Positions 1 through 64,000 of a stretch of 64,000 nt of DNA are shown piece after piece; positions within the stretch are counted from its first letter, which is position 1; each line of letters begins with the position of its first letter. Below the pieces are notes generated by a model. The model searched no databases, had not been told where the DNA came from, and saw only the letters and a program-made list of their open reading frames with translations. Source of the DNA: Nocardioides jensenii JCM 1364 = NBRC 14755 (GTDB taxonomy: Bacteria > Actinomycetota > Actinomycetes > Propionibacteriales > Nocardioidaceae); contig NZ_BCRJ01000006.1 of assembly GCF_001552535.1 (NCBI RefSeq), forward strand, positions 1 to 64,000, written 5' to 3'. The position numbers and the translations under genes were made by a program.

Positions 1-802
1 GCCGAAGAAGCTGGGAGTGACGCACTGGTCGAGCCGGCTGCTGGCCGGCCGACTCACGGTCAGCCCGTCTACGATTCAGCGGGCGTGGCGGGCCTACGGG
101 ATCAAGCCGTGGAAGGCGGAGTCGTTCCGCTTCTCCACCGATCCCGAGCTGGTTGGCAAGGTCACCGACATCTGCGGGCTGTACCTCGGCGTCCACGAGC
201 ACGTACCTGACAGCGCGATCGTGTTGTGTGTTGATGAGAAGTCGCAGATCCAGGCCCTGGATCGCACGGTGCCGATCCTGCCGATGCAATGAGGGCGGAT
301 CGAGCGGCGCTCGCACGACTACTATCGCCACGGCACCTCGACGTTGTTTGCTGCACTTGAGATCGCCACAGGCCAGGTCACCGCCGCTTTGAAGCGGCGG
401 CACCGCAACGAGGAGTTCCTGGCCTCCTCAAGCAGATCTAGCGGATCTACCGCCACGTCGTCGACGAGCACGGGAAGCCGGTTGAGGTGCACCTGGTGAT
501 GGACAACTACGCCGCCCACAAGCACAAACGTCCGCGCCTGGCTCGCTGACAACCCGCGCTTCGTCGTGCACTTCACCCCGACCCACGCCTCGTGGATGAA
601 CCTGGTCGAGGTCTGGTTCGGCATCGTCGAACGCCAAGCCATCCGCCGCGGCGTCTTCAAATCCGTCAAAGACCTCAACACCAAGATCCGCGCCTTCATC
701 GACGGCTGGAACGACCGATCCCACCCCTTCATCTGGACCAAGACCGCCGACGAGATCCTCGCGAAGGCCAACCGTCCAACAACTTCAAATCCGCGCCACT
801 AG
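1..802 (+). pseudogene. IS630-family transposase, frameshifted remnant
   Basis: The first piece (17-292) carries a helix-turn-helix segment and the motif VLCVDEKSQIQALDRT, which is the first catalytic Asp region of IS630 DDE transposases. A second piece in another frame (about 313-420) reads HDYYRHGTSTLFAALEIATG. A third reads VEVHLVMDNYAAHKHK, the second catalytic Asp. The last (566-802) reads HASWMNLVEVWFGIVERQAI, the C-terminal catalytic region. At least three frame changes and stops make it non-functional. The N-terminus lies beyond the left edge of the window. I did not identify terminal inverted repeats. Confidence 0.85.
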
Positions 803-969
803 CCTCGAAGTTTCACGGTTGCCTTCGATGCCCTGGGCGCGCCTGGATGGGGCGGTCTGGGTCTGATTGTGTCATTGGGGTAGGACAGTGGCCCCGGTGT
901 CGCTCGGGTAGGCGCGGGTTCCACGGTTCCGTAGGGCTGTGCTGGCTGGTAGGGACAGGGGCCGGGTGC

Positions 970-1372
970 TCAGCCGGGGACGGCGAGTGGGGTGCCGTGC
1001 TGTCGCAGGTGTTTGAGCCGGTTGACGATTTGTTGGACCAGGTGCGCCCAGGGCGCTCTCTCGGCCAGGTGCACGATGTCGCGTCGGCCGCTTCGGGCGT
1101 GGGTCGCGGGGATGGTGAACAGGCGCATCCGGAGCCGTTTGGGTTCCCAGCGACGTGTGGGGTCGTCGTGGAGTCCGAGCATCTGCATCCAGGCGATCGA
1201 TGTCGCCGGCCAGGGCGATGATGGCGCACCAGATCTGGTTCTGTGCGTAGTCGTGCAGCGGCATTGCGCGCAGGCCGGTGTCCTTAGCGTTACGGATCCG
1301 GTCCTCGCAGCGGGCGCGGCGGCGGTGACGCAGCTCGAGGTCGGCCAGTTTGTGCGAGGACTTGAGAAGTGA
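970..1372 (-). pseudogene. IS1380-family transposase, C-terminal fragment
   Basis: On the minus strand this stretch reads LADLELRHRRRARCEDRIRN and then MPLHDYAQNQIWCAIIALAG, which is typical of the C-terminal part of IS1380 transposases. Near 1200 the frame shifts and continues as WMQMLGLHDD and RRWEPKRLRMRLF down to a natural stop at 970. Only the last quarter to third of a roughly 450-residue protein remains. The fragment ends abruptly about 80 bp before the start of the CoA-transferase gene, so an IS insertion followed by deletion probably set the left border of the catabolic cluster. Confidence 0.8.
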
Positions 1373-1450
1373 TCCTTGACACCCCTTACTGAGGGATCGT
1401 ATCGTGTTCCGAATGCTGATGACGGTTCAACATGTCGAACAGGGAATACG

Positions 1451-2635
1451 ATGCAGGCGCTAGAAGGCATCAAAGTCATTGACGCAGCGACCATGGTCGC
1501 CGGCCCCTTGGGCGCGTCAATCTTGGGTGACTTCGGAGCCGAGGTCGTCAAGGTGGAGCCCATCGGCGGGGACGAGTCGCGCACCTTCGGACCGGGCCAC
1601 GATGGGATGAGCGGCGTGTTCGCCGGGGTGAACCGGAATAAGAAGGCCATCGCGCTTGACCTTCGCACCGAGGAGGGTCGCGAGCTCTTCCACGACCTGC
1701 TCGCGAGTGCCGACGTGCTCATCGAGAACATGCTGCCGGCAGTTCGGGGGCGTTACGGGCTCACCAGCGAAGAGTTGAGGGATCGACACCCGCACCTCAT
1801 CAGCCTGAATGTGAGCGGCTACGGGGACGATGGCCCGCTCGCTGGGCGCCCAGCCCTGGACCCGGTGGCCCAGGCTATGACCGGGTTCATGGCAGCGACG
1901 GGATGGCGGGGCGGCGAGGCGATCAAGGCGGGGCCGCCGATCGCTGACAGCTCAGCCGGGTACCTGGTCGCGATCGCCGCGCTCGTCGCGCTGTTCGCCC
2001 GGCGGCCGGGGGCCGAGGGGCAGGCTGGCTCCGTTTCGCTGGTCGGCGCGCTGTTCCACCTTCAGGCTCCCTGGTTCGGGCAGTACCTGTTCGCGGATTA
2101 CGTCCAAGAACGACCCGGCAACGGCAGCAACTTCTACGCTCCCTACAACGCCTACCGGACCCGGGACGCCGGCCAGGTCCACATCGTATCCTTCAATGAC
2201 CGGCACTTCGCCAAACTGGTGCACGCCATCGAGCGGCCCGAGCTGCTCGAGGACCCGCGCTTCGACACGGCGGAGCACCGACTGCAGAACGCAGCGGAGA
2301 TCGACGCTGCGATCGCACCCTGGTTCGCTGAGCACGACCGCGATGAAATCGTGGCCCTGCTCTCGAGCCACGACATCATCTGTGCGCCCGTCCTTGCCTA
2401 CGACGAGGCCGTGGAGCACCCGCAGATTCGCGCCATGGGTCTTGTGGTCGACATCGTGCACGACGAGCTCGGGCCGCTCCGGATCCCCGGGATCCCGGTG
2501 AAGCTTGAGCGAACGCCCGGCAGCGTGCGGCGACCACCGTCGTCCGTCGGAGAGAACAGCGCCGAGGTCCTCCGGGACCTCGGCTACTCCCAGGAAGACG
2601 TCGCTCGGCTGATGGCCGCGTCCGTCGTCCGATGA
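1451..2635 (+). CDS. CaiB/BaiF class III CoA-transferase
   Basis: A 394-residue protein of the formyl-CoA transferase family, which moves CoA between carboxylic acids through an aspartyl-CoA anhydride intermediate. The N-terminus (LEGIKVIDAATMVAGPLGA, GDFGAEVVKVEP) is the usual Rossmann-like start. Asp137 in RPALDPVAQAMTGFMA sits where the catalytic Asp is found in the family. Length is normal. The ATG at 1451 is chosen over an upstream TTG at 1376 because family members begin here and an AGGG lies just upstream. It is the first gene of a co-directional cluster with F420-type oxidoreductases, so a role in activating an acid for degradation is likely; the substrate is unknown. Confidence 0.9.
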   Translation: MQALEGIKVIDAATMVAGPLGASILGDFGAEVVKVEPIGGDESRTFGPGHDGMSGVFAGVNRNKKAIALDLRTEEGRELFHDLLASADVLIENMLPAVRGRYGLTSEELRDRHPHLISLNVSGYGDDGPLAGRPALDPVAQAMTGFMAATGWRGGEAIKAGPPIADSSAGYLVAIAALVALFARRPGAEGQAGSVSLVGALFHLQAPWFGQYLFADYVQERPGNGSNFYAPYNAYRTRDAGQVHIVSFNDRHFAKLVHAIERPELLEDPRFDTAEHRLQNAAEIDAAIAPWFAEHDRDEIVALLSSHDIICAPVLAYDEAVEHPQIRAMGLVVDIVHDELGPLRIPGIPVKLERTPGSVRRPPSSVGENSAEVLRDLGYSQEDVARLMAASVVR

Positions 2636-2664
2636 CAACGCAGAACTGAACGGAAGGGAATTGA

Positions 2665-3552
2665 GTGAAGGTCGGAATCAGGATTCCGGGAGCTGGGCCG
2701 TGGGCAGGCCCGGACGCGATCACGGAGGTTGCCCAGTTCGCTGAAAAGGTCGGGTTCGACTCGCTCTGGATGACCGATCATGTCGCGCTGCCGACCAAGG
2801 TCGAGACGCCGTATCCCTACACCGCGGACGGCAAGTTCCTCTGGGCGCCCGAGACCCCCTACCTCGACTGCCTGACGTCGCTGACCTGGGCTGCGGCGGC
2901 GACCGAAAAGATGGAGCTGGGCACGTCATGCCTCATCCTTCCGTGGCGTCCGCTAGTCCAGACGTCCAAGACCTTGGTCAGCATCGATGTCCTCTCGCGC
3001 GGGCGGCTGACCGTCGCCATCGGCGTCGGCTGGATGAAGGAGCAGTTCGAGGTCCTGGACGCCCCGTTCAAGGACCGCGGCCGCCGGGTGACCGAGATGG
3101 TCAAGTTCATGCGCCACATGTGGGCCGAGGACGAGGTCGACTTCACGGGCGACTTCTACAACCTGCACAACTTCAAGATGTACCCGAAGCCGGTCCGCGG
3201 CTCGATCCCGATCTGGTTCGCCGGCTACAGCGAAGCCTCGCTGCGTCGCATCGCCGCGATCGGTGATGGATGGCATCCCCTCGCGGTGGGCCCGGAGGAC
3301 TACGCGGGCTACCTGAAGACCCTCAAGGAGTACGTCGAGGCCGCAGGTCGCGACATCAGCGAGATCACCCTGACTGCCCGGCCGTTGCGGACCGCGCCGT
3401 ACAACGCTGAGACCATCGAGGCATACGGCGACCAGGGAGTCACCCACTTCGTCTGCGACACCTCCTTCGAACACGAGACCCTCGCCGAAGCTATGGACGA
3501 GCTCTCGGAGCTCGCCGAGGCCGTCCTGCCGACCGCTCACAAGCTGCCCTGA
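2665..3552 (+). CDS. LLM-class F420-dependent oxidoreductase
   Basis: A 295-residue luciferase-like TIM-barrel protein. It begins VKVGIRIPGAGPWAGPDAIT and has the family signatures GFDSLWMTDHVALP, ELGTSCLILPWRPLVQTSKT and GRLTVAIGVGWMKEQFEV. Members use FMN or reduced F420 for hydride transfer; the actinobacterial LLM group is mostly F420-dependent. The start is a GTG with GGAAGGGA in front. The gene follows the CoA-transferase by 29 bp and precedes the aldehyde dehydrogenase scar by 6 bp, so it is part of the same operon. The F420:NADP-reductase-like gene 2.2 kb downstream supports F420 as cofactor. Confidence 0.85.
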   Translation: MKVGIRIPGAGPWAGPDAITEVAQFAEKVGFDSLWMTDHVALPTKVETPYPYTADGKFLWAPETPYLDCLTSLTWAAAATEKMELGTSCLILPWRPLVQTSKTLVSIDVLSRGRLTVAIGVGWMKEQFEVLDAPFKDRGRRVTEMVKFMRHMWAEDEVDFTGDFYNLHNFKMYPKPVRGSIPIWFAGYSEASLRRIAAIGDGWHPLAVGPEDYAGYLKTLKEYVEAAGRDISEITLTARPLRTAPYNAETIEAYGDQGVTHFVCDTSFEHETLAEAMDELSELAEAVLPTAHKLP

Positions 3553-3558
3553 TCGGAG

Positions 3559-4215
3559 ATGACGCAGATGCAAGCATTTACGAACGAGGTCTCACTCGTC
3601 CTGGACGGGGAGCTCGCCGAGGCTTCGACCGGCGCTCGGTTCGACACCGTGAACCCGGCGACCGGAGAGGTCCTGGCGTCAGTCGCAGAGGCGACAGCGG
3701 ACGACGTCGACCGCGCCGTGCGGTCGAGCCAAGCTGCTGCCAAGAAGTGGCAGCGGGTCCGTCCGTCACAGCGGACGCGCCTCATGTTGCGCTACGCAGC
3801 GCTGGTCGAGGAGCACGCCGAGGAACTCGCGCTCCTACAGACCCGCGACATGGGGAAGCCCATCCGCGAGTCAATCGGTATCGACCTGCCCGTGATGATC
3901 GAGACGCTAGAGTACTTCGCCGGCCTGATCACAAAGATTGAGGGGCGGACTGTGCCGGCTCCTGGGCGGTTCCTCAACTATACGCTGCGGTCCGGGTGAG
4001 ATCGAACAGGCGCTGCGGAGCTCGGCCAGTCGATCAAGGCGTACGTCCAGCTCGCCGGCACCGAGCTCGACGACGCGCTCGCGGGTGCCCTGCGCGACCT
4101 TGTCGCCAGCACCGTGGGGCCGCACGCTCGCCCGCAGGACATCGAATCCATCGCGGCGATGCCCCGAACAGAGACCGGCAAGCTCCTGCGGCGCGAGCTC
4201 GTGCCGCACATCTGA
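3559..4215 (+). pseudogene. Deletion chimera: aldehyde dehydrogenase N-terminus joined to acyl-CoA ligase C-terminus
   Basis: Residues 1 to about 143 are the N-terminal third of an NAD(P)-dependent aldehyde dehydrogenase (VNPATGEVLASVAEATADDV through GRFLNYTLR). The homology stops at about 3987 and the frame closes with TGA at 3997-3999. The next bases read GPGEIEQALRS in one frame, the start of the C-terminal domain of an AMP-forming acyl-CoA synthetase. They then shift frame to LGQSIKAYVQLAG and end AAMPRTETGKLLRRELV before TGA at 4213, the lysine-containing end of that domain. So one or more deletions removed the catalytic parts of both enzymes. Neither remnant can be active. Confidence 0.85.
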
Positions 4216-4385
4216 CCATTCCTTGAGCGCTGAAAGGCTGCTCGGTATCCGAAGGCCCATTTCCCGGATCAACAACATCGATATGTAGGAGACCAGCATG
4301 AGATCACGATCACGCTCGTTCTGCAAGCGAGCAGTTGAACGGCACCAGGCTCACGACTCATCAAGAGAGAAAGGAAGTGATCGAC

Positions 4386-4841
4386 GTGCGTAGATTCTGG
4401 CACGTGGGCATCAACGTCACCGACATGGACGCGACGATCGAGTTTTACCAGAAGATCGGGTTCGAGGTCATCGGGGATGAGGAGGTCGACGACGCCAATC
4501 TGGCCAAGGCGTTCTTCTTCGACGGCGCGAGCAAGCTGCGGTTCGCGCACATGCGGCTGCCCAACGACTCAGCCGACGAGGCGCTCCTTGACCTGATCCA
4601 GTGGCACGACGACCGTGCCTCGGGCGAGGCGCAGGCCGACCTGATCCACCCCGGACTCTGCCGGTTCTCGATCCTGACCGACGACATCCAGGGCGAGTAT
4701 GAGCGCCTCAGCGGCGCAGGCGTCGAGTTCCTGTCGCCGCCGCAGACGGTGATGGGCCGGGACGGACTCAAGGGCTGGGCGCTCCTTTTCGCCAAGGACC
4801 CGGACGGAACGCTGTTCCACTTTGTGGAGCTCATCGGGTGA
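4386..4841 (+). CDS. VOC-family (glyoxalase/dioxygenase fold) protein
   Basis: A 151-residue vicinal oxygen chelate protein with two beta-alpha-beta-beta-beta modules. The first begins RRFWHVGINVTDMDATIEFY and the second covers LCRFSILTDDIQGEYERLSG to KDPDGTLFHFVEL. The His near the start and the Glu near the end are in the usual metal-ligand positions. The GTG at 4386 is preferred over an upstream TTG at 4335 because GAAAGGAAG sits 8 bases before it. VOC enzymes include epimerases, lyases and ring-cleavage dioxygenases, so the reaction cannot be named. Position between the ligase scar and an IclR gene suggests a catabolic step. Confidence 0.8.
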   Translation: MRRFWHVGINVTDMDATIEFYQKIGFEVIGDEEVDDANLAKAFFFDGASKLRFAHMRLPNDSADEALLDLIQWHDDRASGEAQADLIHPGLCRFSILTDDIQGEYERLSGAGVEFLSPPQTVMGRDGLKGWALLFAKDPDGTLFHFVELIG

Positions 4842-4881
4842 GCGCTACCGAGGTGGCGCAGCTGGACGGGGAGGTCGCGGA

Positions 4882-5676
4882 GTGGCCAGGGACGTGGACA
4901 TCAAACAACTGCAGGGTAATGCTGTTCGGAGCGACGCTGGAACCGCCGTGCCTGCGGTCGCCCGCGCTATCGCGGTCCTTGAGGCGCTGGTACTCTGCCG
5001 GGACGGCTTGAGTCTGACCGAGTTGGCGGAGCGGTGCTCGCTCGCGAAGAGCACCGCGTCCAACCTGCTGCGCACGATGGTGGCGGGGGCTTTAGTCACC
5101 TATGAGCCGAAGACCCGTCGCTACAACCTTGGCACTCAGCTGGTCGAGTTCGGCCTCGCCGCGGTGACCCGCACCACTGCAGTGGCAGAGGCGCGGCCGT
5201 TCATGGACCGGCTCGCCGAGCAGACCCAGCTCGCCTGCCTCGCCATCCAGGTGATGCCGGACGGTCACTTCACCGCGATCGCAAAGGTCGAGAGCCGCAA
5301 GGACATCAAGATCACCATCGACGTCGGCTCCCGGTTCGAGCGGACGACGCCGCTGCTCTCGCGGCTCTCGGCTGCCTGGACCGACGACTCCTCGAGCCAG
5401 GCGCCGCAGGAGGTCCTAGCCCGGATCCGTGCGCAGGGCTACGGCGCGGCCTGGGGTGAGTACCGTCCCGAGCTGAACGTCGTGGGCTTCCCGGTCTTCG
5501 ACCGCGACGCCCGGCCGAACCTCTTCGTCACGCTTGTTGGGATCGGGGCGGACCTCACTCCCGAGACTATCGATCGGATGGCTGGCTACCTCGTTGAGGC
5601 CGCGCACGCGATCACCACCAGCAGCGGCGGGAAGCTCCCCGCCGACTACCCGGCGGTCGGTTCCGTCCGGGGCTGA
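4882..5676 (+). CDS. IclR-family transcriptional regulator
   Basis: A 264-residue protein with an N-terminal winged helix (AIAVLEALVLCRDGLSLTEL, CSLAKSTASNLLRTMV, TYEPKTRRYNLGTQLVEFG) and a C-terminal IclR effector-binding domain that senses small metabolites. The GTG at 4882 follows GGGGAGG by 7 bases and falls just after the VOC gene. IclR regulators typically control adjacent aromatic or acid degradation genes. Being inside the cluster in the same direction, it is probably the local regulator. The effector domain has the usual length, so the gene looks intact even though neighbours have decayed. Confidence 0.88.
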   Translation: MARDVDIKQLQGNAVRSDAGTAVPAVARAIAVLEALVLCRDGLSLTELAERCSLAKSTASNLLRTMVAGALVTYEPKTRRYNLGTQLVEFGLAAVTRTTAVAEARPFMDRLAEQTQLACLAIQVMPDGHFTAIAKVESRKDIKITIDVGSRFERTTPLLSRLSAAWTDDSSSQAPQEVLARIRAQGYGAAWGEYRPELNVVGFPVFDRDARPNLFVTLVGIGADLTPETIDRMAGYLVEAAHAITTSSGGKLPADYPAVGSVRG

Positions 5677-5784
5677 CCGGCCGCTCAGCGGCAGCACCAC
5701 CCGCCCGTCGCGGATTTCGGGCGTCGACGCCTTCGGGCATTGCCGCCATGCCAGGAACACACGCCAGAAAGAGGTGGAGACCCC

Positions 5785-6447
5785 ATGAGCACCCACACCA
5801 TCGCTGTCATCGGCGGCACCGGACCGCAGGGCCGCGGCCTCGCGCGCTGGCTGGCCGCCGCCGGTCATAAGGTCGTCCTCGGCTCGCGATCGGCAGCTCG
5901 GGCCGAGGAGGCGGCACGCGCGATCGGCCAACGGGTCGGCGTCGAGGTCCTCGGCGACGATAACCTGTCCGCAGCGACCGCGGCGGACGTCGTCCTCGTC
6001 GTCGTGCCGTGGGACGGGCATCGTGAACTCGTCCAGGCACTGGCCCCCGGGCTCGCCGGCAAGATCGTTGTCAGCTGCGTGAACCCGCTCGGCTTTGACA
6101 AGAACGGTGCCTTCGGTCTCTTGGTCGATGAGGGCAGCGCAGCCCAGCAGACTCAGCAGCTGGTGCCGACCGCTCGGGTGGTTGGCGCGTTCCATCACCT
6201 CTCGGCAGTGACGCTGTGGGAGAGCGAGGACCAACTGCAGCACGAGGACGTCCTCGTCTGCGGGGATGACCGCGACGCCAAGGACGTGGTGGCCGACCTG
6301 GCCGCGGCCGTGACTGGTCACCGGGGGGTCGATGGCGGGGCTCTCCGGGTCGCCGCGCAGCTCGAGCCGCTGACCGCGGTCCTGATCAACATCAACCGGC
6401 GTTACAAGACCCGGTCGGGCGTCGCGATCCAGGGCATCAAGCGATGA
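5785..6447 (+). CDS. NADPH:F420 reductase-like protein (NpdG/Fno family)
   Basis: A 220-residue single-domain Rossmann protein. It starts HTIAVIGGTGPQGRGLARWL, the dinucleotide loop, then HKVVLGSRSAARAEEAA, where SR at the end of strand 2 fits the NADP phosphate. Later VVLVVVPWDGH and GKIVVSCVNPLGFDKNG match F420-dependent NADP oxidoreductases, which pass hydride between F420 and NADP. RBS GAGGTGGAG precedes the ATG. Its presence between LLM oxidoreductases is what one expects if the cluster needs F420 recycling. It overlaps the next gene by 4 bp (ATGA). Confidence 0.82.
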   Translation: MSTHTIAVIGGTGPQGRGLARWLAAAGHKVVLGSRSAARAEEAARAIGQRVGVEVLGDDNLSAATAADVVLVVVPWDGHRELVQALAPGLAGKIVVSCVNPLGFDKNGAFGLLVDEGSAAQQTQQLVPTARVVGAFHHLSAVTLWESEDQLQHEDVLVCGDDRDAKDVVADLAAAVTGHRGVDGGALRVAAQLEPLTAVLININRRYKTRSGVAIQGIKR

Positions 6448-6761
6448 TCGACGAGCTCCGCGAGTACGTGGCATGTCCCGGGCGTGCTGAGGACCTTCAC
6501 CGCCGCTTCGCCGACATGACCTTCGACCTGTGGCAGGAGATGGGCCTGGACGTGCGGGGATTCTGGCACGTCGACGACGATCCGGGGCGCATCGTCTACA
6601 TCGTCCGCTTCCTCAGCGTGGAAGCTGCGAAGGACCACTGGGCGCGTTGCAGCCAGGACCCGCGCTGGCTGGATATCAAGGCGCGCACCGAGCGGGACGG
6701 GCCGTTGATCGAGTCGATCTCGGTGACCTACCTCAGGACCCCTGTCTACGCCCGTTGGTGA
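6444..6761 (+). CDS. Small NIPSNAP-like / alpha-beta barrel protein
   Basis: A 105-residue protein beginning MIDELREYVACPGRAEDLH, with a pattern of residues (REY, GFWHVDDDPGRIVYIVRF, AKDHWARCSQDPRW) that resembles NIPSNAP or dimeric ferredoxin-like alpha-beta barrel proteins. These are often helper or minor catabolic proteins of uncertain activity. Its ATG overlaps the stop of the F420-reductase-like gene, so the two are translationally coupled. I recognise the fold type rather than a specific function. Confidence 0.7.
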   Translation: MIDELREYVACPGRAEDLHRRFADMTFDLWQEMGLDVRGFWHVDDDPGRIVYIVRFLSVEAAKDHWARCSQDPRWLDIKARTERDGPLIESISVTYLRTPVYARW

Positions 6762-6845
6762 GGTCGGAGCTCTTGACCTGGGTGGGTGCGGGCCACTAGC
6801 GTTCAAGATAATGGTCGGAGTTCAGTATATGAATCGAGTGTTTTC

Positions 6846-7895
6846 ATGATCAAGGGCATCCAGTTGCACGCGTGGGCCCGCGCGTCCGAAATGGTTGAGG
6901 TTGCCGAACTCGCCGCCCAGGAGTTCGAGACGGTGTGGTTGACCGACCAGTTGCAGTCTCGCAGCGTGGCGGCGGTGCTCGGCGCTGTCGCCGCACGGAC
7001 CGGCGCCGGTGTCGGCACGGCCGTCACGTTTCCCTTCGGCCGCAACCCGATCGAGCAGGCATCGACGATGGCCACGCTCGCCGAGTTCATGCCGCCGGGC
7101 CGCCAAGTCAGCATGGGCATCGGCACCGGCGGCGGAATGGTGAGCGCGCTGATGCCTCGCGAGAGGCCCGTGGAAGCGGTGGCCGAACTTATCCAGCTCT
7201 GCCGGGCCCTTTGGCGTGGCGAGTACGTCCGGCTCGGGGACTACCCACTCACGTGCGCCCGGGTCCGGATGCGCGAGGACGGCAAGGCCGTGTTTCCCTG
7301 GGTCGACGACGCCGACGTGCGCGTGGTCGTCGCCGGCGCCGGACCCAAGGTCCTGGAGATGGCGGGCGAGCTCGCCGACGGGGTGATCTGCGCAAGCGAC
7401 TTCCCGGCGCACAGCCTCGCGGCGTTCCGGTCCGGCCAATTCGACGCGGTCAGCAACCTCAACAGTCTCGACCGTGGCCGCACCCGCAGTGACCGCCCCG
7501 ACTTCGCCCGGATCTACGGAGTCAACATCTCCGTCTCGAACGACCGCGATGCGGCGAACGCGGCGGCCCGTCGTCAGGCGACCCTGATCGTGGGCCAGCA
7601 GCCCCATGAGAGCCTTGAGATCGTCGGTTTCGAGAAAGCCGACTACGCGGCGACCCGACAGGCCATCCACGACGGTGAAAGCGTGGCACGGGCGGCGGAG
7701 CTCCTCCCGCAGGAAGTGGCCGACCAGCTGGTCGTCTCGGGCACGCCCGACGACTGCGTCTCCGCGCTCGGCGAGCTGCTGGAGTACGCCGGCGGGGCCG
7801 GTTTCACCGAGGCGTACGTCGGTGCGCCGGTCGGACCGGACCCCCGCGAGGCCGTCGAGCTGTTGACCACCCGCGTGCTGCGGGGGCTGATGTGA
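6846..7895 (+). CDS. LLM-class F420-dependent oxidoreductase (MER-like)
   Basis: A 349-residue luciferase-like protein similar in layout to methylenetetrahydromethanopterin-reductase-type F420 enzymes: MIKGIQLHAWARASEMVEVA, FETVWLTDQLQSRSVAAVLG, GVGTAVTFPFGRNPIEQAST, GRQVSMGIGTGGGMVSALM. The C-terminus (EAYVGAPVGPDPREAVELL) is the subfamily tail. The ATG at 6846 is preferred over a TTG 60 bases upstream on family N-termini. The next reading frame overlaps it by 4 bp and carries a diverged copy of the same tail, so a second gene of this family once stood directly downstream. Confidence 0.85.
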   Translation: MIKGIQLHAWARASEMVEVAELAAQEFETVWLTDQLQSRSVAAVLGAVAARTGAGVGTAVTFPFGRNPIEQASTMATLAEFMPPGRQVSMGIGTGGGMVSALMPRERPVEAVAELIQLCRALWRGEYVRLGDYPLTCARVRMREDGKAVFPWVDDADVRVVVAGAGPKVLEMAGELADGVICASDFPAHSLAAFRSGQFDAVSNLNSLDRGRTRSDRPDFARIYGVNISVSNDRDAANAAARRQATLIVGQQPHESLEIVGFEKADYAATRQAIHDGESVARAAELLPQEVADQLVVSGTPDDCVSALGELLEYAGGAGFTEAYVGAPVGPDPREAVELLTTRVLRGLM

Positions 7896-8083
7896 CGACC
7901 GCGACGACTGAGCAGGAGATCTGCCCGTTCGTGCTCGAGGGGCCGGCCGCCACGATCACGCTGAGCCGATCGCTTGCCAAGAATGCAGGCGCCAGGTCGG
8001 ACGAGGCCCACCTCGGCGCGCCAATCGCACCCAACCCGCGGAAGGCACTCGAGCTACACAGCCGCCTCCCGGCGCTGATATGA
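7892..8083 (+). pseudogene. Deletion chimera: enoyl-CoA hydratase start joined to an LLM-oxidoreductase tail
   Basis: This 63-codon frame begins with GTG overlapping the previous stop. Residues up to about 26 (CPFVLEGPAATITLSR) look like the first strand of an enoyl-CoA hydratase/isomerase. From about residue 36 it reads DEAHLGAPIAPNPRKALEL, which aligns with the C-terminal tail of the preceding LLM enzyme (EAYVGAPVGPDPREAVEL) but is diverged at the DNA level. The simplest reading is an in-frame deletion between a lost hydratase gene and a lost second MER-type gene. It may still be translated, but it has no complete domain. Confidence 0.65.
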
Positions 8084-8562
8084 GCGCGACCGGGGACCTG
8101 TGCCTGCTCTCCGTCAAGGATCGGACCTTCCTGCGCTGTAGACTTGAAGATGGGCGGAAAGTGGGCGGATTTGGCCGCGAACCGGGTCAGCCGGTGTCAA
8201 ACGGTGAAGTCGGACGCGTGGCATCTGCGCAGGGAATCCACTAAATCGTCGAACAGTGTCAAGAGACGGCAGTCGCTCAGTGCACTACGGATGTATCCCA
8301 GAGGTCGCAGGGTTCGAATCTCAGTCCCCGGGTTGTGGGATGTCCTGAACCAGGACATCCGTCCCCAAGTTGACTGGCTGGCCGACCCGCGCGAAGTAAC
8401 GGGGTGAGGCAGTTCGGCTTCTGGGCAGCGCGTTCGCAATGGCGAACCTGTAGGCGGCCATTCCGTGTGGCGGGCGGGTTGGTCAGTGGAGTCCAGCAGA
8501 GTGTCCGATCTCGGTCGGTCGAGGTTGCTTCTTGTTTGTGAAGGGATCGCGGTGGATGTGCC
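8084..8562. other. Non-coding stretch at the right edge of the catabolic cluster
   Basis: I see no supportable gene in these 479 bases. Open frames here lack family signatures and start contexts. The stretch contains a tRNA T-loop-like run (GGTTCGAATC near 8311-8320) without a matching stem and a 10-bp perfect hairpin at 8338-8360. It separates the decayed catabolic cluster from the integrative-element remnant, so one border of the element may lie here. Confidence 0.5.
8338..8360. repeat. Perfect inverted repeat, 10-bp arms
   Basis: Arms GGATGTCCTG (8338-8347) and CAGGACATCC (8351-8360) are separated by AAC. There is no T-run after either arm. It could be a recombination or regulator site, or a border remnant of a mobile element. 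I cannot tell which. Confidence 0.6.
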
Positions 8563-8976
8563 GTGACCAGATCAAGGAAGAGGTGGTTCCCCGTGGGGAA
8601 GCGGGCACAGGCACAGGCAGGTCGGGACCGGGCTCGGGATGCCCGGCTGGAGGCGGCGCGGGAGCGCCGGCTGAAGATGGATCCGGACCAGCTGGCCCGG
8701 GAGCGGCGCATTGATGAGGCTTCGGTGGATGTCGAGGTCGCCTGGGAGGAACGAGCGCAGGCCGAGCAGGCGGTGGCGGATGCGGAGGTCGCGGCCGCGA
8801 TCGAGCGACTACTCGCCGAGCGGCTCGCGGTCAAGGATGTCGTGCATTTGACTGGGCTCGATCAGGCGACGGTGCGGCGGCTGCGTCAGCTGGAGACCGA
8901 CGACGCGACCGGGGCCGAGTCCGCCGACAGCGTAATCGGCAGCACTGCTTCGGGTGCCGGCGCCGAGGTGGCGTGA
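8563..8976 (+). CDS. Hypothetical basic/coiled-coil protein with a C-terminal HTH-like segment
   Basis: A 137-residue protein that I do not recognise as a named family. It has a strongly charged N-terminal helix (RDRARDARLEAARERRLKMD), a long acidic-basic helix, and then LAERLAVKDVVHLTGLDQAT followed by VRRLRQLE, which looks like a helix-turn-helix recognition region. A second possible start (GTG at 8593) would give a shorter protein beginning VGKRAQAQAG. Its position next to a dead GntR gene and an integrase suggests that it belonged to an integrative element, perhaps as a small regulatory or replication-accessory protein. Confidence 0.55.
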   Translation: MTRSRKRWFPVGKRAQAQAGRDRARDARLEAARERRLKMDPDQLARERRIDEASVDVEVAWEERAQAEQAVADAEVAAAIERLLAERLAVKDVVHLTGLDQATVRRLRQLETDDATGAESADSVIGSTASGAGAEVA

Positions 8977-9072
8977 CGTCGGCCGACCGTCGTGGTCCAG
9001 TCGCCGGCTCAGCTACTCGTCTGCGTCCTGCATCAGATGAATCGCGGCGCAGCCTCAGTCCCACAATGACGG

Positions 9073-9311
9073 CATGGCTCGACAAAGCGAGATCGCCGAG
9101 GACCTCCGACACCGTCGACGCTGGCGAGGTCTTATATCCCGGCCAGCAGCTGTCCTCGATCGCAGCCCCTGCAAGCGGGTTACGGCGTGCCCGGCCTGAA
9201 CACCATCCGCCAAACGCAGCAGCTGCTCGTCGACGACGGCCTGGTGGAACCCGCCAGGGCGTCGGCGCCTTCGCGCTGTGCAACGAGCCGCAACCCGTAC
9301 CGTTGACGTGA
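9073..9311 (+). pseudogene. GntR-family winged-helix regulator, frameshifted
   Basis: Joining the two forward frames recovers a complete GntR DNA-binding domain: MARQSEIAEDLRH, then DAGEVLYPGQQLSSIA in the next frame, then YGVPGLNTIRQTQQLLVDDG back in the first frame, then RQGVGAFAL. The full product would be about 80 residues, like the small GntR/KorSA-type repressors found on actinomycete integrative elements. At least three frame changes in 240 bp make it dead. It sits just before a tyrosine integrase, consistent with an integrative-element remnant. Confidence 0.75.
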
Positions 9312-9392
9312 CCGCTGGGCTGCGGGCAGCTCGGGCCGCGATCGACTGAGCCCTAGCTGCGCTGGGCATCGAGAGTTGAACAACTCCAAGGA

Positions 9393-10670
9393 TCAGGCGT
9401 CGCCGAGTAGGTCCGCCCATGCCTTCGATGCGGTCACGGAGTCACCGAGTTTCGCGGCCAGCATCCGATCGCGGTCGATCGTGGCGTGCTGGTAAATCGC
9501 CATCGCGGCGACTGACGCGTGGCCGGCTCGAGCCTGGAGTTCGGCGTTCGTCGCGCCGTGCTGACCGGCGAGCGTGAGCGCGGAGTGGCGGAGGCCGTGG
9601 ATGGTGAGGTCGGGACGACCAGCTGCTCTGCGTGCGATGTCGTACCGGTCGAGCAAATAGCGGGCGCTCATGTGGTCCTTGCGTTCGCCCGGGAAGAGGA
9701 GGCCGGTGGCGCCCGGCGCGGTGTGGGCGAGCAGGTGGACGCGGAGCAGCGGCAGGAAGGCCGGCGGGAGGTGGACGACCCGGGTGCCCTTCGCCGTCTT
9801 CGGCGGCCCGATAACCCGACCGCAGTCAGAGCAGGCCCCGGCGGCTTCCGCGTTGCGGTCCTTCTCGATTTTGCGGGTGACGGCGATCGCCCCGGTGGAA
9901 GTGTCGATATCGCTGCGGCGGAGCTCGAAGATTTCGCCCTCTCGCATCCCGGCGAATGCGGCGAGCACGATGAAGAGTCGGAGTCGTTCGGCCATGTGGT
10001 CGACGATCGTCGCGATCTCGTCCACCGGCGAGGGCTTCTGATCCTTCTGAACACGTGCCGTAGAAGCCTTGGCGATGCGGACGGGATTACGGTCGATCAG
10101 TTCGACGTCCTCGGCGGCGGCCATGACCGAACGGAGGAGACGGTAGGCGGCAGCATTTGCAGACGGAGTGTCCTTCGGGAGGCTGGCGTGCCAAGCGCGC
10201 ACATCTTCACGGCTGATCCTCTTGAGGGGAGTCTCGCCGAACGTCGGTTTCAGGACCGTTGTCAAGATCCGTCTGTATTCGCGCGCCGTGTTGGGTCTGA
10301 GGTCCCGCTCGATCAGGTAGCGATCGGCGCACACAGCGAAGGTATTTGCGGCGTCGAGACGGGCTCGCGTCTTCGCGGCCTCCAGCCGCGCCTGCGCGGT
10401 GACGTACGTCGATGGGTCCTCCATCAGCGCCCGCTCGGCGTTGACCCACTCCTCCGCGTCGATCTTCGCCCTGAACGTCGACGGCGCGGTGACCGTCGTT
10501 CCGTTGGGTGCGGTGACACGGGCCTGCCAGCGGCCGTCGCACCGACAACGCAGGGCCTTCGGGCACGGCTTCGTGTGAGCCCCGCGGCCGCCGCACGTGC
10601 AGGTGTGCCTTTGGCTACATGAGCGCGTGTGGATCTTGCGGACACTTCCCGCCGCTGCCCTGCGCGCCAT
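9393..10670 (-). CDS. Tyrosine site-specific integrase
   Basis: A 425-residue phage/ICE-type integrase. The N-terminus is Arg- and Cys-rich (IHTRSCSQRHTCTCGGRG), then an arm-type binding region (NTAREYRRILTTVLKPTFGE). The catalytic domain shows all key residues: Arg in FAGMREGEIFELRRSD, His-x-x-Arg in TIHGLRHSALT, His in ARAGHAS and the nucleophile Tyr in AIYQHATIDR. A Cys pair (CSDCGR) forms a small insert in the catalytic domain. I prefer the ATG at 10670 because AGAGGGG lies 8-9 bases upstream; a frame to 10769 is also open. The gene faces away from the tRNA-Ala 3' fragment 144 bp upstream, the usual int-att arrangement. It appears intact. Confidence 0.92.
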   Translation of the reverse strand: MARRAAAGSVRKIHTRSCSQRHTCTCGGRGAHTKPCPKALRCRCDGRWQARVTAPNGTTVTAPSTFRAKIDAEEWVNAERALMEDPSTYVTAQARLEAAKTRARLDAANTFAVCADRYLIERDLRPNTAREYRRILTTVLKPTFGETPLKRISREDVRAWHASLPKDTPSANAAAYRLLRSVMAAAEDVELIDRNPVRIAKASTARVQKDQKPSPVDEIATIVDHMAERLRLFIVLAAFAGMREGEIFELRRSDIDTSTGAIAVTRKIEKDRNAEAAGACSDCGRVIGPPKTAKGTRVVHLPPAFLPLLRVHLLAHTAPGATGLLFPGERKDHMSARYLLDRYDIARRAAGRPDLTIHGLRHSALTLAGQHGATNAELQARAGHASVAAMAIYQHATIDRDRMLAAKLGDSVTASKAWADLLGDA

Positions 10671-10813
10671 GCGTGCCACCCCTCTCGGTGGTGCCAGACT
10701 AGCCCAAAGTGGTGCCAGATTGGTGCCAGATGGACGGGCACTCGTGTCCACTCGTGACCACAAAACCACGGGTCAGAAGGGTGCCGTCCAAGTGTGAAGG
10801 TGGCTATCACCCC

Positions 10814-10857
10814 GCTTTGCAAGCAGGGGGTTAGGGGTTCGAGTCCCCTAGGCTCCA
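10814..10857 (+). other. tRNA-Ala(TGC) 3' fragment, attachment-site scar
   Basis: The bases from the anticodon loop (TTTGCAA, anticodon TGC) through variable loop, T arm (AGGGGTTCGAGTCCCCT) and acceptor 3' strand (AGGCTCCA) match an alanine tRNA. No GGAGCCT partner for the acceptor stem exists upstream, and the upper anticodon stem has a mismatch, so the 5' half is missing. Integrases of this type recombine within tRNA 3' ends and leave such a copy at one element border. The intact tRNA end is not in the window. Confidence 0.75.
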
Positions 10858-10864
10858 CTCACTG

Positions 10865-10888
10865 AAACCGCAGGTCAGCCTGCGGTTT
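10865..10888 (+). terminator. Rho-independent terminator of the former tRNA-Ala
   Basis: AAACCGCAGG and CCTGCGGTTT form a perfect 10-bp stem with loop TCAG, followed by CTTTG. It begins 7 bases after the tRNA fragment, so it is the original tRNA terminator and marks the chromosomal side of the attachment site. Confidence 0.8.
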
Positions 10889-10981
10889 CTTTGCATTTTC
10901 GGGCTAACCCACTACTGGCTCCAGCATCGCTGGGGGACTGTTGGGGGTAGCGCATGCTGATAGGTCCGAACTGGGCTTGGA

Positions 10982-11887
10982 TCAGCCCGCGTCCAAGAAG
11001 GCCTGGTATCGGGTCTCCAGCAGCGACCGGTCCGGGCGTTGCGCCCGGCTCTTGGGTAGCACCATCAGGTGTTGGCCGTGGAATTCCTGGGTGCCGTGAC
11101 GGAGCATCGGCCCATCGACCTCGTGTAGGACCTCGGCATTGATTCGGACCTCGTAGTCAGGCGTGATGCCAAGGATTCGTCGGTCGTAGGTGGCGTGGTG
11201 CATCTTGCAAAGCGTGAGTCCGTTGGTGGCGACCGGGAGCCCGCCGGCCCCGTCCTCGTGGATGTGCGCTGCGTCGAGAAGATCACTGTGCCGGAAAGAG
11301 CAGACGGCGCATGAGGTCCGATACGCCCGCAGGACCGCCGCTCGAAACGGGCGTTGGCCGGTGAGCTGCCGGCGGTACGACGGGTCGATCTCCAGCTCGA
11401 TGGACGGCCATAGGATGTCGGGCCGTGGCACGGCGTCGATATCGACGATGTACTGGAGGTCAGCTCGCTCCTCGCCAATCAGAAAGATCGGGTAGAGGGC
11501 GCTGGTACCCACCTCCTTGGACGCCCAGCCACCAGATCAGCGGGAGACGTTCGGTCATCGCTTCGCGTAGTGCCCGATTCTGATAGTGGTTCGGATCATC
11601 GCCGCGCATTTTGTAGCGATAGAAACCGTCGACGCCAACGGCATCGTCATAGGGGCGGTCGGTGCCCTCGGACGGTGGACGGTTCGAACCGAGAGAGCAG
11701 CCGTAGTTGTCCCGGTTTCCAGGTGCCTTCCTGAGTAGGCATGAGCCCGGATGGTCTCACCAGCCAAGGTGAGACCGCTGGTGTCCTCCTGGCTGAAGAT
11801 CTCTTTGCCCCCGTCACGTCGGCGGTCGAGCCGTGCAAACGCGGCATGTCTGATCGCGAGTTCGCGTAGTCGCTCGTCGGGAGTCAC
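10982..11887 (-). pseudogene. HNH endonuclease, two frameshifts
   Basis: Joining three minus-strand frames restores a full-length HNH endonuclease. The first frame (start GTG at 11887) reads ELAIRHAAFARLDRRRDGGK and SGRHLETGTTTAALSVRT. The second (about 11650-11515) reads VDGFYRYKMRGDDPNHYQNR and LPLIWWLGVQ. The third (11512-10982) reads ALYPIFLIGEERADLQYIVD, AAHIHEDGAGGLPVATNGLT and LCKMHHATYD, which holds the HNH metal site. The second shift is a single extra base in CAGCGCC near 11505. Such nucleases are often modification-dependent restriction enzymes. The last frame alone could give a 176-residue protein with the nuclease core. Confidence 0.82.
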
Positions 11888-12001
11888 GGTCGGGTCATCC
11901 CAGGGTCTCGCAGGCTGGGGCTGGCCTTTGCGACTTCCGTCGAATCTCGTACGGGTTCGCGAGCCTTGGTGTTGACTTTCGATGGGGAACGGGGGAGCGA
12001 G

Positions 12002-12280
12002 ATGGCCAGGAATGCGTCCTATCCAGCGCGAGAACTGAAGCGTCGCCGCAACGAGTGGATGCGTCGCAATGTCAGAGTCGTCGCATCGGTCGTTGTGGGC
12101 ATCGTGGTCCTCGGCGTCGGCGGTGGCTTCGCACTCTTGTCTGTCCCCATGCCGTTCCGCTTCTGGACTGGTGACGCTCTCTCTCCGGCGGAGTGGGACG
12201 GCAACCGGTTCGGTCACATGCGAGTTTCGGAAAACCTAGTGACGACGCTAGTATTACGGCAATCGGTTGCTGGAGGCTAG
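12002..12280 (+). CDS. Possible small single-pass membrane protein
   Basis: A 92-residue frame with a basic N-terminus (ARELKRRRNEWMRRN) and one hydrophobic segment (VVASVVVGIVVLGVGGGFAL), preceded by a good ribosome site (GGGGGAG). I do not recognise a family. The last 20 codons run through what looks like the promoter region of the toxin-antitoxin pair and use unusual codons for this genome, so the gene may be truncated at its 3' end or may not be real. Confidence 0.35.
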   Translation: MARNASYPARELKRRRNEWMRRNVRVVASVVVGIVVLGVGGGFALLSVPMPFRFWTGDALSPAEWDGNRFGHMRVSENLVTTLVLRQSVAGG

Positions 12281-12290
12281 GAATATCGCA

Positions 12291-13055
12291 ATGGCTCGCA
12301 TCAGCGTTCCTGAAGCCGCTGCACGACTCGGCGTGGTTGCGCAGCGGGTACGTCAGCGGATCCAGGACGGTTCACTGCCTGCCGAGCGCGTGGGCGGGCA
12401 GTGGATCATCGATGAGAAGGACCTCGCTCGGATCGCCGACTCCAGCGCCCCGGGCCGGCCTCTGTCCGAGCGCTCCGCATGGGCGCTGGTCGCCGCTGCA
12501 GAGGACAACGACGCCCTCCTGCACTCGCTCTCGGCCCCCGACCGATCCCGGGCGCGAGCCCGTCTCCGCAAACTCGCCGCCGCGCAGCACGACGACCCCC
12601 AGGAGAGTCTCCGTCTCCTCTCGGTGTTCCTGCGCAACCGAGCCGCGCGATGCTGCTACTTGGCCGCCGGTCGCGACCTCAACGATCTGCGCAACGACCC
12701 GCGTATCCGGCTCTCCGGGCTATCTCACCCCGAGTCCGGTCTCGCGTCGGGTGACGTCGTCGAGGGCTACGTGTCGGTGGGTGATCTCGACGACGTCACC
12801 CAGGACTACCTGCTGCGCGACATGGATCGCGATCGCGCGAACGTCATCCTCCATGTCGTCTCAACCGATGCCGAGGAGATCCTGCCGTTCCTCAGCCACG
12901 CCTGGAACAGCCTGCTGATGGCAGCCGACCTCTCCGAGTACGACGGGCCGCGCGAACGTCACCGTGCCATGGAAGTGCTCAATGACCTTGCGCAGCAGGC
13001 TCAGATCCGGGGCCCACAGGCGCGTCGGTCACGCAGTGAAGGGCGAAGTGAGTGA
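12291..13055 (+). CDS. Helix-turn-helix antitoxin-like protein, partner of a nucleotidyltransferase toxin
   Basis: A 254-residue protein with an excisionase/MerR-like DNA-binding start (ISVPEAAARLGVVAQRVRQR, SLPAERVGGQWIIDEKDLAR) and a helical C-terminal region without known catalytic motifs. Its stop overlaps the GTG of the next gene by 4 bp. The arrangement of a DNA-binding protein followed by a nucleotidyltransferase-fold protein is that of AbiE-like toxin-antitoxin loci, so I infer an antitoxin and autorepressor. A CTAGT direct repeat (12236-12240, 12248-12252) about 40 bp before the start is a possible operator. Confidence 0.7.
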   Translation: MARISVPEAAARLGVVAQRVRQRIQDGSLPAERVGGQWIIDEKDLARIADSSAPGRPLSERSAWALVAAAEDNDALLHSLSAPDRSRARARLRKLAAAQHDDPQESLRLLSVFLRNRAARCCYLAAGRDLNDLRNDPRIRLSGLSHPESGLASGDVVEGYVSVGDLDDVTQDYLLRDMDRDRANVILHVVSTDAEEILPFLSHAWNSLLMAADLSEYDGPRERHRAMEVLNDLAQQAQIRGPQARRSRSEGRSE

Positions 13056-13780
13056 GCGACCCGGTCGCCCTCCCTGCCATGACTGAGGCACAGGCTGCCT
13101 CCTGGAACGCGATGATGGATCTCTATGCAAAGGTCCCCGAGCACTGGACGCTCGTGGGTGGACAACTCGTGCACCTGCACTGCGCCGAACGTAGCTCCTA
13201 CTCCACCCGCCCCACCACTGACGCCGACGCAGTAGTGAACATCCGTGCCGACCAACGGATGCTCGCCCGCTTCACGGCGGCCCTCGACGAACTCGGCTTC
13301 ACCCCCGCCACGAGCGCCGCCGGTCACCAACACCGGTGGCTCAAAGGCCTCGCCCAGGTCGACGTCCTCATCCCCGAAGGCGTCGGTGAGCGCGCCGAGA
13401 AGCTGCATGGCGTCGGAGGAGCACCAACGGTGTCATCCCCCGGCACGACCCAGGCCCTCACGCGCACGGAGGCGGTCGAGGTCATCGTCGAAGGCCGCAC
13501 CGGCACCATCCTTCGGCCCAACCTCGTTGGCGCCCTCGTCGGCAAGGCCGCCGCCCGTGTCGAACTCGGTGGCGGCAAGGCGGCGTCTCGTCACTGTGTC
13601 GACTTCGTAGTACTGGCTTCGCTGCTCGCCGCCCGCGATCTGCGCGAGTCTCCGCTGGGGAGGAAGGACCGCCAGCGCCTGACCAGGATGATCCCGCTGT
13701 GCCGCAAGGACGGGCCAGCCATGCTCGTCGAGGACGCAGACGAACACCTCGGCCGCCTCCAGCGCGCCATCGACCGATGA
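13052..13780 (+). CDS. Nucleotidyltransferase-fold toxin (AbiEii-like)
   Basis: A 242-residue protein with the signature of a nucleotidyltransferase: WTLVGGQLVHLHCAER (GG helix start) followed by TRPTTDADAVVNI, which supplies the paired acidic residues, and later LAQVDVLIPEG, a further acidic position. AbiEii/MenT-type toxins of this fold transfer nucleotides onto tRNA or other targets. The GTG at 13052 overlaps the antitoxin-like gene; a second start is the ATG at 13079. The toxin role is inferred from fold and operon layout. Confidence 0.7.
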   Translation: MSDPVALPAMTEAQAASWNAMMDLYAKVPEHWTLVGGQLVHLHCAERSSYSTRPTTDADAVVNIRADQRMLARFTAALDELGFTPATSAAGHQHRWLKGLAQVDVLIPEGVGERAEKLHGVGGAPTVSSPGTTQALTRTEAVEVIVEGRTGTILRPNLVGALVGKAAARVELGGGKAASRHCVDFVVLASLLAARDLRESPLGRKDRQRLTRMIPLCRKDGPAMLVEDADEHLGRLQRAIDR

Positions 13781-13820
13781 CCCACAAAGGGATCAGGGTA
13801 CGAGTGCTTGACTGTCCACC

Positions 13821-13955
13821 GTGGCCGACAAGACCGACGTCCAGCACCTGGTGAAGCAATTGATGGCAGGTGCCACCGCGGAGGAGGGCATGGCGCTGCT
13901 GGACGCGCTGATGAGCGGCCAGGTCACCAGCATCTTCGAGAAACTGAAGCGATGA
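13821..13955 (+). CDS. 44-residue ORF overlapping the pRiA4b-like gene
   Basis: A short frame reading VADKTDVQHLVKQLMAGATA and ending FEKLKR. It is a predicted amphipathic helical peptide with codon use like its neighbours. Its TGA overlaps the ATG at 13952, as in coupled genes. I do not recognise a family. It could be an independent small protein, or the displaced start of the downstream gene, whose own frame has no start codon at the expected place. Confidence 0.45.
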   Translation: MADKTDVQHLVKQLMAGATAEEGMALLDALMSGQVTSIFEKLKR

Positions 13956-15285
13956 GCGGCCCGAGCTCCTCCCAGTCCCGGAGCGGGGCCGCGGGTTCCG
14001 GGTCCGACTCGACCTGTACGGCGCCAAGCCGCCCCTCTGGCGCCGCCTCGAGCTTCCCGGCGACCTGCCCCTCCCACGGGTGCACGTCGCGATCCAAGCC
14101 GCGATGGGGTGGTACGACTCGCATCTGCATCGGTTCCGCATGGGCAACGACCACCGTTCGGCGTGCTTCGCGACCGAGTTCGACCTCGATGAGGGCGACG
14201 AAGGCATACCCGAGTCCGACGTACGCCTCGACCAGATCCTCGCCGAGAAGGGCGACGAACTCTGGTACGAGTGCGACTTCGGCGACGGATGGGACCACAA
14301 GCTCGTCGTCGAGGCGGTCCTCGATGAACCGCTCGCCACCGTGCGATGCACCGCCGGGCGAATGGCCTGTCCGCCAGAGGACTGCGGAGGAATCGCCGGC
14401 TACGAGGAACTGGCCGCATGGGTGCGCAGTGGGTACGACGACACCCTGCTCCCGCAGTCGTTCGAGGACGCGGAGCACGGCCGAAACTGGCTGCCCCTTG
14501 ACTGGCACCCCGACCACTTCGACATCGACGAGACAAATGAGGCGCTGGCAGTCGCGAGCGCCGAACCCGTCGCGGTCACCGGGGAGCTGGCCGAGTTGGC
14601 CGGCCAGTTGGAACGGCGCGGAATCCAAGCGCTGAGGGAGGTGCTGGGGCGCCCGATCTCCCACGCACCCGTGGACCTCAGCGATGGCTCGGCGGCTCGC
14701 CTTACCGAGACCTACCGGACGTTCCTCGACATCGTTGGCGACGGTGTTGCGCTCACCGCCGCCGGCTACCTTCGACCGGCAGTGGTGGAGGAGATCGCCG
14801 CCCGGACGGGCATCGCCGAGTGGTGGATCGGCAAGGCCAACCGCGAGGACATGACTCACCCCGTCGCCGAGATCCGCAGCACCGCGCGTGCCCTCGGCTT
14901 GGTCAGCGTGCGCAAGGGTCAACTCGCCCCGACTGCCGCCGCTCGGCGCTGCTCGAATGATCCGCAGGCCCTGGTCGCCCACATCGTGGGCCGCCTGCCG
15001 ATCGGAACCAAGGACTACGAGCGCCACGCCGGATGGATGGTCCTCGCGGTCGCAGGCGGCGGAACGCCCGTCGAGCAGTGGCGTGCTGAGACGGCCGACC
15101 TGCTCCAAGCGTTGGGCTGGAGCAGCGGCCGCGACCGGTTCACGCCGCCACCCCCGACGAGTCCCACCCTCCAGATCCTCGAGCAGTTGGCCGGTGCGTC
15201 CCGCGTCCGGTGGGGCGAGGTCAAGGGCACCGACTCCGCCGTCGCAGCGGTGGCCCGAGCAGCGATCCAGCGGTCACGACCGTAA
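13952..15285 (+). pseudogene. Plasmid pRiA4b ORF-3-like protein, apparent frameshift near the start
   Basis: The main frame encodes the pRiA4b ORF-3 domain: FRVRLDLYGAKPPLWRRLEL, VHVAIQAAMGWYDSHLHRFR, ILAEKGDELWYECDFGDGWD and GGIAGYEELAAWV, then a roughly 240-residue helical C-terminal region. The frame is open from 13948 but contains no ATG or GTG before 14080, which lies inside the domain. The ATG at 13952 is one frame off and would need a one-base change within about 13956-13963 to read MSGPELLPVPERGRGFRVRL. So it is either a recent frameshift mutation or sequence error, or it is reached by +1 frameshifting at CGA-TGA of the preceding 44-codon ORF. The domain function is unknown. Confidence 0.7.
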
Positions 15286-15291
15286 CCGTCG

Positions 15292-15765
15292 TCAGGGAAG
15301 AATGACGTCCGGGTTGTCCCGGGAGAACAGCTGTGCGGAGTCGCCGTCGACCAGACCCTCGTCGGCCAGCCAACGCACGGCGCGGACCCTCGCGCGGACA
15401 TCACTGAAGGCGCGCCAAGCGGAGACCAGGTCGGGACAGCGTTGATGGAGCTCGTTCTTGAACCGCCGGAAGGCGCCCTTGCCCTCAAGCGTTCGGCTCA
15501 GGCGTTCGCCCGCGATGCGGTCGCTGATGCCCTCGGCGAAGTCGACCATGTCCTGATACCAGACGTACGACGGCAGAGGGTCGATCAGCACCAGATGATC
15601 GAGTTCCTCAAGGTCCACTGAATTCTGGCCGTCGATGCCGGTGTCGCTGGTCCAGAACACAAGCTCCCCGGTCTGCGGGTCGATCAACCACCGATGCTCG
15701 TAGTCTGTCTGGTCGGTCAGTGCCGCGGCGAGCTCCTCGACATCGATGGCATCCAGGTCGAGCAT
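15292..15765 (-). CDS. UPF0158-family protein
   Basis: A 157-residue acidic protein of the UPF0158 family, recognised from ELAAALTDQTDYEHRWLIDP (QTGELVFW follows), YQDMVDFAEGISDR and FRRFKNELHQRCPDLVSAWR. The family has no settled biochemical role. It is convergent with the pRiA4b-like gene, 6 bp from its end. It looks intact. Similar proteins are common as lone genes in actinobacterial accessory regions. Confidence 0.8.
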   Translation of the reverse strand: MLDLDAIDVEELAAALTDQTDYEHRWLIDPQTGELVFWTSDTGIDGQNSVDLEELDHLVLIDPLPSYVWYQDMVDFAEGISDRIAGERLSRTLEGKGAFRRFKNELHQRCPDLVSAWRAFSDVRARVRAVRWLADEGLVDGDSAQLFSRDNPDVILP

Positions 15766-15987
15766 TCCATCAGCGTAGGCCTGCGGCAGGCCGCCGCCCA
15801 GCGGCTACCGGAGGATTGCCCCATAGGCGGTGGAAAGACGCATCTCCGGCGGTCCCGAACAACGATCCTCGTGCGGGACGCGATCCAGTGCGAGGTGGGG
15901 GTGCGGCACCGCCTGCGTGGGAGGCAACGCGCACCCGCGTCGCGTTCTCACCCACCCAGCGGCACCTCGCTGTCGTAGATTGACCCC

Positions 15988-16632
15988 ATGCTCAACCTGC
16001 AACAGACATTGGCCTTCGCGGCTGCTGCCGCGATCATCATCGCCATCCCCGGGCCGAGTGTCGTGTTCGCCATCAGCCGGGCAATAGCGCACGGCCGTCG
16101 GACGGCCATGGCGAGCGTCGTCGGCAACGCCGTCGGTCTTCTGTTGCTCGTCGTCTTGGTCGCCGTCGGCCTGGGAGCGCTGCTGGCCCGATCCGAGATG
16201 CTGTTCTGGGTCATCAAGGCCCTGGGCGCCGGGTACTTGGTCTACCTCGGCATCCAGGCCATCCGTCACCGGCACGACTTCGGCGCCGACTCGCAGGGAT
16301 CCGAGCCCGCGACGATCTCTTGGAGCAAGTCTCTGCGCCAGGGGTTCGTCGTGGCTGTCTCGAACCCGAAGTCGTTCATCCTCGTCGCCGCTGTACTGCC
16401 CCAGTTCGTTGACCGGGGCGCCGAACAGTTCGGACTGCAGGTGTTTCTGCTCGGCGCCATCCTCGTGTCGATCGCCCTCGCGTCCGACACCGTGTGGGCT
16501 CTGCTCGCCGCCCGCCTACGCACGTGGCTCAGCCGCTCCCCGCGACGCGGCAGCCTGCTCGGGACGGTCGGCGGTGTCTCGATGATCGGGCTCGGCGTCT
16601 CGGTCGCCTTCACCGGGAACCACTCCAAGTAG
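15988..16632 (+). CDS. LysE/RhtB-family amino acid exporter
   Basis: A 214-residue membrane protein with about six hydrophobic segments. AAAAIIIAIPGPSVVFAISR, containing the family PGP motif, lies near the N-terminus, and SLRQGFVVAVSNPKSFILVA with the SNPK motif lies at the middle. The family exports basic amino acids, homoserine or threonine. The ATG at 15988 is the only good start. It is a normal-length intact gene standing alone in the accessory region. Confidence 0.9.
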   Translation: MLNLQQTLAFAAAAAIIIAIPGPSVVFAISRAIAHGRRTAMASVVGNAVGLLLLVVLVAVGLGALLARSEMLFWVIKALGAGYLVYLGIQAIRHRHDFGADSQGSEPATISWSKSLRQGFVVAVSNPKSFILVAAVLPQFVDRGAEQFGLQVFLLGAILVSIALASDTVWALLAARLRTWLSRSPRRGSLLGTVGGVSMIGLGVSVAFTGNHSK

Positions 16633-16715
16633 CCGTCCCACTCCCGGGTCAGGAGGTCATCTCATCCCAGTCGGCTCGCGGCTCGAAGTGGCTGAGGGTG
16701 TTCGAGACGGAACCT

Positions 16716-17364
16716 TTACCGGAACACCCACAGCTGGCCGAGCGGTAGTCGCGGTCGCGTCCCGCAGAAGCGTCCGCTGTGTGTCGCAAGGAACGGACGG
16801 CTGGCGGCGATACGCGGTCGGGGGCGTCGCAATGGGTCGCGGAACGTGTCGCGCGGGACGGCGGATCCCTCGGGGATCTGGGAGTTCGCGATCTTGCGTC
16901 GCTCGTATGCCTTGCGAGAGATCGCCTTCTTGAGCTCGCGCACGCTCAGGCGCTTGACAGCGGCCTCCGCAGCGTAGAAGTCGCGGGCGTCGTCAGACTT
17001 GATGGCCAGCAAGGTGTAGACATGCGACCAGGAAACGCGCGTGACCAGTTCGGCGACCTCCGCGTGGTCAGGGAACTGGCGCGCGAACTGGACCATCCGG
17101 CTGAGGTTGGTCTGGTCGAAGCCCGCACCGAACCGGGCCCTCAATTCTGGGACAGCGTCCCAAGAATTCTCTTGCCGTAGTCCGCGCGTCCGTCGCGGAG
17201 GGTGTTGATGGCGATCGCGCGACCCACGAGCCAGTCGTCATGGTGAGTGTTGCGTTGACCTGAGTCGCCGCTACTCGCTGGCCTCGCTCGACGAGCTCGA
17301 CCAAGTAGGGAAGCAAGGCATCTACGTCCTGCGGAACGTCGTCGCCAGGTACGAGCTCACTCAT
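16716..17364 (-). pseudogene. DUF1016 (YhcG-type) N-terminal domain, frameshifted and truncated
   Basis: Three minus-strand frames together match the N-terminal domain of DUF1016/YhcG proteins. They read LLPYLVELVERGQRVAATQV (starting at 17364), DDWLVGRAIAINTLRDGRAD and YGKRILGTLSQN in the next frame, then LRARFGAGFDQTNLSRMVQF, VSWSHVYTLLAIKSDDARDF and RELKKAISRKAYERRKIANS. Homology ends near 16830 and the C-terminal PD-(D/E)XK nuclease domain is absent. So the gene has two frame changes and a lost 3' half. Confidence 0.78.
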
Positions 17365-17388
17365 GTTCTCCTCGGCTTGGTGGTTCTG

Positions 17389-17415
17389 AATTGGTGCGAC
17401 ACTGACGCACCAATT
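17389..17415. repeat. Inverted repeat, 10-bp arms
   Basis: AATTGGTGCG (17389-17398) and CGCACCAATT (17406-17415) flank a 7-base spacer just upstream of the DUF1016 remnant. It is a candidate operator or the end of a mobile element; there is no T-run for a terminator. Confidence 0.6.
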
Positions 17416-17439
17416 TGCATGGTGGTACCGACATCGGCT

Positions 17440-18110
17440 TCACTCGCGCCTCCGCCATGCCTGCCAGTCGGCGTACGTCTGGCCGATCTTCTCGGCAAGC
17501 AGCCGGTCGCGGTCGAGCGTCCGCGTGCTGATAGATCGCCATCGCAGCCTGGGACGCGTGGCCGGCGCGCGCCTGGAGCTCGGCCGCGGTGGCGCCGTGC
17601 TGGCCGGCCATGGTCAGCGTGGTGTGGCGCAGGTGGTGGATCGTCAGGTCCGGTCGGCCGGCCCTGTCGCGAGCGGGTCGGTAGCGGTCCATCAGGAAGC
17701 GGACGCTCATGTGGTCGGTGCGGTCGCCGGGGAAGAGAAGGCCCTTGTCGCCCTCGGCCGTGAACTCGAGCAGGTGGTGCTGGAGCATCGGGAGGAATGG
17801 CGGCGGGACGTGCACCACGCGGATGCCGCTCCTGGTCTTCGGGGTGCTGATGTGACGACCGCACTCGGGACAGGCGCCGCGCACCTACCGGTCCGCCTCC
17901 TTGTCGACCTTGCGGGTGACGCTGATGCGTCCCGTGACGCCATCGACGTCGGAGCGTCGTAGCTCGAGCAGCTCGCCTTCGCGGAGGCCGACGAAGGCAG
18001 CAAGCACGACGAAGAGCTTGATGTCCCCGGGCATGTCGTCGACGATGATCGCGATCTCATCGAACGCGGCGGGCACGGCCACGTTCTTCACCCGTGCCGT
18101 GCCGGCGCCG
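17440..18110 (-). pseudogene. Second tyrosine integrase, C-terminal remnant
   Basis: This is clearly related to the integrase at 9393-10670: FDEIAIIVDDMPGDIKLFVV, VGLREGELLELRRSDVDGVT (catalytic Arg), CPECGR insert, TIHHLRHTTLTMAGQHGATA (HxxR), ARAGHAS and AIYQHAD (Tyr). An in-frame amber codon at 17885-17887 interrupts it. A frameshift near 17520 moves the tail to LDRDRLLAEKIGQTYADW. The N-terminal 180 or so residues are missing; the upstream end runs straight into a stray LPXTG tail on the other strand. Confidence 0.85.
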
Positions 18111-18232
18111 CTGGGCCGAAGGTCGCGCTGCCCGACACCGGCGGTCCCTCACTGGTTCTGCTCTGGCTCGGCCTGGCCTCGACCCTGTGCGGTGGAGCGC
18201 TGATGCGCAACCGACGGGTGCACGCGAGCTGA
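18101..18232 (+). pseudogene. LPXTG cell-wall sorting signal, 3' fragment of a surface protein gene
   Basis: In frame to the TGA at 18230-18232 the sequence reads AGAAGPKVALPDTGG, then a hydrophobic span (PSLVLLWLGLASTLCGGAL) and the basic tail MRNRRVHAS. This is a complete sortase motif LPDTG, membrane anchor and positive tail, the classic C-terminus of a sortase-anchored surface protein. Everything upstream has been replaced by the integrase remnant, so only the last 35-40 codons survive. Confidence 0.75.
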
Positions 18233-18259
18233 GGCCGGAAGGCTCGCGGGCACCGAGTC

Positions 18260-18590
18260 CTACTCCGGCAGCGGCAAGCTGTCCGGGGTCTTGGTGTAGC
18301 CGAGCTGCTCGATGACGCGACCCTCACTGACCCGCGTCACGTTCACGCCCAGGACCGACTCCGCGTCGGTGGGCCCGAACCGGTAGCGCCACCGCACCGT
18401 TGCCCACTCCCCGTCCGTGAACACGTGCTCGACCTCGAACGTCGTCGACTCGTCGTCCATCAGCTCTGCCCAGAACGCGACACACGCGTCCTTGCCGGCG
18501 TACGCCGTGCCGTCGGGTGCGGGCTGTGCCGACACCATCAGGCAGTCGTCGTGGACCAGGGCGGCCATCGCGTCGGTGTCGCCCGGCCGG
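18260..18590 (-). pseudogene. SnoaL-like (NTF2-fold) protein, N-terminus deleted
   Basis: The minus-strand frame reads ARPGDTDAMAALVHDDCLMV and then AYAGKDACVAFWAELMDDES and VNVTRVSEGRVIEQLGY, matching SnoaL-like/NTF2-fold proteins of about 120-130 residues. The first 20 or so residues expected before PGDTDAM are absent because the sequence joins directly to a TetR gene on the other strand near 18590. An internal ATG at 18568 could still start a 102-residue protein lacking the first helix. Confidence 0.7.
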
Positions 18591-19098
18591 GCAGGAGCTC
18601 TTCTACTCCCACGGCGCCTCGGTCGGGGTCGACGCTCTGCTCAAGGAGGCCAACGTGGCCCGCCGGTCGCTCTACGAGCACTTCGGCGGCAAGGACGGCC
18701 TGATCGAGGCCGTCATCCGGCGCGCCGCCGAGCAGGACATCGCGTGGTACGAGGAGGCGCTGGCCGGTGCCGACGAACCGAGGGCCCGCCTGCTCGGGCT
18801 CTTCGACCGCTTGGATGACCTGGTCTCCGACGCCGACTTCCGCGGCTGTCGCTACTTCGCGACCGACCTCGCGCTCACCGACCCCGAGCACCCCGCCCAT
18901 GCCGAGACCCGCTCCTTCCGGCGTCGCCTGCGCGCGCTCCTGGCCCGGGAGGTCACGGCCCTGGGCCACGACGATCCGGACCGCGCTGCCGAGCAGCTGC
19001 ACCTGCTGATCGAAGGAACGCTCGTGATGGGCTCGACTCGCGGCGACCAGCACCCGGCCCGTGCCGCGCGCGACCTCGCCGAGACCTTGCTCGCCTGA
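18586..19098 (+). pseudogene. TetR-family regulator, N-terminus deleted
   Basis: The frame starts in the middle of helix 1 (AGQELFYSHGASVGVDALLK), continues through the recognition helix (ANVARRSLYEHFGGKDGLIE) and has a complete ligand-binding domain ending ARAARDLAETLLA. Family members have another 15-20 residues and a start codon before this point. Upstream sequence belongs to the divergent SnoaL-like gene. The same deletion must have removed the shared promoter, so expression and DNA binding are both doubtful. Confidence 0.72.
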
Positions 19099-19149
19099 CT
19101 GCATCTGCCGCAGCAGCCGGGCCGGCGTGGCTCCGAGTACGATCCCGGC

Positions 19150-20178
19150 GTGGACCTGACTCGGCTGGCTGCCTCGCTCCTGCTCGTTGTCGGCCTGGCC
19201 ACTGGCTGCGGTTCCGACGACAAGCACAAGGACGATCCGAAGGCCGAGCAGACGACGCCCACCGCGATCCCGGAGGACCTGCAGCCCCCGGAGCACAAGG
19301 CGGTCCGCGACCCGCGGCTCGTGCTGGCCCTGGTGCCGGCCGACGCGGAGATCCTCACCATCACCGACTACGACGCGATCCGCGCCGACCTGGGCATGGA
19401 GGACCTCACCAGCCACTCGCTGATGACCGACCGTACGGCGTTCTGGGAGCAGGCCGATCGCGAGAGCGTGATGCTGACCGACGGTCTGCTCCGCGAGGAG
19501 CACTCACGACTCTGGCTGGACTACGGCTTCACCCAGGACGACGTCGACTGGGAGGCCCGCTTCACCGGACCCGACGGACCGGGCTTCGTGCTGGGCTTCC
19601 GGCCCGACCAGGACATGGCCGAGGTGGGCAAGGCGGTGAAGGACGATGTTGCTCCGCTCAAGGACGCGAGGGTCGAGGCCGATCAGCACCTCCTGGTCTC
19701 CGGCATCGCCGAGGAGGGCGACCCGGTGTGGGCCTCCGATCCGCTGCTGCCCGAGCTCGTCGACGCCGACGCCGAGTCGACCTACCTGCGCCGGAGCTGC
19801 ATTCCGGTCAACGACGCCCTCGGCGTCGACGCGACGTACGAGGACCAGGAGGCCCTGGAGAGCGCGTTCGACGTCACGAACCTGATGCCGCTCGAGGCCT
19901 TCTCGGTCAATGTCACCGACCAAGTCGCCACCGCACGCACCGACGTGGACCGCACCGACCTGCACGACCGTGCCGACCTGATCGACGTGTGGCCCGAGAC
20001 CGGCACCATCACCTGGCGCGACGCCTTCGAAGGACTCGTCGTCGCCGATCCGTCGACCGGGCGGATCGGCTTCAAGGTCCGCAATCCGGTGGCCGCGGCC
20101 AACCTCGTGCTGGGCGACCACCTGCCCTTCGCGATCTGCAACGAGCTGACCCCGCTGGACGAGCCGACCGGCCTCTGA
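19150..20178 (+). CDS. Secreted lipoprotein of unknown function
   Basis: A 342-residue protein with a lipoprotein signal peptide (LAASLLLVVGLATGCGSDD, Cys at about residue 20), then an acidic linker and a long soluble domain (LVPADAEILTITDYDAIRAD, DVDWEARFTGPDGPGFVLGF). I do not recognise a named domain; similar acidic lipoproteins occur next to SURF1 in related actinobacteria. The start is GTG. It is the first gene to the right of the decayed region that looks like ordinary chromosome, followed after 30 bp by the SURF1 gene. Confidence 0.75.
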   Translation: MDLTRLAASLLLVVGLATGCGSDDKHKDDPKAEQTTPTAIPEDLQPPEHKAVRDPRLVLALVPADAEILTITDYDAIRADLGMEDLTSHSLMTDRTAFWEQADRESVMLTDGLLREEHSRLWLDYGFTQDDVDWEARFTGPDGPGFVLGFRPDQDMAEVGKAVKDDVAPLKDARVEADQHLLVSGIAEEGDPVWASDPLLPELVDADAESTYLRRSCIPVNDALGVDATYEDQEALESAFDVTNLMPLEAFSVNVTDQVATARTDVDRTDLHDRADLIDVWPETGTITWRDAFEGLVVADPSTGRIGFKVRNPVAAANLVLGDHLPFAICNELTPLDEPTGL

Positions 20179-20208
20179 TCCCCACGACCTGCTCCGTAGA
20201 GTGGGCCC

Positions 20209-20985
20209 GTGCCCGCCAGTCCGCTGCTCCGCCCGAAGTACTGGGGGTTCCACCTCCTGGCCCTCGTGCTGGTCGGGATCGCCTGCGGTCTCGGTGTCTG
20301 GCAGCTCAACGCGTGGCAGGCCCACCGCGCCGCCGAGGCCCGTGACCTGACCCGCATCGAACCCGAGCAGCTCACCGACGTGATCGGCGCCGACGACCCG
20401 TTCCCCGGGCGCAAGGTCGGCCAGCCGGTCGTCGTACGCGGCTCGTGGGTGCCCCAGTCGACCCTGTTCGTCAGCGGCCGCGAGCACGACGGTGACCAGG
20501 GCTACTGGGTGATGACGCCGGTCGCGATCGACGGCCAGGACGGCGCGGCGCTGCTCGTCGTACGAGGGTGGACCCCCGACGTCGACGATGCCCCGCCCGC
20601 GCCGAGCGGCGCCACCGCGTTCGTGGCCTGGCTCCAGCCGACCGAGGGCACCGGCCAGGTCGACGACGACCCCGACGACGACGTGCTGCCCCAGGTGCGG
20701 ATGGCCGACGCGCTCCAGCACGTCGACCAGGACCTGTACGGCGCCTATGCAGTCGTCGCGAACGACGTGGCTGACGGCGACTGGCCGCACGGCGACACCG
20801 CAGTCAACGACGGCACCGAGGGTCTGGCCGCGGCCAGCCTCGACCAGCTCCCCGAGGTGGGGCGTACGACGGCCCTGCGCAACCTGCTCTACGCCATCGA
20901 GTGGTGGGTCTTCGGCCTGTTCGCCGGCTTCATCTGGTGGCGCTGGGTGAGCGACGAGACCGAGCGGTTAAGGTCGGCCGCGTGA
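20209..20985 (+). CDS. SURF1-family cytochrome oxidase assembly protein
   Basis: A 258-residue membrane protein with one transmembrane helix at each end (FHLLALVLVGIACGLGVWQL and LYAIEWWVFGLFAGFIWWRW) and a central extracytoplasmic domain with VVVRGSWVPQSTLFVSGREH, GYWVMTPVAI and LLVVRGW, the SURF1 pattern. Family members help assemble heme-copper oxidases. GTG start. Its stop overlaps the GTG of the DUF3817 gene by 4 bp. Confidence 0.9.
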   Translation: MPASPLLRPKYWGFHLLALVLVGIACGLGVWQLNAWQAHRAAEARDLTRIEPEQLTDVIGADDPFPGRKVGQPVVVRGSWVPQSTLFVSGREHDGDQGYWVMTPVAIDGQDGAALLVVRGWTPDVDDAPPAPSGATAFVAWLQPTEGTGQVDDDPDDDVLPQVRMADALQHVDQDLYGAYAVVANDVADGDWPHGDTAVNDGTEGLAAASLDQLPEVGRTTALRNLLYAIEWWVFGLFAGFIWWRWVSDETERLRSAA

Positions 20986-21338
20986 AGAGCGCCAACGCCA
21001 CCCTGACCCGCTACCGCGTGATGGCCACCGTCGTCGGTGTCCTGCTGATCGTCCTGATCCTTGTCGGCGTGCCGTTGAAGTACCTGCTCGACGACGGCAC
21101 CGACGCCCAGCAGCTCGGCGAGTGGATCACGACCTACCTCGGCGTCGCCCATGGCTGGCTCTACATGATCTTCCTGGTCACCGCCTTCCTGCTGGCCCGC
21201 AAGGAGCGCTGGGAGCTGCCGTTCACGATCGTCACGCTGATCTGCGGCACGATCCCGATCCTCAGCTTCTGGGCCGAGCACCGGGCCACCAAGCGGGTGC
21301 ACGACGAAGGGGCCCGGGCCGAGGCGACCAGCGCCTGA
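20982..21338 (+). CDS. DUF3817 integral membrane protein
   Basis: A 118-residue protein with three hydrophobic segments: ATVVGVLLIVLILVGVPLKY, LGVAHGWLYMIFLVTAFLLA and LPFTIVTLICGTIPILSFWA. The HGWLYMIFL core and the following RKERWELP are typical of DUF3817. The GTG overlaps the SURF1 stop, so it is co-translated. Function is not established; the link to SURF1 is conserved enough in actinobacteria to suggest a role around the respiratory chain. Confidence 0.85.
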   Translation: MKSANATLTRYRVMATVVGVLLIVLILVGVPLKYLLDDGTDAQQLGEWITTYLGVAHGWLYMIFLVTAFLLARKERWELPFTIVTLICGTIPILSFWAEHRATKRVHDEGARAEATSA

Positions 21339-21391
21339 CCCGAGCCCCTTCCGCGGTGGCTGCGACCGTTCGTTGAACGGAGCTCAGTGAC

Positions 21392-22324
21392 TCAGTGCTG
21401 CTGCTTGTGGTTCCAGGGCTTGAAGCCGGCCGCCTCGGCAGCGGCGGCGTCGGTGAACCACACCTCGGCCTTGGTCCGCTCGAACGACGGCGACTCGGTG
21501 GTGTGGAACAGCATGGAGCCGGCGTTTCCCTTGACGGCGTACGACGCGTCAGGGGCCGAACCGTCCTCCAGCGGTGCAGCCGATCCGGTACCGTAGGGCG
21601 ACTCGCCGGCCGAAGCCGAGTCGGTGGGCGCGTCGGCGACGGCCTTCAGGTCGACGACCTCGGCCGGGTTGTCCGGCGTGGTGTCGGCGTGCGGAGCATC
21701 GGCAGCGTCGGCCAGCGCCTCGTCGGGCGTGGCCGCAGCCGCGTCGTCCTCGGCACGGTCGGCCGGGGCACCGGCAGCAGTCTTCTGGGCGGGGGACGGC
21801 GGCGGAGCGGGGACATAGCTGGACTGCCAGTTGTCGCCGGCACCCTGGCCGCCACGCAGCTTCTTGAACACCAGGCCACCGACGCCCGCGAGCACGCCGA
21901 CCAGGACCAGCTTCTTCAGCTTGCCGCCCTTCTTCTGGGGCTCGGGCTCGATGCCACGCAGCTCGTTGACCTTGGCCACCGCCGCGTCGCGACCGGTGAT
22001 CGCCTTCTCGGTGGCCAGAGCCCTGCCCTCGGCCAGCAGCGGAACCGCCTTCTCGCGGGCCTCCCCGGCCTTCTCAGCGGCGAGCGACCTGCCCTCCGCG
22101 ATGTAGGGGGCGGCCTTCTCGCGAGCTTCGGCAGCGCGCTCACGCGCGTCGGCGATCAGCGGAGCGGCCTTCTCGCGAGCGTCCTGGAGCAGCGGACCGG
22201 CGGCTTCGCGTGCCTGGTCGACTGCGTCGCGCGCGGTCTCCATGGCAGATTCGATGCGCGGGCGCAGGTCATCGGCCAGCTCGTTGGCGGAGTCGATCAG
22301 GTTCTTCTTGCGTCGCATGCCCAT
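21392..22324 (-). CDS. Actinobacterial protein with amphipathic repeat region and membrane segment
   Basis: A 310-residue protein. Residues about 20-130 form an Ala/Glu/Lys/Arg-rich repeat (AREKAAPLIADARERAAEAR and similar 11-residue units), a predicted long amphipathic helix like apolipoprotein or LEA repeats. A basic patch and short hydrophobic span follow (KLKKLVLVGVLAGVGGLVFK), then a disordered acidic Pro/Ala linker, and a C-terminal motif (KAEVWFTDAAAAEAAGFKPW). The ATG at 22324 has GGGAGG 8 bases upstream. It may be a membrane- or envelope-associated structural protein. Divergent from the cyclophilin gene. Confidence 0.75.
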   Translation of the reverse strand: MGMRRKKNLIDSANELADDLRPRIESAMETARDAVDQAREAAGPLLQDAREKAAPLIADARERAAEAREKAAPYIAEGRSLAAEKAGEAREKAVPLLAEGRALATEKAITGRDAAVAKVNELRGIEPEPQKKGGKLKKLVLVGVLAGVGGLVFKKLRGGQGAGDNWQSSYVPAPPPSPAQKTAAGAPADRAEDDAAAATPDEALADAADAPHADTTPDNPAEVVDLKAVADAPTDSASAGESPYGTGSAAPLEDGSAPDASYAVKGNAGSMLFHTTESPSFERTKAEVWFTDAAAAEAAGFKPWNHKQQH

Positions 22325-22469
22325 GCTTGGAGCCTCCCGTGTCGATTCGTTGCTTCCGATCAAACACCACAGGTGGGCAGCAACCAACAGCGCGTCCGCG
22401 ACCTGCTCTTCGCAGGCTTGCCCGGGCCTGCGAAGATCTATCCGTCCACGCACTCCACGAAAGGCAGTC

Positions 22470-22985
22470 ATGGCTGACCTGCAGGCCACCCTGAAGACCA
22501 ACAAGGGTGACATCAACATCAACCTGTTCCCGAACCACGCCCCCGAGACCGTGGAGAACTTCGTCGGCCTCGCCGAGGGCACCAAGGACTACAAGGACGA
22601 CGCCGGTCGCTCCGGCGAGAAGTTCTACGACGGCCTGATCTTCCACCGGGTGATCAACGGCTTCATGATCCAGGGCGGTTGCCCGCTCGGCCAGGGCATC
22701 GGTGGCCCCGGCTACAAGTTCAAGGACGAGTTCCACCCCGAGCTGCAGTTCAACAAGCCCTACCTGCTCGCCATGGCCAACGCCGGCCCGGGCACCAACG
22801 GCTCGCAGTTCTTCATCACCGTGGGCCCGACCCCGCACCTGAACAACAAGCACACCATCTTCGGCGAGGTCGCCGACCAGGCCTCGCGCGAGGTCGTCGA
22901 CGCGATCGCCACCGCGCCCACCGGTCGCATGGACCGCCCGGTCGAGGACATCGTCATCGACTCCGTCGAGGTCGTTCGGCCCTGA
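22470..22985 (+). CDS. ppiA: Peptidyl-prolyl cis-trans isomerase, cyclophilin type
   Basis: A 171-residue cytoplasmic cyclophilin. It contains FYDGLIFHRVINGFMIQGGC (catalytic Arg in FHRV and the following FMIQGG), ANAGPGTNGSQFFITVGPTP and NNKHTIFGEVAD. Length and motifs are complete. In actinobacteria ppiA sits beside the rhomboid and crgA genes near the replication origin, as here. It is followed by the rhomboid gene with no gap. Confidence 0.95.
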   Translation: MADLQATLKTNKGDININLFPNHAPETVENFVGLAEGTKDYKDDAGRSGEKFYDGLIFHRVINGFMIQGGCPLGQGIGGPGYKFKDEFHPELQFNKPYLLAMANAGPGTNGSQFFITVGPTPHLNNKHTIFGEVADQASREVVDAIATAPTGRMDRPVEDIVIDSVEVVRP

Positions 22986-22986
22986 C

Positions 22987-23931
22987 TTGAGTACGCCGCC
23001 CGACTCCTCCCTCCCCGTGTGCTACCGGCACCCGGGGAAGGAGGCCTACATCCGGTGCCAGCGCTGCGAGCGCTCGATCTGCCCGGACTGCATGATCCCG
23101 GCCGCCGTCGGGTTCCAGTGCCCCTCCTGCGTGCACCAGGGCGCGAAGCAGACCCGCAGCGGCCGTACGCCGTACGGCGGGCAGCGCTCGGGCAACCCGG
23201 CACTGACCTCGATGGTCCTGATCGGGCTGAATGCTCTGGTGTTCCTGTTCATCCGGGGCACCGGCGGCCACAGCAGCGAATGGGTCTCGCGCCTGGCACT
23301 GACCCCACTCGGCAAGTGCCTGGCCCCCGACCAGCCGGGAGCCTACTACCCCGGTGTCGAGTCCGAGGCCGTGTGCAAGGCCGGCAACGCGCCGGGTCAC
23401 GCCACCGAGTGGGCACACGGGGTCGCCGGTGGCGAGTGGTGGCAGCTGGTCACCAGCATGTTCGCGCACGTCGACTTCATGCACGTCGCCTTCAACCTGC
23501 TGGCCCTGTGGTTCCTCGGTCCGCAGCTCGAGATGATCCTGGGCCGTACCCGCTTCCTGGTCGTCTACCTGCTCTCCGGCCTGACCGGCTCGGCTGCGGT
23601 CTACTGGCTCTCCGGTGCCGGCGAGCAGACCCTCGGAGCCTCTGGCGCCATCTTCGGCCTGATGGGCGCCCTGCTGGTGGTCGGTCTCAAGACCGGCGGC
23701 AACGTCAGCCAGCTGTTGCTCTGGATCGGTCTCAACGTCTTCATCACCATCAGCGGCTCCAACATCTCGTGGCAGGGGCACCTCGGCGGATTCATCGGCG
23801 GGGCTCTCCTGGGGGCCGTCCTCGCCTACGCCCCGAAGGATCGCCGTACCCTCTGGCAGGCGATCGGCGTGAGCCTCGTGCTGATCGCTGTCGTCGGCAC
23901 CGTGGCCGCTCGCACCGCCGTCCTTGTCTGA
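22987..23931 (+). CDS. Rhomboid intramembrane serine protease with N-terminal zinc-binding domain
   Basis: A 314-residue protein starting at TTG one base after ppiA. Residues about 10-55 form a B-box-like zinc domain (CYRHPGKEAYIRCQRCERSI, CPDCM, CPSCV). Then come seven or so membrane segments with the rhomboid signatures: FAHVDFMHVAFNLLALWFLG, the catalytic Ser in TLGASGAIFGLMG and the catalytic His in GHLGGFIGGALLG. These proteases cut substrates within the membrane. The domain combination is usual in actinobacteria. Confidence 0.93.
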   Translation: MSTPPDSSLPVCYRHPGKEAYIRCQRCERSICPDCMIPAAVGFQCPSCVHQGAKQTRSGRTPYGGQRSGNPALTSMVLIGLNALVFLFIRGTGGHSSEWVSRLALTPLGKCLAPDQPGAYYPGVESEAVCKAGNAPGHATEWAHGVAGGEWWQLVTSMFAHVDFMHVAFNLLALWFLGPQLEMILGRTRFLVVYLLSGLTGSAAVYWLSGAGEQTLGASGAIFGLMGALLVVGLKTGGNVSQLLLWIGLNVFITISGSNISWQGHLGGFIGGALLGAVLAYAPKDRRTLWQAIGVSLVLIAVVGTVAARTAVLV

Positions 23932-23970
23932 CCGCTCTCGTCTGAGCGCCTGCGAGGTCGTTGCGCCGGC

Positions 23971-24010
23971 GTAGGAGATTCCCCGGCACCGGTGCCGGAG
24001 AATCTCCTAC
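23971..24010. repeat. 40-bp near-perfect palindrome
   Basis: The two 20-base halves are reverse complements except for one position: outer arms GTAGGAGATTC and GAATCTCCTAC, inner part CCGGCACC|GGTGCCGG with no loop. It lies 40 bp after the rhomboid stop. There is no T-run; it may act as a terminator, protein site or mobile palindrome. Confidence 0.8.
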
Positions 24011-24051
24011 GTTGAGTGGACTCATGCCCATCCACTCCGCTCAGCGATGAG

Positions 24052-24083
24052 TTATGCACACTGTGGATAACCCCTGTGGAGAA
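24052..24083. promoter_or_regulatory. Cluster of three DnaA-box-like 9-mers
   Basis: TTATGCACA (24052-24060), TGTGGATAA (24062-24070, exact complement of the consensus TTATCCACA) and TGTGGAGAA (24075-24083, complement TTCTCCACA) lie within 32 bp in alternating orientation. The neighbourhood (ppiA, crgA, pknB operon) is origin-proximal in related genomes, but dnaA and dnaN are not in the window. Confidence 0.55.
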
Positions 24084-24125
24084 CTTACAGGCGTGTGATT
24101 CCGCAGGTCAGAGGCGTGAAATGGC

Positions 24126-24154
24126 AGCAGGGCCGGTGGAGAACCGGCCCTGCT
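24126..24154 (-). terminator. Terminator hairpin after crgA
   Basis: AGCAGGGCCGGT and ACCGGCCCTGCT make a perfect 12-bp stem with a 5-base loop (GGAGA), 21 bases past the crgA stop on the minus strand. It lacks a strong T-run, which is common for high-GC actinobacterial terminators. Confidence 0.75.
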
Positions 24155-24175
24155 GTGCGGATCAGACGCGCGAGG

Positions 24176-24661
24176 TCACTCCCAGCGCGTGGCGAAGGTG
24201 AAGCCCACGGCCATGAACCCGATGCCGACGGCCAGGTTGAGCTGACCCAGGTCTCCGAGCAGCCAGATCTCGCCCTCGGGGCGGTCGGCGAAGATGTAGA
24301 AGGTGCAGATCCAGATCAGGCCGATCAGGAAGCAGCCGAGCATGCCGACCACGACACCGCGACCACGACCCAGGGGAGTCTTGGGGTGCGCGGAGACGAT
24401 CAGGCCGAGGAAGATCAGACCGAAGCCCACGGCCCAGTTCCAGTCCTTGAGCTTGTCCATGCTGGGGATCAGCGTGTCGGGCTCACCGCCCTTGCCGGTC
24501 GTCTCGAAGGCCCGGACATCACGGACGTAGAGCGTCCAGATCACGACGTACGCGATGCCGGCAGCCACCAACAGGATCGTGATCAGGAACCGGATCGAGA
24601 AGATCGGTCCCTTCACCGCGTTGGGGTCTACCAGCTCGTGCTTGTCTTTGGACTTGGACAC
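24176..24661 (-). CDS. crgA: Cell division protein CrgA, tandem-domain form
   Basis: CrgA is an inner-membrane septation protein that interacts with FtsZ-ring and peptidoglycan synthesis proteins. Usual members are 80-95 residues with two membrane helices. This one is 161 residues with two such units: KGPIFSIRFLITILLVAAGI with LKDWNWAVGFGLIFLGLIVS, and GVVVGMLGCFLIGLIWICTF with LGQLNLAVGIGFMAVGFTFA followed by the terminal TRWE. I prefer the GTG at 24661 because AGGAG lies 6 bases before it; an ATG two codons earlier touches the same ribosome site. Divergent from the DUF881 gene. Confidence 0.85.
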   Translation of the reverse strand: MSKSKDKHELVDPNAVKGPIFSIRFLITILLVAAGIAYVVIWTLYVRDVRAFETTGKGGEPDTLIPSMDKLKDWNWAVGFGLIFLGLIVSAHPKTPLGRGRGVVVGMLGCFLIGLIWICTFYIFADRPEGEIWLLGDLGQLNLAVGIGFMAVGFTFATRWE

Positions 24662-24728
24662 CGACATCTCCTCAATAACTGACCAGGTGCGGCTGGACTC
24701 CCGGGCGCACCGGGTTAGCGTAGTCGCC

Positions 24729-25475
24729 ATGACCCCGCGATCCCACGAGCACCGTGCCAAACGCGTCGCCTGGCGGCTGAGCACCCCGATCGTGTTCGCG
24801 GCCACCGGGGCGTTGTTCGTGGTCAGCGCGACCAGCAGCGAGGGCACCGACCTGAGGCCCGGACGGGTGGAGGACCTGCCCTCACTGGTGCGCAGTGAGA
24901 GCAACCAGCTCGAGGCGCAGCAGTCGAAGGCACGCGACCTGACCGACGACGTCGAGCGGCTCTCGGCACGCATCGACGACGACCAGGTACGCCGGGCCCG
25001 GCGCAACGCCGACCGGCTGGAGTCGCCGGCCGGTTTCACCGCGGTCAGTGGGGACGGCGTCACCGTCACGCTCTCGGACAGCCCCACCGACCTGCGCGAG
25101 GGCGCCACGAACATCAACGACCTGGTGGTGCACCAGCAGGACATCCAGGCGGTCGTCAACGCCATGTGGCAGGCGGGTGCGGACGGCATCAGCATCCAGG
25201 GTCAGCGGATCATCTCGACCACGGGCATCAAGTGCGCCGGCAACTCCGTCGAGCTGCAGGGCATCCCCTATCCCCAGCCCTACGTGATCACCGCGGTCGG
25301 CGACGCCGACGCCATCCAGCAGAGCATCGACGAGAACCTCACCGTGAACCTCTACCGCCTCGACGCCGCTGATCCCTCGATCCAGGTCGGCTGGGACATG
25401 CATCAGGAGGACGACGTCACGGTGCCGGCCTACGAAGGTCTGCGCGGCATGGAGTACGCCCAGCCGCTGACGTAG
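24729..25475 (+). CDS. DUF881-family membrane-anchored protein
   Basis: A 248-residue protein with one N-terminal membrane segment (STPIVFAATGALFVVSATSS), a coiled-coil region (QLEAQQSKARDLTDDVERLS) and the DUF881 core: GDGVTVTLSDSPTD, INDLVVHQQDIQAVVNAMWQ, AGADGISIQGQRI and PYVITAVGDADAI. The family is found beside crgA, class E sortase and pknB in many actinobacteria; here the sortase gene is absent. Role unknown, probably in the cell envelope. Convergent with pknB. Confidence 0.85.
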   Translation: MTPRSHEHRAKRVAWRLSTPIVFAATGALFVVSATSSEGTDLRPGRVEDLPSLVRSESNQLEAQQSKARDLTDDVERLSARIDDDQVRRARRNADRLESPAGFTAVSGDGVTVTLSDSPTDLREGATNINDLVVHQQDIQAVVNAMWQAGADGISIQGQRIISTTGIKCAGNSVELQGIPYPQPYVITAVGDADAIQQSIDENLTVNLYRLDAADPSIQVGWDMHQEDDVTVPAYEGLRGMEYAQPLT

Positions 25476-25488
25476 AGCGGTCGCCCGT

Positions 25489-25514
25489 TCATCGCGACGA
25501 CCTTCCGGCGATGA
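25489..25514. terminator. Possible bidirectional terminator between DUF881 and pknB
   Basis: TCATCGC (25489-25495) and GCGATGA (25508-25514) form a 7-bp stem with a 12-base loop between the two convergent stop codons. Weak and without T-run. Confidence 0.35.
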
Positions 25515-25517
25515 CCC

Positions 25518-27281
25518 CTAGGGAGTCAGCGGGTCCGTCGGCAGAGTCTCGGTCGGCGGGGTCTCGGTCGGCGGGGTCTCGGACTCGGTCGGCTCCTCGG
25601 TCGGCGCGACGTACGTCGAGACGGTGATCCGGATCTCCGTGTCCTGGTCGGCGGTCTCACCGCGCGCGGTGCTCTGGTCGACCACCTCGCCCGGCTTGGC
25701 GTCGGACTCCTCGTCGGTCTCGTCGACGTAGACCTTGAAGCCGGCGGCCTCGAGCTTCTTGATCGCCTCCTCACGGGTGTCGCCGACCACGAACGGCACT
25801 TCCTCGGGCCCGTCGGAGACGGTCACCGTGACGGTGCTGCCGAAGCTGACCTGGGTGTCGGCGACCGGGCTCTGGTCGACCACCTGACCCTTCGGGTCGT
25901 CGGTGTCACGCTCCTCGAAGGTCACCTTGAAGCCCTGGTCGACGAGCTTGGCCTCGGCCTCGTCACGGGTCAGGGTCACCACGCTCGGCACCGGCAGGTC
26001 GGGCTTGCCCGTCGAGATCGTGAGGGTGACCTCGCTGTCGGGGTCGACGTCGGTGCCACCGGACGGGTCGGTCTCGATCACCTTGCCCTCGGCCACCGTG
26101 TCGGAGGCCGCCTCCTCGATGACGGGCACGAGCCCCTCGTCCTTGATCGCCTTCACGGCGCGAGGCTGCGCCATGCCGGCGACGTCGGGCACCTGCACCT
26201 GCGTGACCGTGTTGTCGTCCTTCAGCTTCGGGATCGCCCACGCTGCGCCGGCGACGAGGGCCAGCAGCAGCAGCCCGAGCACGATCCACAGGCCGGTGCG
26301 CTTGGGCGGCTCGTCGTCCTCACGGACGGCGGCATGGGATGCGGTCGTCGGACGGGGGGCGGAGCTGGGCAGGACAGTCGTGGACTCGGCGGGCACGGCG
26401 GCGGCCGCGGCGACCGACGGCGCCTGGACCGGGCGGCCGGCCAGGTAGCGCTCGATGTCGGAGCGCATCGCCGCGGCGGACTGGTAGCGGTCCTCGAGGC
26501 GCTTGGCCAGTGACTTCATCACGATCGCGTCGACCTCGGGCGTCAGCTCCGAGTCGTACGTCGACGGCGGCTGAGCCGGTTCACGCACGTGCTGGTAGGC
26601 CACGGCGACCGGGGACTCACCCACGAAGGGCGGCCGGCCGGTGAGGAGCTCGTAGAGCAGGCAGCCGGTCGAATAGACGTCGGAGCGGGAGTCGACGGTC
26701 TCGCCGCGCGCCTGCTCGGGGGAGAGGTACTGGGCGGTGCCGACCACGGCCGCGGTCTGCGTCATCGTCGAGGAGGCGTCGGAGACCGCGCGGGCGATGC
26801 CGAAGTCCATCACCTTCACGTCACCACCCGGCGTGAGCATCACGTTGGCCGGCTTGATGTCGCGGTGGATGATGCCGGCGCGGTGGCTGTAGTCGAGGGC
26901 CGAGAGCACACCGGAGGTGATCTCGAGGGCCCGCTCGGGGAGGATCTTGCGCCCCTCACGGAGGATGTCGCGCAGGGTGCGCCCGGCGACGTACTCCATG
27001 ACGATGTAGGGCTGGGCGACACCGTCCGCCGCCATCTCCTCGCCGGTGTCGTAGACCGCGACGATGGAGGGGTGGTTCAGGGACGCCGAGGACTGCGCCT
27101 CGCGACGGAACCGAGCCTGGAAGGTCGCGTCACTGGCCAGGTCCGTGCGCAGTCGCTTGACCGCCACCACGCGTCCGAGGCGGGAGTCGGTGCCCTTGCG
27201 CACCTCAGCCATGCCACCGCGACCCAGCATCTCGCCGAGCTCGTAGCGGCCGCCGACCATCATCGGCTCCTCGTTCGTCAT
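25518..27281 (-). CDS. pknB: Ser/Thr protein kinase PknB with PASTA domains
   Basis: A 587-residue membrane kinase. Kinase domain about 10-275: glycine loop GRGGMAEV, Lys in VAVKRLR, HRDIKPANV catalytic loop, DFGIA, and the activation loop with Thr residues (STMTQTAAVVGTAQY). A transmembrane helix (WIVLGLLLLALVAGAAWAI) at about 335-353 is followed by three extracellular PASTA repeats (PDVAGMAQPRAVKAIKDEGL, PSVVTLTRDEAEAKLVDQGF, PFVVGDTREEAIKKLEAAGF) that bind muropeptides, and a Thr/Pro/Glu tail. Last gene of the fhaA-to-pknB operon. Mycobacterial operons have pknA before pknB; here pbpA precedes it directly. Confidence 0.95.
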   Translation of the reverse strand: MTNEEPMMVGGRYELGEMLGRGGMAEVRKGTDSRLGRVVAVKRLRTDLASDATFQARFRREAQSSASLNHPSIVAVYDTGEEMAADGVAQPYIVMEYVAGRTLRDILREGRKILPERALEITSGVLSALDYSHRAGIIHRDIKPANVMLTPGGDVKVMDFGIARAVSDASSTMTQTAAVVGTAQYLSPEQARGETVDSRSDVYSTGCLLYELLTGRPPFVGESPVAVAYQHVREPAQPPSTYDSELTPEVDAIVMKSLAKRLEDRYQSAAAMRSDIERYLAGRPVQAPSVAAAAAVPAESTTVLPSSAPRPTTASHAAVREDDEPPKRTGLWIVLGLLLLALVAGAAWAIPKLKDDNTVTQVQVPDVAGMAQPRAVKAIKDEGLVPVIEEAASDTVAEGKVIETDPSGGTDVDPDSEVTLTISTGKPDLPVPSVVTLTRDEAEAKLVDQGFKVTFEERDTDDPKGQVVDQSPVADTQVSFGSTVTVTVSDGPEEVPFVVGDTREEAIKKLEAAGFKVYVDETDEESDAKPGEVVDQSTARGETADQDTEIRITVSTYVAPTEEPTESETPPTETPPTETLPTDPLTP

Positions 27282-27309
27282 GTGCCCTTCTTCCTGTCCG
27301 AGGGGGTCA

Positions 27310-28785
27310 TCAGTCGATCACGGCTTCCATGACCGCCTTGGCGATCGGTCCGGCTAGCTTGCCGCCGGCGATTTCGGCGTTGCTGAGCTGCACCTTCTGC
27401 AGCATCACGGCAACGGCGACCTGCTTGTCGTCCTTGTCGGCATACGAGACGAACCACGCGTAGTCGTTGCACTCGCTGCAGTTCTCCGCGGTGCCGGTCT
27501 TGGCGCCCACCTCGGCGCCCGGGATCAGCGCCACACCGGCGGTGCCGTGCTCGACGACCGAGACCATCATCTTGCGCAGCTCGTGGGCGGTGTCGGACCC
27601 GACCGCCTCGGACAGCTCCTCGGTCGAGGTCTTGTCCAGGACGTCGAGGTCGGGGGAGCGCACCTCGTCGACCAGGTAGGGGCGCATCACGACCCCGTCG
27701 TTGACGATGCCGGAGACCACCATCGCCATCTGCAGCGGCGTCGCGCGGACGTCGTACTGCCCCATGCCGGTCTGGGCGAGGTAGGAGTCCTCGAGGTCCT
27801 CGGTGGGGTAGACGCTGGCGGCCTGGCCCTTGAGGTCCTCGAGGGAGGTGTCGTTGAACCCGTAGGCCTCGGCCTGGCGCAGCATCTTGTCCTGGCCCAG
27901 CTCGTTGGCCAGCGCCAGGAACGTCGTGTTGCACGACTGCTCGAGTGCCTGGGTCATGGTGATCTTGTCGGTGCCGCAGGAGCGGCCGCCGTTGCCGATC
28001 GAGGTCGAGGTGTGCGGGAGGGTGTACGACGGCCCGCCGGGAACCATGGAGTCCGCGTCGTAGTCGCCGGTCTCGATCGCGGCGGAGGCGGTGACCAGCT
28101 TGAACACCGAGCCCGGAGGCAGCGTGGTGGCGATGGCCCGGTTCAGCTTGGGCTCGTCCTCGCGCTTGTTGAGCTTCTTGTCCTCCGCCTCCACCTTGTC
28201 CAGATCGTGTGAGGCGAGCTTGTTCGGGTTGAACGTCGGGGCCGAGACCATCGCCAGGATCTTGCCGGTGGAGGGCTCGAGGGCCACCACCGCCCCTTGG
28301 ACGTCACTGCCCAGCCCGGGGTTCTTGAAGAGGCCGTCGAACGCGGCCTGCTGGGCGTCCGGGTCGATGGTCAGCTCGACCGTGCCGCCCTTGGGTGAGG
28401 CGTTGTTGACCAGGTCGACCAGCCGCGAGACGAACAGTCGCGAGTCGTCGCCGGAGAGCACCGAATTCTGGGTGTTCTCGATGCCCGACTGGGAGTAGTA
28501 GGAGAACCAGCCGGTGACGTGGGCATACATGAACGGATTGCTGTAGGCACGCTGGAACTTGTACTTGTCGTCGGAGGCCTTCGACTCGGCGACCGCGTTG
28601 CGACCGACCAGGATGGCGCCGCGCTCGCGGGAGAACGCAGCCTCGATGACGCGCCGGTTCTCGGGGTGCTTCGAGGCGTCGTTGAGGTCGTCGGCGGCGA
28701 TGTACTGCAGGTAGGTGACGTTGGCCAGCAGGGCCATGAAGAGCAGCATGCAGAAGATCGCCATGGTGCGGATCGGCTTGTTCAC
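27310..28785 (-). CDS. pbpA: Penicillin-binding protein PbpA (class B transpeptidase)
   Basis: A 491-residue class B PBP with one N-terminal membrane helix (MAIFCMLLFMALLANVTYLQ), a dimerisation domain and a transpeptidase domain. Active-site motifs are complete: Ser226-x-x-Lys229 in LPPGSVFKLV, Ser284-Cys-Asn286 and Lys429-Thr-Gly in GAKTGTAEN. The protein is shorter than division-specific FtsI, as usual for PbpA. Its ATG overlaps the rodA stop by 4 bp. With RodA it forms a peptidoglycan synthase pair, controlled by the kinase and phosphatase in the same operon. Confidence 0.94.
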   Translation of the reverse strand: MNKPIRTMAIFCMLLFMALLANVTYLQYIAADDLNDASKHPENRRVIEAAFSRERGAILVGRNAVAESKASDDKYKFQRAYSNPFMYAHVTGWFSYYSQSGIENTQNSVLSGDDSRLFVSRLVDLVNNASPKGGTVELTIDPDAQQAAFDGLFKNPGLGSDVQGAVVALEPSTGKILAMVSAPTFNPNKLASHDLDKVEAEDKKLNKREDEPKLNRAIATTLPPGSVFKLVTASAAIETGDYDADSMVPGGPSYTLPHTSTSIGNGGRSCGTDKITMTQALEQSCNTTFLALANELGQDKMLRQAEAYGFNDTSLEDLKGQAASVYPTEDLEDSYLAQTGMGQYDVRATPLQMAMVVSGIVNDGVVMRPYLVDEVRSPDLDVLDKTSTEELSEAVGSDTAHELRKMMVSVVEHGTAGVALIPGAEVGAKTGTAENCSECNDYAWFVSYADKDDKQVAVAVMLQKVQLSNAEIAGGKLAGPIAKAVMEAVID

Positions 28786-30164
28786 CGCAGGTTCACCACC
28801 TGGGTGGTCTCGGCGTCACTGGTCTCGTCGGTGTCGTTCGAGAGGTCGGGCACCGGGCGCCGGGCCTGGTCGGAGACGCGCAGCAGCAGCGCGATGATCA
28901 CCCAGTTGGCGACCAGGGACGAACCGCCGTACGAGAGGAACGGCGTGGTCAGACCGGTCAACGGGATGAGGCGGGTGACGCCACCGATCACCACGAAGAC
29001 CTGCAGGGCGAGAACGCAGGCCAGACCGCAGGCCATCAGCTTTCCGAAGGCGTCGCGGCAGACCAGGGCAGCACGCAGCCCACGCTCGACGATCAGGCCG
29101 TAGCAGAGGATCACCGCCATCACGCCGGTCAGGCCGAGCTCTTCGCCGATCGCGCCCATGATGAAGTCGGACTCGGCGAACGGGATGCGGTAGGGGCTGC
29201 CCTGACCGAAGCCGCGGCCGAGCAGGCCGCCCCAGGCCATGCCGAACAACGACTCCCCGATCTGGTTGCCCGACCCGTAGAAGTCGTCGAAGGGGTGCAG
29301 CCAGGCGTCGACCCGAACCTGCACGTGGCTGAACGCCTTGAACCCGAGGAACGCGCCGGCCAGGAACATGGTGCCGCCGACGACCAGCCAGCCGGGCCGC
29401 TCGGTGGCGACGTAGAGCATGGTCAAGAAGATGCCGAAGAACAGCAGCGAGGAGCCCAGGTCGCGCTGGAAGACGAGGATGCAGAGGCTGATCAGCCACA
29501 TCGCCAGGATCGGGCCGAGGTCGCGCCCGCGGGGCAGGTCTACGAAGACCAGGCGTCGGCCGGCCAGGGCCAGGGCGTCGCGGTGAAGCACCAGGTAGCC
29601 GGCGAAGGCGATCACCAGCAGCACCTTGGCGATCTCGCCCGGTTGCATGCCGACCGGTCCGAGGTTGATCCAGATGCGGGCGCCGTTCTTCTGCACGCCG
29701 ATGAACGGCAGCATCGGCATCAGCAGCAGGACGATGGCGGCCAGGCCGCTGGTGTAGGTGAACCGCTGCAGGACCCGGTGGTCGCGCAGGAAGACCAGGG
29801 TCGCCGCGAAGAGCGCGACGCCAATGGTCATCCAGACCAGCTGCTGACGGGCGAAGGTGGTGCCGTCGGCCAGGTCGAGGCGGTGGATCACGGCCAGGCC
29901 CAGACCGTTGAGCGCGGCCACGACCGGCAGCAGCACCGGGTCGGCGTACGGCGCGGTCAGACGGACGACGACGTGGCAGGCGATCGTCAGCGCGGCCAGC
30001 CATCCGCCGTAGCCGATGATGTCGGCCGGCACCTCGCCCTCGACGCCCAGGCCCACGGCGGCGTACGCCCCGATGCCCACGGCGAGCGCGAGGATGAGGA
30101 GGAAGAGCTCCGCACCCCGGCGGCGCCGGTGCACGAACCCCAGGAAGCTGTTCTGCTGCGTCAT
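28782..30164 (-). CDS. rodA: RodA/FtsW-family SEDS glycosyltransferase
   Basis: A 460-residue polytopic protein with about 12 membrane helices. It shows SEDS signatures: VQKNGARIWINLGPVGMQPG (glycan polymerase loop), LVLHRDALAL, QRDLGSSLLFFGIFLTMLYV, MGAIGEELGLTGVMAVI and RLIPLTGLTTPFLSYGGSSL near the end. It polymerises lipid II and works with PbpA. The ATG at 30164 with GAGG 9 bases upstream is one start; a GTG two codons earlier is equally possible. The Thr-rich C-terminal tail (TDETSDAETTQVV) could be a kinase target. Confidence 0.94.
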   Translation of the reverse strand: MTQQNSFLGFVHRRRRGAELFLLILALAVGIGAYAAVGLGVEGEVPADIIGYGGWLAALTIACHVVVRLTAPYADPVLLPVVAALNGLGLAVIHRLDLADGTTFARQQLVWMTIGVALFAATLVFLRDHRVLQRFTYTSGLAAIVLLLMPMLPFIGVQKNGARIWINLGPVGMQPGEIAKVLLVIAFAGYLVLHRDALALAGRRLVFVDLPRGRDLGPILAMWLISLCILVFQRDLGSSLLFFGIFLTMLYVATERPGWLVVGGTMFLAGAFLGFKAFSHVQVRVDAWLHPFDDFYGSGNQIGESLFGMAWGGLLGRGFGQGSPYRIPFAESDFIMGAIGEELGLTGVMAVILCYGLIVERGLRAALVCRDAFGKLMACGLACVLALQVFVVIGGVTRLIPLTGLTTPFLSYGGSSLVANWVIIALLLRVSDQARRPVPDLSNDTDETSDAETTQVVNLR

Positions 30165-30175
30165 CGGCACCCGCC

Positions 30176-31816
30176 TCAGTCGCAGTCCGCGCGCACGGCG
30201 CTGTGTCCGACGTCGGTCCGGGCGGTGGTCGACCCGACGCTGGCGCCTGCGCGGACGGCGGAGTCCGAGGCGGCCTTGGCCGCATCCATCACCGAGTCCT
30301 GCTGGACGGGCCCACCGCCGGTGACGCTGCCGCCGGTGACGTTGCTGGTGCGGCTGTCGCTGTCGGTGCCGCTGACCTCGCCCTCGCTGCCGCCGCCGGT
30401 GCCCCCACCGCCTCCGCCGGGGGGTGTGGCGCTCGGCTTCTCGGTGGGTGCCGGGGTCTTGGTGGGGGCCTCGTCGGACTCCTCGGGGCAGGGGGTCTGC
30501 TCCTCGCCCAGCTTGGCGAGGGTACGGCGGGCGTCATCGAGGCTGTTGGACTCGATGCCCTCGCGCACGGCCCGGGCGTCGATCTCGTGCAGCCGGTCGA
30601 GGGAGATGTTGGACTCCTCGTAGGGCCGGTTCATGGTCAGTCCCGGAAGGCTGGCGTCGACGCCGCGATAGATCGTGACGTGGCCGTCGTGCTCGCCGAC
30701 GTAGTACTGCCGCTGCGTCCAGGCGTAGGCGGCTCCCGCCGCGGCCCAGAGCAGGCCGATCAGCACGACCAGCACGGCCAGGCGCTTGAGCCAGGCGAAC
30801 CGTCGGGGCGGGCGTGGCGCGTAGCGGGCCACCTCGGGATCGATCGGGTCGTTCGGGATGGCGTAGCCGGGGGCGCCGACCGGGATCTCGGCCGGCACCG
30901 GCTCGAGCTCGCCGGTGTCACCGGAACGGTGACCGCGGAACAGGCTTCCGGCCGCACCGCGGCTGCGCCGGGGCAGGTCGGCCGCCGCACCCACGAGGAG
31001 TGGGGTCAGGTCCGGGGCGACGGCGTCGCCCACGCCAGCTGTGTCGCTCTCGAGGACGTCGGCGACCAGACAGGTGACGTTGTCGCTGCTACCCGCCTCG
31101 AGGCTGGCCCGGACCAGCTCGACAACCGCGAAGTCGGGGGTGCCGGTGGAGAGGATGTCGGCCAGGTGGGTGTCATCAAGGACACCGCAGGCGCCGTCGG
31201 AGCACAGGAACAGCCGGTCTCCCGGCGCGAGGTCGACGAAGAACAGGTCGGGCTCGGTCTCGTGGATGCCGTCGACGGCCTTGAGGATGAGGTTGCGGTG
31301 CGGGTGGACCCGCGACTCCTCCTCGGTGATCCGGCCCTCGTCGATCAGTGACTGGACGAAGGTGTGGTCCTTGGTCAGCTGGCTCAGCGCACCCTCACGG
31401 TAGAGGTAGGCGCGGCTGTCGCCGACGTGGCCGATCGCGACCCGCGTGCCGTCGAAGAGGGCCACGGTGGCGGTGGTGCTGGTGCCGTTGAGGTTCGGGT
31501 CCTCCTCGACGAGCTCCGCGATGCGGTCGTGGGCGCGGTGCAGGGCACCCGCCACCTGGGCGAGCATGTCGCCGCCGGGGCGCTCGTCGAGCTTGCGGAG
31601 CTGTTGTACGGCGGTCGCGGAGGCGATGTCACCACGCGCGGCGCCACCCACGCCGTCACAGACGGTCAGCACCCAGGGGCCGGCGTACCCGGAGTCCTGG
31701 TTGTCCTTGCGGACCCGCCCGACGTCGGAGAGCGCCGCGAACTCGAGCCGCATCGGGGGTCCCGTCGAGTCGCCGGTCGTGTCACCGGACCTGTCGTCGG
31801 TCGTGTCGTCGCCCAT
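30176..31816 (-). CDS. pstP: PP2C-family protein phosphatase PstP
   Basis: A 546-residue membrane phosphatase. The catalytic PP2C domain (about 22-260) shows SDVGRVRKDNQDSGYAGPWV, VCDGVGGAARGDIAS, GHVGDSRAYLYREG, LCSDGACGVLDD and GSSDNVTCLVADV, giving all metal-binding Asp residues. A juxtamembrane region and one transmembrane helix (LAVLVVLIGLLWAAAGAAYA) are followed by an extracellular domain and a long Gly/Thr/Ser tail. It reverses PknB phosphorylation. The extracellular part is longer than in mycobacteria because of the low-complexity tail. Confidence 0.95.
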   Translation of the reverse strand: MGDDTTDDRSGDTTGDSTGPPMRLEFAALSDVGRVRKDNQDSGYAGPWVLTVCDGVGGAARGDIASATAVQQLRKLDERPGGDMLAQVAGALHRAHDRIAELVEEDPNLNGTSTTATVALFDGTRVAIGHVGDSRAYLYREGALSQLTKDHTFVQSLIDEGRITEEESRVHPHRNLILKAVDGIHETEPDLFFVDLAPGDRLFLCSDGACGVLDDTHLADILSTGTPDFAVVELVRASLEAGSSDNVTCLVADVLESDTAGVGDAVAPDLTPLLVGAAADLPRRSRGAAGSLFRGHRSGDTGELEPVPAEIPVGAPGYAIPNDPIDPEVARYAPRPPRRFAWLKRLAVLVVLIGLLWAAAGAAYAWTQRQYYVGEHDGHVTIYRGVDASLPGLTMNRPYEESNISLDRLHEIDARAVREGIESNSLDDARRTLAKLGEEQTPCPEESDEAPTKTPAPTEKPSATPPGGGGGGTGGGSEGEVSGTDSDSRTSNVTGGSVTGGGPVQQDSVMDAAKAASDSAVRAGASVGSTTARTDVGHSAVRADCD

Positions 31817-31822
31817 GCGCGT

Positions 31823-32296
31823 CTACTTCCTCAACTCGAGGATCGTCTTGCCGATGCGGACCTGTGTGCCGAGTGCCAGAGTCGTCGGCTGGGTGATGCG
31901 CGCCGAGCCGACGTAGGTGCCGTTGGTGGAGCCGAGGTCCTCGACGAACCACTCGTCGCCGGAGGCCGCGATGCGTGCGTGGCGGGTCGAGACGTAGTCG
32001 TCGTCGAGCCGGATCGCCGCGTCGGGGCCGCGCCCGATCAGGATGGGTGCCTCGGCCAGGTCGGCGCGCTCACCGGCGTTGGAGCCCTCGACGACTGCGA
32101 CGTGGGTCGGCGACCCACGGCGGCGCGGGGGCGCCTTGGGCGCCTTGGGTGCCCGGCCACCGCCCTGACGCGCCGCGGGACTGGGCATGCGGGCACCGAA
32201 CATGTCGGTGCGGATCACGCTGATCGCGGAGAGGACGAAGATCCAGAGGATCGCCAGGTAGGCGAAGCGGATCAGGAACAAGGTCAACTCACTCAA
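31823..32296 (-). CDS. fhaB: FHA-domain protein FhaB
   Basis: A 157-residue protein with an N-terminal membrane helix (LTLFLIRFAYLAILWIFVLS), a basic linker and a C-terminal FHA domain with ILIGRGPDAAIRLDDDYVST, RHARI and EDLGSTNGTYVGSARI, which binds phosphothreonine. It reads from TTG at 32296, overlapping the end of fhaA by 8 bp. In related species FhaB (FipA) connects kinase signalling to cell division proteins. Confidence 0.93.
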   Translation of the reverse strand: MSELTLFLIRFAYLAILWIFVLSAISVIRTDMFGARMPSPAARQGGGRAPKAPKAPPRRRGSPTHVAVVEGSNAGERADLAEAPILIGRGPDAAIRLDDDYVSTRHARIAASGDEWFVEDLGSTNGTYVGSARITQPTTLALGTQVRIGKTILELRK

Positions 32297-33020
32297 CGGC
32301 CTGCTCCTGTTCGTCGACGACCCGGACCACCAGCGTCGTGTTGCCGATCTTGACCGTGGAACCGTTGTAGAGGGCGGCCTCGCCCACCTGGTGGCCGTCG
32401 ACCTGCATGCCGTTGGTCGAGCCGAGGTCGCGCACGCTCAGCTCGGGGCTGCTGCCCCGCTGGAAGCGGCCGCTGTTGATCTGGAACTCGATGTGCTGGC
32501 GGCTGATGCCGGGATCGTTGATCCGCAGGCCGGCCTCGGTGCCGCGGCCCACGACCAGACCCGGCGGGTTCAGCGGGTGACGCACGCCGTTGACCTCGAT
32601 CACCACGGTGGCGCGCCCGACCTGGGTGTCGGTGGCATTGGTGGTGACCTTGGCCTGCGCCGTGCTGCGCACCCGGAACCGTCCGGTGGTCAGGTCGTCG
32701 GCCTGTTCGAACTCGATCTTCACCGGGCCGGGGAAGACGTAGCTCTGGTGGTCGGCGTGCTCGCGCAAGGAGTTGGTCAGCTCGGTGGCCAGGGTGGAGT
32801 CGTAGGGCGAGAGCCGCTCCAGGTCGGGAGGGCTGAGCTCGACGTGGAAGCTGTTGGGCACCAGGCGCCGGTCACGGCTGAGGATCTGGGCGTTGTTGTC
32901 GACCTCGCGCTGCAGGGCGGCGGAGATCTCGACCGGCTGCACGGCACTGCGGAAGGCCCGCGCGAAGACACCGGAGATCATCTGCTCGAGCTTGTTCTCG
33001 AAGCGCTGCAGTCCACCCAT
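32289..33020 (-). CDS. fhaA: FhaA: DUF3662 plus FHA-domain protein
   Basis: A 243-residue protein, first gene of the operon. The N-terminal DUF3662 domain (LQRFENKLEQMISGVFARAF, VEISAALQREVDNNAQIL) is followed by a C-terminal FHA domain (LVVGRGTEAGLRINDPGISR, QHIEF, RDLGSTNGMQVDGH). Mycobacterial FhaA has a long disordered linker between the domains; here it is very short, giving a protein about half as long. It is expected to bind phosphorylated PknB or MviN partners. Confidence 0.93.
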   Translation of the reverse strand: MGGLQRFENKLEQMISGVFARAFRSAVQPVEISAALQREVDNNAQILSRDRRLVPNSFHVELSPPDLERLSPYDSTLATELTNSLREHADHQSYVFPGPVKIEFEQADDLTTGRFRVRSTAQAKVTTNATDTQVGRATVVIEVNGVRHPLNPPGLVVGRGTEAGLRINDPGISRQHIEFQINSGRFQRGSSPELSVRDLGSTNGMQVDGHQVGEAALYNGSTVKIGNTTLVVRVVDEQEQAVE

Positions 33021-33209
33021 CGGTGCCTCCTCTCCGTCGTGCTGTTCGGGCGCCGGGTGGGGCGCGGGCCGGGTGCGTCGTCAGGCGCGCGTGAATGACA
33101 CAGTCTGACGGCTGCGCCCGATCGTATCGGGGTGCGGGTCACCGGCCCGACGATTGGCACCGCGGTTTGGGCGATTCCTCGTTGCTGGGATAACCTTGGC
33201 CCGCTTCAC

Positions 33210-33293
33210 GCGCGAGTGGCGGAATAGGCAGACGCGCACGGTTCAGGTCCGTGTGTCCGAAAGGACGTGGGGGTTCAACTCCCCCCTCGCGCA
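33210..33293 (+). tRNA. tRNA-Leu (CAG)
   Basis: An 84-nt class II tRNA: acceptor GCGCGAG pairs with CTCGCGC, discriminator A, anticodon stem CACGG/CCGTG with loop TTCAGGT (anticodon CAG), a long variable arm (GTCCGAAAGGAC) and T arm GGGGG TTCAACT CCCCC. No CCA is encoded. It stands divergent from fhaA, as leuT does in mycobacteria. Confidence 0.97.
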
Positions 33294-33302
33294 CGTGATG
33301 AC

Positions 33303-33331
33303 AGAAGGCCCCGGTCTCCCCGGGGCCTTCT
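33303..33331 (+). terminator. Terminator of tRNA-Leu
   Basis: AGAAGGCCCCGG and CCGGGGCCTTCT form a perfect 12-bp stem with a 5-base loop, starting 10 bases after the tRNA. Confidence 0.85.
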
Positions 33332-33402
33332 CGCATTTCGGCCGGTTGGCGGCGCCGAAGGCGGTCAGATCGTGAGCCGGGGTCGACGTACGACTCAGAC
33401 GG

Positions 33403-33714
33403 TCAAGCCTTGCGCGTCAGGATCTGCGAGACCCGGTGGGCCTGCTGCTCCAGTCCTCGGGCGAGTGCGCCGAGTTCATCGAGGTCGACAGGCCGTGAGG
33501 CCGCGAGGGCGGCGTCGCGGATGTAGGAAGTCACCTTGGTGCCTTCCGCGTCTGCGCGGGCCCGCAACTCGGCGATCTCCTCGGCGGAGAACCGGACCGA
33601 GATCGTGACCGAGCGTGTGACCGTGACGGGAACCGGGTTGTCCTCGTCGAAGCAGGACAAGTCCTCGGTCCTGTTGTAGTGCTGTGCCAGTGCTTCACCG
33701 AGTCTCTTCGTCAT
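33403..33714 (-). CDS. Ribbon-helix-helix (CopG/MobC-like) antitoxin
   Basis: About 103 residues. The RHH motif is SVTISVRFSAEEIAELRARA followed by TKVTSYIRDAALAA, the strand and two helices of a CopG-like DNA-binding dimer. It lies directly after the small gene at 33717-33947, whose stop overlaps an ATG at 33720. The ATG at 33714 has better spacing to GGGAGG, so I use it. Both the gene pair size and the upstream palindrome suggest an antitoxin that represses its own operon. Confidence 0.75.
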   Translation of the reverse strand: MTKRLGEALAQHYNRTEDLSCFDEDNPVPVTVTRSVTISVRFSAEEIAELRARADAEGTKVTSYIRDAALAASRPVDLDELGALARGLEQQAHRVSQILTRKA

Positions 33715-33716
33715 GC

Positions 33717-33947
33717 TCATGCCTCCCATCCGGTGATCGGTCGAACTCCGTGGGCCAGGACCTGGACGATGACCACGATCGGCTTCCCACCATCGGTCAT
33801 CGACCGGATCAGTGCTCGGTCGTCATGCTCACAGTGGGGGAACAGGTGGTCTGCGTTCCCAATGGCCTGCTCGACTTCTTGAGCAGTGATTCGTCTGGTC
33901 GCGCGGTCCACGTTGCGCTCGCCCCACTCGATCTGGTCGAAGACCAT
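33717..33947 (-). CDS. BrnT/DUF4258-like small toxin
   Basis: A 76-residue protein (FDQIEWGERNVDRATRRITA, QEVEQAIGNADHLF, RALIRSMTDGGKPIVVIVQV, GVRPITGWEA). The compact beta-rich layout and terminal sequence recall BrnT- or RelE-like ribonuclease toxins. The ATG at 33947 has GGAGG 5 bases upstream. It is first in a two-gene operon with an RHH protein, the same order as brnTA. Toxin activity is inferred, not shown by catalytic residues. Confidence 0.65.
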   Translation of the reverse strand: MVFDQIEWGERNVDRATRRITAQEVEQAIGNADHLFPHCEHDDRALIRSMTDGGKPIVVIVQVLAHGVRPITGWEA

Positions 33948-33955
33948 CCCCGCCT

Positions 33956-33994
33956 CCATTGTGTTGCATTCGGTCCAAGAAAGCAACACAATGG
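33956..33994. promoter_or_regulatory. Operator palindrome of the toxin-antitoxin operon
   Basis: CCATTGTGTTGC (33956-33967) and GCAACACAATGG (33983-33994) are perfect inverted 12-mers with a 15-base spacer, and two further flanking bases also pair. It lies right before the toxin gene, where an RHH antitoxin would bind. Confidence 0.7.
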
Positions 33995-34023
33995 TGGATA
34001 TTCACTCTTGCTCCACCCTCCAT

Positions 34024-35178
34024 TCAAGCCTCAGAGGACAGTGGGAGAGGGAGGTTCCAGATGTTCCCCTGGACAAGGGGCACCCGCAGCACTATCGCCT
34101 GGCGTAGGGACGTGACGAACCGTCCTATGTCGTCTCGCAGGCCCTCTTCGTCCTGCTGTGTGAAAGCCTTCTGCAGGTCAGCCATACCCGTCCCGGGTGG
34201 ATAGGTCCGTAGTTCATGTGGGTCGAGCCGCTCGATGCAGGTCCTTACGATCATCATCACTTCAGACTCGACAACGAGGCCCCGGCCCCGAGCTCGCGTG
34301 AGGCCCGCGTTCTCGAGGGCGGCAAGGGCGCCGACCAGATCCCCGTCAGGCAGCGTTGCTGCACTCTGCACTGCAGTTGCAGCTTCGAGGAATCGTCGCA
34401 CCGCGTGCTCCGCGCCAGCATGTCTGGCAACCTCCCATCCGATGCTGGTCAGGAGAAGGCCGGCAGCAATGGTGATCCAGGCGCTCGTTCCGGGAGTGAT
34501 CAGCACCGTGATTGAGGTGAACAAAGAGACCACGATGAGCACACGGGTGCCAGCGGCAAGGATGTGGGCAACAGTGCGTGGTCGCCCGCGCACGACGCTG
34601 AACATAGGTCGTGCAATGACGCTGTTCGTGGCGAGGCTCACACCCGCGGCCATGTAGGCGAAGCTGAACGCCGCGGCGCGCAGGGCACTGGTGTCGTGGG
34701 TGCCGTTGAGATGAGTGGCATAGAGGGCAACGGCGATTCCGCAAGCAGCCGAGAAGGCGGCGAGCGCGTTTCCAGCGGAGTCGATGACAGCGGTGGCACT
34801 ACGCCCCAACCGCACCAGCTTGACGATGAGATCGAGGCGATTCATGGCGGTGAAGATCGTGAAGGTGGCAGCCAGGAGGGCGAGGGCTGCGCTCGAGGCG
34901 AGAGGTATCCCGACGAGGAGCCAATAGGTGGACCTGTCGGCGTGGGCAAGACTCCAGATCGCGCCGGCGGCGGCGCTGATGGCGTAGAAGAACCATGCAG
35001 TGGTCGGTCGATGCCGCCGTCCGGCGTGTTGACTGGTGTCCATGAGGAAGTCGCCCCTGTAGATGTGGACCAGGCGCCTCGTGAGCAGTGGCAGTGGCAT
35101 CAAAGGAGCAGGGCACTCCTTCCGTTGTCCACGTGCTCGCGACATCATTCGAATGAGGGTGGTCCCGAGAATCGTCAT
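34024..35178 (-). CDS. Multi-pass membrane protein of unknown function
   Basis: About 384 residues with at least five hydrophobic segments (AWFFYAISAAAGAIWSLAHA, WLLVGIPLASSAALALLAAT, FSAACGIAVALYAT, LRAAAFSFAYMAAGVSLATN, AGTRVLIVVSLFTSITVLIT, WITIAAGLLLTSIGWEVARH) and a soluble C-terminal domain. I do not recognise a family. The start is uncertain: ATG at 35178, or ATG at 35043 (MDTSQHAGRRHRP). Codon choice is less GC-biased than in neighbouring genes, which hints at acquisition together with the adjacent toxin-antitoxin pair. Confidence 0.6.
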   Translation of the reverse strand: MTILGTTLIRMMSRARGQRKECPAPLMPLPLLTRRLVHIYRGDFLMDTSQHAGRRHRPTTAWFFYAISAAAGAIWSLAHADRSTYWLLVGIPLASSAALALLAATFTIFTAMNRLDLIVKLVRLGRSATAVIDSAGNALAAFSAACGIAVALYATHLNGTHDTSALRAAAFSFAYMAAGVSLATNSVIARPMFSVVRGRPRTVAHILAAGTRVLIVVSLFTSITVLITPGTSAWITIAAGLLLTSIGWEVARHAGAEHAVRRFLEAATAVQSAATLPDGDLVGALAALENAGLTRARGRGLVVESEVMMIVRTCIERLDPHELRTYPPGTGMADLQKAFTQQDEEGLRDDIGRFVTSLRQAIVLRVPLVQGNIWNLPLPLSSEA

Positions 35179-35327
35179 ACAGGGCACGTTAGATCTTGGT
35201 TCCGACATCGTTCTGGGCTGTCATACCGAGTGCGCCGGGGTGCGGCGCCGGGCGCGGTCAGCTCCGTGAGCCGGGGTCGGCGGGCGGCGGGCAGGCGGCA
35301 CCTGCGGACTCGCCCCAGACAGGGCAA

Positions 35328-35418
35328 CGGACCGTGGGACAGGTAAGTGGCGCTGGAATCTACCCGGTTGAGCGTGGGTCGCTGCCGTCGTACGGGTGCT
35401 TACCTGTCCCACGGTCCG
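35328..35418. repeat. Perfect 20-bp inverted repeat with 51-bp spacer
   Basis: The arm at 35328-35347 (CGGACCGTGGGACAGGTAAG) is the exact reverse complement of 35399-35418. The right arm ends 5 bases before the SHOCT gene stop codon. It could fold as a long-loop terminator, but 20 exact matches suggest a mobile miniature element or a protein site. Confidence 0.8.
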
Positions 35419-35423
35419 CCGGT

Positions 35424-35672
35424 TCACTTCTCCTGCAGCACGGCCCGCTTCGCGCGGTACTCCTCTTCGTCGATCTCGCCGGCCGCGAACCGCTCGGCGA
35501 GGCGCGACTGGCCCGACATCGGTCCGCACTGCGCCCGGTTGCGGCGACCCCAGCGGATCACCAGGTAGGCGAAGGTGACGATCATCAGGAACCAGAAGAT
35601 CGGGAAGATGGGCCAGAAGGCCGGGGCGTCGCCGTCCCAGCGGTCGGCGGACATGACGAGTGCGTTCAGCAT
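35424..35672 (-). CDS. Small membrane protein with SHOCT domain
   Basis: An 82-residue protein: one membrane helix (FWPIFPIFWFLMIVTFAYLV), a basic stretch (RWGRRNR) and a C-terminal SHOCT motif (RLAERFAAGEIDEEEYRAKR). SHOCT segments mediate oligomerisation in many short bacterial membrane proteins. The ATG at 35672 has a strong AAGGAGG 6 bases upstream; the longer frame to 35726 has none. The exact 20-bp inverted repeat lies just after its stop. Confidence 0.85.
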   Translation of the reverse strand: MLNALVMSADRWDGDAPAFWPIFPIFWFLMIVTFAYLVIRWGRRNRAQCGPMSGQSRLAERFAAGEIDEEEYRAKRAVLQEK

Positions 35673-35786
35673 GGTGTTCCTCCTTGATTGACGATGCCTC
35701 AAGGCTCGCCGGATCAGGCCCGACACGCGTCAGCGTCGAGGCGTAACCGCCGTACGCAACGCTGCGTAGGTCGACCCCGTCTCACC

Positions 35787-35837
35787 GGCAGTTCGGCGTG
35801 AGGGGCAGTTCGGCGTGAGGGGCAGTTCGGCGTGACG
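35787..35837. repeat. Three tandem copies of a 17-bp unit
   Basis: GGCAGTTCGGCGTGAGG occurs at 35787-35803 and 35804-35820 exactly, and at 35821-35837 with one change (GACG). It lies just beyond the 3' end of the M1 peptidase gene, in the gap before the SHOCT gene promoter. Confidence 0.85.
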
Positions 35838-35849
35838 GGCACCGCGACA

Positions 35850-37319
35850 TCAGGGGGAAGGCAGCTCGGGATCTTCGAGCCAGTCCTCGAAGAACGACGT
35901 GAGGTCCTGCCCGCTCTCCTGGCTCCACCAGTTCACCAGCTCGTCACGAGTCACGCTGGCGAAACGGTGCTGCTGCGGCCACTCCCGCACCAGCCGCCAG
36001 AACGTCTCGTCGCCGAGCTCGCTGCGCAGGGCGTGCCACATCAGCGCCGGGCTGTCGTAGACGTTGATGTCGGCGAAGCGCTCCGGGCTGTAGTCGCCGG
36101 GCGGCCCCGACTGCCGGCGCGACTCCTGGGCCGAGGCGAACATCGAGCCCATCGACTCGTTGAGCGGTGCACCCCCGTTCTCGGACTCCCACACCTTCTG
36201 CAGGTAGTAGGCCATCCCCTCGTTCATCCACACGTCGCTCCAGTCGGCGGGCGTGACCAGGTCGCCGTACCACTGGTGCACGACCTCGTGCACGATCACG
36301 GCCCGGAAATCCTCGCCGATCTTGACGTCCCCGAAGGTGATCATGGTCTGGGTCTCCATGCCGGCCTCGACGCCCGTGGTGACCAGGAACCCCAGCGAGC
36401 CGAACGGGTAGGGCCCGAGCCGATCGACCGCCCAGCGCAGTGCGTCGTCCCCGTAGTCGAGGCCCGCCTGCTCGTTGCCGTTGGCGCGGGGGCTCCACAC
36501 GCTGACCGGTACGCCGTCGACCCGGCCCAGGCGCTTGTGCCGGTAGTCGCCGAAGCCGAACGTGGTGAGGTACGACGACGCGGGGGAGCCCAGGTGCCAG
36601 CGGGTGCGGGTCATCCCGTCCGTCGTGGTGGTTCGCACGAGTTCTCCGTTGGCCACTCCCCTCCACGGTGCAGGGACGTCGAGGGTGAAGTCGTAGAACG
36701 CCTTGTCGCCGGGCTGGTCGTTGACGGCGTACCACGTGAACGCGCCGTACGGCTCCTGGGAGGTGCCGAGCTCGTTGCCCGGGCCGAGCTGGACCCCGAT
36801 GTCCCCTCGGAACGTCGAGCCCCCGCTGCGCGGCGTGCCGGCGTACCTGATCCGCAGGGTGTGCACCGAGTCCGTGACGACACGGGCACCGACCTGCAGC
36901 TGGTCGCCGTGCTGGCTGGCGACGGCTCGCTTGCCGTCGAGCTCGACGCGGCTGACCGTCAGTGCGTCCGAGAGGTCGAGGGTCACCTTCGACGCGTCTG
37001 CCGTGGCGCGGAAGGTCAGGGTCTCGACGCCGGTCAGCGTCGTCTGGTCGGGGGCCCAGGTGAGTCGGAGGTCGTAGTGCAGCGCGTCCACCAACGGGTC
37101 GCCGTACTGCGGGTAGACCGAGTCCTCCACGGTCTCGTTGGCCGCGGAGGCCCAGCGCTTCGGAACGCTCGCCGGGACCCTGACGCCGGGTTCGTCACGC
37201 GTGGCGTCGGCCGGTCGACTGGTGGTGGGCGACGAGTCGGCGTCCGAGGCTTCACCGTCGCTGCACCCGGCCAGCAGGGCCGCCGCCAGCACGAGTGCGC
37301 CGGCCGTCCGGGGCTGCAT
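35850..37319 (-). CDS. M1-family metallopeptidase, lipoprotein
   Basis: A 489-residue exported aminopeptidase. The signal peptide ends in a lipobox (LVLAAALLAGCSDGE). The N-terminal beta domain (YDLRLTWAPDQTTLTGVETL) is followed by the catalytic domain with VIVHEVVHQWYGD (HExxH) and WMNEGMAYYLQ, which gives the third zinc ligand Glu. The GAMEN-like substrate motif is seen as VEAGMETQTM. The C-terminal helical domain is short (ending about 35850), so the protein is smaller than 850-residue PepN and resembles secreted M1 peptidases. The ATG at 37319 starts the signal peptide; the frame open upstream has no other signal. Confidence 0.9.
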   Translation of the reverse strand: MQPRTAGALVLAAALLAGCSDGEASDADSSPTTSRPADATRDEPGVRVPASVPKRWASAANETVEDSVYPQYGDPLVDALHYDLRLTWAPDQTTLTGVETLTFRATADASKVTLDLSDALTVSRVELDGKRAVASQHGDQLQVGARVVTDSVHTLRIRYAGTPRSGGSTFRGDIGVQLGPGNELGTSQEPYGAFTWYAVNDQPGDKAFYDFTLDVPAPWRGVANGELVRTTTTDGMTRTRWHLGSPASSYLTTFGFGDYRHKRLGRVDGVPVSVWSPRANGNEQAGLDYGDDALRWAVDRLGPYPFGSLGFLVTTGVEAGMETQTMITFGDVKIGEDFRAVIVHEVVHQWYGDLVTPADWSDVWMNEGMAYYLQKVWESENGGAPLNESMGSMFASAQESRRQSGPPGDYSPERFADINVYDSPALMWHALRSELGDETFWRLVREWPQQHRFASVTRDELVNWWSQESGQDLTSFFEDWLEDPELPSP

Positions 37320-37448
37320 CAAGGTCGCCCCCTCCGATCCCTGAAGGACATCAGGCAGAGCCTGATCTGCCTCCATGATCGACTGCGTGCCGCAGAAGCT
37401 GCAACCTGTTTCGGCTTGCCTGCGTGTGGAGAGTGGAGGAGGTGAGTC

Positions 37449-38045
37449 ATGGAGACGACAATGGCCGTTGCCCACGCGGGCCGGACACCCGCACGACCGA
37501 GCAGGCACGCACGACAACAAGGGGGCACCCACGTGGCATCGTCTCGGGACGAGGAGTTCACGGCCTGGATGACCGCGCGCCAGGGCGTGCTGTTCCGCAC
37601 GGCGTACCTCGTCTCGGGTGACAAGCAGACCGCCGAGGACCTCGTCCAGACCGCCGCCGCCAAGCTCTACCTGGCCTGGGACCGCGTCCACGAGCGCGGC
37701 AACGTCGACGCCTACGTGCGCCGCATCATCATCAACGAGCACAACTCGCTGTGGCGGCGGCCGTGGAAGAAGCGCGAGCACGTCACCGAGGAGCTTCCCG
37801 AGACCGGGTACGTCGACCCGCAGACGGACCCGACGGAGGCCGCCGCTCTCTGGAAGGCGGTGCAGGCACTGCCGGCCAGGCAACGGGCGGTGATCGTGCT
37901 GCGCTACTACGAGGATCTCTCGGAGGCCGAGATCGCGGCCACACTGGAAATCAGCCCCGGCACGGTCAAGTCGCAGGCCAGCCGTGCGATGGCCACCCTC
38001 CGCACCCGCCTCGGATCCGCATTCCAGCTCGAGGAGCAGTCATGA
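37449..38045 (+). CDS. SigE-type ECF RNA polymerase sigma factor
   Basis: A 198-residue sigma-70 family protein of the SigE70/ECF type common in actinobacteria. Region 2: FTAWMTARQGVLFRTAYLVS, DKQTAEDLVQTAAAKLYLAW and NVDAYVRRIIINEHNSLWRR. Region 4: LPARQRAVIVLRYYEDLSEA and EIAATLEISPGTVKSQASRA. A 30-residue basic N-terminal extension precedes region 2; GGAGG lies 6 bases before the ATG at 37449. The stop overlaps the start of the next gene by 4 bp, so the pair is a sigma factor with its membrane partner. Confidence 0.92.
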   Translation: METTMAVAHAGRTPARPSRHARQQGGTHVASSRDEEFTAWMTARQGVLFRTAYLVSGDKQTAEDLVQTAAAKLYLAWDRVHERGNVDAYVRRIIINEHNSLWRRPWKKREHVTEELPETGYVDPQTDPTEAAALWKAVQALPARQRAVIVLRYYEDLSEAEIAATLEISPGTVKSQASRAMATLRTRLGSAFQLEEQS

Positions 38046-39298
38046 ACACCAACGGCAACGACAAGCTGCGCCACGCGCTGTCGCAACGCGGTGAGGTCAT
38101 GTCCGGCTCCCAGCTCGACTTCGACGCCATGCAGCGCGAGGCCAGGGGCATCCGGCGCCGCCGTCGCATCGGCACCGGCGTCGCCGCGGCCGCCGTCCTG
38201 GCGATCGTCGCGGTGCCCACCACGCTGGTCCTCAACGACACCCGGCACGACGGCTCACCCGACCCGGCCGGACGTACGACCCAGGGCCCTGACCGGACGA
38301 AGGCGCCGGACACCCAGCTGGCCGACGACAAGGCGGCGGCCACGCAGGCACTCGAGAACCTGCCCACGGGTGACTCGCTCGCGGTCGAGTACCTCGTCGG
38401 CGACACCATCCACCTGCGCGAGGGGGACGAGGTCCCGGCACCCGCCACGACGGCAGACGTCACCTCGCTCGCCGGCTACCACGGCGGATGGATGGTGGCC
38501 GAGAGCGACCCCACCGACGAGCACGTCGACTCGACGATCCGGCAGTACGACGGTTCCGGTGCCGAGGTCTCCGCCGTGCCCGGCAACAGCGAGTTCGCGA
38601 TCAGCAACGACGGCACGCAGCTGGCCTGGTGGACCTGGAATGTCGAGAAGCAGGTGGGCGAGCTGCACTCGGCCGGTGCCGCGGGCATGGGCGAGGGCGA
38701 CGGTGCGGTCCAGGAGACCGGTGAGGCGACGTGGGTGGTTCCGATCGGGTACGTCGGCTCCGGTGAGCTGGTCTACCAGGCGTCCGTCGAGGGAGACGGC
38801 GCCACTGTGAAGGCGACGGACCTCAACGGCAGCGTGCGCGACATCGACTCGTTGATGTCGGTGGTGTCCACCGATCAGATCAACGACCGGATCGCCGGTC
38901 AGGCACCGGGCGACGGGACGACGGCCCGTGTCGTCGATGCCCGGAGCGGCGACGAGATCTGGCACAAGGACGGCTGGATGCTGGGTGCCTTCAGTCCCGA
39001 CGGGCAGTATGTCGTCGGGTTCTCGGGTCGGGCCGATCCGCTGAAGATCTCGATCCTCGACGCGTCCGACGGCTCGGTGGTGAGCACCGTCGACCTGCAC
39101 GGCGACCACGGGCTGGGCTACACCGAGGTGCTCTGGAACGACGACTCGTCGCTGGCGATCGAGGCCCATGTCTTCGCCGGAACCGGCAAGGAGGATCACC
39201 CGGGCGCGGTGCTGCTCTTCGACACCGCGGGCGACCTGACCCGGGCCACCGACGTCGACCCCGGCACCGAGAGCTGGGTCTTCCTTCCCCGTCCGTGA
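38042..39298 (+). CDS. Membrane-anchored partner of the SigE-type sigma factor
   Basis: A 418-residue protein with a cytoplasmic N-terminus (about 40 residues ending RREARG-type basic helix, RGIRRRRRIGTG), one membrane helix (VAAAAVLAIVAVPTTLVLND) and a large extracytoplasmic domain with repeated WD/TolB-like strands (GAFSPDGQYVVGFSGRADPL, TEVLWNDDSSLAIEAHVFAG). This is the layout of many SigE70-associated proteins. An anti-sigma role is inferred from coupling and topology; there is no clear zinc anti-sigma motif. Confidence 0.78.
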   Translation: MNTNGNDKLRHALSQRGEVMSGSQLDFDAMQREARGIRRRRRIGTGVAAAAVLAIVAVPTTLVLNDTRHDGSPDPAGRTTQGPDRTKAPDTQLADDKAAATQALENLPTGDSLAVEYLVGDTIHLREGDEVPAPATTADVTSLAGYHGGWMVAESDPTDEHVDSTIRQYDGSGAEVSAVPGNSEFAISNDGTQLAWWTWNVEKQVGELHSAGAAGMGEGDGAVQETGEATWVVPIGYVGSGELVYQASVEGDGATVKATDLNGSVRDIDSLMSVVSTDQINDRIAGQAPGDGTTARVVDARSGDEIWHKDGWMLGAFSPDGQYVVGFSGRADPLKISILDASDGSVVSTVDLHGDHGLGYTEVLWNDDSSLAIEAHVFAGTGKEDHPGAVLLFDTAGDLTRATDVDPGTESWVFLPRP

Positions 39299-39323
39299 GC
39301 CGGACGGGACTGCGCAAGGCAGA

Positions 39324-39758
39324 ATGGATCGAGTGCGCCGACTCGTCTTCCTCGCCTTCGGGCTCTACCTGGCGGTGGCGGCGTACCTCGTGTTCTGGCC
39401 CCAGCCGGACACCCCCTCGGGAGCCGTCGAGGAGCTCGTGGATGCGCTCGGGTCGGTCGGCATCACGTTCGTCTCCGGAACCGTGATCGAGTTCGCGCTC
39501 AACGTGGCGTTGTTCGTGCCGCTGACCCTGTTCGGCGTCCTGCTGTGGCCGCGGGTGAACCCGCTGCAGTGGGTGTTCCTCGGCATCGCCGCGACCGTCA
39601 CCATCGAGTTCGTGCAGCTGGCGGCCCTGCCGGACCGCTCGGCGACACTGTCCGACCTGGTCTCCAACTCCCTGGGAGCGATGATCGGCGTCGACCTCGG
39701 CCTGCGGCTCAGGTGGTGGGGCGAGCGACGTGCTTCCAGAGCCACCACAAGCCGATGA
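39324..39758 (+). CDS. VanZ-family membrane protein
   Basis: A 144-residue protein with about four membrane helices and the VanZ pattern: LVFLAFGLYLAVAAYLVFWP, NVALFVPLTLFGVLLWPRVN, ATVTIEFVQLAALPDRSATL followed by SDLVSNSLGAMIGVDLG. VanZ-like proteins are linked to glycopeptide tolerance and cell-envelope functions, but most lack a proven role. The last 50 bases overlap the convergent gene on the minus strand. Confidence 0.85.
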   Translation: MDRVRRLVFLAFGLYLAVAAYLVFWPQPDTPSGAVEELVDALGSVGITFVSGTVIEFALNVALFVPLTLFGVLLWPRVNPLQWVFLGIAATVTIEFVQLAALPDRSATLSDLVSNSLGAMIGVDLGLRLRWWGERRASRATTSR

Positions 39759-40101
39759 TCGGCAGCACCAGCGGCACGAAGCCGTAGCCGATGCCGAAGT
39801 CCGACCAGACGGTGGCGTCGGGGAACGCGTCCGGGTCCGCGACCGTCACCGCGCCGACGCCGAGCACCCCGACCAGCTCGATCGAGCAGGCCGTGAACGC
39901 GACCTGGGTGGCCCGCTCGCCCTGGTAGCGCAGGGCGACAGTCGCGATGACGTAGATGGCAGCGGCGACGGCGGAGAGCGTGTAGGCGATCGGCGCCTCG
40001 TCGAACTTCGTGGCGATCTGCACCGCGGACCGTGCGCCCGCGGCGACGGCGAAGACCGCGTAAACGGCGACCAGCAGCTGGCGCCCGGGTGACCTCACCA
40101 T
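39709..40101 (-). CDS. Four-helix integral membrane protein, unknown function
   Basis: A 130-residue protein with four hydrophobic segments (LLVAVYAVFAVAAGARSAVQ, AYTLSAVAAAIYVIATVALR, VAFTACSIELVGVLGVGAVT and GYGFVPLVLPIIGLWWLWKH). Similar small proteins are widespread in actinobacteria without assigned role. Its ATG overlaps the stop of the preceding membrane gene by 7 bp, so the two are coupled. Its 3' end overlaps the VanZ gene. Confidence 0.75.
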   Translation of the reverse strand: MVRSPGRQLLVAVYAVFAVAAGARSAVQIATKFDEAPIAYTLSAVAAAIYVIATVALRYQGERATQVAFTACSIELVGVLGVGAVTVADPDAFPDATVWSDFGIGYGFVPLVLPIIGLWWLWKHVARPTT

Positions 40102-40538
40102 GTCTGCTGCAACCTCAGCACGAGCACCATCGCGACGAACGCGGCGACGGCAACGACGTAGAGATGCGGTGGCTCGACCGGCTCACCCGAGGCGTCCGGC
40201 TGCCGGTTCAACAGCATCACGGGTACGCCGAGAGCGGCCACCCCGTAGCCCACGCTGATCCACAGCTCATCGGGGTCGTGCCCCTTGAGCAGCCCGATCA
40301 CCGCGCCGAGCACCACCACGCCGGTGCACACCTGCCCGACCGTCATGCCGTGGCGGGCGATCGGCTCCAGCGGCTTGAGCTGCGAGGAGGCCGCAGCGGC
40401 GATGGCGAGAACGGTGATGACGAGGAGCAGGGTCATCACGACGGAGGTGAGCAGCCAGGACACGCGCTGACTGTATCGGCCACGCCCCGCCGTGGCCGCG
40501 GCGGAATCACTCACGGCGTCGCGAGGTTGTGCCGACAT
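40095..40538 (-). CDS. Small integral membrane protein, unknown function
   Basis: A 147-residue protein with four hydrophobic segments (VSWLLTSVVMTLLLVITVLA, MTVGQVCTGVVVLGAVIGLL, LWISVGYGVAALGVPVMLLN and LYVVAVAAFVAMVLVLRLQQ). The layout resembles cation-antiporter-associated or DUF-type four-helix proteins, but I do not recognise a family. The ATG at 40538 shares the bases CATG with the start of the divergent nitroreductase gene; a GTG at 40511 is an alternative start. Confidence 0.7.
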   Translation of the reverse strand: MSAQPRDAVSDSAAATAGRGRYSQRVSWLLTSVVMTLLLVITVLAIAAAASSQLKPLEPIARHGMTVGQVCTGVVVLGAVIGLLKGHDPDELWISVGYGVAALGVPVMLLNRQPDASGEPVEPPHLYVVAVAAFVAMVLVLRLQQTW

Positions 40539-41136
40539 GAGCACCCTGACCACCGGTGACCTGTCCGACGTCCTGCGCAACCGCCGCAGCCTCCGCGTCT
40601 TCGATCCGGCCCACGACCTCGATGACGCCGACCTGGCGCGACTGTTCCGCGCCGCCCAGTGGGCACCGTCGGCCGGCAACAGCCAACCGTGGAGCTTTCT
40701 GGTGGGCCGCCGCGGAGATCAGACCCACGGCCGCTTCGTGGCGCATCTGTCGGCCGGCAACCGCTCCTGGGTCCCGACCGCGAGCGCGGTCCTGGTCACC
40801 GCCCACCAGGTCGCCTCGGGCCCCGAGGAGGACGCGCCGGCCTACTCCGACTACGCGATGTACGACCTCGGTCAGGCGGTGGCGATGCTGACCGTGGAGG
40901 CCGGTCTGCTCGGCCTGACCGCGCACCAGTTCGCCGGCTTCGACCACGACGCGGTCGCCCTCGAGTTCGGCTTCCCTGCGCACTGGCGGGTCACCACGGC
41001 CGTTGCCATCGGTGCGTACGGCGACCCGGCCACCGCCGATCCGTCGCTCGCCGAACGGGACCAGCGGCCCCGGCTGCGCAAGCCACTGTCCGAGTTCGTG
41101 TTCGCCGGCACGTGGGGTGCGGCCGCAGGCCTGTAG
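40537..41136 (+). CDS. Nitroreductase-family protein
   Basis: A 199-residue FMN-dependent oxidoreductase of the nitroreductase fold: LSDVLRNRRSLRVFDPAHDL, LFRAAQWAPSAGNSQPWSFL (FMN phosphate and substrate region), YAMYDLGQAVAMLTVEAGLL and FGFPAHWRVTTAVAIGAYGD. The family reduces nitro compounds, flavins or quinones with NAD(P)H. Start ATG at 40537, with GAGG about 10 bases upstream. It is divergent from, and touches, the membrane gene pair. Confidence 0.9.
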   Translation: MSTLTTGDLSDVLRNRRSLRVFDPAHDLDDADLARLFRAAQWAPSAGNSQPWSFLVGRRGDQTHGRFVAHLSAGNRSWVPTASAVLVTAHQVASGPEEDAPAYSDYAMYDLGQAVAMLTVEAGLLGLTAHQFAGFDHDAVALEFGFPAHWRVTTAVAIGAYGDPATADPSLAERDQRPRLRKPLSEFVFAGTWGAAAGL

Positions 41137-41145
41137 TTTGGCCGG

Positions 41146-41808
41146 ATGTCCAAGCCGTCACGGGTGTGGCCGCTGGTCGCGGTCGTCGTCCTCCTGTTCC
41201 TGATCAACCTGCCCCTGGGTCACCTGTGGTGGACCAGTCATCGCCTCGACACCGACGGGCAGACCACCACGGCGGCGGTCGACGAGGCCAAGCAGGTCGG
41301 CGGCGGCGACAGTGTCCGCTACTTCGTGACCTTCACCCTGCCCCGCGACGTGGACCCCGAGGAGCAGACGTACTCCGAGGAGGTCGACCGTTCGACGTTC
41401 CTGGGCGCCAAGGACACCAAGACCATCGAGGTGACCTATCTCGTCGGCAAACCGTCCGCGAACCGCACCGTGGGCCAGGTGCCGCCGGGCGACGTGGCCC
41501 TGCTGCTGACAGGCCTGGCCGACCTCGCGGTGCTGATGATGTTCGCCCTGATGATCTGGGTACGCCGCCACGACGTGCTCGAGCTGCTTGCCACCACGGA
41601 CGTCGTACGGTGCAAGCCGGAGGACCTCATCGAGGACCTCGAGGGCGGCCAGCTGCTGGTGCGTGGTGACGTCATGGAGATCAACGACGACGACATCCTG
41701 ATGATCTGCCGGGGCAAGAAGGTGCGGGTCATCCTCTGCGGGTTCGCCAATCCGGTCGGCCACCAGCAGCCGGCCGAGGCACGCGGCCGGAAGGTCCCGC
41801 CTCGCTGA
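41146..41808 (+). CDS. DUF3592-like membrane protein
   Basis: A 220-residue protein with an N-terminal helix (VWPLVAVVVLLFLINLPLGH), an extracytoplasmic domain (TTAAVDEAKQVGGGDSVRYF, DRSTFLGAKDTKTIEVTYLV), a second helix (LLTGLADLAVLMMFALMIWV) and a cytoplasmic tail. The topology and the strand motifs resemble DUF3592 proteins. Function unknown. It follows the nitroreductase gene by 9 bp. Confidence 0.65.
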   Translation: MSKPSRVWPLVAVVVLLFLINLPLGHLWWTSHRLDTDGQTTTAAVDEAKQVGGGDSVRYFVTFTLPRDVDPEEQTYSEEVDRSTFLGAKDTKTIEVTYLVGKPSANRTVGQVPPGDVALLLTGLADLAVLMMFALMIWVRRHDVLELLATTDVVRCKPEDLIEDLEGGQLLVRGDVMEINDDDILMICRGKKVRVILCGFANPVGHQQPAEARGRKVPPR

Positions 41809-41812
41809 TCCG

Positions 41813-42289
41813 TCAGTCGTGGTCGACGGCGGCGATGATCTCCGGGTCGGAGCACGCCCTGGCGAAGGCGTTGATGCGAGCTCGGATCTCACGCCCCAGC
41901 AGCCACTGACCGATCGGCTCGGCGACGAGACGCAGCCATGTGGGGCGGACCGAGTAGGTGTACTTCCAGATCGCCTCGGTGCTGCCGTCCGCGGTCGGCT
42001 TGAACCGCCAGCCACCGCCGAACGAGGCGAAGAACCACGGACCCTTCACCATCGTCATGCCGACGCTGGTCGGCGGCCGGTAGGACGCGTACTGGCTGAT
42101 CATGGTCGGCCCGACCCGCGCCCTGGTCAGGGTCTGAACCCCCTTGTCGGGAGCGTTGGCGCCGTGCAGGAAGTGCTGTTCGCGGATGAACGGGTCCCAG
42201 CGCAGGCGCAGCTCGCCGGTGGTCTGTGACACCGCGAAGGCCGTCGCCGGAGCAACCGGTACGACGACTCGTGCGTTCACCTGGGGCAT
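41813..42289 (-). CDS. SRPBCC (START-like) domain protein
   Basis: A 158-residue polyketide-cyclase/START-like protein: VNARVVVPVAPATAFAVSQT at the start, then RWDPFIREQHFLHGANAPDK, GPTMISQYASYRPPTSVGMT and GGWRFKPTADGSTEAIWKYT, and a helical end (GREIRARINAFARACSDPEI). The fold binds hydrophobic ligands; the substrate is unknown. The ATG at 42289 lies within a perfect 14-bp stem-loop (42280-42313), which could limit translation. Convergent with the DUF3592-like gene. Confidence 0.82.
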   Translation of the reverse strand: MPQVNARVVVPVAPATAFAVSQTTGELRLRWDPFIREQHFLHGANAPDKGVQTLTRARVGPTMISQYASYRPPTSVGMTMVKGPWFFASFGGGWRFKPTADGSTEAIWKYTYSVRPTWLRLVAEPIGQWLLGREIRARINAFARACSDPEIIAAVDHD

Positions 42290-42313
42290 GGCACGAGCCT
42301 GCCATGCCCCAGG
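42280..42313 (-). promoter_or_regulatory. Stem-loop that occludes the SRPBCC start codon
   Basis: CCTGGGGCATGGCA (42280-42293) and TGCCATGCCCCAGG (42300-42313) form a perfect 14-bp stem with loop CGAGCC. In the minus-strand transcript the start codon (42289-42287) is paired in the 3' arm, so folding would hide it. Confidence 0.65.
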
Positions 42314-42378
42314 CGGCCACCTCCGGGGGCGGGCCACCACCGACGAACCTTCGGCGGTGCCCACTGGTGATGACCGGG

Positions 42379-42492
42379 TCAGAGCTCGCTGCGGTCCTCA
42401 GGGGAGCGGGACAGGTTGATGATGGCGGCGAGCAGACCGCCCCAGATGACCGCCATGGCCAGGATCATGAGGACGATCGCCTCGGTGCTCAT
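42379..42492 (-). CDS. metS: MetS: small subunit of methionine/alanine NSS importer
   Basis: A 37-residue single-helix protein: MSTEAIVLMILAMAVIWGGL then LAAIINLSRSPEDRSEL. The MAVIWGGL core and the LAAIINL end match MetS, the short partner needed for MetP-type sodium-coupled amino acid uptake in Corynebacterium. Its ATG overlaps the stop of the transporter gene by 4 bp (ATGA), the standard metPS arrangement. Confidence 0.9.
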   Translation of the reverse strand: MSTEAIVLMILAMAVIWGGLLAAIINLSRSPEDRSEL

Positions 42493-44087
42493 CGGTTCTC
42501 CTCCACGGTCTGGTCAACGGCAACGGGGATCTCGAGGCTGGTCTCGGGGCGCCACTTCACCAGTGAGGCGACCACGCCGCTGATGATCACGGCGGCGACC
42601 ACGCCCCAGCCGAAGGTGCCCACCATCCAGTCCGGATAGTCGGTGTCGGGCAGTCCGTACTTCGTCTTGACCGTGTCGGTGAAGTCATTGATCAGCACGA
42701 ACGCGAGTGCCAACGGGGTGATCACGGCGATCAGCGCGGGCCACCAGCCACGGATCGGGACCGAGCCGTGGGCGTTGAGGTGCTCCACGAAGTCGGGCAG
42801 TGCCCGGACGATCCAGATCAGGACCACCATGCTCACCACGGCCACCAGCAGGATGCCGAACTTGTTGATGAAGTTGTCGACGATGTCGAGCACGGACAAC
42901 GCGCTCTTCGTGGAGAAGAAGAAGATGCTGATCACCGTGGCCGGCACGCAGACCGCCATGGTGGCGCCAAGGCGGGACAGCTCGAACTTGTCGCGGATGG
43001 CCGAGATGACGACCTCAAGGATGCTGACCAGCGACGTGATGCCGGCCAGGATCAGGGAGAGGAAGAAGAGCAGACCGATCACGACGCCGGCGGGCGCCTC
43101 GTTGATGATCGTCGGGAAGGCCACGAACGCCAGTCCCGGGCCGCCGGTGGCGACCTCGGAGATGTCGACGCCCTGCGCCTGGGCCATGAAGCCGAGGGCT
43201 GAGAAGACGCCGATGCCGCAGAGCAGCTCGAAGCTGGAGTTCGCGAAGCCGACCACCAGGCCGGAGCCGGTCATGTCGGTCTTGCGGCCGACGTACGAGG
43301 AGTAGGTGATCATGATGCCGAAGCCGATGGAGAGCGAGAAGAAGATCTGGGAGTAGGCCGCCGCCCACACGCCCGTGTCGCTCAGTGCGGCCCAGTCCGG
43401 GGTGAAGAGCGCGTTCAGGCCGTCGCCGGCACCGGGCAGGAACAACGACCGGACGACCAGGGCCAGGAAGGCGAGCACCAGCACCGGGATGAAGATCACC
43501 GAGGTGGCACCGACGCCCTTCTGGACGCCGAGCGCCATGATCAGCACGACCGCGATCCAGACGATGACCAGAGGGATCAGCAGGCCGGCCACGAACTCGG
43601 TGCTCAGGCCCTTGGCCGGGTCGGATGCCTGGAGGAAGTCGCCACCGAAGAACGCGTCGGGGTCGTCGCCCCAGCCCTTGTTGGTGGAGAAGATCGTGTA
43701 GCGAAGCGCCCAGGCGAGGATCGCGGCGTAGTAGAGCGCGATCACGAAGCAGATGCCCACCTGCCACCAGCCCAGCCACTCGGTCTTGGAGTGGGTGCGG
43801 GCGAAGGCGAGGGGTGCGGATCCGCGACTGCGATGGCCCATCACGTAGTCGAGCAGCAGGAACGGAATTCCGGCGGTCAGAAGCGCGATGATGTAGGGCA
43901 GGATGAACGCGCCGCCACCGTTCTCGTACGCCTCCATCGGGAAGCGCCAGATGTTCCCCAGACCGACGGCCGATCCGATCGCGGCGAAGATGAAGACCTT
44001 GCGCGAGGAGAAGGCCCCGCGCTTCGCCTCGATCGCCTGCTGGGTCGGAGCTGACGGGGGTTGGCTGGCTGGTGACTGGGTGCTCAC
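42489..44087 (-). CDS. metP: Sodium-dependent amino acid transporter (NSS family, MetP-like)
   Basis: A 532-residue NSS/SNF family transporter with about 12 helices. The signature of TM1 is VFIFAAIGSAVGLGNIWRFP, followed by ENGGGAFILPYIIALLTAGI, the family hallmarks for sodium and substrate sites. The C-terminal end is extended (PDTDYPDWMVGTFGWGVVAA). Coupled by 4 bp to metS, so the likely substrate is methionine or alanine, as for corynebacterial MetPS. Confidence 0.92.
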   Translation of the reverse strand: MSTQSPASQPPSAPTQQAIEAKRGAFSSRKVFIFAAIGSAVGLGNIWRFPMEAYENGGGAFILPYIIALLTAGIPFLLLDYVMGHRSRGSAPLAFARTHSKTEWLGWWQVGICFVIALYYAAILAWALRYTIFSTNKGWGDDPDAFFGGDFLQASDPAKGLSTEFVAGLLIPLVIVWIAVVLIMALGVQKGVGATSVIFIPVLVLAFLALVVRSLFLPGAGDGLNALFTPDWAALSDTGVWAAAYSQIFFSLSIGFGIMITYSSYVGRKTDMTGSGLVVGFANSSFELLCGIGVFSALGFMAQAQGVDISEVATGGPGLAFVAFPTIINEAPAGVVIGLLFFLSLILAGITSLVSILEVVISAIRDKFELSRLGATMAVCVPATVISIFFFSTKSALSVLDIVDNFINKFGILLVAVVSMVVLIWIVRALPDFVEHLNAHGSVPIRGWWPALIAVITPLALAFVLINDFTDTVKTKYGLPDTDYPDWMVGTFGWGVVAAVIISGVVASLVKWRPETSLEIPVAVDQTVEENR

Positions 44088-44196
44088 TGGCGGTTCCTTC
44101 CGGGCTCGAATGGGTGGCTCGAGATCCAGGCCAGCATGCTAGGGAACTGTGACCGGCGCCACTTTGCGTCGTACCTGCGGGTAGGTGTAGACGCGC

Positions 44197-44235
44197 GACA
44201 GGGCCGCCCCCGCGTCGTGCGGGAACGGCCCTGTC
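44197..44235 (-). terminator. Hairpin after the MMPL transporter gene
   Basis: GACAGGGCCG (44197-44206) and CGGCCCTGTC (44226-44235) form a perfect 10-bp stem, with its right arm ending 19 bases past the mmpL stop. No T-run, as usual in high-GC genomes. Confidence 0.6.
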
Positions 44236-44254
44236 ATGGAAGGCGCTGACCGGC

Positions 44255-46609
44255 TCAGGCGTTGACCAGCTCGCGGTCCTCGTCGCCGCCGTCGAGCACG
44301 TCCTGCTTCAGGTGCGGGCGGTGCAGGTTCTCGCCCTCGACGTCCACGTTCGGCAGGATGCGGTCCAACCACCTCGGCAGGTACCAGGCCTTCTCGCCGA
44401 GCAGGTACATCACCGCGGGGATCAGCGTCATGCGTACGACGAACGCGTCGAAGATGACCGCGACGGCGAGCGCGAAGCCCATCGACTTGATGATCGGGTC
44501 GTCCTGCAGCATGAAGGCGGCGAAGACGGCGGTCATGATGACGGCGGCCGCGGCCACGACGCGGGCCGAGTTGCGGAAGCCGTCGATGACGGACTCGCGC
44601 GGGTCGGCGCCGTGCACGTGGGCTTCCCGGATGCGGGTGACCAGGAAGACCTGGTAGTCCATCGCGAGCCCGAAGACCACTCCGATCAGGAAGATCGGCA
44701 TGAAGCTCACGATCGGCTGGCCCTCCATGATGCCGAAGGCGCCCTCCTGGAAGACCGCGACCGTTGCGCCGAGGGTGGCCAGCACCGAGAGCAGGAAGCC
44801 CAGGGTGGCGGTCAGCGGGACGAGGATCGACCGGAAGACCAGCATCAGCAGGATGAACGCGAGACCGATGACGACCGAGAGGTAGATCGGCAGCGCGTCG
44901 GCGAGCCGCTCGGACACGTCTGCGGTGATCGCGGTCAGGCCGGTGACGCCCGTGGTCGCGCCGGTCTGCTCCTCGATGTCGGACTGACCGGCACGCAGAT
45001 CGGCGAGCAGGTCCTCGGTGGCAACCTCGTCGGGCCCGGAGGCCGGGATCACCATGACCATCGCGCCGGTGCCGTCCTCGTTGACCTGGGCGACCGAGGC
45101 GTTGACGACCTCGTCGCCACCGACCTTCTTGGCCCACTCGGCGACGTCGCCGAACGTCTGCTGGCGAGCGTCGGCGGCGACGTCGGTGGCGTCGACGACG
45201 AGCAGCATCGGGGCTTCGCGGCCGGGACCGAAGTTCTCGGTGAGCAGGTCGGAGGCCTTGCGCTGCGTGGTGTCGGTCGAGGAGGTGCTGTCGGTCGGGA
45301 ACGCGAGGTGCAGGTTCTTCAGCGGCACGGCGAGGGCGCCGAGTGCCACGACCACGAGCAGCACGACCGCTACCGGACGCTTGCCCATGAGCCGGGCCCA
45401 GCGCACACCGTTGTTGACGATCTTGCCGTCGGCGTCGCGCTTGGGGTTGTACTTGCGCACCCGGCCACCGAACGCCTTCGACTTGAGCAGGCCGAGCACG
45501 GCCGGGAGCAGGGTCAGCGCGACCAGCACCGCGATCAGGACCGTGGCAGCGGCCGCGAGGCCCATGGCGGTCAGGAACGGGATGCGTACGACGGCCAGGG
45601 CGGCCAGCGCGATCAGCACGGTGAGGCCGGCGAAGACCACGGCCGAGCCGGCGGTTCCGACCGAGATGCCGACCGCTTCCTCACGGTCCTCGGTGTGGTG
45701 CAGCTCGGTTCGATAGCGGGCCAGGATGAACAGCGCGTAGTCGATGCCGACGGCGAGGCCGATCATCGTGGCCAGCATCGGGGTCGAGGAGCCGATGTCC
45801 ATGAAGGCGGTCATCGCCGTGATGCCGGTGATCCCGAGTCCGACACCCCACATGGCGGTGACGATCGGCAGGCCGGCGCCGACGAGCGAGCCGAAGGTCA
45901 GGATCAGGACGAGCAGGGCCAGGCCGATGCCGATCAGCTCGGACGCGCCTCCGGGCGGGGCCATCGAGCTCATGCCGGCGCCGTTGGCCTCGACGGTGAG
46001 GCCGGCGTCGCGGGCCTTGTCCATCGAGTCCTTGACGGCGTCCTGGGTGGCGACCTTGACGTCCATCGGGGTCTCGACGTCGAAGTCGAAGGTGATCACG
46101 CCGACGCGGCTGTCGTCGCTGAGCGGCAGCATCGTCGCCATGCCCTCGAGCTGGGCGTCGGTGCTCGTGGCGGCCTCCGCCTTCGACGCGCCGCCCTCGA
46201 CGGCAGCGTCGATCATCTGCTGGCGCTGGCCGTCCATCGCGGCCACCGGGTTCACCGGTGCCGTCGGGCTCGTCGCGTCGGGCATCTGCGGGTTGTCGGC
46301 CAGGTCCGTGACCAGGGCGTCGACCGCGTCGGCGTACTTCTGCTCCTTGAGGGTGTGGCCCTCGGGTGCAGCGACGACGACGCTGACGCTGGCCTGGTCG
46401 AAGGCGTCCACCGAATCGGGGAACAGCTTCTGCTGCAGGTCGGCGGCCTTCTCGGACGGGATGCCCGGGATCGAGAAGGCGTCAGTCATCGGCTTGGACA
46501 TGGTGGCGGCGACACCTGCCACGCCCACCATGGCGATCAGCCAGGCGGCGAGGAAGATCGGCCAGCGCCGGTAGGCGGTCTTGCCGAGTCGGTAGAGCAG
46601 CGTTGCCAT
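44255..46609 (-). CDS. MMPL/RND-family transporter
   Basis: A 784-residue polytopic exporter with two repeats of one helix, a large extracellular loop and five helices. Diagnostic parts include PILVTAMWG-type TM2 region (GAGLPIVTAMWGVGLGITGI), GLAVGIDYALFILARYRTEL (the central Asp-Tyr motif), and in the second half LIGVVFGLAMDYQVFLVTRI (GLAMDYQVFL, the matching Asp-Tyr pair) for proton coupling. Actinobacterial MMPLs move lipids, siderophores or drugs. It lies downstream of a same-strand TetR gene, separated by three 22-bp direct repeats. Confidence 0.92.
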   Translation of the reverse strand: MATLLYRLGKTAYRRWPIFLAAWLIAMVGVAGVAATMSKPMTDAFSIPGIPSEKAADLQQKLFPDSVDAFDQASVSVVVAAPEGHTLKEQKYADAVDALVTDLADNPQMPDATSPTAPVNPVAAMDGQRQQMIDAAVEGGASKAEAATSTDAQLEGMATMLPLSDDSRVGVITFDFDVETPMDVKVATQDAVKDSMDKARDAGLTVEANGAGMSSMAPPGGASELIGIGLALLVLILTFGSLVGAGLPIVTAMWGVGLGITGITAMTAFMDIGSSTPMLATMIGLAVGIDYALFILARYRTELHHTEDREEAVGISVGTAGSAVVFAGLTVLIALAALAVVRIPFLTAMGLAAAATVLIAVLVALTLLPAVLGLLKSKAFGGRVRKYNPKRDADGKIVNNGVRWARLMGKRPVAVVLLVVVALGALAVPLKNLHLAFPTDSTSSTDTTQRKASDLLTENFGPGREAPMLLVVDATDVAADARQQTFGDVAEWAKKVGGDEVVNASVAQVNEDGTGAMVMVIPASGPDEVATEDLLADLRAGQSDIEEQTGATTGVTGLTAITADVSERLADALPIYLSVVIGLAFILLMLVFRSILVPLTATLGFLLSVLATLGATVAVFQEGAFGIMEGQPIVSFMPIFLIGVVFGLAMDYQVFLVTRIREAHVHGADPRESVIDGFRNSARVVAAAAVIMTAVFAAFMLQDDPIIKSMGFALAVAVIFDAFVVRMTLIPAVMYLLGEKAWYLPRWLDRILPNVDVEGENLHRPHLKQDVLDGGDEDRELVNA

Positions 46610-46626
46610 GGTGGTGGCTCCTGTGG

Positions 46627-46692
46627 GTGGGATGGCGGGATGTGACCCGTGGGATGGCGGGATGTGACCCGTGGGATGGCGGGATGTAACAG
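46627..46692. repeat. Three tandem 22-bp repeats upstream of the MMPL gene
   Basis: GTGGGATGGCGGGATGTGACCC occurs exactly at 46627-46648 and 46649-46670, and with changes at its 3' end at 46671-46692. It sits between the tetR stop and the mmpL start, so it could contain repeated regulator sites. Confidence 0.85.
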
Positions 46693-46714
46693 CGTGGGGA
46701 GAGGAGCGGGTGGG

Positions 46715-47329
46715 TCAGGCGAGCAGGTCGCGCAGGGTGGTGAGCGCTTCGACGAAGGCCACGTCGAGCTCGAGCTCGCGGTCCTCGTTGGCGAGGACGT
46801 CGTTGAGGGCCACGCCGTAGAGGCAGGCCAGCATCGAGATCAGGAGATGGGCGCGCCGGGCGCCGAACTCCTTGCCCTCGCGCTCGAGGATCAGCGCGGC
46901 GAACTTCTCGGCCACACCCTCGAAGCGTTCGTGGGCCGCGGCCATCAGACGGTGGTTGGCCTTGACGATCCGCCGGGCCACCTCGGCTTCATCGCGGGTG
47001 AACTCCTTGGTGCTGACCATGTGCACGAGGATCGAGCACAGGTCATCGATCAGGTTGCCCTCCGGGCCGCCTCGGGTGAACTCGGCGAGAACTTCCTCGT
47101 CGACGTCGGGCATGTTGCCCAACACGGCGTCGAGCTTGCCGGGGAAGTAGTTGAACAGGGTCCGGCGGGAGACACCGGCCGCCTCGGCGAGCTCGTCCAT
47201 CGTGAAGCCGTCGAAACCGTGGAGGTCGGTCAGCTGCTGCGCACACACGGTGATGCGGTGGCCCGTGGTCATCTTGCGCAGCGCAAGGCCGTGGGTGGTT
47301 GCCCCGGCGGGATCTGCACTTTCGCTCAT
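46715..47329 (-). CDS. TetR-family regulator, probable repressor of the MMPL gene
   Basis: A 204-residue TetR protein. DNA-binding helices: RKMTTGHRITVCAQQLTDLH, FDGFTMDELAEAAGVSRRTL and FNYFPGKLDAVLGNMPD. The C-terminal ligand domain is normal in length. The ATG at 47329 lies inside a perfect palindrome, which implies autorepression. It precedes the MMPL transporter on the same strand, a typical regulator-exporter pair in actinobacteria. Confidence 0.9.
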   Translation of the reverse strand: MSESADPAGATTHGLALRKMTTGHRITVCAQQLTDLHGFDGFTMDELAEAAGVSRRTLFNYFPGKLDAVLGNMPDVDEEVLAEFTRGGPEGNLIDDLCSILVHMVSTKEFTRDEAEVARRIVKANHRLMAAAHERFEGVAEKFAALILEREGKEFGARRAHLLISMLACLYGVALNDVLANEDRELELDVAFVEALTTLRDLLA

Positions 47330-47352
47330 GAAGTGCAGTTTTGCACTTCATG
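47327..47352. promoter_or_regulatory. TetR operator palindrome
   Basis: CATGAAGTGCA (47327-47337) and TGCACTTCATG (47342-47352) are exact inverted 11-mers with spacer GTTT. A partial third site (GTGCAATTCATTG) follows near 47361-47373. The first arm contains the tetR start codon. Confidence 0.8.
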
Positions 47353-47443
47353 AGGGTGGAGTGCAATTCATTGGTGGTGTGACCTCGCCCACCCGTGAGC
47401 GTGCGACTTGCCGGTAACCCTCGACCGGGAGGATTCTTTGCCC

Positions 47444-48826
47444 ATGGCCGCCACCGCTTCGTCGTACTCGATCACCATGCGCCTCTACACCGCGCCCGAC
47501 CACGGAGTGGTGGGCACGGTCGCGACCGAGCTCGCCCGGGCGGGCGGCGTCGTCACCGCGATCGACGTCGCGGAGTCCAGCCACGACCGGCTGGTCGTCG
47601 ACGTGACCTGCTCGGCAGGCGACGAGGCGCACTCGAAGGAACTCGTCGAGAAGGTCCGCGCACTTGAGGGCGTCGAGGTGCACAAGGTCTCCGACCGCAC
47701 CTTCCTGATCCACCTCGGCGGCAAGATCGAGGTCACCTCGAAGGTTCCGCTGAAGACCCGCGACGACCTGTCGATGGCCTACACGCCCGGCGTGGGTCGG
47801 GTGTCGATGGCGATCTACGAGAACCCCGACGACGTCTCGCGGCTGACCATCAAGGGCAACTCGGTGGCCGTGGTCACCGACGGCTCCGCTGTGCTCGGTC
47901 TGGGCAACATCGGGCCCGGCGCGGCCCTGCCGGTGATGGAGGGCAAGGCCGCACTGTTCAAGAAGTTCGCCAACATCGACGCCTGGCCGATCTGCCTGGC
48001 CAGCCAGGACACCGACGAGATCGTGCGTGCGGTCGAGATGATCGCCCCGGGCTTCGGTGGCATCAACCTCGAGGACATCGCCGCCCCGCGGTGCTTCGAG
48101 ATCGAGGCACGGTTGCGCGAGTCGCTCGACATCCCGGTCTTCCACGACGACCAGCACGGCACCGCGATCGTCGTACTCGCCGCGTTGACCAACGCCCTGC
48201 GCGTGGTCGGCAAGCAGATCGGCGACATCCGCATCGTGGTGGCCGGCGGTGGCGCGGCCGGCTCGGCCATCGTGACGCTGCTCCTCGCCGGCGGAGCCAA
48301 GGACGTCAGCGTGTGGGACCGCGAGGGCCTGCTCTGCCGCGACGACACCGCGCTCTCACCGGCCAAGGCCGATCTGGCCGCGCGCACCAACCCGCACCTG
48401 CGGCGCGGTGACCTGCAGGCCGCGCTCGACGGCGCCGACGTCTTCATCGGCGTCTCGGGGCCGGGTGTGCTGAAGCCCGAGTGGATCAGCACGATGAACG
48501 AGGGCTCGATCGTCTTCGCCCTGGCCAACCCGGACCCCGAGGTCGACCCGGCCGAGGCCGCCAAGTACGCCGCCGTGGTGGCCTCGGGCCGCTCGGACTA
48601 CCCGAACCAGATCAACAACGTGCTGGCCTTCCCCGGCGTCTTCCGGGGGCTGCTCGACGCCCGTGCCGACGAGGTCACCACCGAGATGCTGCTGCGCGCG
48701 GCCGAGGCGATCGCCCACGTGGTCACCGACGAGGAGATCCACCCGTCGTTCATCATTCCCAGCGTCTTCCACCCCGACGTGCCCAAGGCCGTGGCCGCCG
48801 CGATCAGCGGCAAGCCGGTCAGCTGA
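47444..48826 (+). CDS. NAD(P)-dependent malic enzyme with ACT domain
   Basis: A 460-residue malic enzyme that converts malate to pyruvate and CO2. An N-terminal ACT-like domain (TMRLYTAPDHGVVGTVATEL, VHKVSDRTFLIHLGGKIEV) precedes the malic domain: DDLSMAYTPGVGRVSMAIYE, AVVTDGSAVLGLGNIGPGAA (Tyr/Lys/Asp active site with MEGKAALFKKFANID), HDDQHGTAIVVLAALTNALR and the NAD site (IRIVVAGGGAAGSAIVTLLL). ATG at 47444 is used; a TTG two codons upstream has tighter ribosome-site spacing. Confidence 0.93.
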   Translation: MAATASSYSITMRLYTAPDHGVVGTVATELARAGGVVTAIDVAESSHDRLVVDVTCSAGDEAHSKELVEKVRALEGVEVHKVSDRTFLIHLGGKIEVTSKVPLKTRDDLSMAYTPGVGRVSMAIYENPDDVSRLTIKGNSVAVVTDGSAVLGLGNIGPGAALPVMEGKAALFKKFANIDAWPICLASQDTDEIVRAVEMIAPGFGGINLEDIAAPRCFEIEARLRESLDIPVFHDDQHGTAIVVLAALTNALRVVGKQIGDIRIVVAGGGAAGSAIVTLLLAGGAKDVSVWDREGLLCRDDTALSPAKADLAARTNPHLRRGDLQAALDGADVFIGVSGPGVLKPEWISTMNEGSIVFALANPDPEVDPAEAAKYAAVVASGRSDYPNQINNVLAFPGVFRGLLDARADEVTTEMLLRAAEAIAHVVTDEEIHPSFIIPSVFHPDVPKAVAAAISGKPVS

Positions 48827-48851
48827 CCCTCCCCGGATGTAGGGCGGGGTT

Positions 48852-48893
48852 GTGGTCGCTCCGCACGCGTTGTGACACCGCGCGAGCGACCAC
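48852..48893. repeat. 10-bp inverted repeat between malic enzyme and padR
   Basis: GTGGTCGCTC (48852-48861) and GAGCGACCAC (48884-48893) flank a 22-base spacer. It may be the malic enzyme terminator or a PadR operator. Confidence 0.5.
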
Positions 48894-48941
48894 GGCACCG
48901 CACACGTGGCGCGGCCGCGGTGAGTGCCTACACTCGGGCGC

Positions 48942-49586
48942 ATGGCCGGCTCCGAGACGCGCATGCTGCTGCTGGGTGCAGTGGCGATGTTCGGGCCGAT
49001 CAACGGCTACCAGATCCGCCGAGAGCTGGTCTCGTGGGAGATCGACAAGTGGGCGCACGTGAACCCCGGGTCGATCTACAACGGCCTGACCACGCTCGCG
49101 CGTCAGGGCCACCTCGAGCGCCACGACCTGGTCGACGGCACCCGTGAGGTCGCGGTCTACGAGATCACCACGAAGGGCCGGGCCGAGCTGTTGCAGCTGA
49201 TGGTGCGCGCGCTCGAGGAGGTCGACCCCTACGACCGGGTCGCCTTCCACACCGCCTTCGCCATGTTGCCCCTGCTCGACCGGGCGCAGGTCGTGCACAG
49301 CCTGGAGGTGCGCAAGCGGGTGCTCCAGGAGACCCTCGACGGCTTCCCTTCTCCGCGCCACGTCGGGCCTGAGTACGGCCCGCCTCACGCCTTCCGGTCG
49401 CTCATGCTCTGGCGCGACTCGGTGGCCACCGAGCTTGCCTGGCTGGCCGCCACCCTGCGCGAGATCGCATCGGGTGCGTTGAAGTTCGAGCAGGGTGAGG
49501 ACTGGGGTTGGGAGCCGCCGTCGGACGACCCCGGCTGGCAGATGAACGTCGACCGCGAGAGGTACCGCGCGCTCCTCGACCGCTGA
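48942..49586 (+). CDS. PadR-family transcriptional regulator
   Basis: A 214-residue PadR protein. Winged helix: RMLLLGAVAMFGPINGYQIR, VNPGSIYNGLTTLARQGHLE and VAVYEITTKGRAELLQL (wing). The C-terminal part is a dimerisation helix domain plus an extra helical region (VRKRVLQETLDGFPSPRHVG). The target is not clear: neighbours are a malic enzyme and an MDMPI-type protein, neither typical for PadR; the DrrAB-type ABC exporter about 10 kb away is the usual kind of PadR target. Confidence 0.88.
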   Translation: MAGSETRMLLLGAVAMFGPINGYQIRRELVSWEIDKWAHVNPGSIYNGLTTLARQGHLERHDLVDGTREVAVYEITTKGRAELLQLMVRALEEVDPYDRVAFHTAFAMLPLLDRAQVVHSLEVRKRVLQETLDGFPSPRHVGPEYGPPHAFRSLMLWRDSVATELAWLAATLREIASGALKFEQGEDWGWEPPSDDPGWQMNVDRERYRALLDR

Positions 49587-49685
49587 GCCCGCGACGAATG
49601 GGAGGTACGACCACGCAGGGGTCGTCGCTGCGCGGGTGCGAAATAATCGCGCGCGCCGGCCTTCGGAAACTGGGACGCTGATGAC

Positions 49686-50426
49686 ATGGCCACCGAGCTC
49701 ACCCAGGCGCAGCACCTCGAAGGACTTCGTGCCGCCCTGGTCGCCTTCACGCGGTACGCCGACCGTGCCGGCCTGCGTGCCTCGGTGCCGACGACTCCGG
49801 ACTGGACGGTGCGCAAGCTGGTCGTGCACCAGGGCATGGTGCACCGCTGGGCCGCGGCGTTGGTGCGGGGCGACCCGGCCGAGCCGGAACGCTACGAGCG
49901 CGAGGGCCAGGCTGCCATCGATCCGCTCGACTGGCTGCGTGACGGCGCCATCGAGGTGGTCACCGCGATCAGCGTCGCGGCCGACGACCTGGCCGCGCCG
50001 GTGTTCCTCAACGACGCCCCGCCCGCGCGCGAGTTCTGGGCCCGGCGGCAGTGCCACGAGACCACGATCCATGCGGTCGACGCGCTCTCGGCGGCGCTGG
50101 GCCGCTATCCGAAGGCCGCCGACACGTGGATCAGCGACGAGGTCGCGCTCGACGGGATCGACGAGTTGCTGACCGGTTTCCTGACTCGCGAGAGGTCACG
50201 CCTGCGCTCGCCGGATCCGATGACGATCGCCGTACGTCCCGAGGGGACGGAGCTCGGCTGGGAGGTCGCGGTGAGCACGAACCCCGCCGTCACCCGACGT
50301 ACGTCGCACCCGCACGGCGACGTCGAGCTGACCGGATCCCCGGTGTCGCTCTACTTGGCGTTGTGGAATCGTTCGGACGAGATCCCGGCGCCGGAGCTCT
50401 GGCAGGATGCGGCCGTCACCTGGTGA
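49686..50426 (+). CDS. Maleylpyruvate isomerase-type mycothiol-dependent protein
   Basis: A 246-residue protein with the MDMPI N-terminal helical-bundle domain: VPTTPDWTVRKLVVHQGMVH (metal His and mycothiol region), AARRQCHETTIHAVDALSAA (in full FWARRQCHETTIHAVD, two further His/Glu ligands) and a C-terminal sterol-carrier-like domain (VTRRTSHPHGDVELTGSPVS). The superfamily uses mycothiol for transferase or isomerase reactions. The substrate cannot be inferred from context. Confidence 0.85.
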   Translation: MATELTQAQHLEGLRAALVAFTRYADRAGLRASVPTTPDWTVRKLVVHQGMVHRWAAALVRGDPAEPERYEREGQAAIDPLDWLRDGAIEVVTAISVAADDLAAPVFLNDAPPAREFWARRQCHETTIHAVDALSAALGRYPKAADTWISDEVALDGIDELLTGFLTRERSRLRSPDPMTIAVRPEGTELGWEVAVSTNPAVTRRTSHPHGDVELTGSPVSLYLALWNRSDEIPAPELWQDAAVTW

Positions 50427-50462
50427 CGAGACCCAGCAGATCCTCGAAGATCGGGAGAATCC

Positions 50463-51260
50463 GTGGCCGACGGCACCATGTCAAGCAACCGCGACGCGTC
50501 GCTGGAGGCCCGGCGTCTCGCCCGGTGGGGCATGGACCAACCACCCATCCGGACCGCCGCCGAGGCGGCGGCATACGTGGACGACGTCGGGATCCTGCTG
50601 CTGTTCGGTGATGCGAAGGCGAGCTTCCCGTCATTGCGCGAGGTGGCGCGAGACGAGAACGCCGCCATGCTGCCGGCGGGTTGGGGGGAGGACCTGGAAC
50701 GGGTCTGGACGTGGAAGGACCAGTTCCCGGTGGAGGGCGCAGCCTGGTGCGGCCGATTCCTGATGGGGCGACAGTCCCTGCTGTCGCCGCGGATGCTGCA
50801 GTGCCTCTATCCCGGCGACGGCGCCGAGAGCGACTTCGAATCGGTGGAGCTCAGCGACACCGCAACCCGGGTGGCGCGCCACCTGCACGACCACGGCCCG
50901 ACATCGATGCGCACCCTGCGCTCGGTCCACGGCCTCGACTCGCGGGCGAGCCAGCGCATCCTCACCGAGCTCGGGCGCGCCCTGGTGGTGACCAACTTCG
51001 GCACCGCCCAGGATGGGCCGGGCTGGGCCAGCGGCGTCATCGAACTGACCACGCGCGCCTTCTCTCTGCAGGCCGGTCCTCCGTTGCCGGACAGGCAGAG
51101 GCTCGCCGCCACCCAGTTCGTCGACACGATGGTCGAGACGAACGCGCGCGAACTCGGCCGCGCCCTCAGGTGGTCGCGGGCCGACGCGGAGCGAACGCTG
51201 GATGAACTGATTGCTGCGCGGACTCTGCGCCAGATGAATTGCGGCACAACTCTCATGTAG
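50463..51260 (+). CDS. AlkZ-related winged-helix protein
   Basis: A 265-residue protein resembling AlkZ-related proteins: VDDVGILLLFGDAKASFPSL, WTWKDQFPVEGAAWCGRFLM and a winged-helix part (TATRVARHLHDHGPTSMRTL, ASQRILTELGRALVVTNFG), then a second helical segment. These relatives of HTH_42 DNA glycosylases often accompany natural-product clusters as DNA-repair or regulatory proteins. It starts at GTG with GGGAG 6 bases upstream. It lies 100 bp before the biosynthetic operon in the same direction, so it may be its regulator or a self-protection gene; this is inference. Confidence 0.65.
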   Translation: MADGTMSSNRDASLEARRLARWGMDQPPIRTAAEAAAYVDDVGILLLFGDAKASFPSLREVARDENAAMLPAGWGEDLERVWTWKDQFPVEGAAWCGRFLMGRQSLLSPRMLQCLYPGDGAESDFESVELSDTATRVARHLHDHGPTSMRTLRSVHGLDSRASQRILTELGRALVVTNFGTAQDGPGWASGVIELTTRAFSLQAGPPLPDRQRLAATQFVDTMVETNARELGRALRWSRADAERTLDELIAARTLRQMNCGTTLM

Positions 51261-51360
51261 CGACAAATTCTTGGGCGGGAACCATTGCGTCGCCCTGTGG
51301 GCGCACGCTAGCGTCCCCGTGCCGGGTCCATCGGGGGACCTGAGACTCGGGGAGAGGGTT

Positions 51361-52623
51361 ATGGCGTTTTCGGGCCGCCAGCATGTCGTGCTGATCGACC
51401 CTGTGCTCACGGGGGACGGCTTCCTTCGCGCCTGTCACCAGCGTGGGTTCGCCGTCACCGCGGTCTACACCCTGGGAGCCGAGGTCCTCGACGCCGTGGC
51501 ACGGGAGCGCCGCAACGGCACTCACGCGGTGGTGCATGCGAGCTCGGTCGCGGACATCCTTGCCCTGGTCGAACGCCCCGTTCACGCCGTCGTCGCCGCC
51601 ACCGAGCCGGGGGTCGCCCTTGCCGACGGCGTGGCGCATGCGCTGGGCCTTCCCGGCAACGACCCCGCCACGGCTCCGGCTCGACGCTACAAGGATGCGA
51701 TGCGCAACCACGCCCGCGCCGTGGGACTGCCGGTGCCGCGGTTCGAGGTCGTGCCGGGCGGATCCGAAGCCGCCCGGCCCGACGCGCTGTTCCTGGCCGC
51801 CCAGCGAATCGGGTTCCCGGCGATCATCAAACCGACCTCGGGTGCGGCCGCGCACGGTGTGCAGGTTCTGCGGAACGCGGACGACGCCCGTCGCCTGCTG
51901 GGTTCGCCGCAGAGCCGCGACATCTTCGGTCACCGGATCAGTGGCTGGGTCGTCGAGGAGTACCTGTCCGGCCGCGAGCTCGCCGTGAACTGCTTCAGTG
52001 ACGGGGTCGAGCACCACGTGCTCGACATCTGGGAGTACCAGCAGCCGGTGGAGGGGCCCTACGACCAGCCCTACTGGAACCTCATCCAGATCACCGCCGA
52101 GGACGCCGACTGGGCGGGCGTCGTACGAGCCGTGCAGCAGATCCTGACCGAGTTCGGGGTCTGCATCGGCCCCAGCCACACCGAGGTCAAGGTCACCGCC
52201 GACGGCGTCCGCCTGATCGAGGTCGGCGCGCGACTCCCGGGCGCCCGGATGACCGATCACTGGGCGCAGCACAGCGGGTTCGACGCGTACGACGAGACCG
52301 TGTCGGCCTTCCTCGACCCGGCCTCGCTCACCACGAGGGACAAGCTCCCGCACTTCGACGCCAGGCTCGGCATCTGCTGCCTGCGCAACGACGGCCTCGA
52401 GGGCCGGCTGGAGTCCCTGCGCGGTGCGGACGCGGTCGCCGGGATTCCCCAGGTGGATGCCCTCCACCTCAACTACCAGGTCGGCGACCGAGTCCCGGTC
52501 ACCACGGATCTGAACAGCTTGTTCGGCAAGGCGCTGGTCTCGGCCGACACGGTCGAGGACCTTCTACGGGTGCACGAGAACGTTCGAAAGACAATCGAAA
52601 TGGAGATCTCAACGCATGGTTAA
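51361..52623 (+). CDS. ATP-grasp ligase, first gene of the biosynthetic operon
   Basis: A 420-residue ATP-grasp enzyme of the amino-acid-ligase type (BacD/carnosine-synthase-like layout). Preatp-grasp domain: HVVLIDPVLTGDGFLRACHQ. ATP-binding: RYKDAMRNHARAVGLPVPRF, GFPAIIKPTSGAAAHGVQVL (Lys contacting phosphate) and GWVVEEYLSGRELAVNCFSD. Mg-binding Glu and Asn/Arg: HTEVKVTADGVRLIEVGARL, then PGARMTDHW. Such ligases activate a carboxylate as acyl phosphate and join it to an amine. Ends with an 8-bp overlap into the radical SAM gene. Substrates unknown. Confidence 0.85.
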   Translation: MAFSGRQHVVLIDPVLTGDGFLRACHQRGFAVTAVYTLGAEVLDAVARERRNGTHAVVHASSVADILALVERPVHAVVAATEPGVALADGVAHALGLPGNDPATAPARRYKDAMRNHARAVGLPVPRFEVVPGGSEAARPDALFLAAQRIGFPAIIKPTSGAAAHGVQVLRNADDARRLLGSPQSRDIFGHRISGWVVEEYLSGRELAVNCFSDGVEHHVLDIWEYQQPVEGPYDQPYWNLIQITAEDADWAGVVRAVQQILTEFGVCIGPSHTEVKVTADGVRLIEVGARLPGARMTDHWAQHSGFDAYDETVSAFLDPASLTTRDKLPHFDARLGICCLRNDGLEGRLESLRGADAVAGIPQVDALHLNYQVGDRVPVTTDLNSLFGKALVSADTVEDLLRVHENVRKTIEMEISTHG

Positions 52624-54070
52624 CCTCATCTCGGGAAAGAAGTCGTTCATCAAGTTCGACGAGCAGTTCCCGGTCTACAACTGGCTCTACCCGATGAAGG
52701 GTCAGGACCTGGACGTCATCACTCATCAGAAGCTGTTCGGGGCCGTGGACGTCAGCCGGGTGCGCAACCGTGCGCTCTACTTCCACATCCCCTTCTGCGA
52801 GACGATCTGCACGTTCTGCACCCTCAATCGTGGGCTCGGCGCGCCGGGCGACGAAGCCATCGAGCTCTACGTCCAGGCGTTGATCAAGGAGATCCGGATC
52901 AAGGCCGCCTACGAGTCGATCACGAGCCGTCCGATCACCGCGATCTTCTTCGGCGGTGGGACGCCGACCACTCTCACGGCCGGTCAGATCCGTCGCATCG
53001 GGGCTGCCATCCACGACAACTTCGACCTGTCGGCGCTGGAGGAGTTCACCTTCGAGATGGAGGTGAAGAGCATCGACGAGGAGAAGGTCGTCGCGATGCG
53101 CGACATCGGGGTCAACAAGGCGCGGTTCGGTCTGCAGACCTTCGATCCCGTCTACCGCGAGCTGTTCAACATCACCGCAACCCTCGATCAGACCTACGAG
53201 GCGGCCGAGCTGCTGAAGAGCTACTTCGACTACACCAGCTTCGACATCATCTACGGGATGCACGGTCAGACGATCGAGCAGCTCTCGACCGAGATCCAGC
53301 GGGCCGTGGACCTCGGCACCGAGACCATCGAGTTCTACCCGATCACCAACGTCGTCACGCAGGCCTCGCTGCACCACGGCTACGTGCGGCGCGACCTGCA
53401 GCCGTTGAGCTTCATGACCAAGATGGCCTACTCGGTGTATCTCAACGAGTACATCCGTGCCTGCGGATTCCAGCAGCACAACGGAAACGGCTTCTACCGG
53501 GTCCCGGAGGGTCAGGACTTCGCGTCGACCTTCGTCTCCCGCGACTACACGAACGTCTACAACAGCTTCTTCTGGGCGCACTACGACGACGACCTGATCG
53601 GCTTCGGCAACTCGGCCATCTCCCAGACCGGCGTCTACACGGTGATGAACGACGAGAACCGGGCGACCTACACCCGGTCGCTCCTGGACCACAACGACTT
53701 CAAGATCAACGTCACCGTCGCCGACGACATCCCCTACGAGAAGGGCATCGTCTTCCGGCTGCCCTACTTCGGGTGGCTGGAGAAGGGCCGCGTGGAGTGG
53801 GACAAGGTGCCGGCCGAGGTGATGACGAAGCTCGGTGACCTGATCGGTGAGGGGCTGGTCGTGGAGAAGGACACCGAGTACCAGATCACCGAGCTGGGCT
53901 GGCTCTGGTACGTGAACATGATGTATCACCTGTCGCCGGCGTCCGACCAACGGATCCTCGACGACTTCGTCGACCACAAGAGCAAGATCCGTGGCATCAC
54001 CGACGGCAACCGGGCGATGGACCTGCCGTTGCTCGACATCGGCCGCGTTCCCGCGGGGGTCAGTCGGTGA
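52616..54070 (+). CDS. HemW-like radical SAM enzyme
   Basis: A 484-residue radical SAM protein related to HemN/HemW coproporphyrinogen-oxidase-like enzymes. The cluster motif is Cys61-x3-Cys65-x2-Cys68 in FHIPFCETICTFCTLNRG; then AIFFGGGTPTTLT (SAM-binding GGGTP), FEMEVKSIDEEKVVAMRDIG and RFGLQTFDP, and a HemN-type C-terminal domain (LPYFGWLEKGRVEWDKVPAE, GLVVEKDTEYQITELGWLWY). The usual PYCDF around the last Cys is TFCTL, so it is not a housekeeping HemW. In other pathways HemW-like enzymes act as class C radical methylases or cyclases. It overlaps both neighbours and is clearly part of the operon. Confidence 0.88.
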   Translation: MVNLISGKKSFIKFDEQFPVYNWLYPMKGQDLDVITHQKLFGAVDVSRVRNRALYFHIPFCETICTFCTLNRGLGAPGDEAIELYVQALIKEIRIKAAYESITSRPITAIFFGGGTPTTLTAGQIRRIGAAIHDNFDLSALEEFTFEMEVKSIDEEKVVAMRDIGVNKARFGLQTFDPVYRELFNITATLDQTYEAAELLKSYFDYTSFDIIYGMHGQTIEQLSTEIQRAVDLGTETIEFYPITNVVTQASLHHGYVRRDLQPLSFMTKMAYSVYLNEYIRACGFQQHNGNGFYRVPEGQDFASTFVSRDYTNVYNSFFWAHYDDDLIGFGNSAISQTGVYTVMNDENRATYTRSLLDHNDFKINVTVADDIPYEKGIVFRLPYFGWLEKGRVEWDKVPAEVMTKLGDLIGEGLVVEKDTEYQITELGWLWYVNMMYHLSPASDQRILDDFVDHKSKIRGITDGNRAMDLPLLDIGRVPAGVSR

Positions 54071-55287
54071 ACGACTCGAGCGCTCCGATCACCGACCCGG
54101 CACACAAGCGTGCGGTTCGAATCCTCGTGGCCGGGAGCCTGCTGAACGCGATCGCGTTCTTCTCCGCCGCGCCCTTCCTGACCCTGTATCTCTCTGCCAA
54201 CAGCCACCTGAGCCTGCCGGTGATCGGTGCCGTGGTCGGCTCCGTCGCCCTGGTCGCCGCAGTCGGCGGAGTGGTCGGCGGCATCATCGTCGACCGCACG
54301 GGCGCCGTGCGCTGGATCGTGTTCGGTCTCGTGATCTACGCCGGGGTGTACGCCGGCCTGGCGATCGTCGACCAGACCTGGGTCATCGTCACCCTGATCG
54401 TGCTGATCGGCGTCGGGCGTCTCTTCGTGGAGCCCGCGACGAAGAAGCTGCTCTCGCTCGCCGCGGGTGAGGGCGGGGGGCTGTTCCGGGTCCGCTACAT
54501 CACGCTGTGTCTGGGCGCGATCGTCGGCCCGGCCATCGGTGGCCTGCTCTATCTGGCCGGCCCGGTCTATCTCTTCAGCCTGCCGTGCGTCCTGCTGCTC
54601 GGCTACGCCGCGCTGGTGCTCTCCCAGGCAGAGACCCTGAGCGCGTTGGAGGGTGAGCCCGGGACGGGTGACCTGGGCACCTTCCGGTTCGCGGAGGTGG
54701 CCCGGGACCGTCGTCTGCTCGCGGCCATCGGTGCCGGCCTGGTGACGTTCTTCGTCTTCTCCCAGATCGACTCGATCGTGCCGGTGTTCATCGACCGGGA
54801 GGAGGGAGAGTCCGCCGTCGGCTACTTCGCCGCTCTCCTGATCGCCAATGCGGTGCTCGCGATCGTGCTGCAGGCCCCCATCGAGTGGGCGAGCAAGCGC
54901 ATGTCACGCAGCGCCCTGGTGGTCACGGGATGTGTCGGGTTCGCCGTCGGCCTGCTCCTCTTCGCCGCGCTCCCGATCCACCCGGCGCTGCTGTACGCCG
55001 GCATCTTCTTCTGGACCGTGGGCGAGGCGATCCTGCTCCCCATGCCCGACATTGCGATCCACGAGCTCGCCGACGAGAGCCGGCGAGGGGCGTACTTCGG
55101 CCTGGGTGAGCTGCGCTATCTCGGGTTCTTCCTGGGGCCCATTACCGGCGGTGCCCTGCTGGGCAGCGGAGCGATGCTCTACTTCGGCGTGATGGCCGTG
55201 GCGATCTTCCTGAGCGTGCCCCTGCTCGCCAGGGCCGCGTCCTCGGGCCGGGTTCCGGCGGTGGCCGAAGCGGCGAGCGTCGCATGA
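54067..55287 (+). CDS. MFS transporter of the biosynthetic operon
   Basis: A 406-residue 12-helix major facilitator. N-terminal half: RILVAGSLLNAIAFFSAAPF, VVGSVALVAAVGGVVGGIIV followed by DRTGAVRW (the loop 2-3 signature DRxG). C-terminal half: ALVVTGCVGFAVGLLLFAAL and EAILLPMPDIAIHELADESR. It starts at GTG overlapping the radical SAM stop by 4 bp and its stop overlaps the second ATP-grasp gene by 4 bp. I infer export of the operon product or uptake of its precursor. Confidence 0.9.
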   Translation: MNDSSAPITDPAHKRAVRILVAGSLLNAIAFFSAAPFLTLYLSANSHLSLPVIGAVVGSVALVAAVGGVVGGIIVDRTGAVRWIVFGLVIYAGVYAGLAIVDQTWVIVTLIVLIGVGRLFVEPATKKLLSLAAGEGGGLFRVRYITLCLGAIVGPAIGGLLYLAGPVYLFSLPCVLLLGYAALVLSQAETLSALEGEPGTGDLGTFRFAEVARDRRLLAAIGAGLVTFFVFSQIDSIVPVFIDREEGESAVGYFAALLIANAVLAIVLQAPIEWASKRMSRSALVVTGCVGFAVGLLLFAALPIHPALLYAGIFFWTVGEAILLPMPDIAIHELADESRRGAYFGLGELRYLGFFLGPITGGALLGSGAMLYFGVMAVAIFLSVPLLARAASSGRVPAVAEAASVA

Positions 55288-56477
55288 TCATCGTCTGCTG
55301 CCGGGTGCCGGTGGAGCTGACACCCTTGGGGGACTGGCTCGGCGAGGTGGCCGATGACCTGGTGATCGTGACCAGTGCCGAGAGGGCCGCCGGCTACCAG
55401 GGCGCCGCCCGGGAAGTCGTGGCCGTCGAGGACTACAGCTCCACACCGGACGTGATCGAGGTCCTTCGTCACCTGTGTCGCCGCGAGAGTGTCACCGCGA
55501 TCGTGCACGTCACCGAGGAGGACATCCTCCGCGTGGCACAGGTGCGTGCCGAATTCGGCATCCCCGGCCTGGATGCCTCGGCAGCACTGGCGTTTCGCGA
55601 CAAGGCGACGATGAAGGCACAGGTCTCGGGCGTCACGGTTCCCGCACACCACACGCCGACCGACGCCGCGGATGGGGAACGGTTCGCCGAGCGGGTCGGT
55701 TGGCCGATCGTGGTCAAGCCTCGCTTCGGGTACGCGTCCACCGACGTACGGGTCGTCGCCGACGCCGTGGCGCTCCGCGACCAGTTGTCGGACCGTCCCT
55801 ACGACGACCTGCTCCTCGAGGAGTTCGTCCCGGGGGCCGTCTTCCACGTCGACGGGGTCATGGAGAGCGGTCAGGTGCTCTGGGCCTGCCCCTCGAAGTA
55901 CGTCGACACGCCGCTCGCCTACCTGGAAGCTCGTCCGTTGGGGAGTGTGCAGCTCGACGACGGGCCACTGGCCGAGAGGCTGGTGGAGTTCGCGGACACG
56001 GTGGCGGCCACGATGCCGAAGACGCCGTGGTCGATGTTCCACCTTGAGGTGATCGAGCACGCCGACACCAAGGAGCTCTACTTCTGCGAGGTTGCCGCGC
56101 GGCTCGGCGGGGGACACATCCCTCAGGCACTCACCCTTCGGACCGGTGTGAACCCGGCACGGGCCTGGTTGCGTCAACAGTCCGGTCTCGACCCCGAGGT
56201 CGAGGCCCTCGCCCTCGACGGGGACAGGTTCGGGTTCCTGCTGGTGCCACCGAAGTCCGGCAGGCTCCTGGGGATCGAGGAGCAACCACTTCCTGACTAC
56301 GTCTGCGAACACCACGTCGACGTCACGCTCGATCGGACGGCCTCCGCCGCCGCCTCGAGCATCGACACCGCACTGAGCTACATCGTCACCGGGCCGTCGG
56401 AGACGGTCGTCGAGCAACGCCTCGCCGTGTGCGCACAGCTGGCGACAACGACGCTTCATTGGGGGGAAGAACGTTGA
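55284..56477 (+). CDS. Second ATP-grasp ligase
   Basis: A 397-residue ATP-grasp enzyme distinct from the first. It has AALAFRDKATMKAQVSGVTV, GWPIVVKPRFGYASTDVRVV (ATP-binding Lys) and YDDLLLEEFVPGAVFHVDGV (adenine-binding hinge), then MFHLEVIEHADTKELYFCEV and AARLGGGHIPQAL, giving the metal-binding Glu and Gly-Gly loop of the carboxylate-amine ligases. Two different ligases in one operon point to two condensations or to one activation and one ligation. It overlaps MFS and SpeD-like genes by 4 bp at each end. Confidence 0.85.
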   Translation: MIIVCCRVPVELTPLGDWLGEVADDLVIVTSAERAAGYQGAAREVVAVEDYSSTPDVIEVLRHLCRRESVTAIVHVTEEDILRVAQVRAEFGIPGLDASAALAFRDKATMKAQVSGVTVPAHHTPTDAADGERFAERVGWPIVVKPRFGYASTDVRVVADAVALRDQLSDRPYDDLLLEEFVPGAVFHVDGVMESGQVLWACPSKYVDTPLAYLEARPLGSVQLDDGPLAERLVEFADTVAATMPKTPWSMFHLEVIEHADTKELYFCEVAARLGGGHIPQALTLRTGVNPARAWLRQQSGLDPEVEALALDGDRFGFLLVPPKSGRLLGIEEQPLPDYVCEHHVDVTLDRTASAAASSIDTALSYIVTGPSETVVEQRLAVCAQLATTTLHWGEER

Positions 56478-56917
56478 ACTACAGCTTCCTGGGCACGCAT
56501 GTGCTCGCCGACATCTACGACATCGACGACCTGACCGTGCGTGACAACGCTCTCGTGCTCGAGGCCCTGCGCAAGGGGATCCGCGCCAGCAACGCCACCC
56601 TGTGCGACGTCTCGGTGAAGGAGTTCGATCCCGCTGGAATGACGGCGATGTTCCTGCTCGCCGAGTCGCACGTGGCCGTGCACACCTATCCGGACGCGGG
56701 CTCGCTCTTCGTGGACGCCTTCACCTGCGGAACGACGTGCCAGCCGACGCGCATCATCGAGGAGTTGGTCGCCGTGCTCGGGCCGGTCAAGCATCGAATG
56801 AGTGTGCTCCAGCGCGGGTTGCCGGCGATGGCGGGTGGCTCCAGGCTGGCCACGCCCGTGGGCGCAGCGGCGGTCGACCTGGCCGGAGTCGCCTCCGATC
56901 GACCTCTCGTCTCGTGA
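56474..56917 (+). CDS. SpeD-like pyruvoyl-dependent decarboxylase
   Basis: A 147-residue homologue of prokaryotic S-adenosylmethionine decarboxylase. Self-cleavage occurs between Glu64 and Ser65 in LAESHVAVHTYPDAG, making the pyruvoyl cofactor. His70 and Cys85 (in VDAFTCG) occupy the positions of the proton donor and processing residues (His68, Cys83 in the model enzymes). The usual Trp after HT is Tyr72, which could alter substrate fit, and there is a C-terminal extension of about 20 residues. The TTG start has GGGGGGAAG upstream and overlaps the previous stop. No speE is nearby, so a role in ordinary spermidine synthesis is unlikely; it may decarboxylate SAM or another amino acid for the product. 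Confidence 0.87.
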   Translation: MNYSFLGTHVLADIYDIDDLTVRDNALVLEALRKGIRASNATLCDVSVKEFDPAGMTAMFLLAESHVAVHTYPDAGSLFVDAFTCGTTCQPTRIIEELVAVLGPVKHRMSVLQRGLPAMAGGSRLATPVGAAAVDLAGVASDRPLVS

Positions 56918-57621
56918 CCGCCCAGGTGCCCCTGCTCGAGACGCTCGAGCAGGAGGGCGGTGACCGACGGGGGATCACGGTCTCGGCGGCCGATGTCCCG
57001 CTGTCCCGCATCATCTCTGACCTGAGCGAGGTCGAGCGCTGGCTCAGCGACTACGTCGCCCAGCCCCACTCCGAGATCGGTCGCACCGGAGCCGTGTGCC
57101 CGTTCGTCGCGCCTTCGATCGACGCCGGCTCGATGATGATTCGGCTCGACTACGCGGTCACGGGACACCAGGTCGACGAGCTGGTCGCGTCGCTGATGGC
57201 TCACGTCAACGAGTTCGCGTCGGCCGCCGTACCGGAACGCAAGCGGCTGCTGCGATCGGTCCTGGTGGTGCTGCCGTGCCTGACCGGCTCGGGCCGGGCG
57301 AACCTCGATGCCACCTACTCCGTGCTGAAGGCCAGCGCCGTGAGACGGGGACTCATGGTCGGGCAGTTCCACGAGGACTGCGACCAGCGGGCGATCCGCA
57401 ACAGCGGCTTCCGGGTCTCCCGATCCCCGGTCCCGCTGTTGGCGGTGCGCTTCATGGCGCTGCACGACATCCTCTTCCTGGGAGAGGACCGGCGCATGTT
57501 CGAGGAGTACAGGCGTCGCTTCGGCAGGCACCATGACACCGGCCGGGTGCGTGACGCCTCGCTGCGGACGGCGTACGCCGCGGCAATGCACGCCCACCCT
57601 GACTCCGTGAGGCCGTCATGA
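56914..57621 (+). CDS. DUF6875-domain protein
   Basis: A 235-residue protein with the DUF6875 core: LSEVERWLSDYVAQPHSEIG, then RTGAVCPFVAPSIDAGSMMI, LLRSVLVVLPCLTGSGRANL, VGQFHEDCDQRAIRNSGFRV and SPVPLLAVRFMALHDILFLG. The domain is found in natural-product clusters, and I know no proven activity for it. Conserved Cys, His, Asp and Arg residues (CPF, QFHEDCD, RFMALHD) suggest an enzyme. GTG start overlapping the SpeD-like stop by 4 bp. Confidence 0.75.
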   Translation: MTAQVPLLETLEQEGGDRRGITVSAADVPLSRIISDLSEVERWLSDYVAQPHSEIGRTGAVCPFVAPSIDAGSMMIRLDYAVTGHQVDELVASLMAHVNEFASAAVPERKRLLRSVLVVLPCLTGSGRANLDATYSVLKASAVRRGLMVGQFHEDCDQRAIRNSGFRVSRSPVPLLAVRFMALHDILFLGEDRRMFEEYRRRFGRHHDTGRVRDASLRTAYAAAMHAHPDSVRPS

Positions 57622-58649
57622 CGACGCCACCGGCACCGGCCGAGTTGGACACCGCTCGCGGCGTGCGTGCGCTGCTGATCGGCAAGCTGCTCTCGCAGAG
57701 TCTCACGACCTTCGCCGAGCTCGGTGTGGCCGAGCTGCTGGACCGTCGGCCGATGACCGGCGACGAGCTCGCGGACGCCCTGGACGCCGATCCGCAGGTG
57801 CTGACCCAGTTGCTCCGCGCCCTGGTTCCCTTCGACGTGGTCTGCCACCACTCGGTCAGCGATCGGTTCTCCTTGGGCAGTCTCGGGGCGGCGTTGAGGC
57901 GTGGCGTGCCGGGATCGGCGTACGCGAGCGCGCTGCTGGCCGGGGGTCCGATGGGACGCGCGTGGTCCGCGCTGACCGAGTCGGTCCGAACCGGAAGGCC
58001 GGCCTTCGAGGTGGCCCACGGCGTCGATCTGTTCACGGCGCTGGACTCCGAGGCCGGCCTGAGACGACTGTTCCACGAGTCGCAGGAGCACGATCTCGAA
58101 CTGTCGATCGAGAGCCTGCTGCGGGTGATCGACGTCCCGGAGGAGGCGGTCATCATGGACGTCGGCGGAGGCGAGGGCGCGTTCCTGGAGAGGTTGACGA
58201 CGGCCACCGGCGCTGAGGGGATCCTGATGGACACGCCCGCCACCGTCGAGGGCGTTCCTGCCCGGCGGCGGGCGCACATGCGGGTCGTTCCGGGTGACTT
58301 CTTCGACTCCGTGCCGACCGGCGCGGACGTCGTCGTCCTGCGTGACATCCTCCACGACTGGGGTGACGAGGCGGCCGCGCGGATCCTGACGGTCTGCCGT
58401 GAGGCGATCGTCGCCGACGGGCGGATCCTCGTCGTCGAGCGCACTCTGAGCAGCGCCCCGGAGTCCACGGGCCCGCTGTCCGCGGACAGCCTGGCGCCGT
58501 TGATGGACCTCTACATGGTCACCGTCCTGGGCGGTCGCGAACGATCGGTCGAGGACTACCGAGCCCTCGCCACGAAGGCCGACCTGGTCGAAAGGGCGAT
58601 GGCGATCCTTCCTGACGGCACCATGGTCCTGGAGCTCGGTGTGTGCTGA
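57618..58649 (+). CDS. SAM-dependent O-methyltransferase
   Basis: A 343-residue small-molecule methyltransferase with the N-terminal winged-helix dimerisation domain (GKLLSQSLTTFAELGVAELL, VLTQLLRALVPFDVVCHHSV) and a class I SAM domain (AVIMDVGGGEGAFLERLTTA, RRRAHMRVVPGDFFDSVPTG, VVVLRDILHDWGDEAAARIL). The HDW motif supplies the catalytic His region of O-methyltransferases. It is the last gene of the overlapped operon. N- or C-methylation cannot be excluded from sequence. Confidence 0.88.
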   Translation: MTTPPAPAELDTARGVRALLIGKLLSQSLTTFAELGVAELLDRRPMTGDELADALDADPQVLTQLLRALVPFDVVCHHSVSDRFSLGSLGAALRRGVPGSAYASALLAGGPMGRAWSALTESVRTGRPAFEVAHGVDLFTALDSEAGLRRLFHESQEHDLELSIESLLRVIDVPEEAVIMDVGGGEGAFLERLTTATGAEGILMDTPATVEGVPARRRAHMRVVPGDFFDSVPTGADVVVLRDILHDWGDEAAARILTVCREAIVADGRILVVERTLSSAPESTGPLSADSLAPLMDLYMVTVLGGRERSVEDYRALATKADLVERAMAILPDGTMVLELGVC

Positions 58650-58752
58650 CGAGCCGTCGCCGACGTGCATGTCGGCGGTCTCTCGTCCGCTCGCACGCCC
58701 GAGGGGTTAATCGCCTTGACGAGGACGTGTTCCGTGCCGAACACTGCCTCTA

Positions 58753-58764
58753 TTCAATGTTGAA
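58753..58764. promoter_or_regulatory. Palindromic operator candidate before the ABC exporter
   Basis: TTCAATGTTGAA is a perfect 12-base palindrome 27 bases before the drrA-like start codon. The position suits a PadR or TetR repressor site. Confidence 0.5.
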
Positions 58765-58791
58765 CACACCACCTCAGGAGCGGGAGACCAG

Positions 58792-59807
<1,016 letters not shown>

Positions 59808-59811
<4 letters not shown>

Positions 59812-60575
59812 CCCCGTTGTTCTGGCGAGAGTCCTTCATCGTCTTCCGCCGCCAGATCCGGATGAACCTGCGCAACCCCGCCTGGGTGCTGATCGGCGTG
59901 CTCCAGCCCGTGCTCTACCTGGTGCTGTTCGGCCCGTTGCTCAAGCCCCTGGTCGCCCAGTTCGACCTGCCCACCGACAATCCCTACACGTTCCTGGTGC
60001 CCGGCCTGCTCGTGCAGCTGGGCATGTTCGGTGCCTTCTTCGCCGGCTTCGGCCTGATCGCCGAGTGGCGTGAGGGCGTCGTCGAGGCCGAACGCGTCAC
60101 TCCGGCCAGCCGTACGGCGCTCCTGGTCGGACGACTGATGCGTGATCTGCTGCAGCTGCTGGTGCAGGCGCTGATCCTGATCGGGCTCGGCTTCTGGATG
60201 GGCATGCGCGCACCTGTCGGCGGGGTGATCGTGGGCGTCGTGCTCACGCTGTGCGTCGGTGGCGCCTGTGCCGCGGCGTCCAACGCCCTGGCGCTGACCA
60301 CCAAGAGCGAGGACGTGATGGCGCCGCTGATCAACATGATCATGATGCCGGTGCTGCTGCTCTCGGGAATCATGCTGCCGATGACGCTCGGGCCGAAGTG
60401 GCTGGAGAACACCAGTGACTTCATGCCGTTCCGCTGGATCACCGACGCGGTGCGCGGCACGTTCGTCGGTGACTTCGGCTCCTCCGCGATGGCGTGGGGC
60501 GTGGGCTGGGCGGCCCTGCTGTTCGTGCTCGCGCTCTGGTGGGGCACCTCGGTCTTCCGCAAGGAGAACGCCTGA
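59808..60575 (+). CDS. DrrB-type ABC-2 permease
   Basis: A 255-residue ABC-2 membrane protein with six helices: RNPAWVLIGVLQPVLYLVLF, FLVPGLLVQLGMFGAFFAGF, the amphipathic link GVVEAERVTPASRTALLVGR and INMIMMPVLLLSGIMLPMTL, ending WGVGWAALLFVLALWWGTSV. It forms the channel for the ATPase encoded just upstream. Intact and of normal length. Confidence 0.92.
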
Positions 60576-60579
60576 CCCC

Positions 60580-60616
60580 TTGACATCGGCGACTGTACAA
60601 AGCATCCTTTTTTGTA
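60580..60616 (+). promoter_or_regulatory. Promoter and operator of the alkane hydroxylase operon
   Basis: TTGACA (60580-60585) is followed after 17 bases by CATCCT (60603-60608), a plausible -35/-10 pair. Inverted TACAAA (60596-60601) and TTTGTA (60611-60616), spaced by 9, overlap the -10 region and suit the TetR regulator encoded at the end of the operon. Confidence 0.55.
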
Positions 60617-60673
60617 AAGCGACGCCGATCACACGACTCATCGACCCCGGCGTCCCTTACGAGGAGGTTCGCC

Positions 60674-62131
60674 ATGGCGACCAGGACAGCGGGCACCGTC
60701 CCGGCCGGATCCACCGAGAAGTGGCGCGACAACAAGCGCTACCTGTGGCTGATCGGCCTTGTCGTGCCATCTCTCGCCTTCGTCGCGTTCGGCATGTATG
60801 CCCTGACCGGATGGGGCGTCTGGTTCTGGGTGGGCCCGATCGTGATCCTCGGCGTGGTCCCGGCCATCGACCTCGTCGCCGGTCTCGATCGCTCCAACCC
60901 GCCCGACGACGTGATCGAGGAGCTGGAGAAGGACAAGTACTACCGCTGGATCACCTTCCTCTTCCTTCCGATCCAGTACGCCGGCTTCGTCGGCGCCATG
61001 TGGCTGGTCAGCGGCGGCAACCCCCTCGGCCTGATCGACGAGCCGCTCGGCCTGGTCGACAAGATCGGCTTGGCCATCTCGATCGGCTGTATCGGCGGGA
61101 TCGGCATCAACACCGCGCACGAGCTCGGCCACAAGAAGGAGTCCAACGAGCGCTGGCTCTCCAAGATCGCGTTGGCCCAGAGCTTCTACGGTCACTTCTA
61201 CATCGAGCACAACCGCGGCCACCACGTGCGCGTGGCCACCCCCGAGGATCCCGCCAGCAGCCGTTTCGGTGAGAACTTCTACCAGTTCTGGCCGCGAACG
61301 GTCATCGGTTCGCTGAAGAGCTCGTGGAACCTGGAGAAGAAGCGCATCGCCCGCAAGAACAAGCACCCGTTCCGCCTGAGCAACGACGTGCTCAACGCTT
61401 GGTTGATGTCGTCAGTGCTGTTCGGCGCGATGATCGCGATCTTCGGCATCGGCATCGCTCCCTACCTGGTGATCCAGGCGATCGTCGGCTTCTCGCTGCT
61501 CGAGGTGGTCAACTTCATGGAGCACTACGGCATGCTGCGCCAGAAGGTCGGCGCGGGTGAGCGTCAGCGCTACGAACGGGTGCTGCCCAGCCACAGCTGG
61601 AACTCCAACAACATCGCCACCAACGTGCTGCTCTACCACCTGCAGCGGCACAGCGACCACCACGCGAACCCGACCCGGCGCTACCAGACGCTGCGCGACT
61701 TCGAGGAGTCGCCGGTGCTGCCCACCGGCTATGCCGGGATGATCGTGCTGGCCCTGTTCCCGCCGGTCTGGCGTCGGGTGATGGACCCCCGGGTGATCGC
61801 CCACTTCGACGGCGACCTGACCCTGGCGAACCTCCAACCGGGCAAGGAGGAGAAGCTGCTCGCCAAGTACGGCGTCGCGATGAGCGAGGCCAAGGCCGAG
61901 CGCCGGGCCCGTGACGACGAGGCCGCTGCCCTGGCCGTCAGCGTCGGCAACGAGGTGCTCGCTGCGCGATGCCCCGGCTGTGACTACGTGTACGACGTGG
62001 ACGCGGGTGACGAGCACGAGGGCTTCGCTGCCGGTACGGCGTGGGCCGACATCCCCGACTCCTGGTGCTGCCCCGACTGTGGTGTGCGCGAGAAGGTCGA
62101 CTTCGTTCCGATCGACAAGGCGGTGGCGTGA
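60674..62131 (+). CDS. alkB: Alkane 1-monooxygenase fused to rubredoxin
   Basis: A 485-residue fusion. Residues 20-400 are the membrane di-iron alkane hydroxylase with its three His boxes: HELGHK (149-154), EHNRGHH (178-184) and LQRHSDHH (323-330), plus NYIEHYGL-type HYG motif (FMEHYGML). The C-terminal 55 residues form a rubredoxin domain with Cys433, Cys436, Cys466 and Cys469 (CPGC and CPDC), which delivers electrons. Such fusions hydroxylate medium- to long-chain n-alkanes in Nocardioides, Gordonia and Dietzia. GAGGAGG lies before the ATG. Confidence 0.96.
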   Translation: MATRTAGTVPAGSTEKWRDNKRYLWLIGLVVPSLAFVAFGMYALTGWGVWFWVGPIVILGVVPAIDLVAGLDRSNPPDDVIEELEKDKYYRWITFLFLPIQYAGFVGAMWLVSGGNPLGLIDEPLGLVDKIGLAISIGCIGGIGINTAHELGHKKESNERWLSKIALAQSFYGHFYIEHNRGHHVRVATPEDPASSRFGENFYQFWPRTVIGSLKSSWNLEKKRIARKNKHPFRLSNDVLNAWLMSSVLFGAMIAIFGIGIAPYLVIQAIVGFSLLEVVNFMEHYGMLRQKVGAGERQRYERVLPSHSWNSNNIATNVLLYHLQRHSDHHANPTRRYQTLRDFEESPVLPTGYAGMIVLALFPPVWRRVMDPRVIAHFDGDLTLANLQPGKEEKLLAKYGVAMSEAKAERRARDDEAAALAVSVGNEVLAARCPGCDYVYDVDAGDEHEGFAAGTAWADIPDSWCCPDCGVREKVDFVPIDKAVA

Positions 62132-62322
62132 TGCGCATCGAGGTGGATCGCGACACGTGCGAGGGCCTCGGCATGTGCGAGGCGATGGCCCACGACTTCT
62201 TCGAGGTCGATGACGACGACGTCATGCACCTGCTCGACGAGGAGCCGGGCGAGGAGCACCGCAAGGTGCTCACGGCTGCGGTGAACTCGTGCCCGGTGCT
62301 GGCCCTGAGCCTGGTCGGTTGA
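62131..62322 (+). CDS. Ferredoxin, probable [3Fe-4S]
   Basis: A 63-residue ferredoxin: VDRDTCEGLGMCEAMAHDFF and then VNSCPVLALSL. The Cys pattern (C-x5-C, then CP near the end) with three cysteines is that of [3Fe-4S] ferredoxins of actinobacterial oxygenases. Its ATG overlaps the alkB stop (TGATG), so it is probably an electron carrier for AlkB or for a linked P450. The first Cys is residue 9. Confidence 0.85.
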   Translation: MRIEVDRDTCEGLGMCEAMAHDFFEVDDDDVMHLLDEEPGEEHRKVLTAAVNSCPVLALSLVG

Positions 62323-62345
62323 CCCTGCTTACCTACGATGGGGTC

Positions 62346-62951
62346 ATGGCGTCCGCCCCACAGATCCGTGACGAGCAGCCCGACGACGAGCCGGTCACGA
62401 CGCGCGATCGCATCATCGACAAGGCGGCGGAGCTGACCACGCAGCACGGGTGGGCGTGGGTGACCATGTCCAAGCTCGCCGACGCGGCGGGAGTCAGCAG
62501 GCAGACGGTCTACAACGAGATCGGCACCAAGCCGGCCCTGGCCGAGGCGATGATCCTGGGAGAGCTGGCCCGGTTCCTGGACCTGGTGAATCGCGCGTTC
62601 GACCACCACCCCACCGACCTGGTGGCCGCGATCCGTGGAGCGTCCCGGGCGGTGCTCGAGTTCGCGGAGGACAACCCGTTGCTCCACGCCGTCGTCTCCG
62701 CCACGCACGGTGCCGACACTGAGCTCCTACCGCTGTTGACCACGCACTCGCAGTCGTTGCTCGGCGTGGCCAAGCTCGTCGTGCACGAGCGGGTGGCGCC
62801 CTTCGAGGTCGTGATCGAACCCGATCGGCTGGACGCCGCGATCGACATGGTGGTCCGCGTGGTGCTCAGCCACGTCATGCAGCCATCGGCCTCGCCTGCG
62901 GAGACCGCCGACGACGTCTCGTGGATCGCCGAGCGGGTCCTGCGCCCCTGA
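62346..62951 (+). CDS. TetR-family regulator, AlkX-like
   Basis: A 201-residue TetR protein: RDRIIDKAAELTTQHGWAWV, MSKLADAAGVSRQTVYNEIG (recognition helix) and TKPALAEAMILGELARFLDL. Position directly after alkB-rubredoxin and ferredoxin is that of AlkX-type repressors, which bind their own operon promoter and respond to fatty acids. A matching palindrome overlaps the alkB promoter (60596-60616). Confidence 0.88.
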   Translation: MASAPQIRDEQPDDEPVTTRDRIIDKAAELTTQHGWAWVTMSKLADAAGVSRQTVYNEIGTKPALAEAMILGELARFLDLVNRAFDHHPTDLVAAIRGASRAVLEFAEDNPLLHAVVSATHGADTELLPLLTTHSQSLLGVAKLVVHERVAPFEVVIEPDRLDAAIDMVVRVVLSHVMQPSASPAETADDVSWIAERVLRP

Positions 62952-63056
62952 CCGTTCCGAGTCGCAGCAAGATGACGGGCCGAAGGTCTGTTCCGGGCCG
63001 GTCTGCGGGTCTACGCTGTTGGCACCGTGGTGCGTATGACGAAATCAAGGTGCACG

Positions 63057-63929
63057 ATGCGCAACAGATTGGACGCTGGGGGGCGAACGCGGAACCAGAC
63101 GATGCGGCGCCTGCTCGAGCAGGCGAGGTACGAGGTGCTGCCGACCGCATCGACGGAGGAGAAGGTGGTCGAGCACGTTCCGCTCGACCGTGTGATCACC
63201 GTGACCGCGTCACCGAACAAGGGCCTGGACGCGACCTTCGAGCTGGCCGAGCGTCTGACCCGGCACGGGTACGCCGTCGTGCCCCACCTGGCCGCGCGCA
63301 TGGTCAGCGGACGCCCCGAGCTCGAGGAGATCTGCGACCGGCTGACCGGCGCCGGCATCACGCGGGTGTTCGTGCCCGGCGGTGACGCCGACCCGGCGGG
63401 CGACTACCCCGATGCCCTGTCACTGCTGGAAGATCTGGTCGCGCTGGGTCGGCCGTTCGCCCACGTCGGCATCACCGGCTACCCCGAGTCGCACCCACAG
63501 ATCAGCGACGACCTGACGGTGCAGGCCATGTGGGACAAGCGCCGGCACGCCACGCACATCGTCAGCAACCTCACCTTCGATCCCGGCACCATCAAGGTGT
63601 GGCTCGAGCGGATGCGGAGACGCGGGATCACCACGCCGTTGCTCCTGGGGATCCCCGGTCCCGTCGACCGGACCAAGCTGATCGCGATGGCGACCCGCAT
63701 CGGGGTCGGTGAGTCGACCCGGTTCCTGGCCAAGCACAAGGGCACGTTCGCCCGGCTCGCGGCTCCCGGCGGGTTCACCGGCGAGCGCTTCCTGGCCAGG
63801 TGCGCACCGGCGCTGGGCACACCCACCGCGTTCGTCGAGGGCCTGCACGTGTTCACCTTCAACCAGATCGCCGAGACGGAGGCGTGGCGGACCGACCTGT
63901 TGCAGCGCCTCGGACCCGACCGCGCCTGA
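63057..63929 (+). CDS. Methylenetetrahydrofolate reductase family protein
   Basis: A 290-residue TIM-barrel protein: VITVTASPNKGLDATFELAE, VVPHLAARMVSGRPELEEIC, ITRVFVPGGDADPAGDYPDA, HVGITGYPESHPQISDD and NLTFDPGTIKVWLERMRRRG. The order matches MetF-type reductases that make 5-methyltetrahydrofolate, although several positions differ from classical MetF, as in other actinobacterial paralogues. ATG at 63057 has AAGG 6 bases upstream; earlier starts at 63036 and 63027 have none. It follows the AlkX-like gene by 105 bp and is probably a separate unit. Confidence 0.8.
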   Translation: MRNRLDAGGRTRNQTMRRLLEQARYEVLPTASTEEKVVEHVPLDRVITVTASPNKGLDATFELAERLTRHGYAVVPHLAARMVSGRPELEEICDRLTGAGITRVFVPGGDADPAGDYPDALSLLEDLVALGRPFAHVGITGYPESHPQISDDLTVQAMWDKRRHATHIVSNLTFDPGTIKVWLERMRRRGITTPLLLGIPGPVDRTKLIAMATRIGVGESTRFLAKHKGTFARLAAPGGFTGERFLARCAPALGTPTAFVEGLHVFTFNQIAETEAWRTDLLQRLGPDRA

Positions 63930-63936
63930 AGCAGGG

Positions 63937-63975
63937 CTCGGCCACAGGTCGGTGCAGGTTTCCTGAGGCCGAGCG
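63937..63975 (+). terminator. Terminator hairpin after the reductase gene
   Basis: GCTCGGCCACAGG (63937-63949) pairs with CCTGAGGCCGAGC (63963-63975) at 12 of 13 positions, 7 bases after the stop codon, with a 13-base loop. Confidence 0.65.
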
Positions 63976-64000
63976 GTCAGGAGGTCATGGCCCCGACCAG

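What the first reader, a model, noticed from the sequence alone, without database searches (positions are those of the whole stretch)
51361..58649. Seven-gene overlapped operon: two ATP-grasp ligases, HemW-like radical SAM, SpeD-like decarboxylase, DUF6875, O-methyltransferase and MFS exporter
Every junction overlaps (8, 4, 4, 4, 4 and 4 bp), which implies one transcript and balanced translation. The enzyme set fits a small pathway: two amide/peptide-forming ligases, a radical SAM carbon-modifying step, a pyruvoyl decarboxylase giving an amine, a methylation and export. There is no NRPS, PKS or recognisable precursor peptide in the window. I do not recognise the combination as a described pathway, so this is my best candidate for an undescribed system. 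The product class (a decarboxylated, methylated dipeptide- or amide-like molecule) is inference.
Basis: partly seen in the sequence, partly recalled or inferred. Interest (0 to 1): 0.87.

Follow-up and report, generated by a model that had tools for sequence, protein, structure and literature searches.

The report
Mobile SpeD–radical-SAM natural-product gene cluster
A compact, transferable set of genes in an actinobacterium looks like an undescribed pathway that strips the carboxyl group from a common cofactor (SAM), probably lets a radical enzyme use the result to build a small molecule, and may carry its own protection gene.

Summary
In detail: seven same-strand genes (51361-58649) overlap at all six junctions. 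The unit is larger: against one congener with both flanks, the insert is about 50424-58790 and includes an AlkZ-related gene (50463-51260). Seven more actinobacterial loci share the core: two ATP-grasp ligases, HemN-like radical SAM enzyme, MFS, SpeD (8 of 8); AlkZ-rel is in 7 of 8. DUF6875 is only in the window; with the O-methyltransferase it is a tailoring pair, replaced by TDO-like+OMT in three loci. The cluster SpeD is the only AdoMet decarboxylase match in all eight genomes. Two clusters have linked MTA-recycling genes. Radical SAM relatives sit on plasmids of five other genera. In a 12-member clade the arginine whose NocN counterpart contacts the second SAM is Lys/His; two outgroup relatives without a neighbouring SpeD keep Arg.

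My reading: SpeD supplies decarboxylated SAM, the radical SAM enzyme uses it, MTA is released; ligases add amides, MFS exports, AlkZ-rel perhaps protects. The dcSAM-radical step and the genotoxin idea are inferences; five cluster genomes also have a spermidine-synthase match, so a polyamine role is not excluded. Six aimed searches of an open-access library found no description.

The parts
50463..51260 (+). AlkZ-related gene (PF24741), inside the insert; possible self-protection gene
   Evidence: PF24741 5.1e-20; in the cluster in 7 of 8 loci; 6 of 7 cluster genomes vs 5 of 334 others; no match in 36 of 36 congeners searched
51361..52623 (+). Gene A: ATP-grasp L-amino-acid-ligase type enzyme with LAL_C2 domain
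   Evidence: PF13535, PF18603; best solved structure L-amino acid ligase 30vh 1.6e-21; in 8 of 8 loci
52616..54070 (+). Gene B: HemN-superfamily radical SAM enzyme, core of the cluster
   Evidence: CX3CX2C; HemN 1olt 1.3e-24 and NocN 9p2u 2.5e-21; 65-76% identity to 4 cluster homologues; Lys168/Arg170 signature
54067..55287 (+). Gene C: MFS exporter
   Evidence: PF07690 8e-28; in 8 of 8 loci
55284..56477 (+). Gene D: second ATP-grasp ligase
   Evidence: L-amino acid ligase 4wd3 3.7e-17; in 8 of 8 loci
56474..56917 (+). Gene E: SpeD, pyruvoyl AdoMet decarboxylase type (TTG start)
   Evidence: TIGR03330 100.1 bits > 75.65; E64-S65, H70, C85 invariant in the 9 aligned; only PF02675 match in G000 at E<=1e-5
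56914..57621 (+). Gene F: DUF6875, heme enzyme type reported to oxidise tryptophan; tailoring
   Evidence: PF21780 6.1e-49; function from PMC13307353 passages
57618..58649 (+). Gene G: SAM-dependent O-methyltransferase; tailoring
   Evidence: PF00891 1.2e-38; CalO6 1.3e-38, MmcR 6.2e-38
50424..58790 (.). inserted segment relative to congener G003
   Evidence: blastn: window 50423 = L065 12270 and window 58791 = L065 13033; flank synteny

Best explanation
[quoted passage not shown] SpeD decarboxylates SAM to dcAdoMet (indicated by family score, catalytic residues and genome context; activity not shown). The radical SAM enzyme starts with ordinary SAM as radical initiator and uses dcAdoMet in place of the second SAM, making a bond to the substrate; methylthioadenosine (MTA) leaves and is recycled (inferred). 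The two ATP-grasp ligases form amide bonds between amino-acid-like units (family-level inference; substrates unknown). DUF6875 hydroxylates an aromatic, probably tryptophan/indole-type ring and the O-methyltransferase caps it (inferred from a reported DUF6875-plus-methyltransferase pair and from replacement by a TDO-like+OMT pair). MFS exports the product. The AlkZ-related protein protects the producer, which would fit a DNA-reactive product (weakest step).
For: Core in 8 of 8 actinobacterial loci. SpeD is above the AdoMet decarboxylase cut-off, keeps its catalytic residues and is the only PF02675 match in all 8 genomes. MTA salvage is linked to two clusters: MtnA, MtnB, ARD, MtnC in the same gene run in G204, and MtnA-APRT, MtnB, ARD, MtnC, MTA phosphorylase beside that of G060. 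Of the 8 genomes, G204 has a second ARD elsewhere, G060 one (cluster-linked), six none; ARD is in 45 of 341 family genomes. Pocket: the position of NocN Arg153 (contacts the methionine part of SAM-II) is Arg in 14 of 14 controls and in the two outgroup relatives with no SpeD seen beside them, but Lys (8) or His (4) in the other 12; position 170 is Ser in those 16 and Arg in those 12. G350, one Arg relative, has no SpeD match in its genome. Tailoring: zigH/zigI deletions in PMC13307353; TDO-like+OMT in L016, L030, L031. Insertion.
Against: No product or activity is known. The pocket change maps to one branch (clade 95/96), so it is a single coincidence, and the tool warned that Cytobacillus and G350 are long branches whose place is unsure. 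No SpeD was recognised beside the Klebsiella and Alicyclobacillus genes although they carry His168; the Alicyclobacillus 132-aa ORF is not a SpeD by hhalign. The Cytobacillus chromosome was not checked for SpeD. NocN Arg171, which binds SAM-I, is also lost in all 14 family members. Five of the 8 genomes (G058, G059, G060, G171, G173) have a strong spermidine-synthase match elsewhere, so their single SpeD could also serve polyamines, which would release MTA too. MTA genes are linked in only 2 of 8 loci. AlkZ-rel is not shown to be a glycosylase: no YcaQ match by hhalign, no AlkZ-type chain among solved-structure matches, and it also occurs outside such clusters. A polar aminopropyl transfer is not excluded.
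Confidence: 0.45

Rival explanations
1. Ordinary class C chemistry: the radical SAM enzyme uses two normal SAM molecules to methylate or cyclopropanate the substrate (as C10P, NosN, TbtI), and SpeD separately makes dcAdoMet used elsewhere: for aminopropylation, for acylation of its amine by an ATP-grasp ligase followed by loss of MTA, or for spermidine.
For: HemN and NocN are the only solved-structure matches at E<=0.001; the SAM-II stacking Tyr is kept (Tyr55); Asp at position 239 is shared with HutW. Five of 8 genomes have a strong spermidine-synthase match.
Against: The SAM-II Arg is lost in all 12 members of the clade; no aminopropyltransferase family was recognised among the window's genes; G000 and G204 have only weak spermidine-synthase matches and G061 none.
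Confidence: 0.3
2. SpeD is a neofunctionalised arginine or ornithine decarboxylase that supplies agmatine or putrescine as the amine coupled by the ATP-grasp ligases.
For: Such SpeD variants are widespread (PMC10407285, abstract and passages); gene D is nearest to L-amino acid ligase 4wd3, which I recall as RizA, arginine-selective; a gene annotated ornithine decarboxylase SpeF sits in the Xenorhabdus gene run.
Against: TIGR03330 above cut-off, though whether that model excludes the variants was not tested; MTA salvage linked to two clusters has no role in this model. The published diagnostic residues are in a figure that is not held, so that test was not run.
Confidence: 0.15
3. One reading: SpeD-like enzyme decarboxylates an assembled peptide-like intermediate to a methylated decarboxy-dipeptide.
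For: Gene content is compatible; order of steps is unknown.
Against: SpeD family score; SpeD also accompanies the radical SAM gene on the Glaesserella and Xenorhabdus plasmids, where no ATP-grasp gene is annotated in the stretches fetched.
Confidence: 0.07

Closest known systems
CC-1065 / yatakemycin type clusters (C10P + C10Q cyclopropanase; YtkR2 glycosylase)
   Same: [quoted passage not shown] a DNA glycosylase for self-resistance in the yatakemycin cluster (PMC8626424, start of abstract only), compared with a putative protection gene here
   Different: ATP-grasp ligases and a SpeD here, MTA salvage in two relatives, AlkZ-related and not AlkD-related protein, altered SAM-II pocket; orthology to C10P not tested
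Class C radical SAM methylases (NocN/NosN, TbtI)
   Same: HemN superfamily, CX3CX2C, SAM-II stacking Tyr
   Different: NocN Arg153 and Arg171 equivalents are Lys and Ile in the window protein; SpeD-linked
HutW/ChuW heme-degrading radical SAM methyltransferases
   Same: closest NCBIfam model (2.2e-46); Asp at position 239
   Different: 158.6 bits against a cut-off of 400; separate clade
zigralone (zig) cluster, DUF6875 + methyltransferase
   Same: deleting the DUF6875 or the methyltransferase gene gave the same demethoxylated product (PMC13307353 passage)
   Different: a diterpenoid pathway with P450s; no SpeD, radical SAM or ATP-grasp gene in the gene list of that passage
Spermidine synthesis / microcin C aminopropylation
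   Same: SAM-derived aminopropyl group, MTA as by-product (PMC10491745 passages; for microcin C the order of decarboxylation and transfer is open)
   Different: no spermidine synthase or methyltransferase-fold aminopropyl transferase recognised among the core genes
L-amino acid ligases (BL00235, 4wd3, DdaF)
   Same: ATP-grasp matches of genes A and D
   Different: two or three per cluster; no NCBIfam cut-off reached among the rows shown

Membership tests
Class C radical SAM methylase (HemN-like) | CX3CX2C cluster motif | tested here: met
   C61, C65, C68 invariant in 10 rows
Class C radical SAM methylase (HemN-like) | two-SAM site: stacking Tyr for SAM-II | tested here: met
   Tyr55 aligns with NocN Tyr34
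[quoted passage not shown]
   Lys168; Lys/His in 12 of 12 of the clade, Arg in 14 of 14 controls. The paper states the contact for NocN, not as a family rule
Class C radical SAM methylase (HemN-like) | methylene transfer from SAM to an sp2 carbon | not testable with these tools
   needs enzyme assay
HutW/ChuW | NCBIfam TIGR04107 cut-off 400 bits | tested here: not met
   158.6 bits
Class 1b AdoMet decarboxylase (SpeD) | TIGR03330 cut-off | tested here: met
   100.1 against 75.65 bits
Class 1b AdoMet decarboxylase (SpeD) | processing Ser, His, Cys (T. maritima S63, H68, C83) | tested here: met
   S65, H70, C85 invariant in 9 sequences; roles from PMC10407285 passage
Class 1b AdoMet decarboxylase (SpeD) | partner spermidine synthase in the genome | tested here: inconclusive
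   G000 only weak partial PF01564 matches (8.7e-10, 9.1e-6); G204 1.6e-9; G061 none; five other cluster genomes strong
AlkZ/YcaQ (HTH_42) DNA glycosylase | similarity to a proven member (E. coli YcaQ) | tested here: not met
   hhalign probability 3% against the single YcaQ sequence (a weak test); no AlkZ/YcaQ chain among solved-structure matches up to E=1
AlkZ/YcaQ (HTH_42) DNA glycosylase | (Q/H)-aliphatic-(Q/D) catalytic motif | tested here: not met
   by eye in 12 rows: one invariant Gln, followed by Ser/Thr; motif from PMC9040887 passages
PF24741 AlkZ-rel | Pfam gathering score | tested here: met
   72.3 against 26.5 bits; 12 of 12 aligned members match
DUF6875 heme oxygenase | Pfam PF21780 | tested here: met
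   166.9 against 24.5 bits
DUF6875 heme oxygenase | heme-binding motif of tryptophan C-7 hydroxylases | not tested
   motif not given in the passages seen; the preprint is not held
L-amino acid ligase (genes A, D) | ATP-grasp plus LAL_C2 | tested here: inconclusive
   A met; D below every Pfam cut-off but 4wd3 3.7e-17

The most novel reading that the evidence does not exclude
A radical SAM enzyme that uses decarboxylated SAM, made by a dedicated SpeD, as its second SAM and installs an aminopropyl-derived unit (open-chain or strained ring) by radical chemistry with MTA release, in a transferable cluster whose product is a DNA-reactive, methoxylated aromatic amide. I know of no radical SAM enzyme that uses dcAdoMet (recalled; searches listed none).
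Probability: 0.3. Interest if true: 0.92.

Novelty: new variant of a known kind. Interest (0 to 1): 0.74.

Why it matters
If dcAdoMet is the co-substrate of a radical SAM enzyme, a cofactor known mainly from polyamine synthesis becomes a radical building block. Even without that, this is a small cluster family with no NRPS or PKS gene that genome miners could easily miss. It recurs in several actinobacterial genera, has radical SAM relatives on plasmids of five other genera, is linked to by-product recycling genes in two genomes, has a candidate protection gene, and can be tested in a few assays.

Tried and rejected
Rejected: (1) The mycothiol-transferase-like gene (MDMPI, 49686-50426) as part of the cluster. 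I first liked it, because Cytobacillus has a gene annotated 'DinB family' beside its radical SAM gene, but the window gene is native: G003 has it at the empty site. (2) Glu/Asp at position 239 as a sign of dcAdoMet: HutW, Cytobacillus and G350 have Asp too. (3) The 132-aa Alicyclobacillus ORF as a decayed SpeD: hhalign gave no support. (4) AlkZ-rel as an established glycosylase. (5) Fold comparison: both AlphaFold models were poor (AlkZ-rel mean pLDDT 50.8; radical SAM 46.1) and were not searched. (6) A RiPP or amino-group-carrier pathway: the seven window genes overlap, leaving no gap for a precursor gene between them, and none was recognised; small ORFs outside the operon were not examined, and the PmbA/TldD pairs of L013-L015 leave this open there.

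Led nowhere: viral contigs (94 stretches, none confirmed); phages (35 records, all under 60% identity; the annotated ones among the 20 listed are HemN-type); E. coli genomes (the 20 rows listed cover only 12% of the query, its IS1 part; no record covers 80%); AlkZ-rel on plasmids (none); L033 (G350: radical SAM 38% identical, no cluster gene found beside it); the 395-aa protein of L016/L050 and the 362-aa protein of L013 (no Pfam or NCBIfam match).

Dropped row: one intended HemN control (Halomonas, L075) gave no sequence in my script and was removed before the residue table, leaving 14 controls (11 HemW-like, 2 HutW, 1 HemN). L031 SpeD was left out of the SpeD alignment (9 sequences).
Full report
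OBSERVATION. The seven ORFs, their strand and their overlaps are as described: six of six junctions overlap, by 8,4,4,4,4,4 bp. Family scans confirm the gene types, with two refinements. The radical SAM protein is best matched by HutW/ChuW among named models but far under that model's cut-off, and gene D is a weak ATP-grasp by Pfam whose nearest solved relative is an L-amino acid ligase.

THE UNIT. Regions from six congeners were fetched. In one, G003, the genes on either side of the operon are neighbours: a PadR-like gene (80%; so named by eye, not scanned), MDMPI (76%), then the ABC transporter (93%). In G009 the PadR-like gene and the ABC transporter are also near each other, without MDMPI; the other four do not keep these flanks. 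In G003 nucleotide similarity stops at window 50423 and resumes at 58791, against 12270 and 13033 in L065, with an ORF of about 189 aa between. So the AlkZ-related gene and the seven genes came (or were lost) as one 8.4 kb block. At E<=1e-70 the radical SAM gene is found in 1 of 341 genomes of the window's family, the window's own, and 2 of 394 of a class sample: the window's own and one with the same contig coordinates as G171, probably the same genome.

RELATIVES. A search of genome contigs gave four loci with radical SAM identity 64-75%: a Streptosporangiaceae MAG (L013), Actinomadura bangladeshensis (L014), A. pelletieri (L015) and Planotetraspora thailandica (L016). In 341 genomes of the A. 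pelletieri family 8 had a match at E<=1e-70: those four, G171 (L030), G173 (L031), G204 (L032), and G350 (L033; 38% identity, no cluster). With the window this makes eight actinobacterial cluster loci. By tblastn, ATP-grasp A, radical SAM, MFS, ATP-grasp D and SpeD are in 8 of 8; AlkZ-rel in 7 of 8 (not L032, whose genome G204 has no PF24741 match). A third ATP-grasp is in 6 of 8 (not window, L032). A heme-type oxygenase plus O-methyltransferase is in 4 of 8: DUF6875 in the window, a TDO-like protein (PF03301, scanned in L016; 44-46% identical in L030, L031). A PmbA/TldD pair is in 3 of 8 (L013-L015), Amidohydro_3 in 4 of 8 (L016, L030-L032). DUF6875 gave no tblastn hit in the seven other loci. 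Among 72,556 plasmid records, close family members of the radical SAM gene (E<=1e-60 to the Glaesserella protein) are in 6 records, 5 distinct loci: Klebsiella (P450 and MFS; interrupted by insertion sequences), Glaesserella pD74 (SpeD, radical SAM, P450, MFS), Xenorhabdus (SpeD by TIGR03330; radical SAM; a transporter-like protein by eye; SpeF), Alicyclobacillus (MFS) and Cytobacillus (MFS, DinB-family).

SPED AND MTA. The cluster SpeD is the sole PF02675 match (E<=1e-5) in each of the eight genomes; G350 has none. It keeps Glu-Ser, His and Cys in the nine aligned. In G204 MtnC, ARD, MtnB and MtnA are in the same run of genes as the cluster. In G060 an overlapping set MtnA-APRT, MtnB, ARD, MtnC and MTA phosphorylase ends 2.7 kb from AlkZ-rel, with one aminopeptidase N gene between (ARD is named by Pfam, not by NCBIfam). 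ARD occurs in 45 of 341 family genomes. Among the eight cluster genomes it is in two: G204 (one copy in the cluster, one elsewhere) and G060 (single copy, cluster-linked); the other six have none. This is the best evidence that the pathway produces MTA. It is two of eight loci, so suggestive, not proof. Against it: five of the eight genomes have a strong spermidine-synthase match, so the single SpeD could feed polyamine synthesis there; in G000 and G204 the matches are weak and G061 has none.

RADICAL SAM POCKET. The NocN structure paper (PMC12871812, a preprint; passages and section 6 seen) says that the second SAM (modelled as SAH) is stacked by Tyr34 and that its methionine part contacts Tyr96, Arg153, Asp196 and Ser225; Arg171 binds SAM-I. 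Mapped through the alignment and a MAFFT alignment of 28 rows, Arg153 corresponds to Lys168. Position 168 is Arg in 14 of 14 controls, in Cytobacillus and in G350; Lys in 8 and His in 4 of the remaining family. Position 170 is Ser in the same 16 and Arg in the same 12. Those 12 form one clade (95/96) inside a 14-row family (99/98), so this is one evolutionary event; the tool flagged Cytobacillus, G350 and Alicyclobacillus as long branches. Ten of the 12 have an intact SpeD beside them; none was recognised beside the Klebsiella and Alicyclobacillus genes. Arg171 is replaced by Ile/Val/Leu in all 14, which the dcAdoMet idea does not explain.

ALKZ-REL. In the family sample PF24741 is in 11 of 341 genomes: 6 of the 7 with the cluster against 5 of the other 334 (Fisher p 1.5e-9; 6.0e-9 if G350 is counted as a cluster genome; genomes are not independent, and four were known beforehand to have both). 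The five others are stand-alone copies; one was scanned beside a sugar-diacid regulator, glycerate kinase and GntP permease, and two more have neighbours of matching lengths. Five of 21 genomes of the window's order outside its genus also have one. The Pfam name suggests kinship to AlkZ glycosylases, known as self-resistance proteins for DNA alkylators (PMC9040887, abstract and passages), but a profile comparison with E. coli YcaQ found nothing and the catalytic motif was not seen. Protection against a genotoxin is therefore a hypothesis; a regulator is possible.

TAILORING. DUF6875 proteins are described as heme proteins that oxidise tryptophan, and deleting the DUF6875 or the methyltransferase gene of the zig cluster gave the same demethoxylated product (PMC13307353 passages; the underlying preprint was not held). 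A TDO-like protein with an O-methyltransferase in the same place in L016, L030 and L031 supports an aromatic hydroxylation-methylation step on a tryptophan-like unit.

PRIOR KNOWLEDGE. DUF6875 appears in one paper of the library. Searches joining SpeD, radical SAM, ATP-grasp, dcSAM, aminopropyl, methionine salvage and HemN-like terms listed no paper recognisable by title and abstract as describing such a cluster; two of these lists were capped (12 of 13 papers, 10 of 21). The library holds open-access papers only, and MIBiG could not be searched. Four further searches were on AlkZ, cyclopropanation, SpeD variants and P422. PMC10407285 (abstract and passages) shows that some SpeD proteins act on arginine or ornithine, which keeps that rival alive.

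VERDICT. A real, mobile and apparently undescribed biosynthetic cluster family. Shown: anatomy, co-conservation, insertion, catalytic residues, MTA-gene linkage, pocket change. Inferred: dcAdoMet as radical co-substrate, indole-type substrate, genotoxic product.

Noticed in passing
L076:7817-12147: Overlapping methionine-salvage operon in Actinomadura pelletieri (MtnA fused to adenine phosphoribosyltransferase, MtnB, ARD, MtnC, MTA phosphorylase), 2.7 kb from the cluster.
   Followed up: yes
L045, L046, L047: Stand-alone AlkZ-rel genes; in L047 beside a sugar-diacid regulator, glycerate kinase and GntP permease, in the other two beside genes of matching lengths.
   Followed up: partly
L017:6141-11143: Klebsiella pneumoniae conjugative plasmid carries an IS-interrupted radical SAM-P450-MFS relative of the cluster, with no SpeD recognised.
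   Followed up: partly
L019:8487-13789: Xenorhabdus plasmid gene run SpeD, radical SAM, transporter-like protein, ornithine decarboxylase SpeF; a gene annotated DNA polymerase IV lies upstream on the other strand.
   Followed up: no
L032:8254-9051: Proline-dehydrogenase-like gene between ATP-grasp A and the radical SAM gene.
   Followed up: no
L050:10237-11424 and L013:15664-16752: 395-aa and 362-aa proteins beside the clusters without any Pfam or NCBIfam match.
   Followed up: partly
L033:9168-10592: Radical SAM relative (38%) in a genome without a SpeD match and without cluster genes beside it; keeps Arg168.
   Followed up: partly
window 60674-62131: Long protein that reads like an alkane monooxygenase with a rubredoxin-like tail (by eye, not scanned); strong match in 22 of 24 congeners searched.
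   Followed up: no
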